The notes beneath the pieces are model-generated. The model was not told where the DNA came from. It saw only the letters and a program-made list of their open reading frames with translations, and ran no database searches. Positions 1 to 50,006 of a stretch of DNA of 50,006 nucleotides are shown piece by piece; positions within the stretch are counted from its first letter, which is position 1; each line of letters starts with the position of its first letter. This stretch comes from an uncultured Erysipelotrichaceae bacterium (GTDB lineage: Bacteria > Bacillota_I > Bacilli_A > RFN20 > CAG-826): assembly GCA_900315885.1 (NCBI GenBank), contig ONAT01000008.1, positions 1 to 50,006 of the forward strand, read 5' to 3'. The position numbers and the translations under genes were made by a program.

Positions 1-241
1 TTTTCTATAAAGTCAAAGGGTTGGACATTACTATTTTACTATATTTTGGACATTATTTTTTTACTTCCTTTTTTTTGGATTTGAAATTTTTATTTAAGGA
101 AATAGACTTGTAGTATTATAAAATATAGTATATATGTAATAAAAAATGATATAATTAATGCGCATTGTAATAGTTATAGATATAAGGCAGATATATGATA
201 TAGATAATAAATAGTTTCATTAAATAATGGAGAGATAATTA
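1..241. other. Non-coding leader before the TrlF-like gene
   Basis: No gene is visible. The stretch is extremely AT-rich. The string TTGGACATTA occurs twice in the first 60 bases and a related AAGGACATTTT lies just after the downstream gene (about 3364), so the gene may be flanked by short degenerate repeats, but these are too short to call an attachment site. AT-rich hexamers between 100 and 140 could be a promoter. A GGAGA ribosome binding site sits at 229-233, just ahead of the ATG at 242. Confidence 0.4.
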
Positions 242-3200
242 ATGAATTATGAAGTTGGGTCTTTATGGAGAAAATGGGATTTACATGTACATACACCATT
301 TTCTATTTTGAATAATCAGTTTGGATTTGATTTTGATAATTATTTTTATAATTTGTTTAGCAAAGCTATTGCAAACAAAATATATGTAATCGGTATTACT
401 GATTATTACTCAATAGAAGGTTATAAAAAAGTTAAAGAGTATTTGTCTGATAATAAAAAACTGAAAAAATTATTTAAAAAAGAAGTATCAAGTGATTCAA
501 AGTATATTGAAAAAATAAGAAACATCACAGTAATGCCTAACATTGAGTTTAGACTAAATACTGTAATTAGTGTAGCTGGTAAAAATAATCAATCAAAACT
601 ACAAGTGCATGTCATATTTTCTGATTTGGTTCCAGTGTCAGATATAGAAACTCAATTTTTAAATTCAATTCATTTTACAAATGGACAAAAGGAAGTAGTG
701 TTGACTAAAAATGCTGTAATTAATTATGGCAAAGAAATGATAGAATCTGGTGCTTGTCCTCCGCACGAGAAGGATCCTGAATTTGTAGGATATAATCAAA
801 TAGCAGTAGATTTAAATGAAATTGTTAGAGTTTTAAAAAACTCATTTAAAGGAAGATACATAATTGTTGGTGTTGAAGAAGATATTACAAGAGTTTTATG
901 GCGAGACCAAGCCAGTGCTGTTAGAAAGAATTATTATGAAAACTGTGATGCTATTTTCTCGTCAAATCCTAAATCTATTAAGTGGTTTGCTTCTAAAAAT
1001 GCTGTAATCACTCTGAAGAAAAAAAGGCATGTATCTGGGGCTCTGATTCTCATTCAATTGAAAAATTGTTTGAAACTTATGAAAACAGATTTTTATGGGT
1101 AAAGGCTGATACAACATTTACGGGGTTAAAATCAGCAATAAATTCAATCAATGAAAGGGTGTTTGTTGGAGAAATTCCATCAGAACTCTTTGACGCAAGA
1201 CTAAGGGCTAACTATTCTATAGAGTCAGTACACATTAGCAAGAATTCAGGAAAGGTGTTAGACAAAAAATGGTTTAATATGAGTAATGAAATTCCTTTGA
1301 ATCCTTTTATGGTTACAATTATTGGAAATAAAGGTAGTGGAAAAAGTGCAATTGCGGACGTTATTGCTTATTTAGGAAATTCATATAGATTGGGCAAGGC
1401 ATCCTTCTTAAATGAACAAAGATTTTTAAAACAAAGCACTCATTATTATAAAGATTTTAAAGCGGAAATGCGAATGTATGGAAAAAATCATGAACATATA
1501 AAAAAAGATGTTTTGTCTAATTGTTTTACAAAAGATGCTCCAGAAAAAGTTCAATTTTTACCTCAGAAATACATTGAAGAAGTTTGTAACGATTTAGGCG
1601 ATGAGTTTCAAGAAGAAATTGACAATGTAATTTATTCTTATATTAGACCAGAAAATAAGCTGAATTCTACAAATCTAAAGGAACTAATTGAGATAATTAC
1701 GAAAAGTATAAAAAATAATATAATTAGTAAGAGAACAGAGCTTAACGATATAAATGATTCTATTGTTTTATTAGAAAATAAAGACACAAACGAATATAAG
1801 CAAAAATTAAACAATCAATTAACTGTTCAAAATGAAAGGTTAAAAAATCATGATGCAAATAAGCCAGAAGTTGTAGAAAAACCATCTGATTTAGAAACAG
1901 ATTCATATTCGATTTTAGATGTTAAGTTATCTCAATACTCAACTACAATTGATGAAGAAATATATAAAACACAAAACAAACAATCCTCTATTAATTGTTT
2001 GCTGAATAAAATTTCGGAGTTTGAAAATAGTGCTAAAATTTCTGTTGCAAATTTGGCAGACACAAATAATAAATATGAAGAATTGAGAAAAGTACTTCAT
2101 ATTGAAAATAGCAAAAAATACGTTTCTTATAGTATTAATGAAAGTGATTTAAATAATAAAAAATCTGTATTGCTGAAAGAATACACTGAACAATCAGAAA
2201 TTTTATCCGATCAGTTTAATAAAGAAAATATTATTAGATTGATTGGAGATATGAATGACTATGAAAAAATAGTAGAAGAATCGATGAAAATCAAATCGCT
2301 ATATGCCAGAAAGTATTATGTTGATTCTTATAAAGAAAAATTACAAAATTTAACATCTGAAAAATCTAAAAGATATTTACAATATGTCTTTAATTATAAC
2401 AAATGGCAAAATGATAGGAAAATGATTATCGGAGATATTCCAAATAATATAGACGGGGAATCTATTAAAAAGTATAGCGAAGAAATTGACTATGTTAAAA
2501 ATAAGTTACCATCAGAATTAGAAGAGCTAAGAAAGACAAGAAAACAAATTATTAATGATATATGTTCTGAATATGAACAATTACGAGAAGTTTATCAGGA
2601 TATCTATACACCGATTCAAGCAAAAATCGATACTCTGTTACAAAATGATGAGGAAAAAATAGAATTTAAAGTTAACACATATCCAGCTAAAGATTTGGCA
2701 AGTAGAATTATTGAATATATGAATCAAAGGGTGTCTAGCGAATTTAAAGGCGTAGCCGAAGGGTATGAAAAAATAAATTCATTTATTAAGGAAACTAATT
2801 TTGATGAAAACAGCTCAATTTTGGATTTTGTAATAAAAATATTTGAAGAAGTTGAAAAAACAAAAGATATAAATAGTTTTATTCCTGAAAGAATTAAATT
2901 TTATAATTTTTTAGGTGGGTTGGATTATTTAAACGTAAATTACTCTTTGACATTAGGAGAAAAAAATTGTCTGAATTATCACCAGGCGAAAGAGGGATAG
3001 TTCTGCTAGTGTTTTATTTAGCTTTAAGTAAAAATAATTATCCTCTCATTATTGATCAACCTGAAGACAATTTAGATAATCAATCCGTATATAAAAGACT
3101 GGTCCCTTGTATCAAGGCTGCAAAGAAAAATAGACAAATTATTGTTGTAACTCACAATCCAAATATTGCTGTTGCATGCGATTCAGAGCAAATAATTTAT

Positions 3201-3350
3201 ACGCAAATGAATAAGGAAACGTTTGAATTCACTTATCAAACAGGTAGCTTAGAAAATCATGAAATTAGAAAAAAGGTTGTTGATATTTTAGAGGGAACAA
3301 TGCCAGCGTTTGATTTAAGAAGATTAAAATATTTGGATGAAATAGAGTAA
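242..3350 (+). pseudogene. PHP-domain + SMC-like AAA ATPase (TrlF-like), interrupted by two frameshifts
   Basis: Three consecutive reading frames (242-1102, about 1015-3000, 2967-3350) read as one protein of about 1,035 residues. The first carries a PHP phosphoesterase start (KWDLHVHTPFS near residue 12, then ITDYYS). The GSDSHS metal motif appears only in the second frame, near 1039. The second frame holds a Walker A (GNKGSGKSA, near 1323) and a long coiled coil. The third holds the ABC signature LSPGERG and a Walker B region (LIIDQPEDN). This order matches ATPases annotated as TrlF-like, found in defence islands. Both breaks fall at runs of seven A (1018-1025 and 2959-2966 approximately), where eight A would restore the frame. 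It may be a pseudogene, a homopolymer assembly error, or expressed by slippage. All motifs are otherwise intact, which argues for recent breakage or an artefact. Confidence 0.8.
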
Positions 3351-3411
3351 AAAAAGACAACAAAAGGACATTTTAATTAGGGATTTTAATTATTAGCCCA
3401 TTATAGGAAAG

Positions 3412-3456
3412 AAAAACCATACTCAAGAGTATTTGACTCAAGGGTATGGCTTTTTT
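3412..3456. terminator. Intrinsic terminator, probably bidirectional
   Basis: The stem CCATACTC (3417-3424) pairs with GGGTATGG (3442-3449) with one G-T pair. It is followed by C and six T, and preceded by five A that serve as a T-run on the other strand. It lies between the ends of two convergent genes. Confidence 0.7.
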
Positions 3457-3812
3457 AATCTTTTGTTTTTAATACCTTCCAATGATATCCACCAGCAGTT
3501 TTAGATTTTCCTTGCAAACAAGCAGATACAGAGGTTCGTCCAATGTTCATTATTTTTGCTCCAATCAAATCTATCCTTAGATTGTGTAACAGGTCAGTTA
3601 TCCATTTGAAGTTCCCCATATAAACGTTGATATGGAAAGCTGTTGGAAGCACCAAACACCTCATAAGGTTTATAATTTTTTTCGGGACCGCCAACAATAA
3701 CTCTTCCTCTTCTTAATAAAGTGAATCTAGCATTCTTAACATCACCAGGAATTCTAATTGCAATAAAGCCCTTAACATCTAACTCTTCGTCTCTATAAGG
3801 AATAGTAAAGTT
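3455..3812 (-). pseudogene. Chimeric remnant: Hsp90-like ATPase fragment joined to a NUMOD-type HNH endonuclease tail
   Basis: On the minus strand, 3812 to about 3555 translates to a piece of an Hsp90/histidine-kinase-like ATPase of the kind found in defence islands (LLRRGRVIVGGPEKNYKP, then ASNSFPYQRLYGELQMDN). The next codon is TGA where relatives have Trp; reading continues as PVTQSKDRFDW. In another frame the last 35 or so codons (3455-3560) read GRTSVSACLQGKSKTAGGYHWK, which is the conserved C-terminal NUMOD repeat of HNH/homing-type endonucleases. Neither piece has a complete domain. Two unrelated gene ends have been fused by deletion and then mutated. The 80-residue ORF at 3455-3697 is only partly meaningful. 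The N-terminal ATPase half is not elsewhere in the window. Confidence 0.6.
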
Positions 3813-3843
3813 TCATATACATATCAATTTGGAGGTATGGAAT

Positions 3844-4056
3844 ATGGATAAAATGTTAAAGGTTCTAAAGCATTTGCTAGAACTAAAATGCAAAGAAATA
3901 AATACAAACTTAAGCGGCATTAAACATTTAGAAAATTATTACATTGGCTTACTTGGTTGGAGTAAAGAAAAAGCCATCAACTACATTCTAGAATTATTCG
4001 ATAATGGAACTATTGATTCAATTAAAGTTTTAGAATCTAATGGCAAAGAATTATAA
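3844..4056 (+). CDS. Small hypothetical protein linked to a serine recombinase
   Basis: This 70-residue protein is mostly helical and has no recognised domain. The ATG at 3844 is chosen because GGAGG at 3831-3835 lies 8 bases upstream; the in-frame TTG at 3829 overlaps that site. It is followed after 21 bases by a recombinase remnant that has its own AGGAGG site, so the two were probably one transcriptional unit in a mobile element. It may be an accessory or regulatory protein of that element; its function is unknown. It is intact although the recombinase is wrecked. Confidence 0.55.
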   Translation: MDKMLKVLKHLLELKCKEINTNLSGIKHLENYYIGLLGWSKEKAINYILELFDNGTIDSIKVLESNGKEL

Positions 4057-4077
4057 GCAAGAAAGGAGGCAATTTAA

Positions 4078-5071
<994 letters not shown>

Positions 5072-5081
5072 TAAAAAAATC

Positions 5082-5112
5082 GAATAGCCAAAACAAATGG
5101 CTACTCTTTTTT
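5082..5112 (+). terminator. Intrinsic terminator after recombinase remnant
   Basis: The stem GAATAGCCA (5082-5090) pairs with TGGCTACTC (5098-5106), 8 of 9 canonical plus one A-C mismatch, and is followed by six T. An A-run on the left side would let it also serve the minus-strand gene that ends at 5123. Confidence 0.7.
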
Positions 5113-5122
5113 GTCTTAAAAA

Positions 5123-5695
5123 TTATTTACAAACAAATTTTCCATCAACATTTTTAAACTTGTTATTATTCCAATCACGTCTCAATGTTTGAATATTAGT
5201 CTTAATATAAGCTATTGCCTTTGCGTAATCCTTTTCTTTTGCCTTTCCAGATTTATCAAAAATTGTATATGAATCATCAATTGAAATAGATGCACTAGAT
5301 CCATCTGTCAAATCAACATGTACGTGTGGAAGGTTATGAGATGACATTTCATCCGTTCTAATAATAATTTTATAGTTAGAATTTCTAAACTCTACTTTTT
5401 CATTTAAAGGTTGAGTATCTTTAAAAAATTCATCCATAACAGTATTATATTCTTCTTCAGTTATTGGCAGTTCTTTAAATGGAATGTTATTATCATTTAA
5501 ATTATTCTCAAATTCAGTAATATTCGCATCCTCAACAATATATAAATCATGCCTTCCGTTTGCATCTATAATTGGTTGTCCCTTCTTTTCTTTGAAATAT
5601 AGGTAATGCCAATTCATTAAACAACTAACTTTTGATAAAACAATAATATCATGATAAGTCTCACTACAATCAATTTCTACAGTATAAAATTTCAT
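5123..5695 (-). CDS. DUF4160-containing protein, function unknown
   Basis: This 190-residue soluble protein has no signal peptide. The C-terminal half (about residues 100-185) resembles DUF4160: it has the characteristic LPHVHVDL stretch, an acidic beta-strand segment, then a helix ending in LRRDW. DUF4160 proteins are small, often lie beside toxin-antitoxin or phage genes, and have no established biochemical role. The N-terminal 90 residues are not recognised. The start is supported by GGAGT-type bases (GGAAGGAG) 6-8 bases upstream. It stands alone, between a dead mobile element and the AbiE pair, so it is likely cargo of the accessory region. Confidence 0.65.
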   Translation of the reverse strand: MKFYTVEIDCSETYHDIIVLSKVSCLMNWHYLYFKEKKGQPIIDANGRHDLYIVEDANITEFENNLNDNNIPFKELPITEEEYNTVMDEFFKDTQPLNEKVEFRNSNYKIIIRTDEMSSHNLPHVHVDLTDGSSASISIDDSYTIFDKSGKAKEKDYAKAIAYIKTNIQTLRRDWNNNKFKNVDGKFVCK

Positions 5696-6105
5696 AAATT
5701 AACTCCTTCCATTTTTTTATTTAAGTATAACATATTGCGTACTTTTATATTTCTTTATCTGTTAAATTATTAAAGAAAAAGGCATAACCTTAATTGACTA
5801 TACCTAATCTTGAACATTTAATCCCTATTTAAAAAGACTAAATCTTTTCTTTTTTTTGTAAATTAAGTTATTAACATAATTGCTAAATTTAAAACTATTT
5901 CTAGGTTTATATAAATTATTTGTTAAATGACAAATCAAGCATATAAACATATGTTATTTGCAAGAACACCATCCTTACGAAAACTATAGTGCATTATATT
6001 AGTAGTTATAAGTTAATTTCTTAAAAAGATAAATGTTATTTCTTCAATTTCACAATTTAATAAGAAAATAGAAGAAGATATCAAGAATAATAAATAAATT
6101 AAAGA
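5696..6105. other. Long non-coding gap with a perfect 10-bp inverted repeat
   Basis: No ORF or RNA gene is recognised in these 410 AT-rich bases. The arms ATATCAAGAA (6078-6087) and TTCTTGATAT (6111-6120) form a perfect inverted repeat whose right arm lies inside the last codons of the toxin gene abiEii. On the minus strand it sits just where a terminator would be expected, but it lacks a clean U-run. Confidence 0.45.
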
Positions 6106-7068
6106 CTATGTTCTTGATATTTTCCATAGTGCCATTGGGTGAAGCTTAATTCGATTAATAATTTCTCTTTTCTTAAATAATAAAGAAGGTTCATATTGCT
6201 TTTCTTTAAATAGAATTAAGAAATTTTCTTCGCTTTTTGATAGTGGCAGAAAAACATGTTTTATAAATCTTTTAACTGTTGATACGGCTTCTTTCATAGT
6301 AAAACCGTCGGATTGTTTTAATGTGAAAGATAGATATTGCGGTATTTTATTTGTTGTAAAAACTTCTAAATTTTTATAAAAATCATTTATGATTTCGTCA
6401 AAATTTTTACTTGCTAAATTGCTGATAGCAATATAAAAAATTGTGCATTTTCTAATTGTTCTACATTCAGCTTTTGTAAATATGTTTCTCTTTATCATGT
6501 TATAAACATCATATAAGTCACGAATTGTACATCTTTCTATAAGGGCTTTAATTTTTGAACCATATAACTCGTATTTATTTAGAGTTAAGACATAAAAATT
6601 CTCTAAGAAATCAATTGAAGTTTTCGATATTACTGGATTAAATATGTGAATCCTATTCATATAATTTATTTCGATTTTTAAATTGTCTTTATTGCCAAAA
6701 TTATTATTATAATTAAACACGAATGAATCCAACGCATAACTATGTTTTGTTCCACTACTTAGGGTGTAATTATTTATATTCATGTACCTAATTAAAATTG
6801 CGGAAATTTCTTTTCTTTTAAAAAGCATTTCTTCTCTTGAACACTCTAAGGAAAAATCCAAATCAATGTCAACGCTGAGCCTAGGCAAATTAAAAATGGT
6901 GAAATTTATTGCAGTTCCACCTTTTAATACGAGGCATGAATTCAATTCTTTGTTTGAGTTTATAAATTTTAGAACATCAATTAATCTTAGCACTTTTTCT
7001 AGAGTTTCAGATTTAAATCCAGTGTCTTTAGCTAACTTACTTATTTCATCTTTTGAATGCTTGAACAT
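6106..7068 (-). CDS. abiEii: AbiEii-like nucleotidyltransferase toxin
   Basis: This 320-residue protein is the toxin of a type IV toxin-antitoxin system of the AbiE family. The nucleotidyltransferase signature is clear: LVLKGGTAINF (Gly50-Gly51) followed by the metal-binding VDIDLDF (Asp67, Asp69). A second conserved segment, SKIKALIERCTIRDLYDVYN (about residues 171-190), has the Lys and RDLYD residues seen in active members. Known relatives arrest growth by adding nucleotides to RNA targets and can abort phage infection. The gene lies 12 bases after the antitoxin gene with its own GGGAG site, so the two are co-transcribed. Length and motifs are complete and it is probably functional. Confidence 0.9.
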   Translation of the reverse strand: MFKHSKDEISKLAKDTGFKSETLEKVLRLIDVLKFINSNKELNSCLVLKGGTAINFTIFNLPRLSVDIDLDFSLECSREEMLFKRKEISAILIRYMNINNYTLSSGTKHSYALDSFVFNYNNNFGNKDNLKIEINYMNRIHIFNPVISKTSIDFLENFYVLTLNKYELYGSKIKALIERCTIRDLYDVYNMIKRNIFTKAECRTIRKCTIFYIAISNLASKNFDEIINDFYKNLEVFTTNKIPQYLSFTLKQSDGFTMKEAVSTVKRFIKHVFLPLSKSEENFLILFKEKQYEPSLLFKKREIINRIKLHPMALWKISRT

Positions 7069-7080
7069 GTGTTTTGCTCC

Positions 7081-7815
7081 CTAATTAATATAGGAGCTTA
7101 AATCTTTATAAACGAAAATTTTCCATTCTTTATTGTATACATGTGCTTTTTTGTTAGTGTCAAAATATCCTTTCACAGAATCAGACATGTCATGGCATTT
7201 TTGAAAAAACGATTCAGGTATATTGAATTGTTCTTTAAATAATGACAATATTAATCCGACCTTTTTATATAACATTTTTGAAGATATTTCTTCTAAATAT
7301 TTTGCGATGTCGTCGATAGCAATATATGGAATCATTTTGATACAGTTTAGTGTTTCTTCTAAATCGGAGTATTTGCCTGAATCTTTAATTGAATCAACAA
7401 TTGTACGTTCTATTGAAGCAACTCTAACTCCTCTAATTGTTTCTATAAAAGAAGAGGATTTTGTGTGTATAGGTACAAATGTATTTTCTTCAAATTCTAA
7501 TGAATTGAATGGAGTAAGAGACGAAACAGCTACAGTATTGTATACTTGATTATAATATCCATAAAACTCAAAAGCTGAATGATGAGAAATAAAAGATGAT
7601 TTAGTTATATTTGAACCAATTAAAAATTTATCCGCTAAAGGGCCATCTGTTTCAAGACTTATTGTTGTATATAAGTCTCTTTTTATTCTTTTGACAAATC
7701 CTTTTTTTAAATAGTTTTGTATAGTTGCATTAGCTAGGTTGTTATTTCCAACTATTTTTACTAGAGTATTATAATTAAAGATTTTAATTTTAGATAACAT
7801 ACCTAAGTATTTCAT
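7081..7815 (-). CDS. abiEi: AbiEi-like antitoxin / transcriptional regulator
   Basis: This protein of about 244 residues has an N-terminal winged-helix (LSKIKIFNYNTLVKIVGNNN, then the LKKGFVKRIKRDLYT wing) and an AbiEi-type C-terminal half containing VRVASIERTIVDSI. AbiEi proteins neutralise AbiEii and bind their own promoter to autoregulate. An upstream in-frame ATG at 7827 exists, but the probable -10 box at 7832-7837 would start the transcript near 7825. The ATG at 7815, preceded by GGTGA, is therefore the better start. The leader would be only about ten bases. The order antitoxin then toxin is standard for the family. Confidence 0.88.
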   Translation of the reverse strand: MKYLGMLSKIKIFNYNTLVKIVGNNNLANATIQNYLKKGFVKRIKRDLYTTISLETDGPLADKFLIGSNITKSSFISHHSAFEFYGYYNQVYNTVAVSSLTPFNSLEFEENTFVPIHTKSSSFIETIRGVRVASIERTIVDSIKDSGKYSDLEETLNCIKMIPYIAIDDIAKYLEEISSKMLYKKVGLILSLFKEQFNIPESFFQKCHDMSDSVKGYFDTNKKAHVYNKEWKIFVYKDLSSYIN

Positions 7816-7831
7816 ATGAATCACCATTTAT

Positions 7832-7837
7832 ATTATA
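7832..7837 (-). promoter_or_regulatory. -10 box for the abiE operon
   Basis: A perfect TATAAT on the minus strand lies 17 bases before the preferred abiEi start codon. A -35 box is not clear; TTGTTC lies further upstream at an overlong spacing, so the promoter may rely on an activator or on an AT-rich UP-like region. Confidence 0.5.
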
Positions 7838-8206
7838 ACAAAAAAATGAATTTAGAAGAACAAAAAAGGTTAAAAAAACATAGCCAACAGTAATATTTAA
7901 TACTAATATAATTGTTAGAATAACTAAATATTAATGTTAATCAAAAATCATGCCTAAAGATACTATTATTGATGTATTGTAAAACGCGACTTAAAAACTT
8001 GTTTTTTTATTGACATAATCATAATGGAAAAAACGATAAATTATGATATACTATAAATACGAGATTAGTCGACGGAATGAGGGAATTACACAAAACAATA
8101 GATTATTTAAATCAATATATTAATATAAAAAGATGATTATTTTGATGTCAGTATGCGACATCAAATGATTTTGAATATTACGTTATCTATGAGAGGAAGT
8201 GGTTTT
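7838..8206. other. Intergenic region and promoter zone for the Wadjet operon
   Basis: The region separates the divergent abiE and jet operons and holds no gene. A TTGACA lies at 8010-8015 and TATACT at 8047-8052, but they are 31 bases apart, so no single sigma-A promoter can be claimed. Another Met codon at 8153 is in frame with jetA but has no ribosome binding site. Confidence 0.4.
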
Positions 8207-9580
8207 GTGACGTCTATTTTTGATATAACTAATGAACGATTTTTCATGCCATTAGCTTGTAAGAACAGAAAAATTTATATGGATGCTATCTTGTTTTTAA
8301 ACGAAGTCATAAATGGACTTTTTGAAGCACAAGATAATGATAAGACAAAAATAATTGATAAATTAACAAATCATTTAGATGATTTGGTAGAAGTCAAATT
8401 ATACAAAGACGATTCTGGTGATGAATATGAGGATAAACTAGATAATAGAAGTAAAGCCGCTTTAATAATAAACAAACTTATAGATTATGGATGGCTTTCA
8501 GAAGAGATGATTGGGAATAATAAGACTTTGGATTTCAATGATTATAGTTATGATTTTATAGATCTTATCGAAAAAATTGTAGCTAATAATAAGCCACCAT
8601 ACACAAGTTATGTAAAGCAAATAAAAAATGTTATTAATCAATTTGATTATTCTACTGTTGATGATATTGAAATTGTTGATAACGCATTAAATAATTTTGT
8701 TGTTGCATTAAGAGGATTGAGATCTAAAATTCAGACATTTTATAAACATATAACAAAGACAGTGAATCTAAGTGATTTATTAAAAGAATTCACAGGGGAA
8801 TACAAAGAATATTTCTTTGATTCGGCATATTTAAATCTAAAAATAAGAGATGGTGTTGATTTTGAAATACCAAGAATAGCTGAACAATTAGAAAAGATTT
8901 TACATGATTCATTTAATATGGAGAAACTTATTGATGCCAAAATGAAAGAAAAAGGCTTTGAAATGTACGGGGTGGCCAAAGATTATATTGATAAAGCCAA
9001 AAAAAGGATAATCACTAATATTCGAACTTGTCCATTAATTATAGAAATGATTGATACTAAAAACGAGCGATATCTTGCGCGCACTACAGCTGTAATAACT
9101 CATTTAATTAAGCGCGGTGAGGATATTGAAGGCATTTTAAATAGATTAATAGATGAAGTTAAAAATGACAAAGTTGTTGATGAAAACTTTGCTTATATGT
9201 TTACAATGCATCATTATACTTTTAATTCTTTAAGTAGGCCAAGAAATTACAACCCTAAAGCGAAACCGGATATGCTTCCTGTTGATTCGAGTGTCAGTAA
9301 TGAAGCAAAGAACAAAGCACTAGAAATTTTAAAAGAAGACAGCAAGTACAATGTTAAAAATGTTAATAAGTATGTAAGTAATTTTTTAAATGGCGATAAA
9401 CAAAAGAAAATATCTGAACAAAAAATTAAATCAAAATACGAATTTGTTATGATTATTTCAATCATGATGTATTCGAAATTACCTAAAGCAAATTATGAAA
9501 TTGAATTATTAAGCGAAAGAATCAAACGTAACGGTATTTCTTTTAATGATTTTATCATCAAACAAAAGGAGAATATTTAA
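8207..9580 (+). CDS. jetA: Wadjet anti-plasmid protein JetA (kleisin subunit)
   Basis: This protein of about 457 residues is the first gene of a four-gene Wadjet operon. JetA is the kleisin (MukF-like) that bridges the JetC SMC heads and recruits JetB. The start is placed at GTG 8207: the family characteristically begins with a short tail and then FDITNERFFMPLACKN, and AGAGGAAG at 8192-8199 gives a suitable ribosome binding site. The frame is open from ATG 8153, which would add 18 unsupported residues. The body has a winged-helix N-terminal region, long helices in the middle and a charged C-terminus. It lacks a DUF3375-like appearance and looks closer to the DUF5716-type JetA, so I lean to Wadjet type III, without being able to test it. 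Confidence 0.85.
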   Translation: MTSIFDITNERFFMPLACKNRKIYMDAILFLNEVINGLFEAQDNDKTKIIDKLTNHLDDLVEVKLYKDDSGDEYEDKLDNRSKAALIINKLIDYGWLSEEMIGNNKTLDFNDYSYDFIDLIEKIVANNKPPYTSYVKQIKNVINQFDYSTVDDIEIVDNALNNFVVALRGLRSKIQTFYKHITKTVNLSDLLKEFTGEYKEYFFDSAYLNLKIRDGVDFEIPRIAEQLEKILHDSFNMEKLIDAKMKEKGFEMYGVAKDYIDKAKKRIITNIRTCPLIIEMIDTKNERYLARTTAVITHLIKRGEDIEGILNRLIDEVKNDKVVDENFAYMFTMHHYTFNSLSRPRNYNPKAKPDMLPVDSSVSNEAKNKALEILKEDSKYNVKNVNKYVSNFLNGDKQKKISEQKIKSKYEFVMIISIMMYSKLPKANYEIELLSERIKRNGISFNDFIIKQKENI

Positions 9581-10201
9581 ATGACCAATGAAGAAAGTAA
9601 AAGATTTAATGAGTTATATTGCTTATTAACTGAAAACGAAAAGCAAAAAATGAAAGAAGTCACGATTAAATTGTTAAAAGTTAATTTTTTGTTGAGAAAA
9701 ACTATTAGCAATGATATGTATTCCTTTATAATTAACCACAAAGAATTGCTTGTGTTATTTTTTGATTATATAAATTTTGATTTTATTATATATGAGGATA
9801 AGGAATTGGCTTATATCAAAACTAATGATGATAAAGTAATTAGTGCTATTAACAAAAATGAAACGTTGTGTTTGTTGGTTTTAAGACTATTATATCAAAA
9901 CAAAATAGATGAGGTATCACTTGCTGATGAAATAGAAATAACAGTGAAGGACTTACAAGATAAGCTATTTTCAGTCGGTTTTGATAGTAATTCAAATGAT
10001 AGAGTAAGAAAAGGAACTTTAATAGAAATGCTTAAAGTCTTTAAGCAACATAATATTATTTTTTATAATGGAGATTTAGCTTTAGATGATACTACTATAG
10101 TAATCTATCCATCTATTGAAGTAGCACTTGACTTTAAAAAAATGGATGAAATATTAACAAGATTGGATTTGTTGAGGGGCGGAGATGATAACGATGAGTA
10201 A
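9581..10201 (+). CDS. jetB: Wadjet anti-plasmid protein JetB (MukE-like)
   Basis: A 206-residue protein directly abutting jetA (start one base after the stop), with AGGAG eight bases upstream. JetB is the kite (MukE-like) subunit that binds the JetA kleisin. The sequence shows the expected tandem winged-helix pattern (FLLRKTISNDMYSFI near residue 35; ETLCLLVLRLLYQ near 92; RKGTLIEMLKVFKQHNII near 145). Identification rests mainly on position between the kleisin and the SMC gene and on size. It overlaps the start of jetC, so translation is coupled. Confidence 0.82.
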   Translation: MTNEESKRFNELYCLLTENEKQKMKEVTIKLLKVNFLLRKTISNDMYSFIINHKELLVLFFDYINFDFIIYEDKELAYIKTNDDKVISAINKNETLCLLVLRLLYQNKIDEVSLADEIEITVKDLQDKLFSVGFDSNSNDRVRKGTLIEMLKVFKQHNIIFYNGDLALDDTTIVIYPSIEVALDFKKMDEILTRLDLLRGGDDNDE

Positions 10202-13200
10202 ATTAAGTGATGTCAGATTGAGTAAAGTCGTATTAATTAACTGGATGTATTTTCAGAAGACGACTATTAATATGGATGGTAACACAGCCATAGTTGGTGT
10301 TAATGGCACGGGTAAATCGACAATTATTGATGCTATTCAAATGCTACTTTTAGGAAACAAAGCATCAAAATTTAATGCAAATGCCAATGCAGAAAAAAGG
10401 ACACTAGAATCATATGTCAGGGGTGCAATTAATGTGGCAGGAAAGCCATTTTTACGACCGGGTGATGTAGTAACTTATCTTGCTTTAGAAATAACTTTAA
10501 ATGATGTTAAACATATTTTTGGAGTTAACTTAGACTATAAAGCTAATCTAGGTAAATTAAGCGACCCAAAATATTTTTACATGAAAGGGATTGATTTGTC
10601 CGAGGATTTGTTTATTGATAACAATTATCCTAAAACATATGATGTTCTGTTAAAAGAGTTTAAGAACAGTAATAACTTTACAACTTTTCCTTTATTGGTT
10701 CGTTACCAAGAAAAACTTGGTGAGATCTTAGGATTAAAAAATGATAAATCGTATTTTAAAGCGTTATCTAGATCAGTAGGTATTAAAAATATAACAGACT
10801 GCAATATGTTTATGAATGAATTTGTATTAGACGAGAGTTCAATAAATGTTGAAGAGATAAAGAAAATTACTATTGATATGGACAAAGTATCTAAAATTAT
10901 CGAAAACGAGAAGAAAAAATCCGAAAAGTTAGATGAGATAGTTGAAACTGGCAATAGAATTATAGAATGTGATAAAAGAATTGATTTAGAAGAAGCAAAA
11001 AGTTTATTAGCAAATTTAAAATTCAAACAACAGAAAATCGACAAGTTAAAGAGCGAAAATGAAAAACTAGATGCTTCAATCAAAGATTACAATGAGATAA
11101 TAGAGCAAATAAAAGAGAAAATTGAGGACTTGAAAAAGGAAAAAGCGGTTTTTGAGGGCTGTCTAGAACAAATATCTCCAGATTTGAAAAGCATGCGACT
11201 AGAATTGGATTCCAAAGAAAAAGAAATTGATAAAGCCAAAAAAACTTTTGACATTTTAAAGGAGTGTTGTCAAGAAGAACTTCCTAAGGTGCGTTCGCTT
11301 TTAAATTATGAAAGCGAAAACAAAGAAATTAAAGATTTTTATAAATTTATTAAAGATGGTAAATTCACAACGGCTTTAGTTAAAACAAAATTCTTCTCTT
11401 TTAAGAGAGAAGTAGTCAAATTGGGTTATAGTTATAACAATAAGCTTCATGATATAGAAACAGATTATAAGAATACTTACAGTGACTTGGAGAAACTTAA
11501 TAAAGTGATTGACAAGTTGGCAAATAACCAGAGAGCATACTCTGATGATTTAAATGATTTTCTAAGTTATTTGAAAGCAGGACTGAAAAACAAATTCAAT
11601 AGAGATATTGATGTTAATTATTTTTGTGAATATTTGGACATAACTAATAGCGAATGGCGTAATGCTATTGAAGGCTATTTAGGAACGCAAAAGTTTTATA
11701 TAATTGTTCCGAACGAATGCTATAAAGAAGCGCAAAAACTATATAATCAAAAGAAAGATTTCTTTAAAACTAAAATTATTAATGGTTTGAAATTGCCACT
11801 TTTCGAACCTAAAAAAGGGACATTGGGCGAGTTTATTATATCATCAAATACTACAGCCCTTAATTATGCAAGATATTTACTCAATAGAGTTCACTGTGCA
11901 AGTGATTTAAACGATTTAGATAACTATGACATAGCGGTTACAAAGGATTGTATGTTATATCAAAATTATGCTTTGGGCCGCATCAATCCAAGACACTGTA
12001 CAGAGCAATTTATTGGACTAGAAGGCATTCAGAATCAGTTAGCATTGCAAGAAAAAAGCAAAGCAATACTAAAAGAAAGATTATCTAATTTAAATAATCA
12101 AAAGAAGGAATACAAGACAATTGCGGACATTCTTGAAAGAGAAGTGCAATTTGCAAGTAGAATTATAGAAGATAATTCTTATTTTGAAAGTATAGATAAA
12201 TGTGGAGAATTAATAAAACAAATTAATTATTTAAAAGGACAAATTAGTTTTTTTGAAAGTGACCCTAAATATATTGAAATATCAAGTAAAATCTCTGAAA
12301 CTATAGGTAAAATAGACCAACAAAATGAGGACTTAAAAAACAATACAGATATAATAAATGAACATAAGGTGAGCATTAAATCTCATTTGAAGGAAATTGA
12401 AGAACTCAATAGATTTTGTGATAGTCATTTGATTGAACTAAATAAAAAAAGCGAAGATGTTTTGTCTACAGCTAATGAAGTGTTAGAAAGCGTAAATGTA
12501 ACACAGAATATTATTGATGATATTTCAAAAGAAATAAAACGTTTAGATAAAGATAGAATAAAGCATAATTCTGATTTAGAAAATTATATGAAAAATGCTA
12601 GAGATTCATTTAATATTAACATTGAGCCGAATTTTGAACACTTAAACGAATTCAAAACTGAAAAATATAAAATTGATCAAACTTCATTTAAATACGAGGC
12701 AGAACTTGTTGAACTCAAGCAAAGCATTAGAAAGATATTCTTTAATCAATTTTTAAATAAACTATACAATTCTATTGAATTGGCTAAAAAGACAATTGAT
12801 CATTTGAATCATAGTTTATCATCATTTAGTTTTGGTGAAGATTACTATAAGATAAAAGTTGAGATAACACAAAACCAAGATTATCGAACTATCTACAATT
12901 ATGCAAAAGAGTATAATTCTGATGATGCTAATCGTGGAGTTTTTATGAATTATGAAAAAGAAGGTCAAGATTCTAATAAAGTTATAGATTTGTTAAATCT
13001 ATATATGTTTTCAGATGATGTATTAAATCAAGCGAACATCGTCGATTATAGAAAATACTTATATTTTGATGTCGAAGTACATACTGCAAATGGTATAAAA
13101 AGACTAAATGAAGTTATGAAAACACAATCTGGCGGGGAAGTTCAAGTCCCATTCTATATTTTAACAGGCGTGGCTTTTCAACAAACATTGGATTACAAAC

Positions 13201-13427
13201 GAAATCCAGATGCTTTAGGAATTGTTTTATATGATGAAGCTTTTGACAAAATGGATTCTCAACGCATTCAAGAAATGTTAAATTTCTATAGAACTAAGCT
13301 TAATCTTCAAATTATTTTGGCTTCTCCAGGACGACTTGACTCTGTAGTGGATAACATTCAAACAGTAAATGTGGTTGTTCGTGATGGCGATGTAGCAAGT
13401 GTGAGTGATGTAACCCATGAAATATAA
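10194..13427 (+). CDS. jetC: Wadjet anti-plasmid protein JetC (SMC/MukB-like ATPase)
   Basis: This 1,077-residue SMC ATPase is the DNA-loop-extruding motor of Wadjet, which senses small circular DNA. Counting from ATG 10194, Walker A is GVNGTGKS at residues 35-42. Two long coiled-coil arms surround a hinge-like middle (about 430-600). The signature motif TQSGGEVQVPFY is at 977-988, and the Walker B ends in DE at 1014-1015 (LYDEAFDKM). The ATG at 10194 is preferred over 10185 because GGAG (10181-10184) is then nine bases upstream. It overlaps jetB by eight bases and jetD by eleven. All catalytic motifs are present, so it should be active. Confidence 0.93.
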   Translation: MSKLSDVRLSKVVLINWMYFQKTTINMDGNTAIVGVNGTGKSTIIDAIQMLLLGNKASKFNANANAEKRTLESYVRGAINVAGKPFLRPGDVVTYLALEITLNDVKHIFGVNLDYKANLGKLSDPKYFYMKGIDLSEDLFIDNNYPKTYDVLLKEFKNSNNFTTFPLLVRYQEKLGEILGLKNDKSYFKALSRSVGIKNITDCNMFMNEFVLDESSINVEEIKKITIDMDKVSKIIENEKKKSEKLDEIVETGNRIIECDKRIDLEEAKSLLANLKFKQQKIDKLKSENEKLDASIKDYNEIIEQIKEKIEDLKKEKAVFEGCLEQISPDLKSMRLELDSKEKEIDKAKKTFDILKECCQEELPKVRSLLNYESENKEIKDFYKFIKDGKFTTALVKTKFFSFKREVVKLGYSYNNKLHDIETDYKNTYSDLEKLNKVIDKLANNQRAYSDDLNDFLSYLKAGLKNKFNRDIDVNYFCEYLDITNSEWRNAIEGYLGTQKFYIIVPNECYKEAQKLYNQKKDFFKTKIINGLKLPLFEPKKGTLGEFIISSNTTALNYARYLLNRVHCASDLNDLDNYDIAVTKDCMLYQNYALGRINPRHCTEQFIGLEGIQNQLALQEKSKAILKERLSNLNNQKKEYKTIADILEREVQFASRIIEDNSYFESIDKCGELIKQINYLKGQISFFESDPKYIEISSKISETIGKIDQQNEDLKNNTDIINEHKVSIKSHLKEIEELNRFCDSHLIELNKKSEDVLSTANEVLESVNVTQNIIDDISKEIKRLDKDRIKHNSDLENYMKNARDSFNINIEPNFEHLNEFKTEKYKIDQTSFKYEAELVELKQSIRKIFFNQFLNKLYNSIELAKKTIDHLNHSLSSFSFGEDYYKIKVEITQNQDYRTIYNYAKEYNSDDANRGVFMNYEKEGQDSNKVIDLLNLYMFSDDVLNQANIVDYRKYLYFDVEVHTANGIKRLNEVMKTQSGGEVQVPFYILTGVAFQQTLDYKRNPDALGIVLYDEAFDKMDSQRIQEMLNFYRTKLNLQIILASPGRLDSVVDNIQTVNVVVRDGDVASVSDVTHEI

Positions 13428-14538
13428 TGTAATTCTATTAAATAAATTAGTATCTATATACGAAAAAAGAGATGCTAATTCTTCTAAATTAAATCGACCT
13501 GTAAAAATCATCATTAATAAAAACAAGTTTCCTGAGTACTTTTGTGATGTTGCTGGATATGATGAATCGATTCAAGAACTTAATAATATGCAATATATTA
13601 ATATTCAATACTATCCACATGATACAGTAATCAAATCAATTTCATTAAATATGGAGAAAATTGATGAAATAAAAAATCTATTAGGCGTAAATGGTGTTAA
13701 AGAGCAAAGAGAAAAATTATTAAATGAATTGTCGAAATACAACGATGATATAATTGTTAGATTAAAGCAAGAGATAGAAAATAGAATTTATGCAAACAAA
13801 TCAATAAAACAATATTTAAATGACGATTTCATTGATGCTTTAAAAGCTGTGCATTATTTGGAAAATATGGAGCATGACATTTACGAGAGAAATGCAAGCA
13901 ATCAAATATTTAATGATTCAAAAAAATTAAACAAATTAAAACTTATCATAGAATCGATTTATGATGATGATAATATTTTTGAAAAGAAAGGTATACTTAC
14001 TGTTACGCCATACATTTATTTAAAAGGAGATGGTGTTATAAAAGTTAATAATCAAATAATAAATTTATCTGATTTAAAAACTTCAATAGGATTGCCAATT
14101 GACCAAATGGATTCAATCTCTTTTGAAAGAATAGCAAAAGTAACCACTATTGAAAATCTTACCACATTTTATAATTATACTTCAGATGGATTAATTATTT
14201 ATTTGGGAGGCTTTTCAACACATTCACAAATTAAAGTTTTAAAGAAAATTAAATGTGTTTGTGAAAGATTTTATCATTTTGGCGATATTGATTTTGGCGG
14301 CTTTACAATTTTAAATAATTTAATGGAACAATTAGAAATAAAAATTACAGCTATTAATATGAAGTTGGATACTTTGAAATCAAATATTAAATATGCCCAA
14401 TCGTTTAATGATGACAAGTATATTGATAAATTAAAGACCTTACTAAATAAACCATTGCTATCTCCTTACTATGATGTCATTCAGTATTTAATTGATAATA
14501 AAGTGCGTCTCGAACAAGAGAGCTTCTATAATATTTAA
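13417..14538 (+). CDS. jetD: Wadjet anti-plasmid nuclease JetD (Toprim)
   Basis: A 373-residue protein, the effector of Wadjet: a topoVI-A/Toprim nuclease that cleaves plasmid DNA once JetABC have extruded it. The C-terminal Toprim domain shows IENL with Glu246 as candidate first metal ligand, and GDIDFGGF with Asp290 and Asp292. The N-terminal part (DUF3322-like) is longer and divergent. The start overlaps the jetC end (ATG 13417 against stop 13427) with only a weak Shine-Dalgarno sequence, so it depends on coupled translation. The four overlapping genes make a complete, undamaged system, in contrast to the broken elements to its left. Confidence 0.88.
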   Translation: MKYNVILLNKLVSIYEKRDANSSKLNRPVKIIINKNKFPEYFCDVAGYDESIQELNNMQYINIQYYPHDTVIKSISLNMEKIDEIKNLLGVNGVKEQREKLLNELSKYNDDIIVRLKQEIENRIYANKSIKQYLNDDFIDALKAVHYLENMEHDIYERNASNQIFNDSKKLNKLKLIIESIYDDDNIFEKKGILTVTPYIYLKGDGVIKVNNQIINLSDLKTSIGLPIDQMDSISFERIAKVTTIENLTTFYNYTSDGLIIYLGGFSTHSQIKVLKKIKCVCERFYHFGDIDFGGFTILNNLMEQLEIKITAINMKLDTLKSNIKYAQSFNDDKYIDKLKTLLNKPLLSPYYDVIQYLIDNKVRLEQESFYNI

Positions 14539-14559
14539 TTCTAATAAATACCGTTTTAT

Positions 14560-14622
14560 AAAAAAGCTTTTTGAATTTTGACAATGCCGATTGGCAGACT
14601 ATCGATTCAATAAGCTTTTTTT
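14560..14622. terminator. Bidirectional terminator between jetD and the convergent mutarotase-like gene
   Basis: Two 17-base arms (14560-14576 and 14605-14621) pair at 15 positions and carry A-runs and T-runs on their outer ends, giving a U-tract on both strands. The loop includes a second small hairpin, TGCC/GGCA. It marks the junction between the defence region and the catabolic locus. Confidence 0.8.
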
Positions 14623-14633
14623 GATAGAAACTA

Positions 14634-15530
14634 TCATTTAAAACAAATATCAATCTTGTAAGATTTGCTTTCTTGTGGCTTTAACTTTCTTGGTGTGAAC
14701 TTGTCAAAACGAGAAATTGATGGTTCAATTCCTAAAGCATAATCTCCACTTGCCATAGATTTCCATTCTATTGTATAAGGAAAGTCAGCAATAGAATAGT
14801 CCATTGTAACTTTTGTATTAATTTTTGGATTATATAATTCAATATGTCCATTTGATAAGCAGTGATAGAAGACATGTTCAAAGAAATCATCTTCTGGTTC
14901 TTGGATAATTAAATATTTATCTTTATTCTTTTCCGCTATATCGGTAACGGAATCAATCCTAGTTGTAGGAATATTTAATTCTAAACAAGAATCTAAAAAT
15001 GGATAACCATAATTAATATGATATAAAAGTACATAATTTTCTTCTAAGTATCCTTCATTAATTACTTCATCATTAATAGAGATACTAGAATCAGTAATTA
15101 TGTATTTTCTTTTGAGTAAAAGATTTTTTTGAAATAAGCCGCATAATCTTACAGAGCCCTCAATAATTACAGTATCATCAGAAGAAGTGATATTTATATT
15201 TTCGGCTTTTGCATAATGTAAACTTCCGTGCATTGGGGCACCTTTAACACAAGTGGAAATATTATCTAATCCACATGTATATAAGAAGCCACCTTCAAAA
15301 TTTTCTTGGAAGGATAATCTATTAGTGTTTAGTCCATTCTTTGATAAAAAAGAAATATTCTTTCCTTTGTACTTTACAAAAGAAATATCAAGAGCGTTTG
15401 ATTTATTTATTAATAATTCTAAATCTCCATTATTAACTAAGATTCCTTCAATGCCTTTTTCTCTATTTGAGGTGAACATTATTTCATATGTTGAAATAAT
15501 CTGTTTTTTGTTTGATAATTTTTTGTTCAT
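14634..15530 (-). CDS. Aldose 1-epimerase-like protein (DUF4432 family)
   Basis: A 298-residue cytoplasmic protein of the galactose-mutarotase superfamily. The pattern is that of DUF4432: GNGDLELLINKSNALDI-type N-terminus, CGLDNI/GAPMHGSLHY in the middle, and the paired LYHINYGYPFLD at about residue 185 holding the catalytic-type His. Such enzymes interconvert sugar anomers before isomerisation or phosphorylation. It has GGAG eight bases upstream of its ATG. It is divergent from the importer operon, and the 123-bp gap holds both a cre-like site and a LacI-type operator, so it is probably co-regulated. The exact sugar is unknown; mannose or fructose-containing sugars are plausible from context. 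Confidence 0.7.
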   Translation of the reverse strand: MNKKLSNKKQIISTYEIMFTSNREKGIEGILVNNGDLELLINKSNALDISFVKYKGKNISFLSKNGLNTNRLSFQENFEGGFLYTCGLDNISTCVKGAPMHGSLHYAKAENINITSSDDTVIIEGSVRLCGLFQKNLLLKRKYIITDSSISINDEVINEGYLEENYVLLYHINYGYPFLDSCLELNIPTTRIDSVTDIAEKNKDKYLIIQEPEDDFFEHVFYHCLSNGHIELYNPKINTKVTMDYSIADFPYTIEWKSMASGDYALGIEPSISRFDKFTPRKLKPQESKSYKIDICFK

Positions 15531-15560
15531 TTTTACTCCTTGTTAAATTTAACCAAAATC

Positions 15561-15574
15561 TGGTAACGCTTACA
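15561..15574 (-). promoter_or_regulatory. cre-like site (CcpA catabolite control)
   Basis: The minus strand reads TGTAAGCGTTACCA, matching the cre consensus TGWAANCGNTNWCA at all but one position. It lies between the mutarotase-like gene and the importer operon, so carbon catabolite repression by CcpA is suggested for one or both. No ccpA gene is in the window. Confidence 0.6.
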
Positions 15575-15590
15575 CTAATATTAAATAACT

Positions 15591-15620
15591 ATTTGACAAC
15601 GTTGTCAAATGATATATAAT
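15591..15620 (+). promoter_or_regulatory. Promoter of the importer operon with LacI-type palindromic operator
   Basis: A perfect 20-base palindrome (ATTTGACAACGTTGTCAAAT, 15591-15610) contains the -35 box TTGACA (15593-15598). A TATAAT -10 box follows at 15615-15620, at a spacing of 16. A repressor bound here would block RNA polymerase directly. A close copy lies at 33961-33980, next to the lacI-family gene, which is the obvious regulator. Confidence 0.85.
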
Positions 15621-15653
15621 GAAAATGTAAAAAGCTATAATTAGAGGTGGATT

Positions 15654-17555
15654 ATGAAAAAAAATATCAGAAGAACAGTTGCTTTATTAGCACTATTTAC
15701 TACTTTAGCTGGATGTAGCAAATTATCCAATCCTGGATATGATGGCTACTTAACAGAGCACGGAAAGAACTCTTCAAAAACAATGATGATGATTGGAGAT
15801 TGGACAAAAACTGGTATCGGCACACATTATCATAATGGTGCAGATGGTGGTCCATTAGTTATTTTTGGACTAGAAGGTTTATGTCAATATGTCCGTACTA
15901 CTGATGATATTTATATGTTGCTTGCGGAATCTATTGAGACAGATCCTAACGATTATTACACTTCAATCGTAAAATTAAGAGATAATGCTAATTGGACAGA
16001 TGGCGAACCAGTCGTGGCTCGTGATTTTATGTCATATTGGTATTTAGCACATGGTAATACTACTTCATACATTTATGATGTTGAAGAAACTGATAATCCA
16101 AAAATATTTAAGATTCATTGGAAGAAAGAGTGCTGTCCTAGTGAAGATGCACGTAAGATTCTTCTTTCGCAAGATAAGAAATGTGCCTCAGTACCTTATC
16201 ATATTTTTAAAGAATACGCTGACCCAGTAATTGAGTTAACAAAATCTCTCCCAGATGATGACCCAGAAGATATTTATTACTATCAAGCACACTTTGGAAG
16301 AAAGTGGAATGAAGAAGCCACAAAACGTCAAGGTGAATTATATAGTGCATTTAGAGCACATGTCGTTGATGGTCTTTATCCTTCAACTGGACCATTTATG
16401 CTTGAAAGTTATGATGAAAACACAATGGTTCTAAAGAAAAATCGTAATTACTGGAATGCTGATAAAGTAGGATTTGAGAAAATGGTCTTCAAGAGAGCGG
16501 GCTCACTTGCTTTACAAATGTTATTAAGTAATGAAATCTATTATTTAGATGGATTACCACTTGATGTCGATTTAAAATCTTACCTCGATCAAAATCAATC
16601 ATTAGTAAACTATAAAGTTTTAACTCAAGACTGTTTAGGCTTTATGTTTAATTTCCAAAAGGAAAGATGGAATAACAAAAAAGTTAGAGAAGCTTTCCAA
16701 TATATTTTAGATAGAGATTTAATTAGAGAAAGTTGCGCTCCATACTCCACAACAGCGTGGACACCAATGACTGGAATGTGTGATTATGAAGCTGAAAAAT
16801 ATTTAAACCCAGATGACTTTGCAAAGATTCCACAATATTATCAAGATCAACAAAAAGCTGCGGAATTATTACAAGAAGGTGGCTGGACAAAGAAAAATGG
16901 TTCTTGGTACGATGCAACTGGTGCAAAAGTTGAATTAACAATGGGAACACCAGGCTGGTCAGAAATGGGCTTAATGATTCAAACTGCATTCAAAGAATTC
17001 GGTATTGGTTTAGAAATTAAAAATGCTGATAGCCCAACAACATTACTTGCAAACGCAACTGTTGGCAATTCAGAATACGATTTAATTGCTTACTTTACTG
17101 CTCTTAACCCATGGGGCAGTCACCCAGCTGGAGCATTTAAACATTTCTTTGAACAAATGGATGCTCAAATGATGAACATTCCAACTGATCCAAATACTGG
17201 TAGATACAAATTAACAATTGAAAAAGCCGATGGATCAGGAACAACAGATGCTTGGGGCATTTATGAAAAAATGTATACATATACTGGCGATAATTTAAGA
17301 CAAAAAACTGCGGATTTAGTCGTTGGTATTTCAAAACTCAACTTAGGTGTTGATTTATATAACGGATTAACTGGTTCATTCTTTAACTTAGATTACGTAG
17401 GTAATTTACCACTCGTTGATAAATTCTCAGTAGACCGTAACGTTACAGATATTTATCACTACGATGACGCTAACTTTGAAGAATTAGCCATGACAAATTT
17501 ATATTTTGGAGAACACGTCGCTTACTCACAAGGATTCATTACCGCACGTGATTAA
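15654..17555 (+). CDS. ABC importer substrate-binding lipoprotein (family 5, peptide/oligosaccharide)
   Basis: A 633-residue lipoprotein: signal peptide with lipobox LAGC, Cys21 being the acylated residue, so it is anchored outside the cytoplasmic membrane. The body matches the extracellular solute-binding family 5 (SBP_bac_5), for example IVKLRDNANWTDGEPVVARDFMSYW near residue 103, and STGPFMLESYDENTMVLKKNRNYW near 240. Although the family is named for peptides, many members bind oligosaccharides, and here the whole operon is sugar-related. It is the first gene of the operon, with AGAGGTGG upstream of the ATG, and is probably the most expressed. Ligand unknown. Confidence 0.9.
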   Translation: MKKNIRRTVALLALFTTLAGCSKLSNPGYDGYLTEHGKNSSKTMMMIGDWTKTGIGTHYHNGADGGPLVIFGLEGLCQYVRTTDDIYMLLAESIETDPNDYYTSIVKLRDNANWTDGEPVVARDFMSYWYLAHGNTTSYIYDVEETDNPKIFKIHWKKECCPSEDARKILLSQDKKCASVPYHIFKEYADPVIELTKSLPDDDPEDIYYYQAHFGRKWNEEATKRQGELYSAFRAHVVDGLYPSTGPFMLESYDENTMVLKKNRNYWNADKVGFEKMVFKRAGSLALQMLLSNEIYYLDGLPLDVDLKSYLDQNQSLVNYKVLTQDCLGFMFNFQKERWNNKKVREAFQYILDRDLIRESCAPYSTTAWTPMTGMCDYEAEKYLNPDDFAKIPQYYQDQQKAAELLQEGGWTKKNGSWYDATGAKVELTMGTPGWSEMGLMIQTAFKEFGIGLEIKNADSPTTLLANATVGNSEYDLIAYFTALNPWGSHPAGAFKHFFEQMDAQMMNIPTDPNTGRYKLTIEKADGSGTTDAWGIYEKMYTYTGDNLRQKTADLVVGISKLNLGVDLYNGLTGSFFNLDYVGNLPLVDKFSVDRNVTDIYHYDDANFEELAMTNLYFGEHVAYSQGFITARD

Positions 17556-17572
17556 TAACGGTTAAAAACAAT

Positions 17573-18604
17573 ATGGAAAAAGTAAAAAAGTTTTTTAAAA
17601 ATATAGGATACCTATTATACAAATATCGTTTCATATGGAAAAGAATCGGCTTTGCTATTGTTTCATTACTTTTTGCTGTTATTCTCACATTCTTCGTTTT
17701 AAATTTAATTCCTAATGACTCAATCGATGAATACGCTATGAAATTAGCTTCAGAAAGAAATATTTCTTTAGAAGAAGCGCATACACTGGCGATTGCAATC
17801 TTAGGATATGACCCCGATGAAAGTGTCTTCGTGAAATTAATGAATTATTTAGGTAATTTATTGCATGGCAATTTGGGAACATCAATTAGATTCTTAAATG
17901 TTTCTGCGAATAGTGTTATTGCCCAATTCTTACCTTACACCTTATTTATTTCTACTTTAGCGCTTGTTATCTCATTCTTAATAGGCATAAAAATGGGAAG
18001 CTCGATGGCGTCGAATAAATCGAAAGCCAAAGAGATCGCTAATACGTCGTTTATATTAATTTCTTCGTCAATTCCTGATTATATTTGGGCTATTATTTTG
18101 CTTTATATCTTTGCAACAAAATTAAAATGGTTCCCATTAAGTGGCGCAAGAGATATCACTAACGGATTACCGCCATTTATCGATTTATTATGGCACTCTG
18201 TTTTACCGGTTATTTCAATGGTTATTGTTCAAATATCAGGATGGGCATTAACAATGCGAGGAAGCTGTGTTTCAGTATTAGGTGAAGACTATGTTAATGC
18301 TGCCAAAGCACGTGGAATTCCTCGTAAAACAATTGATAAGAGATATTTAAGAAGAAACGCAATTCTTCCTCTTGTCACATCAATTGCTATTAGTTTTGCA
18401 ACTTTATTTGGCGGTTCTACTTTAATTGAAAGTATGTTTAACTTCCCAGGTTTAGGCTTGCAATTATCATATTATATTGGTTGTCGAGATTACTTTGTAA
18501 TTGTTGGAATTTTATTCTTTACAAGTTCAATTATTATTTTCGCAAATTTAATCGCTGATAGTGTTTACTCGCTTATCGATCCAAGAATTAGGAGGGATGC
18601 ATAA
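17573..18604 (+). CDS. ABC importer permease (DppB-like)
   Basis: A 343-residue membrane protein with about six hydrophobic segments and the EAA loop motif (YVNAAKARGIPRKTIDKRYL near residue 240) that docks onto the ATPases. A large extracytoplasmic loop follows the first transmembrane segment, as in DppB/OppB. It follows the binding-protein gene by 17 bases and abuts the next permease gene, whose start overlaps its stop by one base. Confidence 0.92.
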   Translation: MEKVKKFFKNIGYLLYKYRFIWKRIGFAIVSLLFAVILTFFVLNLIPNDSIDEYAMKLASERNISLEEAHTLAIAILGYDPDESVFVKLMNYLGNLLHGNLGTSIRFLNVSANSVIAQFLPYTLFISTLALVISFLIGIKMGSSMASNKSKAKEIANTSFILISSSIPDYIWAIILLYIFATKLKWFPLSGARDITNGLPPFIDLLWHSVLPVISMVIVQISGWALTMRGSCVSVLGEDYVNAAKARGIPRKTIDKRYLRRNAILPLVTSIAISFATLFGGSTLIESMFNFPGLGLQLSYYIGCRDYFVIVGILFFTSSIIIFANLIADSVYSLIDPRIRRDA

Positions 18605-19500
18605 TGGAAAAACAAGTTATAGCCCCTAGAAAAAGAAAACTAATTCATGAGTTATGGTTGAAATTTGTGGGATTTGTCAAAGTATTTATGAGCAATCCTC
18701 GCGCCGTTGTTGGTGGAGCAATTATGTTGTTCTTCATATTTATGGCCGTAGTGTTAACAAAAGTATTGCCTTTTGATAGCACACCTCACCCAGAACTAAG
18801 ATATTTAATGCCAACATGGGAACACCCATTAGGCTGTGATGCGATGGGCCGAGATTTATTTAGAAAATTAATTGCGGGAAGTAAATCAATTTTATTAATT
18901 AGTTTATTTACCGCAATGTTAACAGTCGCTCTTGGCGTAACATTAGGTTTAATTAGTGGATTAGCGGGAGGAGTAGTAGATAAAGTTATCATGTTTATCG
19001 CTAACTTATTCCTTACAGTTCCATCATTCCCTATTATGTTAGCTTTAGCGCAAATACTTACGATTACCAATGAGTTTGTCTTTTCGATAATTCTCTCGGT
19101 ATGGTCGTGGGCTGGTTTAGCACGTGCTATTCGTGCACAAATTGTATCCTTAAAAGAAAGAGATTTTATTACAATTTGCAAAGTCATGAACTTATCAAAA
19201 GCTCACGTATTGTTCCAAGAATTATTACCAAATATTGCTTCTTATATTGTTGTTAACTTTGTCTTAATTATGCGTAATGCAATTACAGCATCAGTCGGTA
19301 TTATGATCCTTGGTGTTGCTGCTTATGATCAAACTAACTGGGGCGTTATGCTATCAATTGGACAAGGTGCAATTATTAATCCAAAAGCAGTAATGGTATG
19401 GTTAGCACCAGTTATATTTATTACTTTATATCAAGCAGGTGCGGTTTTGTTATCAAATGGATTAGACCAAGTTCTAAATCCAAGATTGAGGAAATTGTAA
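18604..19500 (+). CDS. ABC importer permease (DppC-like)
   Basis: A 298-residue membrane protein of the DppC/OppC type. It has a cytoplasmic N-terminus, then the motif HPLGCDAMGRDLFRKLIAGSK near residue 75 (typical GTDxxGRD of this family), five or six membrane segments and an EAA region (RDFITICKVMNLSKAHVLFQELLPN). Its ATG overlaps the preceding stop codon by one base (TAATGG), so translation is coupled. It forms the heterodimeric channel with the preceding permease. Confidence 0.92.
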   Translation: MEKQVIAPRKRKLIHELWLKFVGFVKVFMSNPRAVVGGAIMLFFIFMAVVLTKVLPFDSTPHPELRYLMPTWEHPLGCDAMGRDLFRKLIAGSKSILLISLFTAMLTVALGVTLGLISGLAGGVVDKVIMFIANLFLTVPSFPIMLALAQILTITNEFVFSIILSVWSWAGLARAIRAQIVSLKERDFITICKVMNLSKAHVLFQELLPNIASYIVVNFVLIMRNAITASVGIMILGVAAYDQTNWGVMLSIGQGAIINPKAVMVWLAPVIFITLYQAGAVLLSNGLDQVLNPRLRKL

Positions 19501-19501
19501 T

Positions 19502-20518
19502 ATGGCGAACTATATTGTGGAATTTAAAAATGTCGTAATTCATTACGAACTAAGAAAATACTCGCTTTGCGCCGTAAATGACTTCTCTTTAGGCTTAGAA
19601 AAGGGTGCAATTACTGCTTTAGTAGGGGAATCAGGAAGTGGCAAGACCACTATCGCAAGTTCCTTATTAGCATGCATTAGTGAGCCAGGAAGAGTAGTGT
19701 CAGGACAAGTAATATTTCATGATAAGGATAAAGATATTGATGTCACATCCTTAAATGAAAAAGAATTAAATGCGTTTAGATGGGATAAAGTTTCAATGGT
19801 ATTCCAAGGAGCTCAAAGCGCATTAAATCCTGTTATTAAGATTTTTGATCAATTCTATGAAACTTTATATGTTCATAATGAATATTTACCAAAAGACAAG
19901 AGAATTGTATTAACTAAAGCTGTTGCAAGAGAAAAAATGGTTAAACTTCTTGAAATAGTAAACTTAGATCCAGATAGAGTGTTAGATGCTTATCCACACG
20001 AATTAAGTGGAGGAATGAAACAACGTGTTATGATTGCGTTCTCTCTTTTATGTGATCCTGACCTTATTATTCTAGATGAACCTACCACAGCGTTAGATGT
20101 GATTACCCAAGATTTTATCTTTTCAATTTTAAAGAAGATTAATCGTGAGATGGGTATTGCTATGCTTTTATTAACTCATGATATCGCAATTGTCAGTAAG
20201 TACGCAGATTACATGGGTGTTATGTATGGTGGAAGATTAATGGAATATGGTACGGTCGAAGATGTCTTTGAACATCGTTACCATCCATACACCAAAGGTC
20301 TAATTGACTCAACACCAAGTCTAGTTGGCGACCTTGATTCTTTAAAACCTATTGGAGGAAATCCACCTGACTTATTAAATATGCCAAAAGGATGTCGTTT
20401 CAATCCTCGTTGCTCAAAGTGTTTTAAAAGATGCACCGAAGAAGAACCACAAGATTACAATGTCAACGGTTCGTTAGTGAAATGCTTTCTTTATGATAAA
20501 AAGGAGGACAATAAATGA
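19502..20518 (+). CDS. ABC importer ATP-binding protein (DppD-like)
   Basis: A 338-residue ATPase with Walker A GESGSGKTT near residue 39, signature LSGGMKQR near 163, and Walker B LIILDEPTTALD. The C-terminus ends with the oligopeptide/dipeptide extension, including PKGCRFNPRC and further cysteines (CSKCFKRC) that in relatives can bind an Fe-S cluster. It stops in TGA, which confirms that TGA is a stop here. It overlaps the next ATPase by four bases. Confidence 0.93.
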   Translation: MANYIVEFKNVVIHYELRKYSLCAVNDFSLGLEKGAITALVGESGSGKTTIASSLLACISEPGRVVSGQVIFHDKDKDIDVTSLNEKELNAFRWDKVSMVFQGAQSALNPVIKIFDQFYETLYVHNEYLPKDKRIVLTKAVAREKMVKLLEIVNLDPDRVLDAYPHELSGGMKQRVMIAFSLLCDPDLIILDEPTTALDVITQDFIFSILKKINREMGIAMLLLTHDIAIVSKYADYMGVMYGGRLMEYGTVEDVFEHRYHPYTKGLIDSTPSLVGDLDSLKPIGGNPPDLLNMPKGCRFNPRCSKCFKRCTEEEPQDYNVNGSLVKCFLYDKKEDNK

Positions 20519-21516
20519 GAAAAGTTGTTGAACTTAAAGACTTAAATATGTCCTTCGATAAAAAAGGAAAATTCTTACAAAAAGAAAAGAAAATTCACGT
20601 ATTAAGAGATATTAATCTTGATATCTATGAAGGTGAAATTGTCGCAATTGTTGGAGAATCTGGATGTGGCAAAACGACAATTGGTAAAATCATCACAGGT
20701 ATTTTAAGACCAACAAAAGGTGAAGTCCTAATTGATGGCAAAAACATATACAAATTTGATATAAAAAACTTTTTCCAAGCTAGAGAAAAGGTTCAATTTA
20801 TTCAACAAGATAGCTATGCTGCACTTAATCCTGTTCGTACGATTGCTAAATCATTAAGTGCTCCAATTAAACATCACTTTAAAGGTATATCATCCGAAGA
20901 ATGTGATGAGAAAATGTGTCAATTACTCACGAGAGTTGGTTTAAATCCACCAGAACAATTCTTATCTAAATATCCACATATGTGTAGTGGAGGACAAAGA
21001 CAAAGAATTCTTATGGCAAGAGCGATTTCCATTGAGCCATCATTAATCGTCGCAGATGAACCTGTTTCTATGATTGATGTTTCAATGCGTTTATCGATTT
21101 TAAACTTAATGTCTGATTTTAATAAAAATGATGGAATATCATTCGTTTATATTACTCACGATTTGGCGACAGCAAGATACATTGCTCAATGTGGACGAAT
21201 TGTTGTTATGTATTTAGGCGAAATAGTGGAAGAGGGAAAGATTGAAGAAGTATTACATGACCCTCGTCATCCTTATACCCAAGCCTTAATCGCTGCAGTT
21301 CCAACACCAGATCCGAAAATCGCTAAAAAAGAGCGTAAAATCCCAATTAAATCTATGGATTTAGGCTCGTTAGAAAATAGACCTGAAGGATGTGTCTTCT
21401 ATGACCGTTGTCCTTATGCATGTGATAAATGTAAAGAAAAAATCGGCTATGAACTTGTAGGGACAAGAAGAGTTAAATGCTGCCGATTAAATGAGGTGCC
21501 AAAATGGAACCATTAG
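20515..21516 (+). CDS. ABC importer ATP-binding protein (DppF-like)
   Basis: A 333-residue ATPase, the partner of the preceding one. Walker A is GESGCGKTT near residue 49, signature CSGGQRQRILMARA near 160, Walker B LIVADEPVSMID (Glu retained), and the C-terminal cysteines CVFYDRCPYACDKC are the same type of oligopeptide extension. The first signature residue is Cys instead of the usual Leu. AAGGAGG lies just before its ATG. The five genes make a complete importer. Confidence 0.92.
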   Translation: MRKVVELKDLNMSFDKKGKFLQKEKKIHVLRDINLDIYEGEIVAIVGESGCGKTTIGKIITGILRPTKGEVLIDGKNIYKFDIKNFFQAREKVQFIQQDSYAALNPVRTIAKSLSAPIKHHFKGISSEECDEKMCQLLTRVGLNPPEQFLSKYPHMCSGGQRQRILMARAISIEPSLIVADEPVSMIDVSMRLSILNLMSDFNKNDGISFVYITHDLATARYIAQCGRIVVMYLGEIVEEGKIEEVLHDPRHPYTQALIAAVPTPDPKIAKKERKIPIKSMDLGSLENRPEGCVFYDRCPYACDKCKEKIGYELVGTRRVKCCRLNEVPKWNH

Positions 21517-21719
21517 GAGTATGTACAAAATACGCAATGGTTATATCTGTCATTAGCGTAATAGCCTTATTTATCACTCCAAGAGAGAGTGAAGGATTCT
21601 ATTTATCATTAATCTCATTAGTTGTTTCTTTAATTATCGCAGTTGTGGGATTTATTATCATTAATAAACGCGCCAAAAAAGAAGAAAAGGAGGAAGAAAA
21701 AGATGAAGCTAATAACTAA
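21504..21719 (+). CDS. Small two-segment membrane protein
   Basis: A 71-residue protein with two hydrophobic helices (about residues 10-25 and 33-53) and a strongly charged Lys/Glu tail. It begins inside the end of the DppF-like gene (GAGGTG upstream) and its tail overlaps the start of the next lipoprotein. It is not recognised. It could be an accessory or modulatory subunit of the importer, but only its position suggests this. Confidence 0.6.
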   Translation: MEPLGVCTKYAMVISVISVIALFITPRESEGFYLSLISLVVSLIIAVVGFIIINKRAKKEEKEEEKDEANN

Positions 21720-24147
21720 ATTAATACTTCCATTTCTTCTTTTGCTAGCGGGATGCTCTGGCAATACAAGTTCGTCTGAAATCCCTAGTGTAGTTCCTAT
21801 TTCAGGAAATGACGATAATTCAACCGTAATACCACCAAGTATTAATAAGGAGGATGAAAGCTTGGAAAAAGTTTCAAAATTAGTAAATAATGCTAGTCCA
21901 GAGATTATTAACAATCCAAAATATCCTACGAAGGACGTATTTGTCGCGGATGTAGTATTAGATTTAGCACATGGTTTCGCTATTGATAATACGGGACATC
22001 ACGAAATAGATACAATTTTACAAAACACTATTGATGCTTTATATGAGCGTGGTGGAGGAACAATTTATTTGCCACATGGCACATATAAAATTGCAACAAG
22101 AATTGAAGTGAAACCTTACATTAATATCCGTGGTGATTATGTTGATCCTGATAAAGTAACAGATGGAGATTACGGAACAGTAATCAATTGCTGTGTAAGG
22201 TCAACAAGCGAAGATGTAGGTACAAAAAGTAATGTCTTCCGCATGATGGGTAGCACTGCTTTAATTGGCTTAACATTTTTCTACCCTGATCAATTTTTAG
22301 ATATTATTGCACCATATGCTTACACAATTGAAATTCCAGGAGGGTTAACTCTTGATAGCTGTACGGCATACACTTTGCAAGATATTACACTCTTAAATTC
22401 ATATAAAGGTATTTGTGCCTCAATCACAAATGGTTCAATAACACATGAACAATTACATTTATCAAATATTAAAGGTACTTGTTTACGTGTCGGAGCGTAT
22501 TTAACAAATAGTTCAGAAGTTGGTACTTTTGATAACATTACATTCTCTCCAAAATATTGGGCAAATGCATCAAAAAAATATAATGCTCCACATATTCAAA
22601 ATATTATTGATTTCACCGCTAAAAATTCTGTTGGTATGGTATTAGGAGATTTAGAATGGCAAGAAATTACTAATGTCTTAATTGAAAATTATCATACTGG
22701 TTTATATTTCATTGATGGTACAAGATCTACAAGCTACCATATGGCGTTTATTGGCCAATTCTATAATCTTGTAGTTAAAAATGCACAATATGGAATTTAT
22801 GTCACAAAACTTTACGAAAATATGGGAATTGATTTCTGTCAATCTTATGTTCAAGGAGAAAAATATGCAATTATGTCATCATCTCCATATAATTATGGTT
22901 GCTTGAAAATATCAAAATCCGATATTGTTGGCAAAACTGCGGGCGTAAATATTCTTTATAACAATGAAAAGAGAACAGAAAGCGAAATAAAAGAATGGGA
23001 CAATGGTGATTACAATTTACCAGTCCTAAAATTATACGATGTCTATAGTGATTATGACGCAGATGTCACGGGCGTTAAAGACGCAAGTGTAGCAATTCAA
23101 AAAGCTTTAGATGACGCTCATAAAAATGGTGGAGGTATTGTTTACTTAAGAGGAGGCTTCTATCGTTTAGAAAAACCTTTAACAGTATATGCAAATACAC
23201 AGTTAAGAGGATGTGCGAATGCCTTAGGACAATGCCAAGCTGGTAATTCGCGTGGAACATTCTTATTGGTACATCACTCATTAGGAATTGAAAATAGTGA
23301 AAAAGCACCTGCAATTATCACTCTTGATGGTTATAACAGTGGTGTTACTGGTTTAAGAATTGGATTCCCAGAATTTAATTTATATGAGAAAAAATATACT
23401 GTAACAACAATTCCAACATTGCCATTTGCAATAAGAGGAACAGGAGCGAATAACTACGCAACTAACATTTATATTCCAGGTGCTTATAATGGTGTGGAAA
23501 TGATAGGTAATAACTTTATCGTTAAAAAAGTATTAGGATGCTTCTTTAACGTTGGATATTCTCTCTCAGGAGACCATGGCTTATTGAGTGGATGTTTATC
23601 AAATGGGGCATGTACTTTAAAACCAGGTTCAGACAAGATTGATGATTTTAAGGCATGGGGAAATATAAGTTACCGTCTCACTGTCTTACAAAGTTATATC
23701 TACGAATTAACTAGAGGAAAAACGACTCTAATTAAAGCCGAGGATTGTATAGATTTAAACATCAATCATGTATTTACATTTGGTACTAGAACATTTATTC
23801 AAGCCACGAATTCCGAAATTGAATTCTACAATGTGGGATTTGATTCACAACCAGTCTTACAAGGTGCAATGTTTGATTTAAATAATACAAAAGCCATTGT
23901 GTTCAATATGCTTCGTGATAATTGTGCTACAGATCATGAACAAGTATTTATCAAATCACAAGGCGATTCTAATATTACTATTTACAATATCATCTTACTT
24001 CTCCAAGCAAATGCTGGAAGATTTAAAGGGAATATTATAAACAACGAAAAAGTTTCTTTAACGGAACTTGCGGGTGACTCTCCAGTTAACTTAGAAAAAA
24101 TCTGGAAAGCCAAAATTAACTATACGTATGTTGATTATTCTAAATAA
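21703..24147 (+). CDS. Surface lipoprotein with two pectate-lyase-like beta-helix domains
   Basis: An 814-residue lipoprotein. Start ATG 21703 has a strong AAGGAGG at 21687-21693; the open frame extends upstream to 21643, but that has no ribosome binding site and would lose the signal peptide. The lipobox is LAGC (Cys18). Two homologous halves each begin with a pectate-lyase-3-type entrance: GGGTIYLPHGTYKI near residue 108 and GGGIVYLRGGFYRL near 475, followed by many short strand-turn repeats typical of right-handed parallel beta-helices. This fold is used by polysaccharide lyases and hydrolases. It most likely depolymerises or binds the external polysaccharide whose oligomers the importer takes up. 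No catalytic family can be named. Confidence 0.75.
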   Translation: MKLITKLILPFLLLLAGCSGNTSSSEIPSVVPISGNDDNSTVIPPSINKEDESLEKVSKLVNNASPEIINNPKYPTKDVFVADVVLDLAHGFAIDNTGHHEIDTILQNTIDALYERGGGTIYLPHGTYKIATRIEVKPYINIRGDYVDPDKVTDGDYGTVINCCVRSTSEDVGTKSNVFRMMGSTALIGLTFFYPDQFLDIIAPYAYTIEIPGGLTLDSCTAYTLQDITLLNSYKGICASITNGSITHEQLHLSNIKGTCLRVGAYLTNSSEVGTFDNITFSPKYWANASKKYNAPHIQNIIDFTAKNSVGMVLGDLEWQEITNVLIENYHTGLYFIDGTRSTSYHMAFIGQFYNLVVKNAQYGIYVTKLYENMGIDFCQSYVQGEKYAIMSSSPYNYGCLKISKSDIVGKTAGVNILYNNEKRTESEIKEWDNGDYNLPVLKLYDVYSDYDADVTGVKDASVAIQKALDDAHKNGGGIVYLRGGFYRLEKPLTVYANTQLRGCANALGQCQAGNSRGTFLLVHHSLGIENSEKAPAIITLDGYNSGVTGLRIGFPEFNLYEKKYTVTTIPTLPFAIRGTGANNYATNIYIPGAYNGVEMIGNNFIVKKVLGCFFNVGYSLSGDHGLLSGCLSNGACTLKPGSDKIDDFKAWGNISYRLTVLQSYIYELTRGKTTLIKAEDCIDLNINHVFTFGTRTFIQATNSEIEFYNVGFDSQPVLQGAMFDLNNTKAIVFNMLRDNCATDHEQVFIKSQGDSNITIYNIILLLQANAGRFKGNIINNEKVSLTELAGDSPVNLEKIWKAKINYTYVDYSK

Positions 24148-24168
24148 AAAGGAAAGGAGGTATGCAAG

Positions 24169-25737
24169 ATGAAAAGAAAAAATCTTATTCTAGTTGTTGT
24201 TTCACTTTTTGCTTCAGTTTTGTTCACTGGTTGTAACCCACATAATGAACAACCATCAGTGATTACAAAATACGTTGCCCCAACAGAAATATCATTAAAG
24301 GCTAGTGGCTATCAAAAAGGTAAAGATTTCAAGATTATTCGTGATGACACTGTCACAATTCAAGCTTCAGTATTACCAAAAGACGCTACGAATAGAACTG
24401 TATCTTGGAAGAGTGATAATCCTGATATTCAAGTTACAGATTTAGGAGATAATAAAGCCACAATTAAAGGTTGGGAAGTTACTACAGCAAACATCACAAT
24501 TAGTGTTGTTAACGATGATTTTACTATGACACTTCCAGTTCAATGTATTACGGAAGTCATGCCTACCGGAATTAAAATTCCTGGTGACAAGGTCGAATTA
24601 AAACAAAACACTCGTCAACAATACGATGTTAAAGTACTTCCGGAAGATGTTACAGTGAAAGATTATAATGTTTCAGTTTCTCCTGTAACAACATTAAAAC
24701 CTGGCAATGATAATGGAATTTCTGTTATTAAAGATGAAGAAAACTTCTACCTTAAAGAGGAAGAAGCGGATATTGGCGATATTTATAAAGTTGAAATTAC
24801 TTCCGCAAGAAATAACGCAATTAAAAATAGCTTCAATGTTGAAATTGTGCCATATATGCTTGATGAAATTAAATTTAAGAACGAAGATATCACAATATCT
24901 TTAAAAGATCCAACATATAGAATGTGTCCAAAGTTCTATCCTGAAAAAACATCTTATTTGCACGCTACATACGAATCATTAAATCCAGATATTTGTGATA
25001 TCGACCCAGAATCTGGCAAATTATTACCAAAAGCTGTTGGTGTAGCGACACTTAAAGTTACTTCAGTAGAACAACCGGAAATATCTAATACTACAACAGT
25101 TACTGTTAATAATAACGAAACAGAATACTTGTTTAGAAATTTCAAATCTTCCTTACTGGATGATTTAGAACCATATGATAAAGATTGGCAAAACTTTGAA
25201 ACAGACGCAGTTTCGTTTGCAAGATGGTTAGATATTCAAAGTGAAGATACATGGTATTCACATGCTTTAGATGCTGGATGGGCTAAATGGCTATGTGGAC
25301 AAGACTATTGGGATGATAACAACTGCCCAGATGATGATAGAGCAAATGTTATGGTCTATAACAAATTACACGTCCCACAAGAAGCTACAAAAGTTCAATT
25401 TGTATTCAGAAGTCACTTACACGCGAATGATACATCGCTCGTCAGAATGTTAATGATTGATGAAAACAAAAATGTTACAGATTTAACAAATGGTTGGTTA
25501 AAATTCGATAACACATTTGATCGATACTTAAATTTTGATGTCACACCATATCAAGGTAAAAATGTGACTTTCGTTATCCAACAAGATATGGAAGCCGGAA
25601 CTATATTTACAAAAGATGCCTGCTGTGCTGGTCAATTCTTGATGTTCCGAAGAATGGGCTTCAATGTCAATGATAATCCTTTAATCGAGGATGAAACCCA
25701 TGACATTCTAAACTGGGGAAAAGAAGGAGCAGCATAA
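24169..25737 (+). CDS. Surface lipoprotein with Big_2-like Ig domains and a C-terminal jelly-roll-like module
   Basis: A 522-residue lipoprotein (lipobox FTGC, Cys22; AGGAGG upstream). Residues 35-125 and 230-315 form bacterial Ig-like domain 2 repeats (TEISLKASG, VSWKSDNPDI, then VTLKVTSVEQPE). The C-terminal part, about residues 325-520, begins FRNFKSSLLDD, contains many aromatic residues (DWQNF, WYSHALDAGWAKWL, YWDD) and ends near FLMFRRMGF. That ending matches two copies in the 730-residue lipoprotein downstream. It probably binds carbohydrate or displays the system at the cell surface. No catalytic residues are recognisable. Confidence 0.7.
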   Translation: MKRKNLILVVVSLFASVLFTGCNPHNEQPSVITKYVAPTEISLKASGYQKGKDFKIIRDDTVTIQASVLPKDATNRTVSWKSDNPDIQVTDLGDNKATIKGWEVTTANITISVVNDDFTMTLPVQCITEVMPTGIKIPGDKVELKQNTRQQYDVKVLPEDVTVKDYNVSVSPVTTLKPGNDNGISVIKDEENFYLKEEEADIGDIYKVEITSARNNAIKNSFNVEIVPYMLDEIKFKNEDITISLKDPTYRMCPKFYPEKTSYLHATYESLNPDICDIDPESGKLLPKAVGVATLKVTSVEQPEISNTTTVTVNNNETEYLFRNFKSSLLDDLEPYDKDWQNFETDAVSFARWLDIQSEDTWYSHALDAGWAKWLCGQDYWDDNNCPDDDRANVMVYNKLHVPQEATKVQFVFRSHLHANDTSLVRMLMIDENKNVTDLTNGWLKFDNTFDRYLNFDVTPYQGKNVTFVIQQDMEAGTIFTKDACCAGQFLMFRRMGFNVNDNPLIEDETHDILNWGKEGAA

Positions 25738-25738
25738 T

Positions 25739-27160
25739 ATGAAACAATTATTCTATAAAACAAAAGATCCAACCGCGGTAGCGGATTGTATACCTTACTA
25801 TGAAAATGGAGTTTATCACATTTTCTACTTACTTGACTTAAGAAATCCTAATGATATAGGAACACCTTGGTGTAAAATTACCACAACAGATTTTGTCCAT
25901 TTTAAAGATCATGGCGAGATGCTCAAAAGAGGAACACACGATGAATACGATATGTATGTGTTCACGGGAAGTGTAATTAAAGACAAAAAAGGTTTATATC
26001 ATATTTGGTATACAGGTCATAACACAGTGATGGATCCAGGTAACTATTTACAAGCTGTTATGCACGCAGTAAGTGAAGATTTAGAACACTGGACCAAGAT
26101 TCCAGAAGATACATTTACTGCTTGTGAAGGCTTTGAAATAAGAGACTGGCGCGATCCATTTGTGTATTTTGATGAAGAAGATCAATTGTTCCACATGCTT
26201 TTATCAACAAGAAAAGAAGGCGGACCTACTCGTCGAAGAGGTACAACATCAATGCTTGTATCTTCCGACAATAAACACTGGGAAGTTAAAGAATCATTTT
26301 ATGAGCCAGAATTATATTACGCGCATGAATGCCCAGATTTGTTTAAAATCGGCGACTGGTATTATCACGTATTTAGTGAATTCTCACGTTATTCTACAAC
26401 AAGATACGTAATGTCAAAATCTCTTAAAGGTCCATGGATTAAACCAGAAAACGATAAGTTTGATGGTAGAGCCTTCTATGCCGCTAAAACGGTGAGTGAT
26501 GGAAAAAGAAGATTTGTCATTGGTTGGAATCCAACTAAAGAAGGAAATATTGATTCTGGAGTATGGCAATGGGGTGGAAATGTTGAAATCCACGAAATAA
26601 TTCAAAATCCAGATGGAACTTTATCCGTAAAGATGCCAAAAGAAGTTGATGAAGCATTTGATGAAGGTGAACCATTATCCTTTGTGGATAGATTTGGAAA
26701 GCCAAAAGATGTGTCACATATGGAGAACATCACAGGTGCAGAAATAGCGTATTGTGATGTGCCAAAAGAAGATGTCTATCGAATTGATTTCGATTTTGCA
26801 TACGAAGAAGGAACTTCAAGAATAGGACTTTTATTAAATAACGATCTTGAAGCTGATGCAGGATATGGATATTTTATTGAACCACTACATAATCGCGTGG
26901 TCTTTGAACAATTCCCTATCTTCCCTCAATATTCTTTCGTAGATGTGTATCTAGAAAGACCATTACACTTAAAACCAAAACAAATTAATCATGTTAGTGT
27001 AATAGTCCAAGGTACGATTGCTGTGTGTTATATCAATGACACTGTCGCATTATCTACAAGAATGTACAATTTCAACACTCAAAAAGTTGGTTTGCTAGTC
27101 CATGGTAAAGCTACTTTGAGTAATATAAAATTTAAAAGATTTAGAAAAGGAGAAAAATAA
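25739..27160 (+). CDS. GH32-like glycoside hydrolase (probable beta-fructosidase), cytoplasmic
   Basis: A 473-residue enzyme of the GH32 (fructosidase) type. It has no signal peptide, so it should act on imported oligosaccharide. The five-bladed propeller motifs are visible: candidate nucleophile Asp16 in VADCIPYYENGVYHIFYLLD (the family's NDPNG equivalent, here variant), RDP at residues 138-140 (transition-state stabiliser) and the acid/base Glu197 in AHECPDL. A C-terminal beta-sandwich (about 320-470) completes the fold. Related GH43 enzymes share the propeller but lack the ECP motif. The expected product is fructose, or a fructose-like furanose. Its start overlaps the end of the preceding lipoprotein gene by a few bases with GGAG upstream. 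Confidence 0.8.
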   Translation: MKQLFYKTKDPTAVADCIPYYENGVYHIFYLLDLRNPNDIGTPWCKITTTDFVHFKDHGEMLKRGTHDEYDMYVFTGSVIKDKKGLYHIWYTGHNTVMDPGNYLQAVMHAVSEDLEHWTKIPEDTFTACEGFEIRDWRDPFVYFDEEDQLFHMLLSTRKEGGPTRRRGTTSMLVSSDNKHWEVKESFYEPELYYAHECPDLFKIGDWYYHVFSEFSRYSTTRYVMSKSLKGPWIKPENDKFDGRAFYAAKTVSDGKRRFVIGWNPTKEGNIDSGVWQWGGNVEIHEIIQNPDGTLSVKMPKEVDEAFDEGEPLSFVDRFGKPKDVSHMENITGAEIAYCDVPKEDVYRIDFDFAYEEGTSRIGLLLNNDLEADAGYGYFIEPLHNRVVFEQFPIFPQYSFVDVYLERPLHLKPKQINHVSVIVQGTIAVCYINDTVALSTRMYNFNTQKVGLLVHGKATLSNIKFKRFRKGEK

Positions 27161-29352
27161 TGAAAAAATCTTTGAAGATTATTTTATGCCTCGCTGGTGT
27201 GGCAACAATGGCTTCATGTAATGGTACAACAAATCCATCAAATGGTTCGTTAACACCATCAACAAGTAATTCCACTGTCGTTACCCCAGAATTGAAAGCT
27301 GAAGAAGAAGTGTCTCTTACTGTAGGACAAACACATAAGATTGTCTTTACAAAATTAGTTGGAATTGAGGCTTCCTCAATCCAATATTCTAGTCGTGATG
27401 AAAGTGTTGCCACTGTTGCTGCGGATGGAACTATTACTGCAGTAGATGAAGGTGAAACAACAATCATCGTTAGAGCAGGTGATTTGAGAAGTTCTGTTAC
27501 AGTCAAAGTATCAGATCCAAACAAATTACAAGGCTTAGTTAAATACTCAAAACTAAAAAATATTGCCAAAATGACTGAAAACCAATTTGCAGTATTAAAA
27601 GATGATGAAATGATTAACTTCGCATGGGGTGCCAAAACATCACTTGAAGATACAGCTGCTAAAGTAGACTTTACTGGTGAAGCTGAAGATTCCACAGTAA
27701 TCGGACGTGGTGCGGCAATTAAAGACCACGCTTCATATTGGAATGGTGGCTGGGTTGTTGCTTTCCAATCAAATGGTGAAGAATTAAAAGATGTTTCAAC
27801 TGCTCACGCAATGGGTTACTGGAAAACTGATGTTTCAAAACTAGCAAATTCATTTAGATTATGGGGTTGGGGCGGAAACGCTGACTTCTCTGGTGAAGGT
27901 TCATTTAGAGTCGTGGCATATCAAGCAAAGAATGCTGAATATACTGAATACGATGAACACGTTCTTGAACCATTAGATATTGGTGGTTTAACAAAAGACA
28001 CTGCTGGATGGATTTCTTATACTGCAATTGATGATGTAAATTCAGGCCAAATCACTAGTGCACCTGCAGATAATATGTTCGTATTTGCTTCAAATGTTGA
28101 AGGAAGATACGATTTAAGAAATGCAAAAGATGTTATTATAACTGTTCAAATGAAAGGTTTAAATAACGTATTAAATGATAAAGCAGATATCTTTGGTATC
28201 AAACGTATGGGCTTTATTCTTGATGATGAACCAAACATCACATTAAATTCCGAAGAAAATGTTTCATTATATCCTGGTGAAACATCACAAATCTCTATTG
28301 GTTTAGCAGGCGCTGCTAACACAGGTGTTACATCATATGTTTCCGATAACGAAAACGCTGCAACAGTTTCTGATACTGGTTTAATTACAGCTAAAAACGT
28401 TATATCCGAAACAAATGTACATATTACTATTACTAACACTAACGTAGAAGAAAAATCACTTGTCGTTAATGTCAAAGTATTACCTACACCAAGTGATGAT
28501 TACACATTACCAACAAACATCACACTTACAAAAGGTCAAACACAAAAGATTGAACCAACAATTCTTTCTGGCTGTGATGCAGGATTTACATTTGAAAGTA
28601 AAGAACCTGGTATTGTGACAGTTGCTACAGATGGTACATTAACCGCTGTTGATGCTGGACATGCTGAAATTGTTGTAAAATGTGGTACAGTCGAAAAGAA
28701 AACAACAGTTTCTGTCAACACAACATCATTATATGGTAGAAGTGGAACAGAAGCTTGGTCAGAAGTTAAAGAAACAGCAAACAATCAAACTGAATGGGAC
28801 TTTGCTTGGTCAGGATTTACTTGCCCATCACAAGTTAATAACGATGGTACAGCGTATGGTACAAAACCATTACATTATGTAAGTAATGTTGAAGCAGGCG
28901 CTGTTGGTGAAGTCAATCCTAATGACTTCGGTTTAATTACTGGTGTCGGAGGAACAAGAAGTGAAATGGCACAATCTGCCTTATTTGGTGTCACAACTGT
29001 TCCAACAGCTGGCGATTTCCGCTTATGGGGTTGGAATCCAGAAGAAAATAATGATATCTTAGGCACAAGTAAATTTAGAATTGTTGCATATTTACCAAAC
29101 GAAACATGGACAAGCTTTGAAGTATATGAATTCAAATTTGCTGCTACAGATAACGCTGATGCAACATTCAAACAAGATCAAGTTACCGGTATCGTCGAAA
29201 TGAGCCAACACGGACAATCTAATTTCTCTGTTTATTCTACTCCAGAAATTTTAAGAGGAAAGAAAGTAGTCTTAAGTGTTGAAGCATACTCAATTAAGAA
29301 TGACGCTAACAAACAAACAAGAACATATGTCCGTAGATTAGGCTGGTTCTAA
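27160..29352 (+). CDS. Surface lipoprotein with Big_2-like domains alternating with two jelly-roll-like modules
   Basis: A 730-residue lipoprotein (lipobox MASC, Cys20). Order: Ser/Thr-rich linker, Big_2-like Ig domain (residues about 45-120, VTVKVSDPNK), module A (about 145-350), two Ig domains (about 360-530), module B (about 540-730). Modules A and B align by eye: FRLWGWGGNADFSGEGSFRVVAY with FRLWGWNPEENNDILGTSKFRIVAY (pieces shortened here by family motif), and endings KRMGF and RRLGW. A third copy is the C-terminus of the 522-residue lipoprotein. The gene ends the operon, with a terminator right after. Likely a carbohydrate-binding or scaffolding surface protein. Confidence 0.7.
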   Translation: MKKSLKIILCLAGVATMASCNGTTNPSNGSLTPSTSNSTVVTPELKAEEEVSLTVGQTHKIVFTKLVGIEASSIQYSSRDESVATVAADGTITAVDEGETTIIVRAGDLRSSVTVKVSDPNKLQGLVKYSKLKNIAKMTENQFAVLKDDEMINFAWGAKTSLEDTAAKVDFTGEAEDSTVIGRGAAIKDHASYWNGGWVVAFQSNGEELKDVSTAHAMGYWKTDVSKLANSFRLWGWGGNADFSGEGSFRVVAYQAKNAEYTEYDEHVLEPLDIGGLTKDTAGWISYTAIDDVNSGQITSAPADNMFVFASNVEGRYDLRNAKDVIITVQMKGLNNVLNDKADIFGIKRMGFILDDEPNITLNSEENVSLYPGETSQISIGLAGAANTGVTSYVSDNENAATVSDTGLITAKNVISETNVHITITNTNVEEKSLVVNVKVLPTPSDDYTLPTNITLTKGQTQKIEPTILSGCDAGFTFESKEPGIVTVATDGTLTAVDAGHAEIVVKCGTVEKKTTVSVNTTSLYGRSGTEAWSEVKETANNQTEWDFAWSGFTCPSQVNNDGTAYGTKPLHYVSNVEAGAVGEVNPNDFGLITGVGGTRSEMAQSALFGVTTVPTAGDFRLWGWNPEENNDILGTSKFRIVAYLPNETWTSFEVYEFKFAATDNADATFKQDQVTGIVEMSQHGQSNFSVYSTPEILRGKKVVLSVEAYSIKNDANKQTRTYVRRLGWF

Positions 29353-29387
29353 TATCTAAAAAATAGTCAATAAATAATAGTCTTTTT

Positions 29388-29420
29388 GCCCTGATTCAGA
29401 TTACCTGAGTTAGGGCTTTT
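29388..29420 (+). terminator. Terminator of the importer operon
   Basis: The 12-base arms GCCCTGATTCAG (29388-29399) and CTGAGTTAGGGC (29405-29416) pair at ten positions plus G-T pairs, with loop ATTAC, followed by four T. Confidence 0.85.
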
Positions 29421-29437
29421 ATATTGCAAACAAAAAA

Positions 29438-29456
29438 ACTAATCACAATGATTAGT
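29438..29456 (-). terminator. Terminator of the lacI-mannosidase-esterase operon
   Basis: ACTAATCA (29438-29445) and TGATTAGT (29449-29456) form a perfect 8-base stem with a three-base loop. On the minus strand it runs into a seven-T tract, so it ends transcription coming from the esterase gene. Confidence 0.8.
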
Positions 29457-29497
29457 CTTTTATGTGTTTTAGATTGAATTTGTAGAGAAATTTTTGC

Positions 29498-30289
29498 TTA
29501 ATCTAATAATCCTTTTTCCATAAGAACATCAGCGATTGTCTTACCAAACACAATCATTGATTCACTATCGTAATGAGCAAAATCAATTTCTTCTGGTCGC
29601 TCTTTTGTGGCAGTCATCTTTAAATCAATCGTGGATAAATAAACAATGCGAGGATCTTTTTTAGCGTTATTCATTTTTGCTTTATTTGTTTCTTTATATA
29701 ACGGGAAACAATCAGCTATATCTAATACACCACAATCTAAGAAAATACTCTTATCATCACTATATGGCTTAATTAAGGCAAAAACGTCATTAATTAAAGC
29801 AAATTCTCTTTCTTCATAATGTAAAACATCATCTTGCTCAATAGAATCAGATTCGCCTTGCATAAAGATAACTGCTTTAATATTTGGTGTTAAGCCTTTA
29901 GCAAGTAATAAATCAATAGAATATTTTAAGTGCTTTTTAAAATAGTAATAACAAAAACCATTGTTAATATTCCAGTGCTCTTTAAAACGTGTTCCGCCAA
30001 GAGTGTATTTAATAATATATAGTTTTTTATTCGGTTTTTGCTTTGTTATTTCTTCGGCAATACCTATTTCAGGGCCAAAGCGTAGTTTTCCGTCATTAAA
30101 TCCTTGACCTAATGCCACAGGAACAAAATCAAAACTTAAGTTTGTCCAATTACATTCATAACATATTTTTATGTTATTAAAACCTTTTAAGTACTCTTTT
30201 TGTTTATCTTTAGGTAAGTAGCAAGGCAAAGAATAACCTTCCATATTTGATTGGCCTATTAAGACAATTACATCAACATTTTTATTCAT
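29498..30289 (-). CDS. SGNH-type carbohydrate acetylesterase (SASA/DUF303-like)
   Basis: A 263-residue cytoplasmic esterase without signal peptide. The nucleophile block is VLIGQSNMEGYS with Ser14, a second block is FMQGESDS, and the Asp-His pair lies in EEIDFAHYD near residue 243. This pattern is typical of sialate-O-acetylesterase/xylan-esterase-like (CE6-type) enzymes that deacetylate sugars. The gene starts inside the end of the mannosidase gene (8-base overlap), so the two are translated together. It implies that the imported glycan carries O-acetyl groups. Confidence 0.82.
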   Translation of the reverse strand: MNKNVDVIVLIGQSNMEGYSLPCYLPKDKQKEYLKGFNNIKICYECNWTNLSFDFVPVALGQGFNDGKLRFGPEIGIAEEITKQKPNKKLYIIKYTLGGTRFKEHWNINNGFCYYYFKKHLKYSIDLLLAKGLTPNIKAVIFMQGESDSIEQDDVLHYEEREFALINDVFALIKPYSDDKSIFLDCGVLDIADCFPLYKETNKAKMNNAKKDPRIVYLSTIDLKMTATKERPEEIDFAHYDSESMIVFGKTIADVLMEKGLLD

Positions 30290-32891
30290 ATTTAATACTC
30301 TTTGTTTCTTTAGCTTTAATAATATAAGGTTTTTCGTTGATTAAATATTCTTCATCTTTATCAGAAATAGAAGTGACAACAACTTCGCCATTACTAATAG
30401 ATTGCAAAATCAAACGATCATCAACTTGGAAATATTGATGTAATGGAAGCAGTTCGCCTTTTTGTCTATTTAAAGTAATAGTTTCTAGGTTATTAGTGTA
30501 ACTTTCCCATTGGTAATGTAAATCTTTATTAGCAAAGACTCTAAATGTAAAATCATGGTCTCCTAATTCAGGATTAAAATAAGGATCAACACTATTTCTA
30601 ATTAGTGTTAGGTATATACCTTTATTATCAAATCTAAAAGCGTGCATTCCACTTGCAAATAGTCCAACTTTAGAAGTAGTCATAAGGCTAACACAAGGTT
30701 GAGGCATATTTTGTTTAGTGCGTTCGATAAATCCACCTGGAACATCGCATGTGACTTTATCAGAATCTACGGTATTTAGATAATATCTAATTTGTGGAAT
30801 TCCACCTGAATAACTTCCTTCTTCTTTAAAGAATAAATGAACGTTGTATTTAATTGATAAATCTCCGCGGTCTAAAGAGACACTAATTCTGAATCTTGAT
30901 TGACCAACTTCGGCAGTATAAGCGAATCCTTGGCATGTTTCATTTTTAAAGAAACTTCCTGGAATTAATGTAATATTTTTTAGTGTTTCTTTTTCTTTGA
31001 TCCTTCCCATATACCATGCGGTCATATAATCAGTAGTGTCTTCTTTAACTAATTCAAAGAACGATTCACCTTTAAGTGTTTCTTCACCCATGCATATATA
31101 AGATTTTAAATTGAATGTTTGACTATCAAAAGTAGCCTTAACAAACTCGTTTTCTAAAACTAAATCATCTTTACCTTGTTCGTGACGGGGATTGACCATA
31201 AATGGTGGTAATCCTAGTTCCTTTTCAGTAGGTCTAATAATATAAGTATTATGACCTAAGGCAGGAATATGAGCATAAACAGAAACAATATGACAGTTAT
31301 GATACCAATAGAAAGTAGGCCTAACTTCTTTAATAGAGAAAGGAATTGCAAAACCTTGATAATCAAAGACACCAAGTTTTCTTACATCACCATAATAATC
31401 CCAAATTTCAAAAGTTACTACTTCACGGCGTGGCTTGTTTGAAGGATTAAAGACTGCGACAGCACGAGTAGTGCCATAACCTTGTGATATTGCAAAGTTA
31501 TTTTCTGATATTTTGTAGCCATTTCCCGCACCGATTGCTTGATTTTCTTTATCAATAGTGACTTCAGGTAAAATAGAAGTTGTGTCTATGTTTTTAGCAA
31601 GATTTCTTAAAGCTTCTTGTTTATTTGCGCCTGTATTACATAGTCCAGTTTGGAATTGCCCCATAGCAAAATCTTTGCCCTTGCTGACAGTGGAACCTGT
31701 AATAACATCGTGGAAATGAGAAGGCAAGTAACAAGTTAACGCTTCATCAAGATTATATTTTTTGGATTTATCTAAACTTGTAAAAATTTCGGCGTTATGA
31801 AGTGAACGTTCAAAATTTGCATTCATAGCCTTAATTTCATAACAAGAAGAATAACAACCCGTAAAAATAGAGTTTTGCTCATTAAATACTTGCTTTATGT
31901 CATTCTTTTTTTCAATTTCTTTAAAGAATTCATGGAGTGTTCCGAATTTGATGTCGACCATAAGAGGCCATTTTTGCATATCTTTTAAACGTTCAATATC
32001 ACGTACAGTCGCTCCACCACCATGATCACCACAGCCATATACTTTTAAAGCATAGTTGATATTATTTTCGTGACAGAAGGAAGGAACATAATCAAAGTCG
32101 GTATCTTCAATTTCGCCTAAATACCAACGTGGTTCACGGTAGACTAAAATATTTTTGCCAGATGGCGCGGACCATCGATAAATAGGTACCTCATTATTGC
32201 CACGGCAATGATAATAATATTTAATATTGTGATTTGCTAAAACTTCAGGAGTAAAAGCACTATGGCCGAATGTATCTGGTTCAAAATCTATATCAATTTC
32301 GCTATCTTTTAGAGAAAATATTTCTGCAATTCTTTTCTTAGCGAATTCAAATTGTTTGTTAAAAGAATTCATTGAAATCATATTGCGGTCATTTTCTACG
32401 TAAGTAGAACAAGTTAATTCCCATTGACCTGTTTTTATATGCTTTTTAATTCTTTCAATTAAATCCGGACGGTATTTCGCCATCAAATCATATAGATAAG
32501 CTTGGGATTGAGCAAAAGTGAATTCTGGGTACATATCCATCAAATTAAGCATAGTTTCCCAAGTGTTCATAGTGATATTTACTGTTTCATCAATTCCCCA
32601 CATCCAGTTCACATCGATATGTGCGTGACCTAAACAAATCACTTTGTATTGTTTAATTAATGGACTGAATGACTTGAGCATTTCTTCCACATGATAAACA
32701 TCTTCAATAATTATTGCCCCGTTTTTTTGATATTGCATTGATAAATAATCAATCGCTGAATCAATGAGTGAATCAAACTTGTTATTATGAATTTTGTTGA
32801 CTTCTAGAACAAGTTCAAGCTCCGCAAAAATACGACTGTTTTTTTGGTTTTTAGCACTAGCTTTTAATGTGTCGAATGTGTTAATTTTCAT
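30282..32891 (-). CDS. GH38 alpha-mannosidase
   Basis: An 869-residue cytoplasmic enzyme with the GH38 architecture. HAHIDVNWMW at residues 89-98 supplies zinc ligands His91 and Asp93, and FEPDTFGHS holds the nucleophile Asp206. A further metal site is GCGDHGGG near residue 295. A long C-terminal beta-sandwich follows from about 430. It removes alpha-linked mannose from the non-reducing end of oligosaccharides. The Shine-Dalgarno GGGAG overlaps the stop codon of the preceding lacI gene, three bases apart. Together with a mannose/lyxose isomerase in the facing operon this points to mannose as a released sugar. Confidence 0.92.
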   Translation of the reverse strand: MKINTFDTLKASAKNQKNSRIFAELELVLEVNKIHNNKFDSLIDSAIDYLSMQYQKNGAIIIEDVYHVEEMLKSFSPLIKQYKVICLGHAHIDVNWMWGIDETVNITMNTWETMLNLMDMYPEFTFAQSQAYLYDLMAKYRPDLIERIKKHIKTGQWELTCSTYVENDRNMISMNSFNKQFEFAKKRIAEIFSLKDSEIDIDFEPDTFGHSAFTPEVLANHNIKYYYHCRGNNEVPIYRWSAPSGKNILVYREPRWYLGEIEDTDFDYVPSFCHENNINYALKVYGCGDHGGGATVRDIERLKDMQKWPLMVDIKFGTLHEFFKEIEKKNDIKQVFNEQNSIFTGCYSSCYEIKAMNANFERSLHNAEIFTSLDKSKKYNLDEALTCYLPSHFHDVITGSTVSKGKDFAMGQFQTGLCNTGANKQEALRNLAKNIDTTSILPEVTIDKENQAIGAGNGYKISENNFAISQGYGTTRAVAVFNPSNKPRREVVTFEIWDYYGDVRKLGVFDYQGFAIPFSIKEVRPTFYWYHNCHIVSVYAHIPALGHNTYIIRPTEKELGLPPFMVNPRHEQGKDDLVLENEFVKATFDSQTFNLKSYICMGEETLKGESFFELVKEDTTDYMTAWYMGRIKEKETLKNITLIPGSFFKNETCQGFAYTAEVGQSRFRISVSLDRGDLSIKYNVHLFFKEEGSYSGGIPQIRYYLNTVDSDKVTCDVPGGFIERTKQNMPQPCVSLMTTSKVGLFASGMHAFRFDNKGIYLTLIRNSVDPYFNPELGDHDFTFRVFANKDLHYQWESYTNNLETITLNRQKGELLPLHQYFQVDDRLILQSISNGEVVVTSISDKDEEYLINEKPYIIKAKETKSIKYE

Positions 32892-32894
32892 AAA

Positions 32895-33872
32895 TTACTC
32901 CCTATCTTTAATTGAACCTCTCTTTAAGAACATTGGATGCAAGACAATTTTATTAACTTTATCGCCGCGTGTTTCACGAGCTAATATTAATTGAACTATA
33001 TCATCCACTAATTCTTCAATTGGATGCGCAATTACTGAATAATTTGCTAATTTTGCCCATGGAGAATCATCGTAAACAACTAAAGAAATGTCGTTTGGAA
33101 TTGATTTGCCAGCTTGTTGTAAAGCAAGACAAACTTGTTGAGCAATTGACTCAGTAACGGCAATTACAGCATCGTTATTATTTTTATATATGTGTTTAGA
33201 TACATGCTCGATAACATGTGTATTTGGACCTAAAGCACATATTTGCTTTTCTTCATCAAAAGGTACTTTTAAATCAGCATAAGCCTTTTTCATACCTTCT
33301 TTTCTTTTTTGGAAAACTTCGTTGTCACCATCTATTAAAGCAATGTTTTTATTGCCTTTCTTAAGTAATTCTTTGGTGGCAATATAAGCACCATGGAAGT
33401 CATCAACAATTATGGAATCAAAAACTGGAGATGCATCAATAAATATTTGCAAAGGATAAACATCATTAGAAATTGTTAAGTTTGTAATAGTGTGACTTCT
33501 TCGCTCAGGCAAGTAAATGATTGTATTACATCTTAAACAAACAAGTGTTTTGATGTGCTCTTTCATTTCGTCAAAATTAGATGAATAAAGCACTAATAAT
33601 TTCATATTGTGTTCATTTAGTTTGTTTGTAAGATTATAAACAACACGTGAAAAGAGATAGTTGTAAGTATTTGGCAATACTAAACCAACCATATTTGAAA
33701 CGTTGCTTTTTAAAACTGACGCTCCGATATTAGGAACGTATCCAAGTTCTTCAATTGCAGCTTTAATTCGCTTAGCTTTTTCTTTGCTTACTACATCTGG
33801 ATTACGAACATACCTAGATGCAGTTGAAGGTGATACATTCGCTTTTTTTGCTACTTCGATAATTGTTACCAT
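32895..33872 (-). CDS. LacI-family transcriptional repressor
   Basis: A 325-residue regulator. The N-terminal helix-turn-helix and hinge (VTIIEVAKKANVSPSTASRYV, then LKSNVSNMVGLVLPN) is diagnostic, and the rest is a periplasmic-binding-like sugar-sensing domain. It heads the lacI-mannosidase-esterase operon, with GAGGGAAG upstream of its ATG. Nearly identical palindromes, one 90 bases from this gene's start and one in the importer promoter, are its probable operators. The signal is presumably a sugar released in this pathway; which one cannot be read from sequence. Confidence 0.93.
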   Translation of the reverse strand: MVTIIEVAKKANVSPSTASRYVRNPDVVSKEKAKRIKAAIEELGYVPNIGASVLKSNVSNMVGLVLPNTYNYLFSRVVYNLTNKLNEHNMKLLVLYSSNFDEMKEHIKTLVCLRCNTIIYLPERRSHTITNLTISNDVYPLQIFIDASPVFDSIIVDDFHGAYIATKELLKKGNKNIALIDGDNEVFQKRKEGMKKAYADLKVPFDEEKQICALGPNTHVIEHVSKHIYKNNNDAVIAVTESIAQQVCLALQQAGKSIPNDISLVVYDDSPWAKLANYSVIAHPIEELVDDIVQLILARETRGDKVNKIVLHPMFLKRGSIKDRE

Positions 33873-33921
33873 ATAAATCTTCCCTCTATAATATTTCCAA
33901 TTATAAAAATAAAATAGGATA

Positions 33922-33980
33922 TTGTAAATATTACAAATTCATTATATTATAAAATTAGAGTTTTGGCAACGTTGTCAAAA
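33922..33980 (+). promoter_or_regulatory. Promoter and LacI-type operator of the kinase operon
   Basis: A -35 box TTGTAA (33922-33927), spacer 17 and -10 box TATTAT (33945-33950) precede the palindrome TTTTGGCAACGTTGTCAAAA (33961-33980). Here the operator lies around or just after the start of transcription, whereas at 15591 it covers the -35 box. The ATG of the kinase gene lies 21 bases further on. Confidence 0.78.
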
Positions 33981-34000
33981 AAATAATTGAAGGTGATTTA

Positions 34001-35008
34001 ATGAAGAAAATTACATTCTGCGGAAACATGATTGTAGACTCAAACAAACTAATCGACATATACCCATCGTTAGGTATGCTTAGTAAGATTAAAACAGAAT
34101 CTTATAGTGTTGGTGGGTCTGCGTGCAATACCTCGATCGATTTAAAAGCAATCGATAGCGATATCAATGTTTCAGTTATAGGAAAAATTGGCGACGATGA
34201 TAAAGGAAAATTTATTTTAAATGAATACAAAAAATATAATATTGATATTTCAAAAGTGATTATAGATAGAGAACATGCAACATCATATACCGATTGCATG
34301 GTCGACGCTCAAGGAAGAAGGACATTTTTCCAATATGGTGGAGCAAATGATTATTTTGGATTAGAAGACATTAATATAGATAATTTAGATTGTGATATTT
34401 TGCATATTGGATATTTATTGTTATTACCACAATTTGATGCAAAAAATGATAAATATGGAACAAATCTTGCTGAATTTTTAAGCAAAGTGCGACAAAAAAA
34501 TATTAAAACTTCTATAGATGTTGTCAGTGAAGAAGGAGATAGATTTCAAAATGTTGTTATTCCTTCGTTAAAGCATTGTGATTATGTAGTAATAAATGAA
34601 ATTGAAAGTGGAAAAATTACAGGAATTGCTCCACGTGATGAAAACGGAGTACTCATTAAAGATAATCTTAAACTAATAATTGAAAAACTATTTGAATTAG
34701 GAGTGCAAGATACAGTTATTATTCATTCTCCTGAAATGGGAATTATTAAAAGAAAAAGAAAAGATATTAAATTAATTCCTTCATTCGTAGTGGATAAAAC
34801 TCGTATTGTATCTTCTGTTGGCGCAGGCGATGCCTTTTTAGCGGGATCTTTATATGGATTATTAAATAATTTATCAGACGAAGAAATAGTTAAAATTGGA
34901 CATGCTTCAGCAATATTTAATTTATACGCAAAGGATTCAATAAGCGGTGCAACAAACGTTTATGAAATAAAAAAGTTAATTAAAACAGGAAAGGAAAATA
35001 TTTTATGA
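34001..35008 (+). CDS. PfkB-family sugar kinase
   Basis: A 335-residue ribokinase-fold kinase. The substrate motif VGGSACNTSIDL lies near residue 38, and the ATP-site GAGDAF at 274-279 contains the catalytic base Asp277. Substrates of the family include fructose, ribose, tagatose-6-phosphate and 1-phosphofructose. Given its neighbours I favour a fructose-type kinase making fructose-1-phosphate or fructose-6-phosphate. It ends in TGA and overlaps the isomerase gene by four bases (ATGA). AAGGTGA precedes its start codon. Confidence 0.88.
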   Translation: MKKITFCGNMIVDSNKLIDIYPSLGMLSKIKTESYSVGGSACNTSIDLKAIDSDINVSVIGKIGDDDKGKFILNEYKKYNIDISKVIIDREHATSYTDCMVDAQGRRTFFQYGGANDYFGLEDINIDNLDCDILHIGYLLLLPQFDAKNDKYGTNLAEFLSKVRQKNIKTSIDVVSEEGDRFQNVVIPSLKHCDYVVINEIESGKITGIAPRDENGVLIKDNLKLIIEKLFELGVQDTVIIHSPEMGIIKRKRKDIKLIPSFVVDKTRIVSSVGAGDAFLAGSLYGLLNNLSDEEIVKIGHASAIFNLYAKDSISGATNVYEIKKLIKTGKENIL

Positions 35009-35559
35009 TTTCAAAGAAAACGTATGAAGAATTTAAAAATAAGGCACTGGAACTATATTCTAAGGCCCACATTGTTTTAACAGAAGAAGAAAAGAACAAT
35101 ATTGAGGTAAGTGATTTTGGCCTCAATGATATGGAAAACGTTGGCTTACAATTAGTGGTTTATGTCAACACGGAAAAAGTTTGTGCAAAAGAAATGGTCG
35201 TGTTACCAGGTCAAACTTGTCCAGAACATATTCATGTTGATGGTGTAGATGAAAATGGTAATCATTATGACGGAAAAGAAGAAACATTTAGAGTTCGATA
35301 TGGAACATGCTATTTATATGTAAGCGGAGAAGGAAATAAAAAAGATATAAAAGGTAAGATTCCTCCAACGGATGTTACAGTTTTCCATGAGATTATTTTA
35401 CATGCAGGTGAGCAATACACACTTTATCCTAATACATGGCATTGGTTCCAAGCAGGGTCGGAGGGTGCAGTAATCTCTGAGTTTTCTACGAAAAGTAGAG
35501 ATGAATCTGATTTGTTCCGTGATCAAAGAATAAAAAGAATTCCAGAAGTAGGTGAATAA
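35005..35559 (+). CDS. D-lyxose/D-mannose isomerase (cupin type)
   Basis: A 184-residue cupin. The metal-binding pattern CPEHIHVDG (His75, His77), the Glu92-Glu93 pair and TWHWFQAG (His146) match the D-lyxose isomerase family (EC 5.3.1.15), whose members also interconvert D-mannose and D-fructose. It is the missing link in the locus: mannose freed by the GH38 enzyme can become fructose, the sugar freed by the GH32 enzyme. Start codon overlaps the kinase stop (ATGA). The preferred substrate (lyxose or mannose) is inferred, not seen. Confidence 0.88.
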   Translation: MISKKTYEEFKNKALELYSKAHIVLTEEEKNNIEVSDFGLNDMENVGLQLVVYVNTEKVCAKEMVVLPGQTCPEHIHVDGVDENGNHYDGKEETFRVRYGTCYLYVSGEGNKKDIKGKIPPTDVTVFHEIILHAGEQYTLYPNTWHWFQAGSEGAVISEFSTKSRDESDLFRDQRIKRIPEVGE

Positions 35560-35561
35560 TT

Positions 35562-36407
35562 ATGTTAGTAAATTTAAAAGAAATATTAAAAATCGCAGAA
35601 GACAGAAAAATCGCAATTGGTTCATTTAACGCTACAGGACTTGATTCAATTCAAGCAATTATATCAGCAGCAGAAGAATTAAATGTTCCAGTAATCATAG
35701 CACACGCAGAAGTGCACAATGTTTTTAATGACATTAGTTTAGTAGCTCCTGTTATGCTTGCTGTAGCTAAAAACGCAAAAGTTCCAGTTTGCGTTCATTT
35801 AGATCATGGTGTTTCAATGAAAATGATTGACCGTGCTTTAGAACTAGGATTTACTTCCGTTATGATTGATGCTTCCGCATTACCATATGAAGAAAATGTT
35901 AAGATTACTAAAGATGTAGTCAAAAAAGCACACGCTTTAAATGTTTCAGTTGAAGCCGAATTAGGTAGATTACCAACAAATGAAGATGGTAGTGAAGTTG
36001 AAATGAATCCAGAAAATTTCTATACAGATCCTAAACAAGCGCAAGAATTTGTTAACGCAACAGGTGTTGATGCTTTAGCAGTATGTTTTGGCACATCGCA
36101 TGGATTCTATAAAGCAGCACCAAAACTTAACTTTAAAGTTGTTGAAGAATGCAGAAAATCAACACATTTACCACTTGTTATGCATGGTGGTAGTGGTGTC
36201 AGTGAAGAAGGATTTAAACACGCAATTGATGCGGGTATAAGAAAGATTAATTACTATTCTTATATGTCAAAAGCAGGATATTTAAAAGCAAAAGAAGTAA
36301 TTGAATCTAATAAAACGTTATATTTCCATGATGTCGTTTACGCTGCTATGAAAGCAATGAAAGAAAATGTAAAAGAGGCTATGGAAGTATTCGCAAAAAT
36401 GAAATAA
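35562..36407 (+). CDS. Class II ketose-bisphosphate aldolase (GatY/FbaA-like)
   Basis: A 281-residue aldolase. The zinc-site motif HLDHG at residues 79-83 (Asp81, His82), a later EAELGR, and MHGGSGV near 204 mark the class II family. It cleaves ketose-1-phosphates or 1,6-bisphosphates into dihydroxyacetone phosphate and an aldehyde. The closest type is the shorter GatY/KbaY group. In this operon it could cleave fructose-1-phosphate, fructose-1,6-bisphosphate or xylulose-1-phosphate; the sequence alone does not decide. It begins two bases after the isomerase stop. Confidence 0.9.
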   Translation: MLVNLKEILKIAEDRKIAIGSFNATGLDSIQAIISAAEELNVPVIIAHAEVHNVFNDISLVAPVMLAVAKNAKVPVCVHLDHGVSMKMIDRALELGFTSVMIDASALPYEENVKITKDVVKKAHALNVSVEAELGRLPTNEDGSEVEMNPENFYTDPKQAQEFVNATGVDALAVCFGTSHGFYKAAPKLNFKVVEECRKSTHLPLVMHGGSGVSEEGFKHAIDAGIRKINYYSYMSKAGYLKAKEVIESNKTLYFHDVVYAAMKAMKENVKEAMEVFAKMK

Positions 36408-36462
36408 TTTGTTTAGTTTATATCGTTTTTGCATTAATTTATTAAATAATTAGGAGGTCAAG

Positions 36463-37914
36463 ATGGATACATATATAGGAATTGATCTTGGGACAAGTGG
36501 AGTTAAACTATTACTTGTTGATGAAAAGGGAACTATTCTTAAAGAAGTTAGTAAAAATTATCCTTGCATACATATTAAAGAGAATTATTCAGAACAAGAT
36601 CCTCAATTGTGGTATGAAAACACAATCGAAGCTTTAAAAGAACTACTTGATGGTCAAGATAAATCAGCACTTAAAGCTATGTCTTTTGGCGGACAAATGC
36701 ATGGACTTGTTATGCTTGATAAGGATGATAATGTTTTGCGCCCCGCTATTTTGTGGAATGATTCAAGATCTAGCAAGGAAACTAATTATTTAAATAATGT
36801 TATTGGTAAAGATAAGTTGTCTTTATATACTGGTAATATTGCTTTTGCGGGTTTTACCGCACCTAAAATATTATGGGTTTATAATAATGAAAGAGACATT
36901 TTTAACAAAACAACAAAAATAATGCTCCCTAAAGATTATTTGGTTTATAAGTTCACGGGGGTGTTCGCTACAGATGTTTCGGATGCATCAGGATTCTTAC
37001 TTTTAAATGTGAAAAATAGAAAATATTCTAAAGAGATGTTAGACATTTGCCATATAAAAGAAGAACAACTTCCTAAATTATATGAATCTTTTGAAGTTGT
37101 TGGCAATTTGAATAAATCTATTCTAAAAGAATTAGGATTAAATCATGAAGTGAAGGTTATTGCTGGAGCAGGTGATAATGCTGCAGCGGCAATTGGAACA
37201 GGAACAATAGGTAATGGGAACTGTAATATATCATTAGGTACAAGTGGTACGATATTCTTATCAAGTGACCATTTTACTGTTGATAAAATGAATAGTTTAC
37301 ATAGTTTCTGTGACGCTTCAAATAAGTATCATCTTATGGGTTGTATTTTAGCAGCGGCAAGCGCCAGGAGTTGGTGGCTTGAACAGATCTTAAACACAAA
37401 AGATTACGATGGTGATGAAAAATTATTAGAAGATTCTAATGTAGTATTTTTACCTTATTTAAATGGCGAAAGATCACCACATAATGATGTTGATGCGCGC
37501 GGAGCATTTATTAATTTATCCTCAACCACAACAAGAGGACAAATGTCAAAAGCTATTTTGGAAGGAGTGGCTTTTGCGATAAAAGATTGTTTGGAAATTG
37601 CTAAAGAAAATGGAATTGTACCTTTAAAAACCACTATATGTGGAGGAGGGGCAAAGTCTGAAACCTGGAAACATATTATTGCTGATGTTTTAGAAATTCC
37701 TGTGTATATTTTAAAAACAAATCAAGGTCCTTCTTATGGTGCAGCAATTCTAGCTATGGTTGGAGATAAGAAATATGCGTCTGTAGAAGATGCAGTTAAA
37801 AATATTGTAAAAACAGAACGATTTATAGAACCAAACTTAAATAATAAAGAATATTATGATAAAAAATATTCGATATTTAGAAAATTATATCCAACATTAA
37901 AAGCGGTTAGATAA
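36463..37914 (+). CDS. xylB: FGGY carbohydrate kinase, xylulokinase-like
   Basis: A 483-residue kinase. The ATP domain begins DLGTSGVKLLLVD near residue 8, the substrate region has SFGGQMHGLV near 73 (typical xylulokinase), GAGDNAAAAIGTG near 236 holds the catalytic Asp, and GGGAKS lies near 398. A perfect AGGAGGTC site precedes its ATG and 55 bases separate it from the aldolase. Xylulokinase makes xylulose-5-phosphate, which fits with lyxose isomerase forming D-xylulose. A role on fructose or another ketose is possible. It is the last gene of the operon. Confidence 0.85.
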   Translation: MDTYIGIDLGTSGVKLLLVDEKGTILKEVSKNYPCIHIKENYSEQDPQLWYENTIEALKELLDGQDKSALKAMSFGGQMHGLVMLDKDDNVLRPAILWNDSRSSKETNYLNNVIGKDKLSLYTGNIAFAGFTAPKILWVYNNERDIFNKTTKIMLPKDYLVYKFTGVFATDVSDASGFLLLNVKNRKYSKEMLDICHIKEEQLPKLYESFEVVGNLNKSILKELGLNHEVKVIAGAGDNAAAAIGTGTIGNGNCNISLGTSGTIFLSSDHFTVDKMNSLHSFCDASNKYHLMGCILAAASARSWWLEQILNTKDYDGDEKLLEDSNVVFLPYLNGERSPHNDVDARGAFINLSSTTTRGQMSKAILEGVAFAIKDCLEIAKENGIVPLKTTICGGGAKSETWKHIIADVLEIPVYILKTNQGPSYGAAILAMVGDKKYASVEDAVKNIVKTERFIEPNLNNKEYYDKKYSIFRKLYPTLKAVR

Positions 37915-37997
37915 TGGAATTTGTGGATTTAAAGATTTTACTAGATTTTAGTTTTGCAAAGTATTAACAAATAGGTGAAAATTAATTTGTTTAATGG

Positions 37998-38003
37998 TAT
38001 AAT
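37998..38003 (+). promoter_or_regulatory. Extended -10 promoter of the helicase-DarT module
   Basis: TGG precedes TATAAT (37998-38003), an extended -10 element, and no good -35 box is seen at 17 bases. The start codon is 25 bases further on, behind a GAGGAT site. This makes a weak to moderate constitutive promoter plausible. Confidence 0.55.
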
Positions 38004-38027
38004 CAAGAAAAGTATGAGGATTATGCA

Positions 38028-40340
38028 ATGGAAACAAATAAATTATTTTTAAATAGTAATATATCAGAAAACACAATTAAAAAAAACATGATACTTTTTT
38101 TTGAAAAGCACGTTGGCTTTTTTGTGGATGCAAATAAAATTACTTTTAAGAAAGAAGTAATAGATGGTATTTCAACTTATATAGTTATATTAAAAGATGA
38201 TATAAGAAGAATATCAAAAGCTAATGGTGGGTCTGGTGTTCTTAGGCAAAAACAATGGTCAATTTTTGTATTTAATTTTATAAATCCAACAGAATATATC
38301 AAATACTTTGGAACAAATTCAAGTAGAAAACCAATTGTTGACCCGTATAAATTAAATACATTTGATAATTTTGAATATTCGCCTCAAATAAAGATTTACT
38401 CTGGTAAAAATCCGGACAATCTTTTTAGAAGTGCTTCAATAAACTATTTGCTACATCACTTTATTTATTCGAAATTAAGAAAAAAATATAGATATTTATT
38501 TTTAAATTCATATGTATACTCAGTTATTGATGTATTCGAAGAAGAAAAGAAATTAGCAAATTTTAGTGTTTTTTATTATAATTCTAACCACGTTTTTAGG
38601 CCACTGCCTAATTCTAATAGAGTGATAAACCAAAAAGTTGATATTAATAAGACATCATCTATAGTTAACAATGTTCAAGCAGAATTAGAAATTATCGAAA
38701 AAAATTATACTGATATGTCAGATCTTATAAATGCATATAATGGTGAATTGTCACTTACTCCGATTACATCTAATAATTTTAATAATATTAATTCTGATAT
38801 CCAAAAAAATAAACACTTTATAATAACAGAGGGAACTGCAAGAACTGGGAAAACAATCATCGCAATGAGATTATTGGGCCTATATCCTGAATCGCGCTTT
38901 ATTATAATGAATGAATTATTTTATAATTCTTTAATTAATATTTTTAAAATTGAAGGTGTTGATTTCCCATTTGATAGAATTATTTGCCATACAAATTTTA
39001 ATAAGATGATAGAGTGGACTGCAAACTCTAAATTGTTAATTATTGATGAAGCCCAAAGATTGAGCGAATCTCAAATGGAAAATGTTATAGAGAATAAAGA
39101 CAATATAAATGTATTGCTAGGAGATAATCTACAGGCTATAAATATAAAAAGTGATAGAGGCATAAGTTGCTTTGAAAATCTTTTAACAAACAATAGAATT
39201 GAATATACTAAATATTATTTTGATTATTCAATTGGATTAGCAAGTAATGTTCTATATTCCATTAAATATTTAATTTTTAATGAAGTTCCATTTAATAATC
39301 AAAATATTAACAACTATGACATTAATTTTTATAATGATGTTAACGTATTTGTAAATAAATATAGAAGTGATGAAACATTTAGAAAACATATGGCAACAAT
39401 TTATATGGGGTGTAGTGATTATGACACAACAATAGAATCGTTTGATAGAATGCATAAAAATATTCTGCATCGATATCCATACTTTTTGGATAAGGATATT
39501 AAAGAAAAAGTTATGATAACTACATATGAATTGATTTCAAGAGAACTTGATTCTGTTTATATCTATATTCCAAAAACTGTTACTGCCAATGAAAAAGGAC
39601 TTCATTATTGTGATACTAGATATGATAAATTTTTGCTAAATCAACTTTATGTTTTATTTACTAGGGCAAAAGGTGAGATTAATGTCTACTGTGAGGATAA
39701 ATCAACATTTGATTATTTTAATAGAAGAAATAGTTATATTATAAAAAATGATAGAGTGGCATCTAGTTTACTGCCAGAAGAAAAAGAAAAAAGCGTTGAT
39801 TTAGAGAACAAAATAACTGAACGTGGAATAACAAGACTAATTCACTTTACTCCGAAAGACAATCTTAATTCAATTATGGAAAATGGTATTATGTCTATTG
39901 ATATGATGAAAAAGCAAAATATTACATATGTTTGCAATGATAATATTAGGCTTGATGGCATTTGTGATGGAATATCTTTATCGATACAAAATCCCAACAA
40001 CTTTGTGTTGAATAGTTTTAAGAAAAACTATAAAGATAGAAAATATGTTTGTTTAATTTTAAATCCGGCTTTATTATATGAAATTACAGATGATACAGGT
40101 AGCAGACTTGCCCCGAGATTATATTGTAATTATAATGCGGCTGCACAATGCACAAATCGTTCGGAAAATGATTTTGATATAATGTTTCAAAACTCGTTTA
40201 TTGCTGGACCATGGTATGATAGCAGAATTTATAGAAGAAACGAAACTTTTGATGATTCAGAAACCACTGCAGTACAGGCTGAAATTCTCTTTAGGGGAAC
40301 GATTGATCCTAAATATATCTTGGAGATTAAGGAGGTATAA
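38028..40340 (+). CDS. DUF2075-type helicase/NTPase fused to a DarT-like DNA ADP-ribosyltransferase
   Basis: A 770-residue two-domain protein. Residues 265-560 are a DUF2075-type superfamily 1 NTPase: Walker A GTARTGKT at 269-276, Walker B IIDEAQ at 338-343, motif III GDNLQ at 365-369 and LNQLYVLFTRAKGE near 545. Residues 595-770 resemble DarT (DUF4433): IHFTPKDNL with His606, IRLDG with Arg641, and AEILFRG with the candidate catalytic Glu752. DarT enzymes transfer ADP-ribose from NAD to DNA bases. The N-terminal 260 residues are unassigned. The downstream NADAR protein argues for the guanine-specific DarT1 branch. The fused NTPase may load or expose the DNA. Residue assignments are by eye. 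Confidence 0.72.
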   Translation: METNKLFLNSNISENTIKKNMILFFEKHVGFFVDANKITFKKEVIDGISTYIVILKDDIRRISKANGGSGVLRQKQWSIFVFNFINPTEYIKYFGTNSSRKPIVDPYKLNTFDNFEYSPQIKIYSGKNPDNLFRSASINYLLHHFIYSKLRKKYRYLFLNSYVYSVIDVFEEEKKLANFSVFYYNSNHVFRPLPNSNRVINQKVDINKTSSIVNNVQAELEIIEKNYTDMSDLINAYNGELSLTPITSNNFNNINSDIQKNKHFIITEGTARTGKTIIAMRLLGLYPESRFIIMNELFYNSLINIFKIEGVDFPFDRIICHTNFNKMIEWTANSKLLIIDEAQRLSESQMENVIENKDNINVLLGDNLQAINIKSDRGISCFENLLTNNRIEYTKYYFDYSIGLASNVLYSIKYLIFNEVPFNNQNINNYDINFYNDVNVFVNKYRSDETFRKHMATIYMGCSDYDTTIESFDRMHKNILHRYPYFLDKDIKEKVMITTYELISRELDSVYIYIPKTVTANEKGLHYCDTRYDKFLLNQLYVLFTRAKGEINVYCEDKSTFDYFNRRNSYIIKNDRVASSLLPEEKEKSVDLENKITERGITRLIHFTPKDNLNSIMENGIMSIDMMKKQNITYVCNDNIRLDGICDGISLSIQNPNNFVLNSFKKNYKDRKYVCLILNPALLYEITDDTGSRLAPRLYCNYNAAAQCTNRSENDFDIMFQNSFIAGPWYDSRIYRRNETFDDSETTAVQAEILFRGTIDPKYILEIKEV

Positions 40341-40342
40341 TT

Positions 40343-41026
40343 ATGGCGAAAAGAATGGCATTTATTGTAACAAAAAATGGAATAGAGGAACGATTATTTG
40401 ATTTTAAATATTATTCCGGATTTGCTTTATCTCAAAAGCAAAAAAGTATTTTATCGTTTCACGAAGAAATAAACAAATGTTATAAGGAACAAGTGTTAGA
40501 AATTTCAAGCAAATCACCTGATGCACTTGGAAAAAAATTAAGTGCGTTTAATTTAATGGTGAAATATAAAAATCGTTTAATATCGGTGGAAAATATTTTT
40601 CAAGCATCTAAAGCTTTTGAAAATGGTGGTCCTTATGAGGATTTACTTTTTGTTAAGCCAATTGAAGCAAAAAAAGATGAAAGGCTAAAGAAGAGTGGTG
40701 CTTTAATTGCTTTTAGATTTAATGGCAAAAACTATCCGATTAAGCCAAAAACGTTATTTTATGATTGGATTTATTGTAGAGCGTTGAGCCATTATTCAAA
40801 TTATATTGAAGAATTGATAAAATATTCAATCTTTACAGATATTGAATTTAACAATGATAAATCATATAACTGTCAAGCAAGATCAGTGGCAATCTATGTA
40901 TACTTAGAAAAATGTGGCCTTACAAATGAAGCTTTATCTAGCATAGATAAATTCCTTAAATATTCTTACGAAGGATATAAATCGTTAATAGAAGAAAACT
41001 CAATTTTTGATTATTATTTTGATTAA
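40343..41026 (+). CDS. NADAR-family antitoxin-like protein (DarT1-associated)
   Basis: A 227-residue protein of the NADAR (YbiA-like) fold in its DarT1-linked form. SVENIFQASKAF at 81-92 matches the conserved sENxxQxxK region, with YEDLL, KKDERLKKSG and FTDIEFN following. NADAR proteins remove ADP-ribose from guanine and so reverse DarT1. It starts two bases after the toxin gene with a perfect AAGGAGG (40329-40335), much stronger than the GAGGAT in front of the toxin, as expected for an antitoxin made in excess. The toxin-first order is notable. Its terminator is at 41052. Confidence 0.75.
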   Translation: MAKRMAFIVTKNGIEERLFDFKYYSGFALSQKQKSILSFHEEINKCYKEQVLEISSKSPDALGKKLSAFNLMVKYKNRLISVENIFQASKAFENGGPYEDLLFVKPIEAKKDERLKKSGALIAFRFNGKNYPIKPKTLFYDWIYCRALSHYSNYIEELIKYSIFTDIEFNNDKSYNCQARSVAIYVYLEKCGLTNEALSSIDKFLKYSYEGYKSLIEENSIFDYYFD

Positions 41027-41051
41027 AAAAATTGTAATATGGTTAAAAAAC

Positions 41052-41086
41052 AAAAAGCGCATTCAACAGATGCGCTTTTTGCAATT
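41052..41086 (+). terminator. Terminator of the DarT-NADAR module
   Basis: AAAAAGCGCAT (41052-41062) and ATGCGCTTTTT (41070-41080) form a perfect 11-base stem with a seven-base loop, with the T-run in the 3' arm; on the reverse strand the A-run becomes the U-tract. Confidence 0.88.
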
Positions 41087-41111
41087 ATAAAAATTGATTG
41101 TACTAATAAAA

Positions 41112-41350
41112 AAGAACAATTCCATCAATCGCAATTAATAATATGAATTGTTCCTTTGTAAAATTTTTTTAATAAATCCATAAGGATTACCTATAAGAAA
41201 TAACTTGATTATAATTAAAAATTTGATTAAGTTGATTCAATTGCGATTAATAATATGAATTGTTCTTCCATAAAAATTACTTTTTATAAAAATCCACTAG
41301 GATTACTTATAAGAAGTAGTAACATTCTATAATTAAAAAATGATTAAGTC
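41112..41350. repeat. Two-copy tandem non-coding repeat of about 112-117 bases
   Basis: The stretch at 41126-41237 is repeated at 41238-41350 with scattered substitutions and a few indels: both contain TTAATAATATGAATTGTTC, a TCCAnnAGGATTAC segment, TATAAGAA and a final TGATTAAGT. A GAACAATTC/GAATTGTTC hairpin (41114-41122 with 41145-41153) lies in the first copy. No ORF is present. It could be a duplicated regulatory or small-RNA unit, or a remnant of a mobile element. Confidence 0.7.
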
Positions 41351-41369
41351 AATATTTATATGTATTTGG

Positions 41370-41927
41370 CTATCGTATAAGTTGCAATAAAATCTTATTA
41401 ATAACCACACCAATTTCATCTAATGATATTTGAATAGTGCCTGTAAAATAATCTTCAATTACCCCGATAATTCCTGACACAACAAAATCTAATTGAGCTT
41501 TACGTGTTGGTAAATCATTAGATAGATGTGTGAATGAAGTATCTTTTGATACTCTCTTATTAATAATGTTTTTTAATTTGTGAATAAAATGACTTGGAAT
41601 TCCTGTAGACACAATTAACTTATATGTTTTCTCGTTTTCTTTAAGTAAATTTGTCATTTTTTGAATGTATGGGAAAAAGTCTTTACTTGGCTTAGACATA
41701 AATTCATCCATTTCATTTTCTAAATAATTAATGAATTCATTTTCAAATTCTTCAATTAAATCATATATATCATCATAGTGAGCGTAGAATGTTGATTTTG
41801 AGATATCAGCAAGTTCTACAATTTCCTTTACTGTGACTTTTTCAATAGATTGTTTTTCATTTACTAGTTTAGCAAATGCCTCTTTAATCATTTTCTTACT
41901 TCTAATTGCGTTTCGATATTCTTTCAT
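41370..41927 (-). CDS. TetR-family transcriptional regulator
   Basis: A 185-residue repressor. The N-terminal helix-turn-helix is typical: VTVKEIVELADISKSTFYAHYDDIYDLI. The C-terminal half is an all-helical ligand domain. The start is placed at the internal ATG 41927, which has AAGGTG nine bases upstream; the open frame extends to 42008, but those extra residues are not supported. It is divergent from a decayed ABC efflux gene pair, the normal target of such regulators. TTTCGTA occurs twice, ten bases apart (41950-41956, 41960-41966), in front of the gene, a possible autoregulatory site. Confidence 0.85.
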   Translation of the reverse strand: MKEYRNAIRSKKMIKEAFAKLVNEKQSIEKVTVKEIVELADISKSTFYAHYDDIYDLIEEFENEFINYLENEMDEFMSKPSKDFFPYIQKMTNLLKENEKTYKLIVSTGIPSHFIHKLKNIINKRVSKDTSFTHLSNDLPTRKAQLDFVVSGIIGVIEDYFTGTIQISLDEIGVVINKILLQLIR

Positions 41928-42089
41928 AAATTTCACACCTTTTTTGTACTTTCGTATGATTTCGTACCAAATGCTAAAATTTGTTATTTGCACTTTATTA
42001 GAAATCATTTATATTAAAGCACAAGTAAAAATAAAACTCTAGTATGAAATTAAACTAAAGTTAAAATTTTTACCAAAAGGAGGAAGAAA

Positions 42090-42658
42090 ATGATAAAAAC
42101 TATTGAAGTCAAAAAAACTAGTTAAAGACTACGGAAGTGGACGTGGTGTATTTGATGTCTCCTTCTTTGTAAAAAAAGGAGAAGTATATGGATTCTTAGG
42201 TCCTAATGGCGCGGGTAAGAGTACAACCATTCGTCATTTAATGGGATTTTCTAAACCTGATAAAGGTGAAACTCTCATTAACGGAAAAGAGACATTTAAT
42301 CACTATAACGAAGTCCTAAAAGATGTCGGTTATATTCTAGGAGAAATTGCTTTTCCTGCAGGACTTACTGGCGAAGAGTTAATCGATATGTTACTAACTA
42401 TGAAAAAAGCTAAAGAACAAATCGCTTACCAGAACTGTTAGAGTTTGGCTTGTTTGACCCACAAGTAATTCCAAACGATGTACGTTTAGATTCGTTAAAT
42501 ATTTCAATTATGTTTCTATTATTTCCTTCTTTGATGTCGTGTCTATCTTAAATGGAACAACTGCATTTATCTGGAAGTTATTAATTCTTGCCGCGATTGG
42601 TATAACTGGATATATTGTTGGTTCTATTATATTTAAGAAAAAAGATTTAACTCTATAA
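42090..42658 (+). pseudogene. Decayed ABC-2 efflux transporter (ATPase N-part plus permease C-tail)
   Basis: The ATG at 42090 with AGGAGG upstream gives MIKTIEVKK and then a frameshift at a seven-A run (six would keep the frame). The shifted frame carries a complete ATPase N-terminal part (FLGPNGAGKSTT), ending at a TAG near 42440. A large deletion follows. The last 165 bases, in yet another frame, encode a hydrophobic permease C-terminus (FFDVVSILNGTTAFIW to KKKDLTL). The operon has therefore lost the ATPase signature and most of the permease. Divergence from the intact TetR gene shows where the regulated efflux pump used to be. Confidence 0.85.
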
Positions 42659-42677
42659 AAGTTATAATTATAAAAAT

Positions 42678-42712
42678 AAGCACATTAGAAATTCCTCTAG
42701 TGTGCTTTTTAA
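42678..42712 (+). terminator. Terminator after the decayed efflux operon
   Basis: AAGCACATTAGA (42678-42689) pairs with TCTAGTGTGCTT (42696-42707) at almost every position, with G-T pairs, followed by TTT and AT-rich sequence. It remains intact although the genes before it are dead. Confidence 0.8.
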
Positions 42713-42720
42713 TTAAAAGT

Positions 42721-42785
42721 AAGTAGATAAACACTCGTAATTTATAATGGTGCCTGCGGTTACAAGTGTTCATCTACTTTTTTAT
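42721..42785. ncRNA. Large isolated hairpin, possible small RNA or second terminator
   Basis: Two 20-base arms (42721-42740 and 42760-42779) pair at 18 positions and enclose a 19-base loop that contains GGTGCCTGCGG, an unusually GC-rich island in this AT-rich DNA. The right arm runs into a T-run. It could be a terminator, the tail of a small RNA, or a remnant of a mobile hairpin. No coding function. Confidence 0.4.
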
Positions 42786-42931
42786 TATAATACATTTGTT
42801 TTGTAATTTTTCAAGAGACATTATGTAAATTGCGTAGTTTATATGTAAAAAACAATTGTTTTTTATGTGACTAGTTTTATACTTTTTGTAGAGATAATGG
42901 AGGATAAGGAGCAAATCCTTATATATTAAAA
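42786..42931. other. Leader of the 206-residue protein
   Basis: No gene is seen. An AAGGAG (42906-42911) lies 20 bases before the start codon 42932 and sits inside the hairpin AAGGA-GCAAA-TCCTT, so the only Shine-Dalgarno candidate is both far away and sequestered. Confidence 0.35.
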
Positions 42932-43552
42932 ATGATTTATATATCAACCTTAAAAGGATTAACAGATGAAGTTATTATATCTAAACTTAACAAAACAGAA
43001 TTTAAAAAGAATGACAAAATAATGTTTCCGGTAGATTATGAAGTTGTTATATTCCAAAACAAAAAATTTATTGGAATTGCCAATAATTGCGTTTTCACTG
43101 GAGCAGGGACTAGAGAATTTGTTTTTGGAAAGTTAAATAAATATAATAAAAAGCCGTATGGTCAGGGACTTGAAAATTTGGTTTTTAAAGGCTTGTTTAC
43201 AAAAACTGCCAAAAACGTTGACGTTTATTTTGTTATGAATTCAATATCGTTTATCAGTTCATCAAAATATACTAAAGACAAAATATGTGTAAGCGTTGGT
43301 GGTAAAGTAACTGACTTTAATAAATTCGTTACATTCTATTTATCACTTGGTTATAAACCTGGTAACTTTGGTGCTGTTTTGACAGGTGGGGCTTTTATTG
43401 TAGGCTTAAAAAACCTTGTTGCAAATGATCATCAAATGTATAATGATGCTTGGCAATGTCGCGCAGATGATGTAAAGATTAGATTACAAAAAGCACTAGA
43501 GCCTCAAATGGGATTTGAATTTACTAAGGTTTACGCAAGAAGAGAGAATTAA
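42932..43552 (+). CDS. Unrecognised 206-residue protein
   Basis: A soluble protein without signal peptide or clear membrane segment, mostly beta-strands at the N-terminus (VDYEVVIFQNKKFIGIANN, then GTREFVFGK) and helical toward the end. I do not recognise the family; the pattern is loosely like SPFH/virion-core-type proteins, but the similarity is too weak to name. Its length is complete and it has a terminator behind it. It stands alone between an efflux remnant and a DUF2130 gene. The start codon lacks a normal ribosome binding site (see the leader). Confidence 0.6.
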   Translation: MIYISTLKGLTDEVIISKLNKTEFKKNDKIMFPVDYEVVIFQNKKFIGIANNCVFTGAGTREFVFGKLNKYNKKPYGQGLENLVFKGLFTKTAKNVDVYFVMNSISFISSSKYTKDKICVSVGGKVTDFNKFVTFYLSLGYKPGNFGAVLTGGAFIVGLKNLVANDHQMYNDAWQCRADDVKIRLQKALEPQMGFEFTKVYARREN

Positions 43553-43577
43553 CTAGAATTATTGGTCATTAATTTAG

Positions 43578-43606
43578 AGTCAAAAGTTATTCTTTTGGCT
43601 TTTTAT
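43578..43606 (+). terminator. Terminator after the unrecognised gene
   Basis: AGTCAAAAG (43578-43586) pairs with CTTTTGGCT (43592-43600) over nine positions with one G-T pair, followed by five T. Confidence 0.75.
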
Positions 43607-43617
43607 TTGCCTTGATA

Positions 43618-43626
43618 TGTTATAAT
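43618..43626 (+). promoter_or_regulatory. Extended -10 promoter of the DUF2130 gene
   Basis: TGT directly precedes TATAAT (43621-43626), an extended -10; no good -35 is seen at the normal distance. The start codon follows 24 bases later, after a GGGAGG ribosome binding site. Confidence 0.55.
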
Positions 43627-43649
43627 TTATAAAAAAGGGAGGGTTTGAA

Positions 43650-44852
43650 ATGCACGAAATAAAATGTCCTAATTGTGGCACAACATTTACAGTAGATGAA
43701 AGTGGTTATGCTGCAATTGTTAGTCAAATCAAAGATGAAGAATTTAATAAAGAACTTGAACGTAGAAAAAAAGAACTAGAGGAAGAAACAAAAACAAAAA
43801 TCGAAAACGTCAAGTTGAATGTTAAAAACGAACAAGATAGAACTATTAACAGTTTAAAGCAAGAAGTTCAAGCATTAAAAAATGAAGTATTATTAAAAGA
43901 TAAAGAGCTCCAAAGCACACAAGAAAAAGCTACATATGATAAAGCATTAGCCTTAAATAATGCGAATCAAGAAATATCAAAATTAAAAAATAATTTAGAT
44001 ATGAAAGATAAAGAAAACGAATTAGCAATCAAAACATTAAATGAGAAACATAATTCGGAAATAAAAATTAAAGATGAACAAATTGAACATTATCGAGATA
44101 TGAAAGCTAGACTATCAACGAAAATGATTGGTGAATCTTTAGAACAACATTGTTTAAATTCATTTAATCAAGTTCGTATGACATGTTTTCAAAACGCATA
44201 TTTTGAAAAAGATAATGATGCAAGTAATGGCACTAAAGGAGACTTCATTTATCGCGAAACTAATGAAGAAGGCATAGAAATACTTTCCATCATGTTTGAA
44301 ATGAAAAATGAGAATGATACAACAGCGACAAAACATAAAAACGAAGATTTCTTTGATAAACTTGATAAAGACCGTAAACAAAAGAAATGTGAGTATGCCG
44401 TTTTAGTAACACTCCTTGAACCAGATAGTGATTACTATAATGCAGGAATCGTGGATGTATCATATCGTTACCCGAAGATGTATGTAGTAAGACCACAATG
44501 CTTTATTCCAATTATTACACTTCTTAGAAACGCTGCACTTAATTCAATGCAATATAAAACTGATCTAGCAGAGATTAGAAGACGTGAAGTTGATGTCAGT
44601 GACTTTGAACAAAAATTAATAGATTTCCAAACTAAGTTCTCTAAAAATTACGATTTGGCATCTAAACAATTTAATACCGCAATAGAGGAAATTGATAAAA
44701 CTATTGCGCATTTACAAAAAGTTAGAGATAGCCTTGTTGGATCAGAACGTAACCTTAAATTAGCAAACGATAAAGCTCAAGATTTATCAATTAAAAAGCT
44801 AACTAAAGGTAATGCGACGATGAAACAAAAGTTTGATGAATTAAATAAATAA
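43650..44852 (+). CDS. DUF2130-type protein with N-terminal zinc ribbon and coiled coil
   Basis: A 400-residue cytoplasmic protein. A CPNCGTTF zinc-ribbon-like start is followed by a long coiled coil (about residues 20-150) and a DUF2130 region (about 150-310: [18 protein letters not shown], then [18 protein letters not shown]). DUF2130 is distantly related to restriction-endonuclease-like folds; FxMKNE resembles the ExK of such nucleases. The biological role is not established. Start is supported by GGGAGG eight bases upstream, and a clear terminator follows. Confidence 0.82.
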
Positions 44853-44867
44853 ACTAAATTATCTTAT

Positions 44868-44894
44868 GGCGAACGCTAAAACGTTCGCTTTTTT
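44868..44894 (+). terminator. Terminator after the DUF2130 gene
   Basis: GCGAACG (44869-44875) and CGTTCGC (44882-44888) form a seven-base perfect stem with loop CTAAAA, followed by six T. Confidence 0.85.
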
Positions 44895-44929
44895 AATTAA
44901 ATATATAGTTTTTCATTTTGTAAAATTTG

Positions 44930-45160
44930 TGTTATAGTATGGTAAATAATGAGGGGGGGATATAACATAATTATTTATGAACAAATTACACCAATTAATG
45001 CCTTGCAATCGACATTTTTTTGTTTGCAATGTTTGCAATATCAACTGATAGTGGAGTTGATTGATTAAAAGTTTTATTGAAAAAATATCAACTCTCGGAA
45101 GAGTATGTGAGGTTTTTTATTAGTTTTCTTTATAATTATGGCGTAGGAGGAAGTACAAAA
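44930..45160 (+). promoter_or_regulatory. Promoter and 200-base leader of the HTH-HEPN gene
   Basis: An extended -10 (TGTTATAGT, ending at 44938) starts a leader of about 200 bases before the ATG. It contains TTTGCAATGTTTGCAATA-type repeats, an ATCAACT/AGTTGAT hairpin near 45040-45062 and an ACTCTCGGAAGAGT hairpin near 45090 followed by a T-run, so attenuation is possible. A TTG-initiated frame through the leader joins the protein but has no ribosome binding site. Confidence 0.4.
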
Positions 45161-47134
45161 ATGAGTACAATAGGAGATAGAATAAAAGAGAAAAGAAATG
45201 AAGCTGGTATGACACAACTAGAACTAGCTAATAAGTTAAGTGTCACTGATAGAGCTGTTAGCAAATGGGAACAAAATCAAGGAAACCCAGACATTAGTAT
45301 TCTTCCAAGAATTGCGGAAATATTTAATGTGTCTTTGGATTACTTGATGACGGGAGCAGAATCAAAAAAAGAAATAGTTATAATGTCGAAAATGGAATAT
45401 TGTGCAAAGAACGATGATCCATCAATGATAAAGACATTACCATCAGGTAAAGATGAAAATGGCAAAAGTTTAATTGATTATGCAAAACAATATAATAGTA
45501 AAAAAGTTTTAAAAGCGTTAATTGATAATAATAGTTATCAAAATTATTATGAAAATCGTCTTCAACATTCATTGCCTGCAAAAATAGCTATTGAAATTAT
45601 GTTAACATGCATTCCATTAAATAAAGAAATACAAGTAATAAAAGAAGTTTTTAATGCTGATATTAGAGAGACTGATGATGATTTTATTAAAGCATTAAAT
45701 AGAAATGATTACAGCAAAGAAAATGTTACAGAAATTGTTTGTGGTTTCAAACAAGTTTTCGAACTTTTAGTTAAAGAGTATAGTAACTTATCTAAAATGC
45801 AAAAAGAATATTATTTTAATTTGAAAGAAAACGAAGTAGAAGGAACAGCTAATTGTTGGTTTAATGCTTATCCGTTTTTCGTGGAATACGCTATAGCAGA
45901 GAACAATAAGGAGTTATATGATAAATTACTCAAGCAAATTGAAATCCATAATGCATGGGTTGATTCATCAATTGATGCAATAAGAAAGCAACACTATCGA
46001 GATTTTGAATATCAAATGCAGTTCTTTCATGGAAAAAAAGTTTATTTGCGTCAATCTACTTTAGATTATCTTATTTCAAAAAAAGATTACAAACTTGCTT
46101 ATAGAGTTAATTTACTCTTAAGAAAACCACATACAAAAAGAGAATTTGACTTACTTGAAATGGAAGATAATACAACTGCCACTGAAAAAGAAAAGGAACA
46201 ATTTCGCTGTGTTGATTATCATATGATAGTTCTTGAAGAAATAGAAAAACTAAGAGATTTAAAATTGATAAAAACATTGCTTGATAATAATTATGTCAAT
46301 TATTATGAGATGGTCTATAAGCTTTTAAAAACCAACAAAAAAGAATTATATAAATTTTTTATCGATAATAACTTACTTGAACTAGCCAATCATTTAATGA
46401 ATAGCACTGGAGAAAAGCTTTTACATGAAAGCTGGGTGTACTTTAATAATACGTCTGAGGATGAGCTTAAAATAAAACAAACAGTGATAATAAAAAATGA
46501 ATCGCGCCAATCATCTAAGAATGATAAGTTTATTTCTTATAAAGAATTAGCAAATTTATCAACTATTGATATATATAATGTTGATGTTGAATCAGAAAAA
46601 AAAGACAAAAACAAACTGATAGAGTGCTTTGAACTATTCAAGAATAATATTTTTGAAAAAATGAAATCAATTGTTGAGATGGAAGAAAAAGAAAAGCAAG
46701 ATAAAATTGAAAGGGCGAAATTAGTAAAAGGACTGACACGTGAATACTTTGAAGGCCTTCTTTCAAGCGATAATGAGAAAATGGAAATGGTTTTTGTAAT
46801 ACAGCTTTGTTCATTATTTGATGCAATTTTACGCTTTGACTACAAATGTGACGCCTCTGACTTTTATGGAAGAATGAAACAGTTTTTTGATAACGGACCT
46901 AAAAGTCGAGATTGCGATGATGGCTGGGGATATATGACTTTAGATACAGAATACGAAAATCAGTATGTAAAGCCATGGAATGATAACTGTGAATTAATGA
47001 ATAAACTTAGGATAAAAAGAAACTCTATGGTTCATCCTGAAAGCGATGAACGTGTAGATTTGAGTAAAGATGAATTGAAAAAGTGTTTAGAGTTTGTTTT
47101 CAAAGTTAACGGAGGAACTATAGTTAATGGATAA
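45161..47134 (+). CDS. XRE-type HTH protein with C-terminal HEPN-like domain
   Basis: A 657-residue protein. Residues 1-70 are a classical helix-turn-helix XRE domain (IGDRIKEKRNEAGMTQLELANKLSV, KWEQ). A long alpha-helical middle (about 75-530), with ankyrin-like helical pairs, has no known family. Residues 530-657 end in RNSMVH: Arg620 and His625 fit the R-x4-H signature of HEPN ribonucleases. The ATG at 45161 has GGAGG ten bases upstream. It overlaps the next gene by eight bases. The layout, DNA-binding plus a possible RNase with a coupled partner, suggests a self-regulated toxin or defence protein. The HEPN call is from the motif only. Confidence 0.6.
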   Translation: MSTIGDRIKEKRNEAGMTQLELANKLSVTDRAVSKWEQNQGNPDISILPRIAEIFNVSLDYLMTGAESKKEIVIMSKMEYCAKNDDPSMIKTLPSGKDENGKSLIDYAKQYNSKKVLKALIDNNSYQNYYENRLQHSLPAKIAIEIMLTCIPLNKEIQVIKEVFNADIRETDDDFIKALNRNDYSKENVTEIVCGFKQVFELLVKEYSNLSKMQKEYYFNLKENEVEGTANCWFNAYPFFVEYAIAENNKELYDKLLKQIEIHNAWVDSSIDAIRKQHYRDFEYQMQFFHGKKVYLRQSTLDYLISKKDYKLAYRVNLLLRKPHTKREFDLLEMEDNTTATEKEKEQFRCVDYHMIVLEEIEKLRDLKLIKTLLDNNYVNYYEMVYKLLKTNKKELYKFFIDNNLLELANHLMNSTGEKLLHESWVYFNNTSEDELKIKQTVIIKNESRQSSKNDKFISYKELANLSTIDIYNVDVESEKKDKNKLIECFELFKNNIFEKMKSIVEMEEKEKQDKIERAKLVKGLTREYFEGLLSSDNEKMEMVFVIQLCSLFDAILRFDYKCDASDFYGRMKQFFDNGPKSRDCDDGWGYMTLDTEYENQYVKPWNDNCELMNKLRIKRNSMVHPESDERVDLSKDELKKCLEFVFKVNGGTIVNG

Positions 47135-47822
47135 GTATCAAATAAGTTTTTTAAAAGATATTACAATCAGCGTAGACAACGCTGATGGATGTGGCAATTT
47201 TGAAATAGACAATGAAGGAAATTTGATTGTTGTTCAAAATGAAAATTACAAGATTACTAATTATAATTTAAAAATTAAAAACAAGGATTTTGCATCTGTT
47301 TCTTACTATGCTAACGCATGGAAAACAGTTAATGTTGAAAGTGATATTATAAATGTCCCGATTAATTTCAATAATCCAACAACAATTATAAAACTCGAGC
47401 TCAAAAATGGCGTTGTGGATAACTTTGATATAAGTGTCATTCTAAAAAAGGCCGATGAAGAGGCATGGAATATAAAGTGTGAAAATATAGAGAAAAAGAA
47501 AAGATTGAAAAATATGGAATTAGGCTTAAATAGTGCGGAAACTTTACATACTGTTATATTTAAGCCTTGTTGTAATGATTACTCTTATACTATTGTTAAA
47601 TGGTATGCTATTTCAGAATACAGGAGGCCGAATTATGAACACATTAATTTTTGTTACGATACACGGGTTAATTTTATGTCAGATACTTTTATTGAGGAAT
47701 GTAAATTAACAGATAAATTTTATTGTAACAATGTATGTGCATACAATGTCGCTGCAGAAGTAACACAATTTGATAAAAATGGCAAAGAATTAATCTCAGT
47801 ACGCATTGGATTTAAAAATTAA
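47127..47822 (+). CDS. Unrecognised 231-residue partner of the HTH-HEPN protein
   Basis: A soluble, beta-rich protein with no motif I know. Several cysteines occur in the second half (KPCCNDY, FCYDTR, CKLTDKFYCNNVC). It overlaps the HTH-HEPN gene by eight bases and shares its transcription, so a role as antidote, sensor or ligand domain of that protein is plausible. Start codon ATG 47127 follows GGAGGAAC. The stop codon is followed by a long AT-rich gap without a clear terminator. Confidence 0.6.
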   Translation: MDKYQISFLKDITISVDNADGCGNFEIDNEGNLIVVQNENYKITNYNLKIKNKDFASVSYYANAWKTVNVESDIINVPINFNNPTTIIKLELKNGVVDNFDISVILKKADEEAWNIKCENIEKKKRLKNMELGLNSAETLHTVIFKPCCNDYSYTIVKWYAISEYRRPNYEHINFCYDTRVNFMSDTFIEECKLTDKFYCNNVCAYNVAAEVTQFDKNGKELISVRIGFKN

Positions 47823-47945
47823 ATGAGTGAGGATAAATTGTTTTCCCAAATTTTTAATGCAAATCAAATATTTATAAAAATGCAATGACTAAAAGAATGA
47901 AATTAATTAGATTAGGATTTACTTTGCTTGATTGAGGAGGATTAA

Positions 47946-48932
47946 ATGAAATATTTGTTTTTTGATATAGAATGTTCTAATAGTTTTAATAAGAGCCCAA
48001 AAATGTGCGAATTTGGGTATGTATTAGTAGATGAGAACTTTAAAATAATTGAAAAAGATGGCATACCTATGTCTCCTGGTAGTAAGCGTAGTGAAAATAG
48101 GTTTGATGAATCGATTTATAAAAGGGAGCCAGAATTTCAATGGGCGTATGACACTGATTACTATTTTGAATGCCCCGAATTTTCAGAGTATTATCCTTTG
48201 ATAAAAAGACTTTTTGGAATGAAAGATGTTGTTATATTTGGCTATTCAGTGGATAATGACATTCGCTACTTAGACAACGCTTTCCAAAGGTATGAATTAG
48301 AACCAGTTGAATATAAGGCATATGATATTCAAAAAATGATGAAATATTATTCAGAAAAAAAAGAAAAATTTATGAGTCTCGGAGATGCATTTGAAAAATT
48401 ATGTTCAAAATTAGAAAGAACTCAATATAATTTGGATAAGCATTTTTCACGAGATGATGCTTTTATGACTATGATAGTTCTGAAAAAAATGTGTGAAAAT
48501 TTAGAAGTTACTCCTTTAGAAATGATAGAACTATGCGACAATTGTGGATTTGATTCAAAGACATATTTGCTTGATTATCATACAAGGCAAAATGAAAAAA
48601 CGGAACACAATCCAAAATTAAAAGCTCAAGCTTTGTGTAATGATTTCTACAAAGAATGTGCTAAAATGCTCGAAAATAATGAAGCAACTGGCAAAATAGT
48701 TACTTTAAGTGCAAAAATTAAAAAAGATTTAAATAAAGTAGAAGCATTATTAAATTTAATAAAAGAAAGAGGATTTGTGGGCATCAATAGTATTAGTGGC
48801 TCAAATTACTTAATAACATTAGATGAAGAAGATTCTAAACGAATAAGAGCTGAATTAAAACAGCCTTATAGTGGAACCATTATTACGATTGAAGATTTTG
48901 AAAATTTAAAAGTTAAAGTCGGGCAGAACTAG
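47946..48932 (+). CDS. DEDD-type 3'-5' exonuclease (DnaQ-like) with C-terminal extension
   Basis: A 328-residue protein. The exonuclease core shows FFDIECS (Asp7, Glu9), FGYSVDNDIRYL with the second Asp, and HFSRDDAF with the DEDDh-type His and last Asp. The C-terminal 90 residues (GKIVTLSAKIKKDLNKVEALL, then a short beta segment) look like a BRCT-like or winged domain. Probable roles: DNA repair or RNA trimming; the substrate is not known. AGGAGG precedes its ATG. It is separated from the HTH-HEPN pair by 123 bases and could be an independent gene. Confidence 0.75.
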   Translation: MKYLFFDIECSNSFNKSPKMCEFGYVLVDENFKIIEKDGIPMSPGSKRSENRFDESIYKREPEFQWAYDTDYYFECPEFSEYYPLIKRLFGMKDVVIFGYSVDNDIRYLDNAFQRYELEPVEYKAYDIQKMMKYYSEKKEKFMSLGDAFEKLCSKLERTQYNLDKHFSRDDAFMTMIVLKKMCENLEVTPLEMIELCDNCGFDSKTYLLDYHTRQNEKTEHNPKLKAQALCNDFYKECAKMLENNEATGKIVTLSAKIKKDLNKVEALLNLIKERGFVGINSISGSNYLITLDEEDSKRIRAELKQPYSGTIITIEDFENLKVKVGQN

Positions 48933-48951
48933 ATGATAAATTTATAAAAAC

Positions 48952-48987
48952 AAAAAAGCACCTACTTTTGAAAAAAGGTGCTTTTTT
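48952..48987. terminator. Bidirectional terminator
   Basis: AAAAAAGCACCT (48952-48963) and AGGTGCTTTTTT (48976-48987) form a perfect 12-base stem with U-tracts on both strands. It ends both the exonuclease gene and the convergent small HTH gene, whose last codons lie inside it. Confidence 0.88.
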
Positions 48988-49159
48988 CACATTCATAAGC
49001 CATATCAAGTAAAGCTAATAAATGCTTGCAATTTGGCAAACTAGAACCATTCATCCATTTATAAATAGATTTTGGACTAGAACCAATTTTGCTAGCAACT
49101 TCGTTGATGGACAAGCCAGATGAAGTTACTAATTTGCAGATTAATTCTCGATGTTTCAT
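48962..49159 (-). CDS. Small XRE-type helix-turn-helix protein
   Basis: About 65 residues, consisting almost only of a helix-turn-helix (LSINEVASKIGSSPKSIYKWMNGSSLP). Start ATG 49159 has GGGAGG upstream; the open frame extends to 49225, but the extra residues have no support. Its end overlaps the terminator stem. It could be a regulator of the exonuclease or of a neighbour, but no target is evident. Confidence 0.7.
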   Translation of the reverse strand: MKHRELICKLVTSSGLSINEVASKIGSSPKSIYKWMNGSSLPNCKHLLALLDMAYECEKSTFFQK

Positions 49160-49310
49160 CGTTTTTACCTCCCATATTTGCTCGTTTCTTTCATAACGGA
49201 ACACTTTCAGAAATTTCTCTGACATTTGAAGGTTCTTTTAATCTGCAGTGATTATTGTAAATGTAAAATAAATAAATTACAATATAAAAAAGAAAAAGTT
49301 AGGTAAAACC

Positions 49311-49907
49311 ATGGAAATTTATTTATTAGATATTGAAAACGCTAATATCAACAAAGAGCTTCTTAAACCAAAATTTAAAAATAGAATTGAAGAAAGCAAC
49401 AGATTTTTAAATGATAGAGATAAGAAGAGTTCTTTAGGTGTAGCGTACTTGCTCGATAAATATTTAAAAATAGGTGAAGATGATATTTATTATAATGAAT
49501 TTAAAAAGCCATACACAAAAAACATCTTCTTTAATGTCTCACATAGTGGAAATTATGTGACTTTAGTAAAAGATAAAGAAGAAGTGGGAATTGATATAGA
49601 ATTTATAGATAAAAGCAAAGTTAAATTATCAAACAAAATTTTTACTCAATCAGAATTAGATTGGATTAATGAATTAGATAGTGATAATAGATTTTTCTAT
49701 TTGTGGGTAATTAAAGAAAGTGTAATTAAAGCCATAGGAAAAGGATTAAATGTGCCTTTACAAACTATAGACATTAATATTAATGAGAATTATGCACTTG
49801 TAGAAAACCAAAAAATATATTTTCGTGTAATTAAAATAGATAAGTTTTATCTTTCGGTTGCAAGTAGACATTTTATAAAAGATATAGATATAAAAAAAGA
49901 ACTCTAG
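49311..49907 (+). CDS. Sfp-type 4'-phosphopantetheinyl transferase
   Basis: A 198-residue enzyme that transfers the phosphopantetheine arm of CoA to carrier proteins. The two magnesium/CoA motifs are clear: VGIDIEFID near residue 90 and WVIKESVIKAIGKGL near 140, with NVSHSGNYV near 75 ahead of them. No polyketide, peptide synthetase or carrier gene lies in the window, so it may act on fatty-acid or unlinked carrier proteins. The ribosome binding site is weak (TTAGG). Confidence 0.88.
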   Translation: MEIYLLDIENANINKELLKPKFKNRIEESNRFLNDRDKKSSLGVAYLLDKYLKIGEDDIYYNEFKKPYTKNIFFNVSHSGNYVTLVKDKEEVGIDIEFIDKSKVKLSNKIFTQSELDWINELDSDNRFFYLWVIKESVIKAIGKGLNVPLQTIDININENYALVENQKIYFRVIKIDKFYLSVASRHFIKDIDIKKEL

Positions 49908-49951
49908 TTGAACTAGTCAACAAAAATTAGACAGTTCAAAAAAGTCTCAAT

Positions 49952-49990
49952 ACCCCATGTCAGTTTTGTACTGATGTGGGGTTTTGTATT
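49952..49990 (+). terminator. Terminator after the phosphopantetheinyl transferase gene
   Basis: ACCCCATGTCAG (49952-49963) and CTGATGTGGGGT (49971-49982) pair over 10 of 12 positions with a loop of seven, followed by TTTTG and AT-rich sequence. Confidence 0.8.
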
Positions 49991-50006
49991 TTAAACAATA
50001 CATCGG

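Follow-up and report, generated by a model that had tools for sequence, protein, structure and literature searches.

A predicted DarTG1-type toxin-antitoxin module whose DarT1 toxin is joined to an Nhi/AbiO-like SF1 helicase

The protein described here consists of an N-terminal domain, a superfamily 1 (SF1) helicase and a C-terminal DarT1-type ADP-ribosyltransferase in a single chain of 770 amino acid residues, and its gene is followed directly by that of a NADAR antitoxin. Both genes are located in a 50-kb window (50,006 nucleotides), which is one whole contig of an uncultured Erysipelotrichaceae genome (1.32 Mb in 39 contigs, 97% complete, about 30% GC). We judge it slightly more probable than an even chance that the locus serves defence as a toxin-antitoxin module of the DarTG1 type, in which DarT1 would be the C-terminal effector of a helicase receptor resembling those of Nhi and AbiO. 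The positions of the features are collected in Table 1.

Table 1. Features of the helicase-DarT1/NADAR locus and of the Wadjet-type operon in the same window (numbering of the whole window)
Feature	Position	Strand	Evidence
Wadjet-type operon, complete: JetA, DUF4194/MksE-like, SMC-like ATPase, JetD	8153-14538	+	Pfam
Candidate toxin promoter GTGAAA-17-TATAAT, TG before -10	37975-38003	+	consensus scan, weak
Helicase-DarT1 fusion toxin, 770 aa	38028-40340	+	single open ORF; matches in Pfam, PADLOC and the PDB
N-terminal domain, residues about 1-240	38028-38747	+	alignments; common to TIR-tailed relatives
SF1 helicase core, residues about 245-572	38760-39743	+	Pfam SLFN-g3_helicase; Foldseek; motifs
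DarT1-type ADP-ribosyltransferase domain, residues 591-770	39798-40337	+	phmmer to 8baq; residue mapping
AAGGAGG, strong Shine-Dalgarno-like, for the NADAR gene	40330-40336	+	sequence; within the 3' end of the toxin gene
NADAR-DarT1 antitoxin, 227 aa	40343-41026	+	Pfam PF22397, E 1.2e-80; 8bat, E 1.1e-51

The toxin ORF contains no internal stop, so that the joining of helicase and toxin described in the first-pass annotation is found in one uninterrupted frame, and the NADAR gene begins after a gap of two bases, as had also been noted. The total number of promoter-like sites in the scan is at the level expected by chance in such an AT-rich region, and the toxin promoter candidate is therefore weak. 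A search of the locus found no RNA family, and one across the window found no tRNA. The immediate upstream neighbours are metabolic genes of a sugar operon and not defence genes. The window also contains the complete Wadjet-type operon, with Pfam E-values of 3e-56 for JetA, 8e-21 for the DUF4194/MksE-like protein, 2e-19 for the SMC-like ATPase and 3e-20 for JetD. In a separate observation, an ABC-transporter ATPase gene (42103-42900, + strand), which adjoins a TetR-like regulator, is cut by stops to 112 aa and looks to be decaying.

The C-terminal part of the toxin is matched by the DarT model of Pfam (residues 606-767, E 2.4e-7), with a score exceeding the curated cut-off, and PADLOC also gives a weak DarT match. 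A phmmer search of the toxin against the PDB produced one match, DarT1 of E. coli C7 (PDB code 8baq, E 3.3e-14, residues 591-765). The DarT-like assignment made at first pass is borne out by these results. The residues H17, F18 and T19 of the E. coli protein correspond to H606, F607 and T608 of the toxin, N48 and D49 to N637 and D638, R52 and D54 to R641 and D643, N104 to N703 and E152 to E752. His606, Arg641 and Glu752, which had been named as catalytic, consequently align with the E. coli residues H17, R52 and E152. E752 lies opposite an alanine in the alignment, since the crystal structure is that of the E152A form of DarT1. M71 of the E. coli protein is replaced by V660. The roles of the DarT1 residues are taken from the published work (PMC11543638), in which N104 holds the guanine, while the thymine-specific DarT2 has a histidine in this position. 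Since the guanine-holding asparagine is present in the toxin as N703, its specificity for guanine is predicted.

The antitoxin exceeds the curated cut-off of the NADAR-DarT1 model, and in the PDB it matches the NADAR protein of Geobacter lovleyi. The residues E88, K95, K115 and D171 of E. coli C7 NADAR, which are catalytic or, as K115, conserved, correspond to E83, K90, K110 and D166 of the antitoxin; this mapping was made from the spacing of the motifs and the alignment with the G. lovleyi protein. Because nearly all key residues of DarT1 and those of NADAR are kept, the active sites of the toxin and the antitoxin look intact. DarT1 is known to modify guanine in single-stranded DNA, and NADAR reverses this modification (PMC11543638).

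The middle part of the toxin had been annotated as a DUF2075-type NTPase with a Walker A motif and a DEAQ box. Both motifs are present, and residues 263-466 match the Pfam family SLFN-g3_helicase (formerly DUF2075) with E 9e-13, exceeding the curated cut-off. The helicase motifs comprise Walker A (GTARTGKT, residues 269-276), DEAQ (340-343), GDxxQ (365-369), SRE (504-506) and TR (545-546), and all five are invariant across the first four members of the module that were aligned. The PADLOC model of Nhi matches residues 253-553 from model position 189 onward (E 9.8e-10). The AbiO model matches residues 182-553 with its positions 116-451 of 468 (E 2.8e-7), and its N-terminus is unmatched. An AlphaFold2 model of the whole toxin, built with four sequences, has a good helicase core and low confidence elsewhere. 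The Foldseek search with this model, which for this reason speaks for the helicase core only and not for the N-terminal domain or the DarT part, returned the SF1 helicases Dda, RecD, SARS-CoV-2 nsp13, SLFN11 (E 2e-7) and Upf1. The predicted fold of the core resembles that of the SF1B helicases Dda and RecD.

The N-terminal domain (residues 1-240) has no Pfam match, and a five-row profile of it found no match in the PDB. No conserved nuclease motif was recognised in the alignment when it was judged by eye. Most of its invariant residues have aromatic or small side chains, and no nuclease-like set of acidic residues and lysine is visible in the alignment.

It is important to compare the toxin with proteins that share its first two domains. 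The N-terminal domain and the helicase were found in five other Bacilli-type genomes (L003/L019, L004/L018, L005/L067, L055 and L056) with an identity of 27-33%, and every one of these proteins carries a TIR-like domain, and none a DarT domain, at the C-terminus. Three of them, from the same family and 758, 759 and 760 aa in length, align to toxin residues from about 18 to 573 and not to the DarT part. The wider sample of the class adds a full-length relative of 807 aa (genome G332) and a fragment (G524), both from other families. Two of the genomes bearing the module are metagenome-assembled 'Bacilli' genomes from the rumen (yak omasum and goat reticulum), and the host of the present locus is therefore probably also a gut bacterium of the Bacilli type. 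The C-terminal domain of all five relatives has about 165 residues, begins with YDVFISY and contains an invariant glutamate. The Pfam model TIR_2 matches it weakly (E 0.12-0.13). In an hhalign comparison with 21 TIR domains from the same family of bacteria, the tail reaches a probability of 95.5% and an E-value of 1.4e-8, and the best E-value among 40 column-shuffled controls is 0.04. An AlphaFold model of the tail (mean pLDDT 67) gives weak matches, several of them to flavodoxin-like folds, and no TIR structure is among the best matches listed. Sequence comparison thus gives good support to the identity of the tail as a TIR domain, which the structural model leaves unsettled; such a domain probably depletes NAD+.

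The junction between helicase and effector is identical in the DarT1 form and the TIR-like forms. With the same junction and exchanged tails, the module of N-terminal domain and helicase carries either a TIR-like domain or DarT1. The coincidence of the junctions also makes a chance read-through or an assembly chimera unlikely. The fusion is known as one example only, from a single genome in 39 contigs, and it could be suspected that it arose by an error of assembly or binning or is a recent, non-functional fusion. We consider this very improbable: the frame is uninterrupted, the DNA composition of the locus matches the remainder of the genome, the active-site residues are kept, and the NADAR gene follows directly with a strong ribosome site of its own.

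Most of the TIR-tailed relatives are adjoined by defence genes. These are a ThsB-like TIR at L055/L068, AbiLi/AbiLii-like genes for an AAA protein and its partner at L067, FRG (PDC-S15) and Abi_2 at L004/L018, and a RES protein at L003/L019. No NADAR gene was seen next to the TIR-tailed forms. In genome G332 a ThsB-type TIR gene (L055:878-1387) and a gene for a small membrane protein (L055:440-868) are located directly upstream of the helicase-TIR gene, and the two TIR proteins possibly belong to one operon. The distribution of the module is patchy: it occurs at full strength in 4 of the 279 genomes of the order and in none of three congeners. This fits a defence gene that moves horizontally. 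The anti-phage role proposed at first pass thus gains support from the Nhi and AbiO matches, from the defence-rich neighbourhoods of the relatives and from the Wadjet operon in the window.

The order of events that we propose begins with the N-terminal domain and helicase, which would engage an intermediate typical of phage replication, most likely single-stranded DNA with phage SSB, or a fork. Binding or hydrolysis of ATP might then shift the conformation or assembly of the protein and free or stimulate the C-terminal NAD+-consuming domain. DarT1, as its conserved residues predict, would transfer ADP-ribose from NAD+ to guanine in nearby single-stranded DNA and block replication. The co-translated NADAR is predicted to strip ADP-ribose from the guanine of host DNA, so that basal leakage would be tolerated. 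In this sequence of steps the helicase module would sense the single-stranded DNA of phage replication and gate DarT1. Since a TIR NADase does not have to be brought to DNA, the exchange of effectors argues for sensing and switching as the task of the module in both forms.

The TIR forms, which have no adjacent NADAR, fit gated effectors. The DarT1 form probably keeps its NADAR because even a low basal activity already damages host DNA. That NADAR is still needed, or kept, suggests that the gating may be incomplete.

The alternative put forward at first pass was that the helicase is a targeting motor, which translocates on phage DNA or unwinds it and steadily presents single-stranded DNA to the attached DarT1. 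The substrate of DarT1 is indeed single-stranded DNA (PMC11543638), the SF1 motifs are complete and the fold resembles that of Dda and RecD. However, the same module has TIR-like domains in five relatives, a TIR NADase would act on free NAD+ and gain nothing from transport along DNA, and the E. coli C7 DarT1 needs no helicase for its activity. The proposal of a motor that brings the toxin onto forked DNA is weakened by this; sensing and gating account better for the two forms together, and we regard the targeting motor as unlikely. Returning to the sensor reading, delivery may be an additional benefit in the DarT1 form, where a sensor bound to phage single-stranded DNA would place DarT1 beside its substrate.

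DarT1 proteins carry many different N-terminal extensions. Among other DarT1-NADAR toxins the extension consists of Sel1-like repeats in L006, and uncharacterised extensions were found in Acetoanaerobium, Rhizobium and Deinococcus, with toxins of up to 846 aa. A glycine-rich, membrane-like N-terminal half is joined to DarT1 in three proteins (L007:1411-2655, L015:1483-2595 and L008:4-1155). In L007 and L015 the NADAR gene is directly downstream; the L007 protein matches LeoBC in PADLOC (E 1e-9) and the L008 protein does so weakly. If this membrane-attached DarT1 is real, it would be another undescribed form. Two further loci are recorded here as separate observations. A plasmid of Deinococcus sp. 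QL22 encodes the 846-aa DarT1 (L052:2105-5325), whose N-terminal domains are long and apparently repeated; the toxin gene is flanked by those for an N-6 DNA methylase and a NADAR protein. In genome G449 a DarT protein (L016:427-2854) is located between a DUF4435 protein and a protein of 243 aa that matches neither NADAR nor the macro domain; this DarT possibly has a different antitoxin.

The abundance of extensions indicates that an extension as such is common, and that the helicase is the special part of the present toxin. The same abundance could be taken to mean that the locus is an ordinary DarT1-NADAR pair for growth control or addiction, in which the N-terminal part is incidental and might, for example, keep the protein soluble or localise it. 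By itself DarT1 is toxic, and NADAR rescues from this toxicity (PMC11543638). Against this, the helicase retains its motifs and is shared with an independent effector, and in relatives the module has many defence genes around it. We therefore hold the ordinary pair to be more doubtful still than the targeting motor, and prefer the gated DarT1 effector.

The survey for the same fusion, which had been suggested at first pass, gave no second helicase-DarT1 protein, and instead the recurrence of the N-terminal domain and helicase with the TIR-like tail. No second fusion was present in 224 genomes of the family or in the phage and plasmid collections, and none was found with the DarT model in the sampled 395 genomes of the class and 344 of the phylum. 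The helicase-DarT1 form is known from one genome. Scans of viral contigs, with single proteins and with profiles, gave no relative; the genome scan with single proteins gave none, and that with profiles only two relatives already known. Phage records contain no match to the toxin or antitoxin, and plasmid records match the DarT part only; accordingly, no sequenced phage or plasmid was seen to carry the fusion. In the open-access papers that were searched, no description was found of a helicase-fused DarT, of a DUF2075-ART fusion or of a fusion of TIR with an SF1 helicase.

Several candidates were rejected. A match on a Rhizobium plasmid that seemed to reach the helicase (query residues 497-685) proved to be to a DarT1 whose N-terminal half is unrelated. 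The proteins of about 620 aa in L025-L035 are helicases of a different DUF2075-like family, judged by their weak partial matches. The match of G160/L033 to the N-terminal domain is due to chance, and the surrounding coding sequence consists of ABC transporter genes. An empty site could not be identified in the same genus, where even the sugar operon beside the locus is missing or has diverged too far.

Taken more broadly, the TIR-tailed and DarT1 forms may represent a hitherto undescribed group of phage receptors, each consisting of one protein, in which a unique N-terminal domain and a Schlafen-3/Nhi-type helicase form the sensor and the C-terminal effector is an exchangeable NAD+-consuming domain; for this wider proposal we consider the balance to be even. 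If it is true, a DNA ADP-ribosyltransferase would be gated by an ATP-dependent sensor of nucleic acid. The occurrence of one helicase with DarT1 here and with a TIR-like domain in other genomes would offer a direct test of how DarT is switched on during infection, and the two effectors of the sensor could be swapped. The family would connect toxin-antitoxin modules to receptor-effector immunity of the Nhi and TIR kind, and would show that a single sensor can be coupled interchangeably to two outputs, a reversible lesion in DNA and the depletion of NAD+.

Compared with known systems, the locus is like DarTG1 of E. coli C7 and Geobacter lovleyi in the DarT1 catalytic set, including the guanine-coordinating asparagine, in the NADAR-DarT1 antitoxin with its E, K, K and D residues, and in the order of the toxin and antitoxin genes. 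DarT1 of E. coli C7 is a single domain of about 200 aa (208 in the PDB chain), whereas the present toxin has about 590 more residues at the N-terminus, with the SF1 helicase. A stand-alone short toxin is typical of DarTG1, perhaps not obligatory, and the 770-aa toxin departs from it. The TIR-tailed helicases have the same N-terminal domain, helicase, junction and NAD+-using type of effector, and differ from the locus in that a TIR-like domain takes the place of DarT1 and no NADAR was seen beside them. Phage core replication proteins activate DarTG, and Nhi is activated by phage SSB (PMC10732053).

The SF1 helicase with its C-terminal motifs is like Nhi and AbiO and matches both PADLOC models. 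In contrast to Nhi, the toxin has no N-terminal nuclease domain by Pfam, PDB and the motif check by eye, and its C-terminal effector is DarT1; an Nhi-like relative (L011) has a nuclease-like stretch before the helicase and nothing after it. In human SLFN11 the helicase fold is alike, and the helicase domain is the only comparable part. The N-terminus of SLFN11 is described as a tRNA nuclease and not an ADP-ribosyltransferase. With respect to the Schlafen family as a whole, the group 3 helicase domain matches, while the N-terminal core (AlbA/nuclease) has no match. As far as its domains can be assigned from sequence, the locus is neither an Nhi system, since a nuclease domain is lacking, nor a Schlafen protein, since only the helicase matches; it is best described as a putative DarTG1 with an added receptor.
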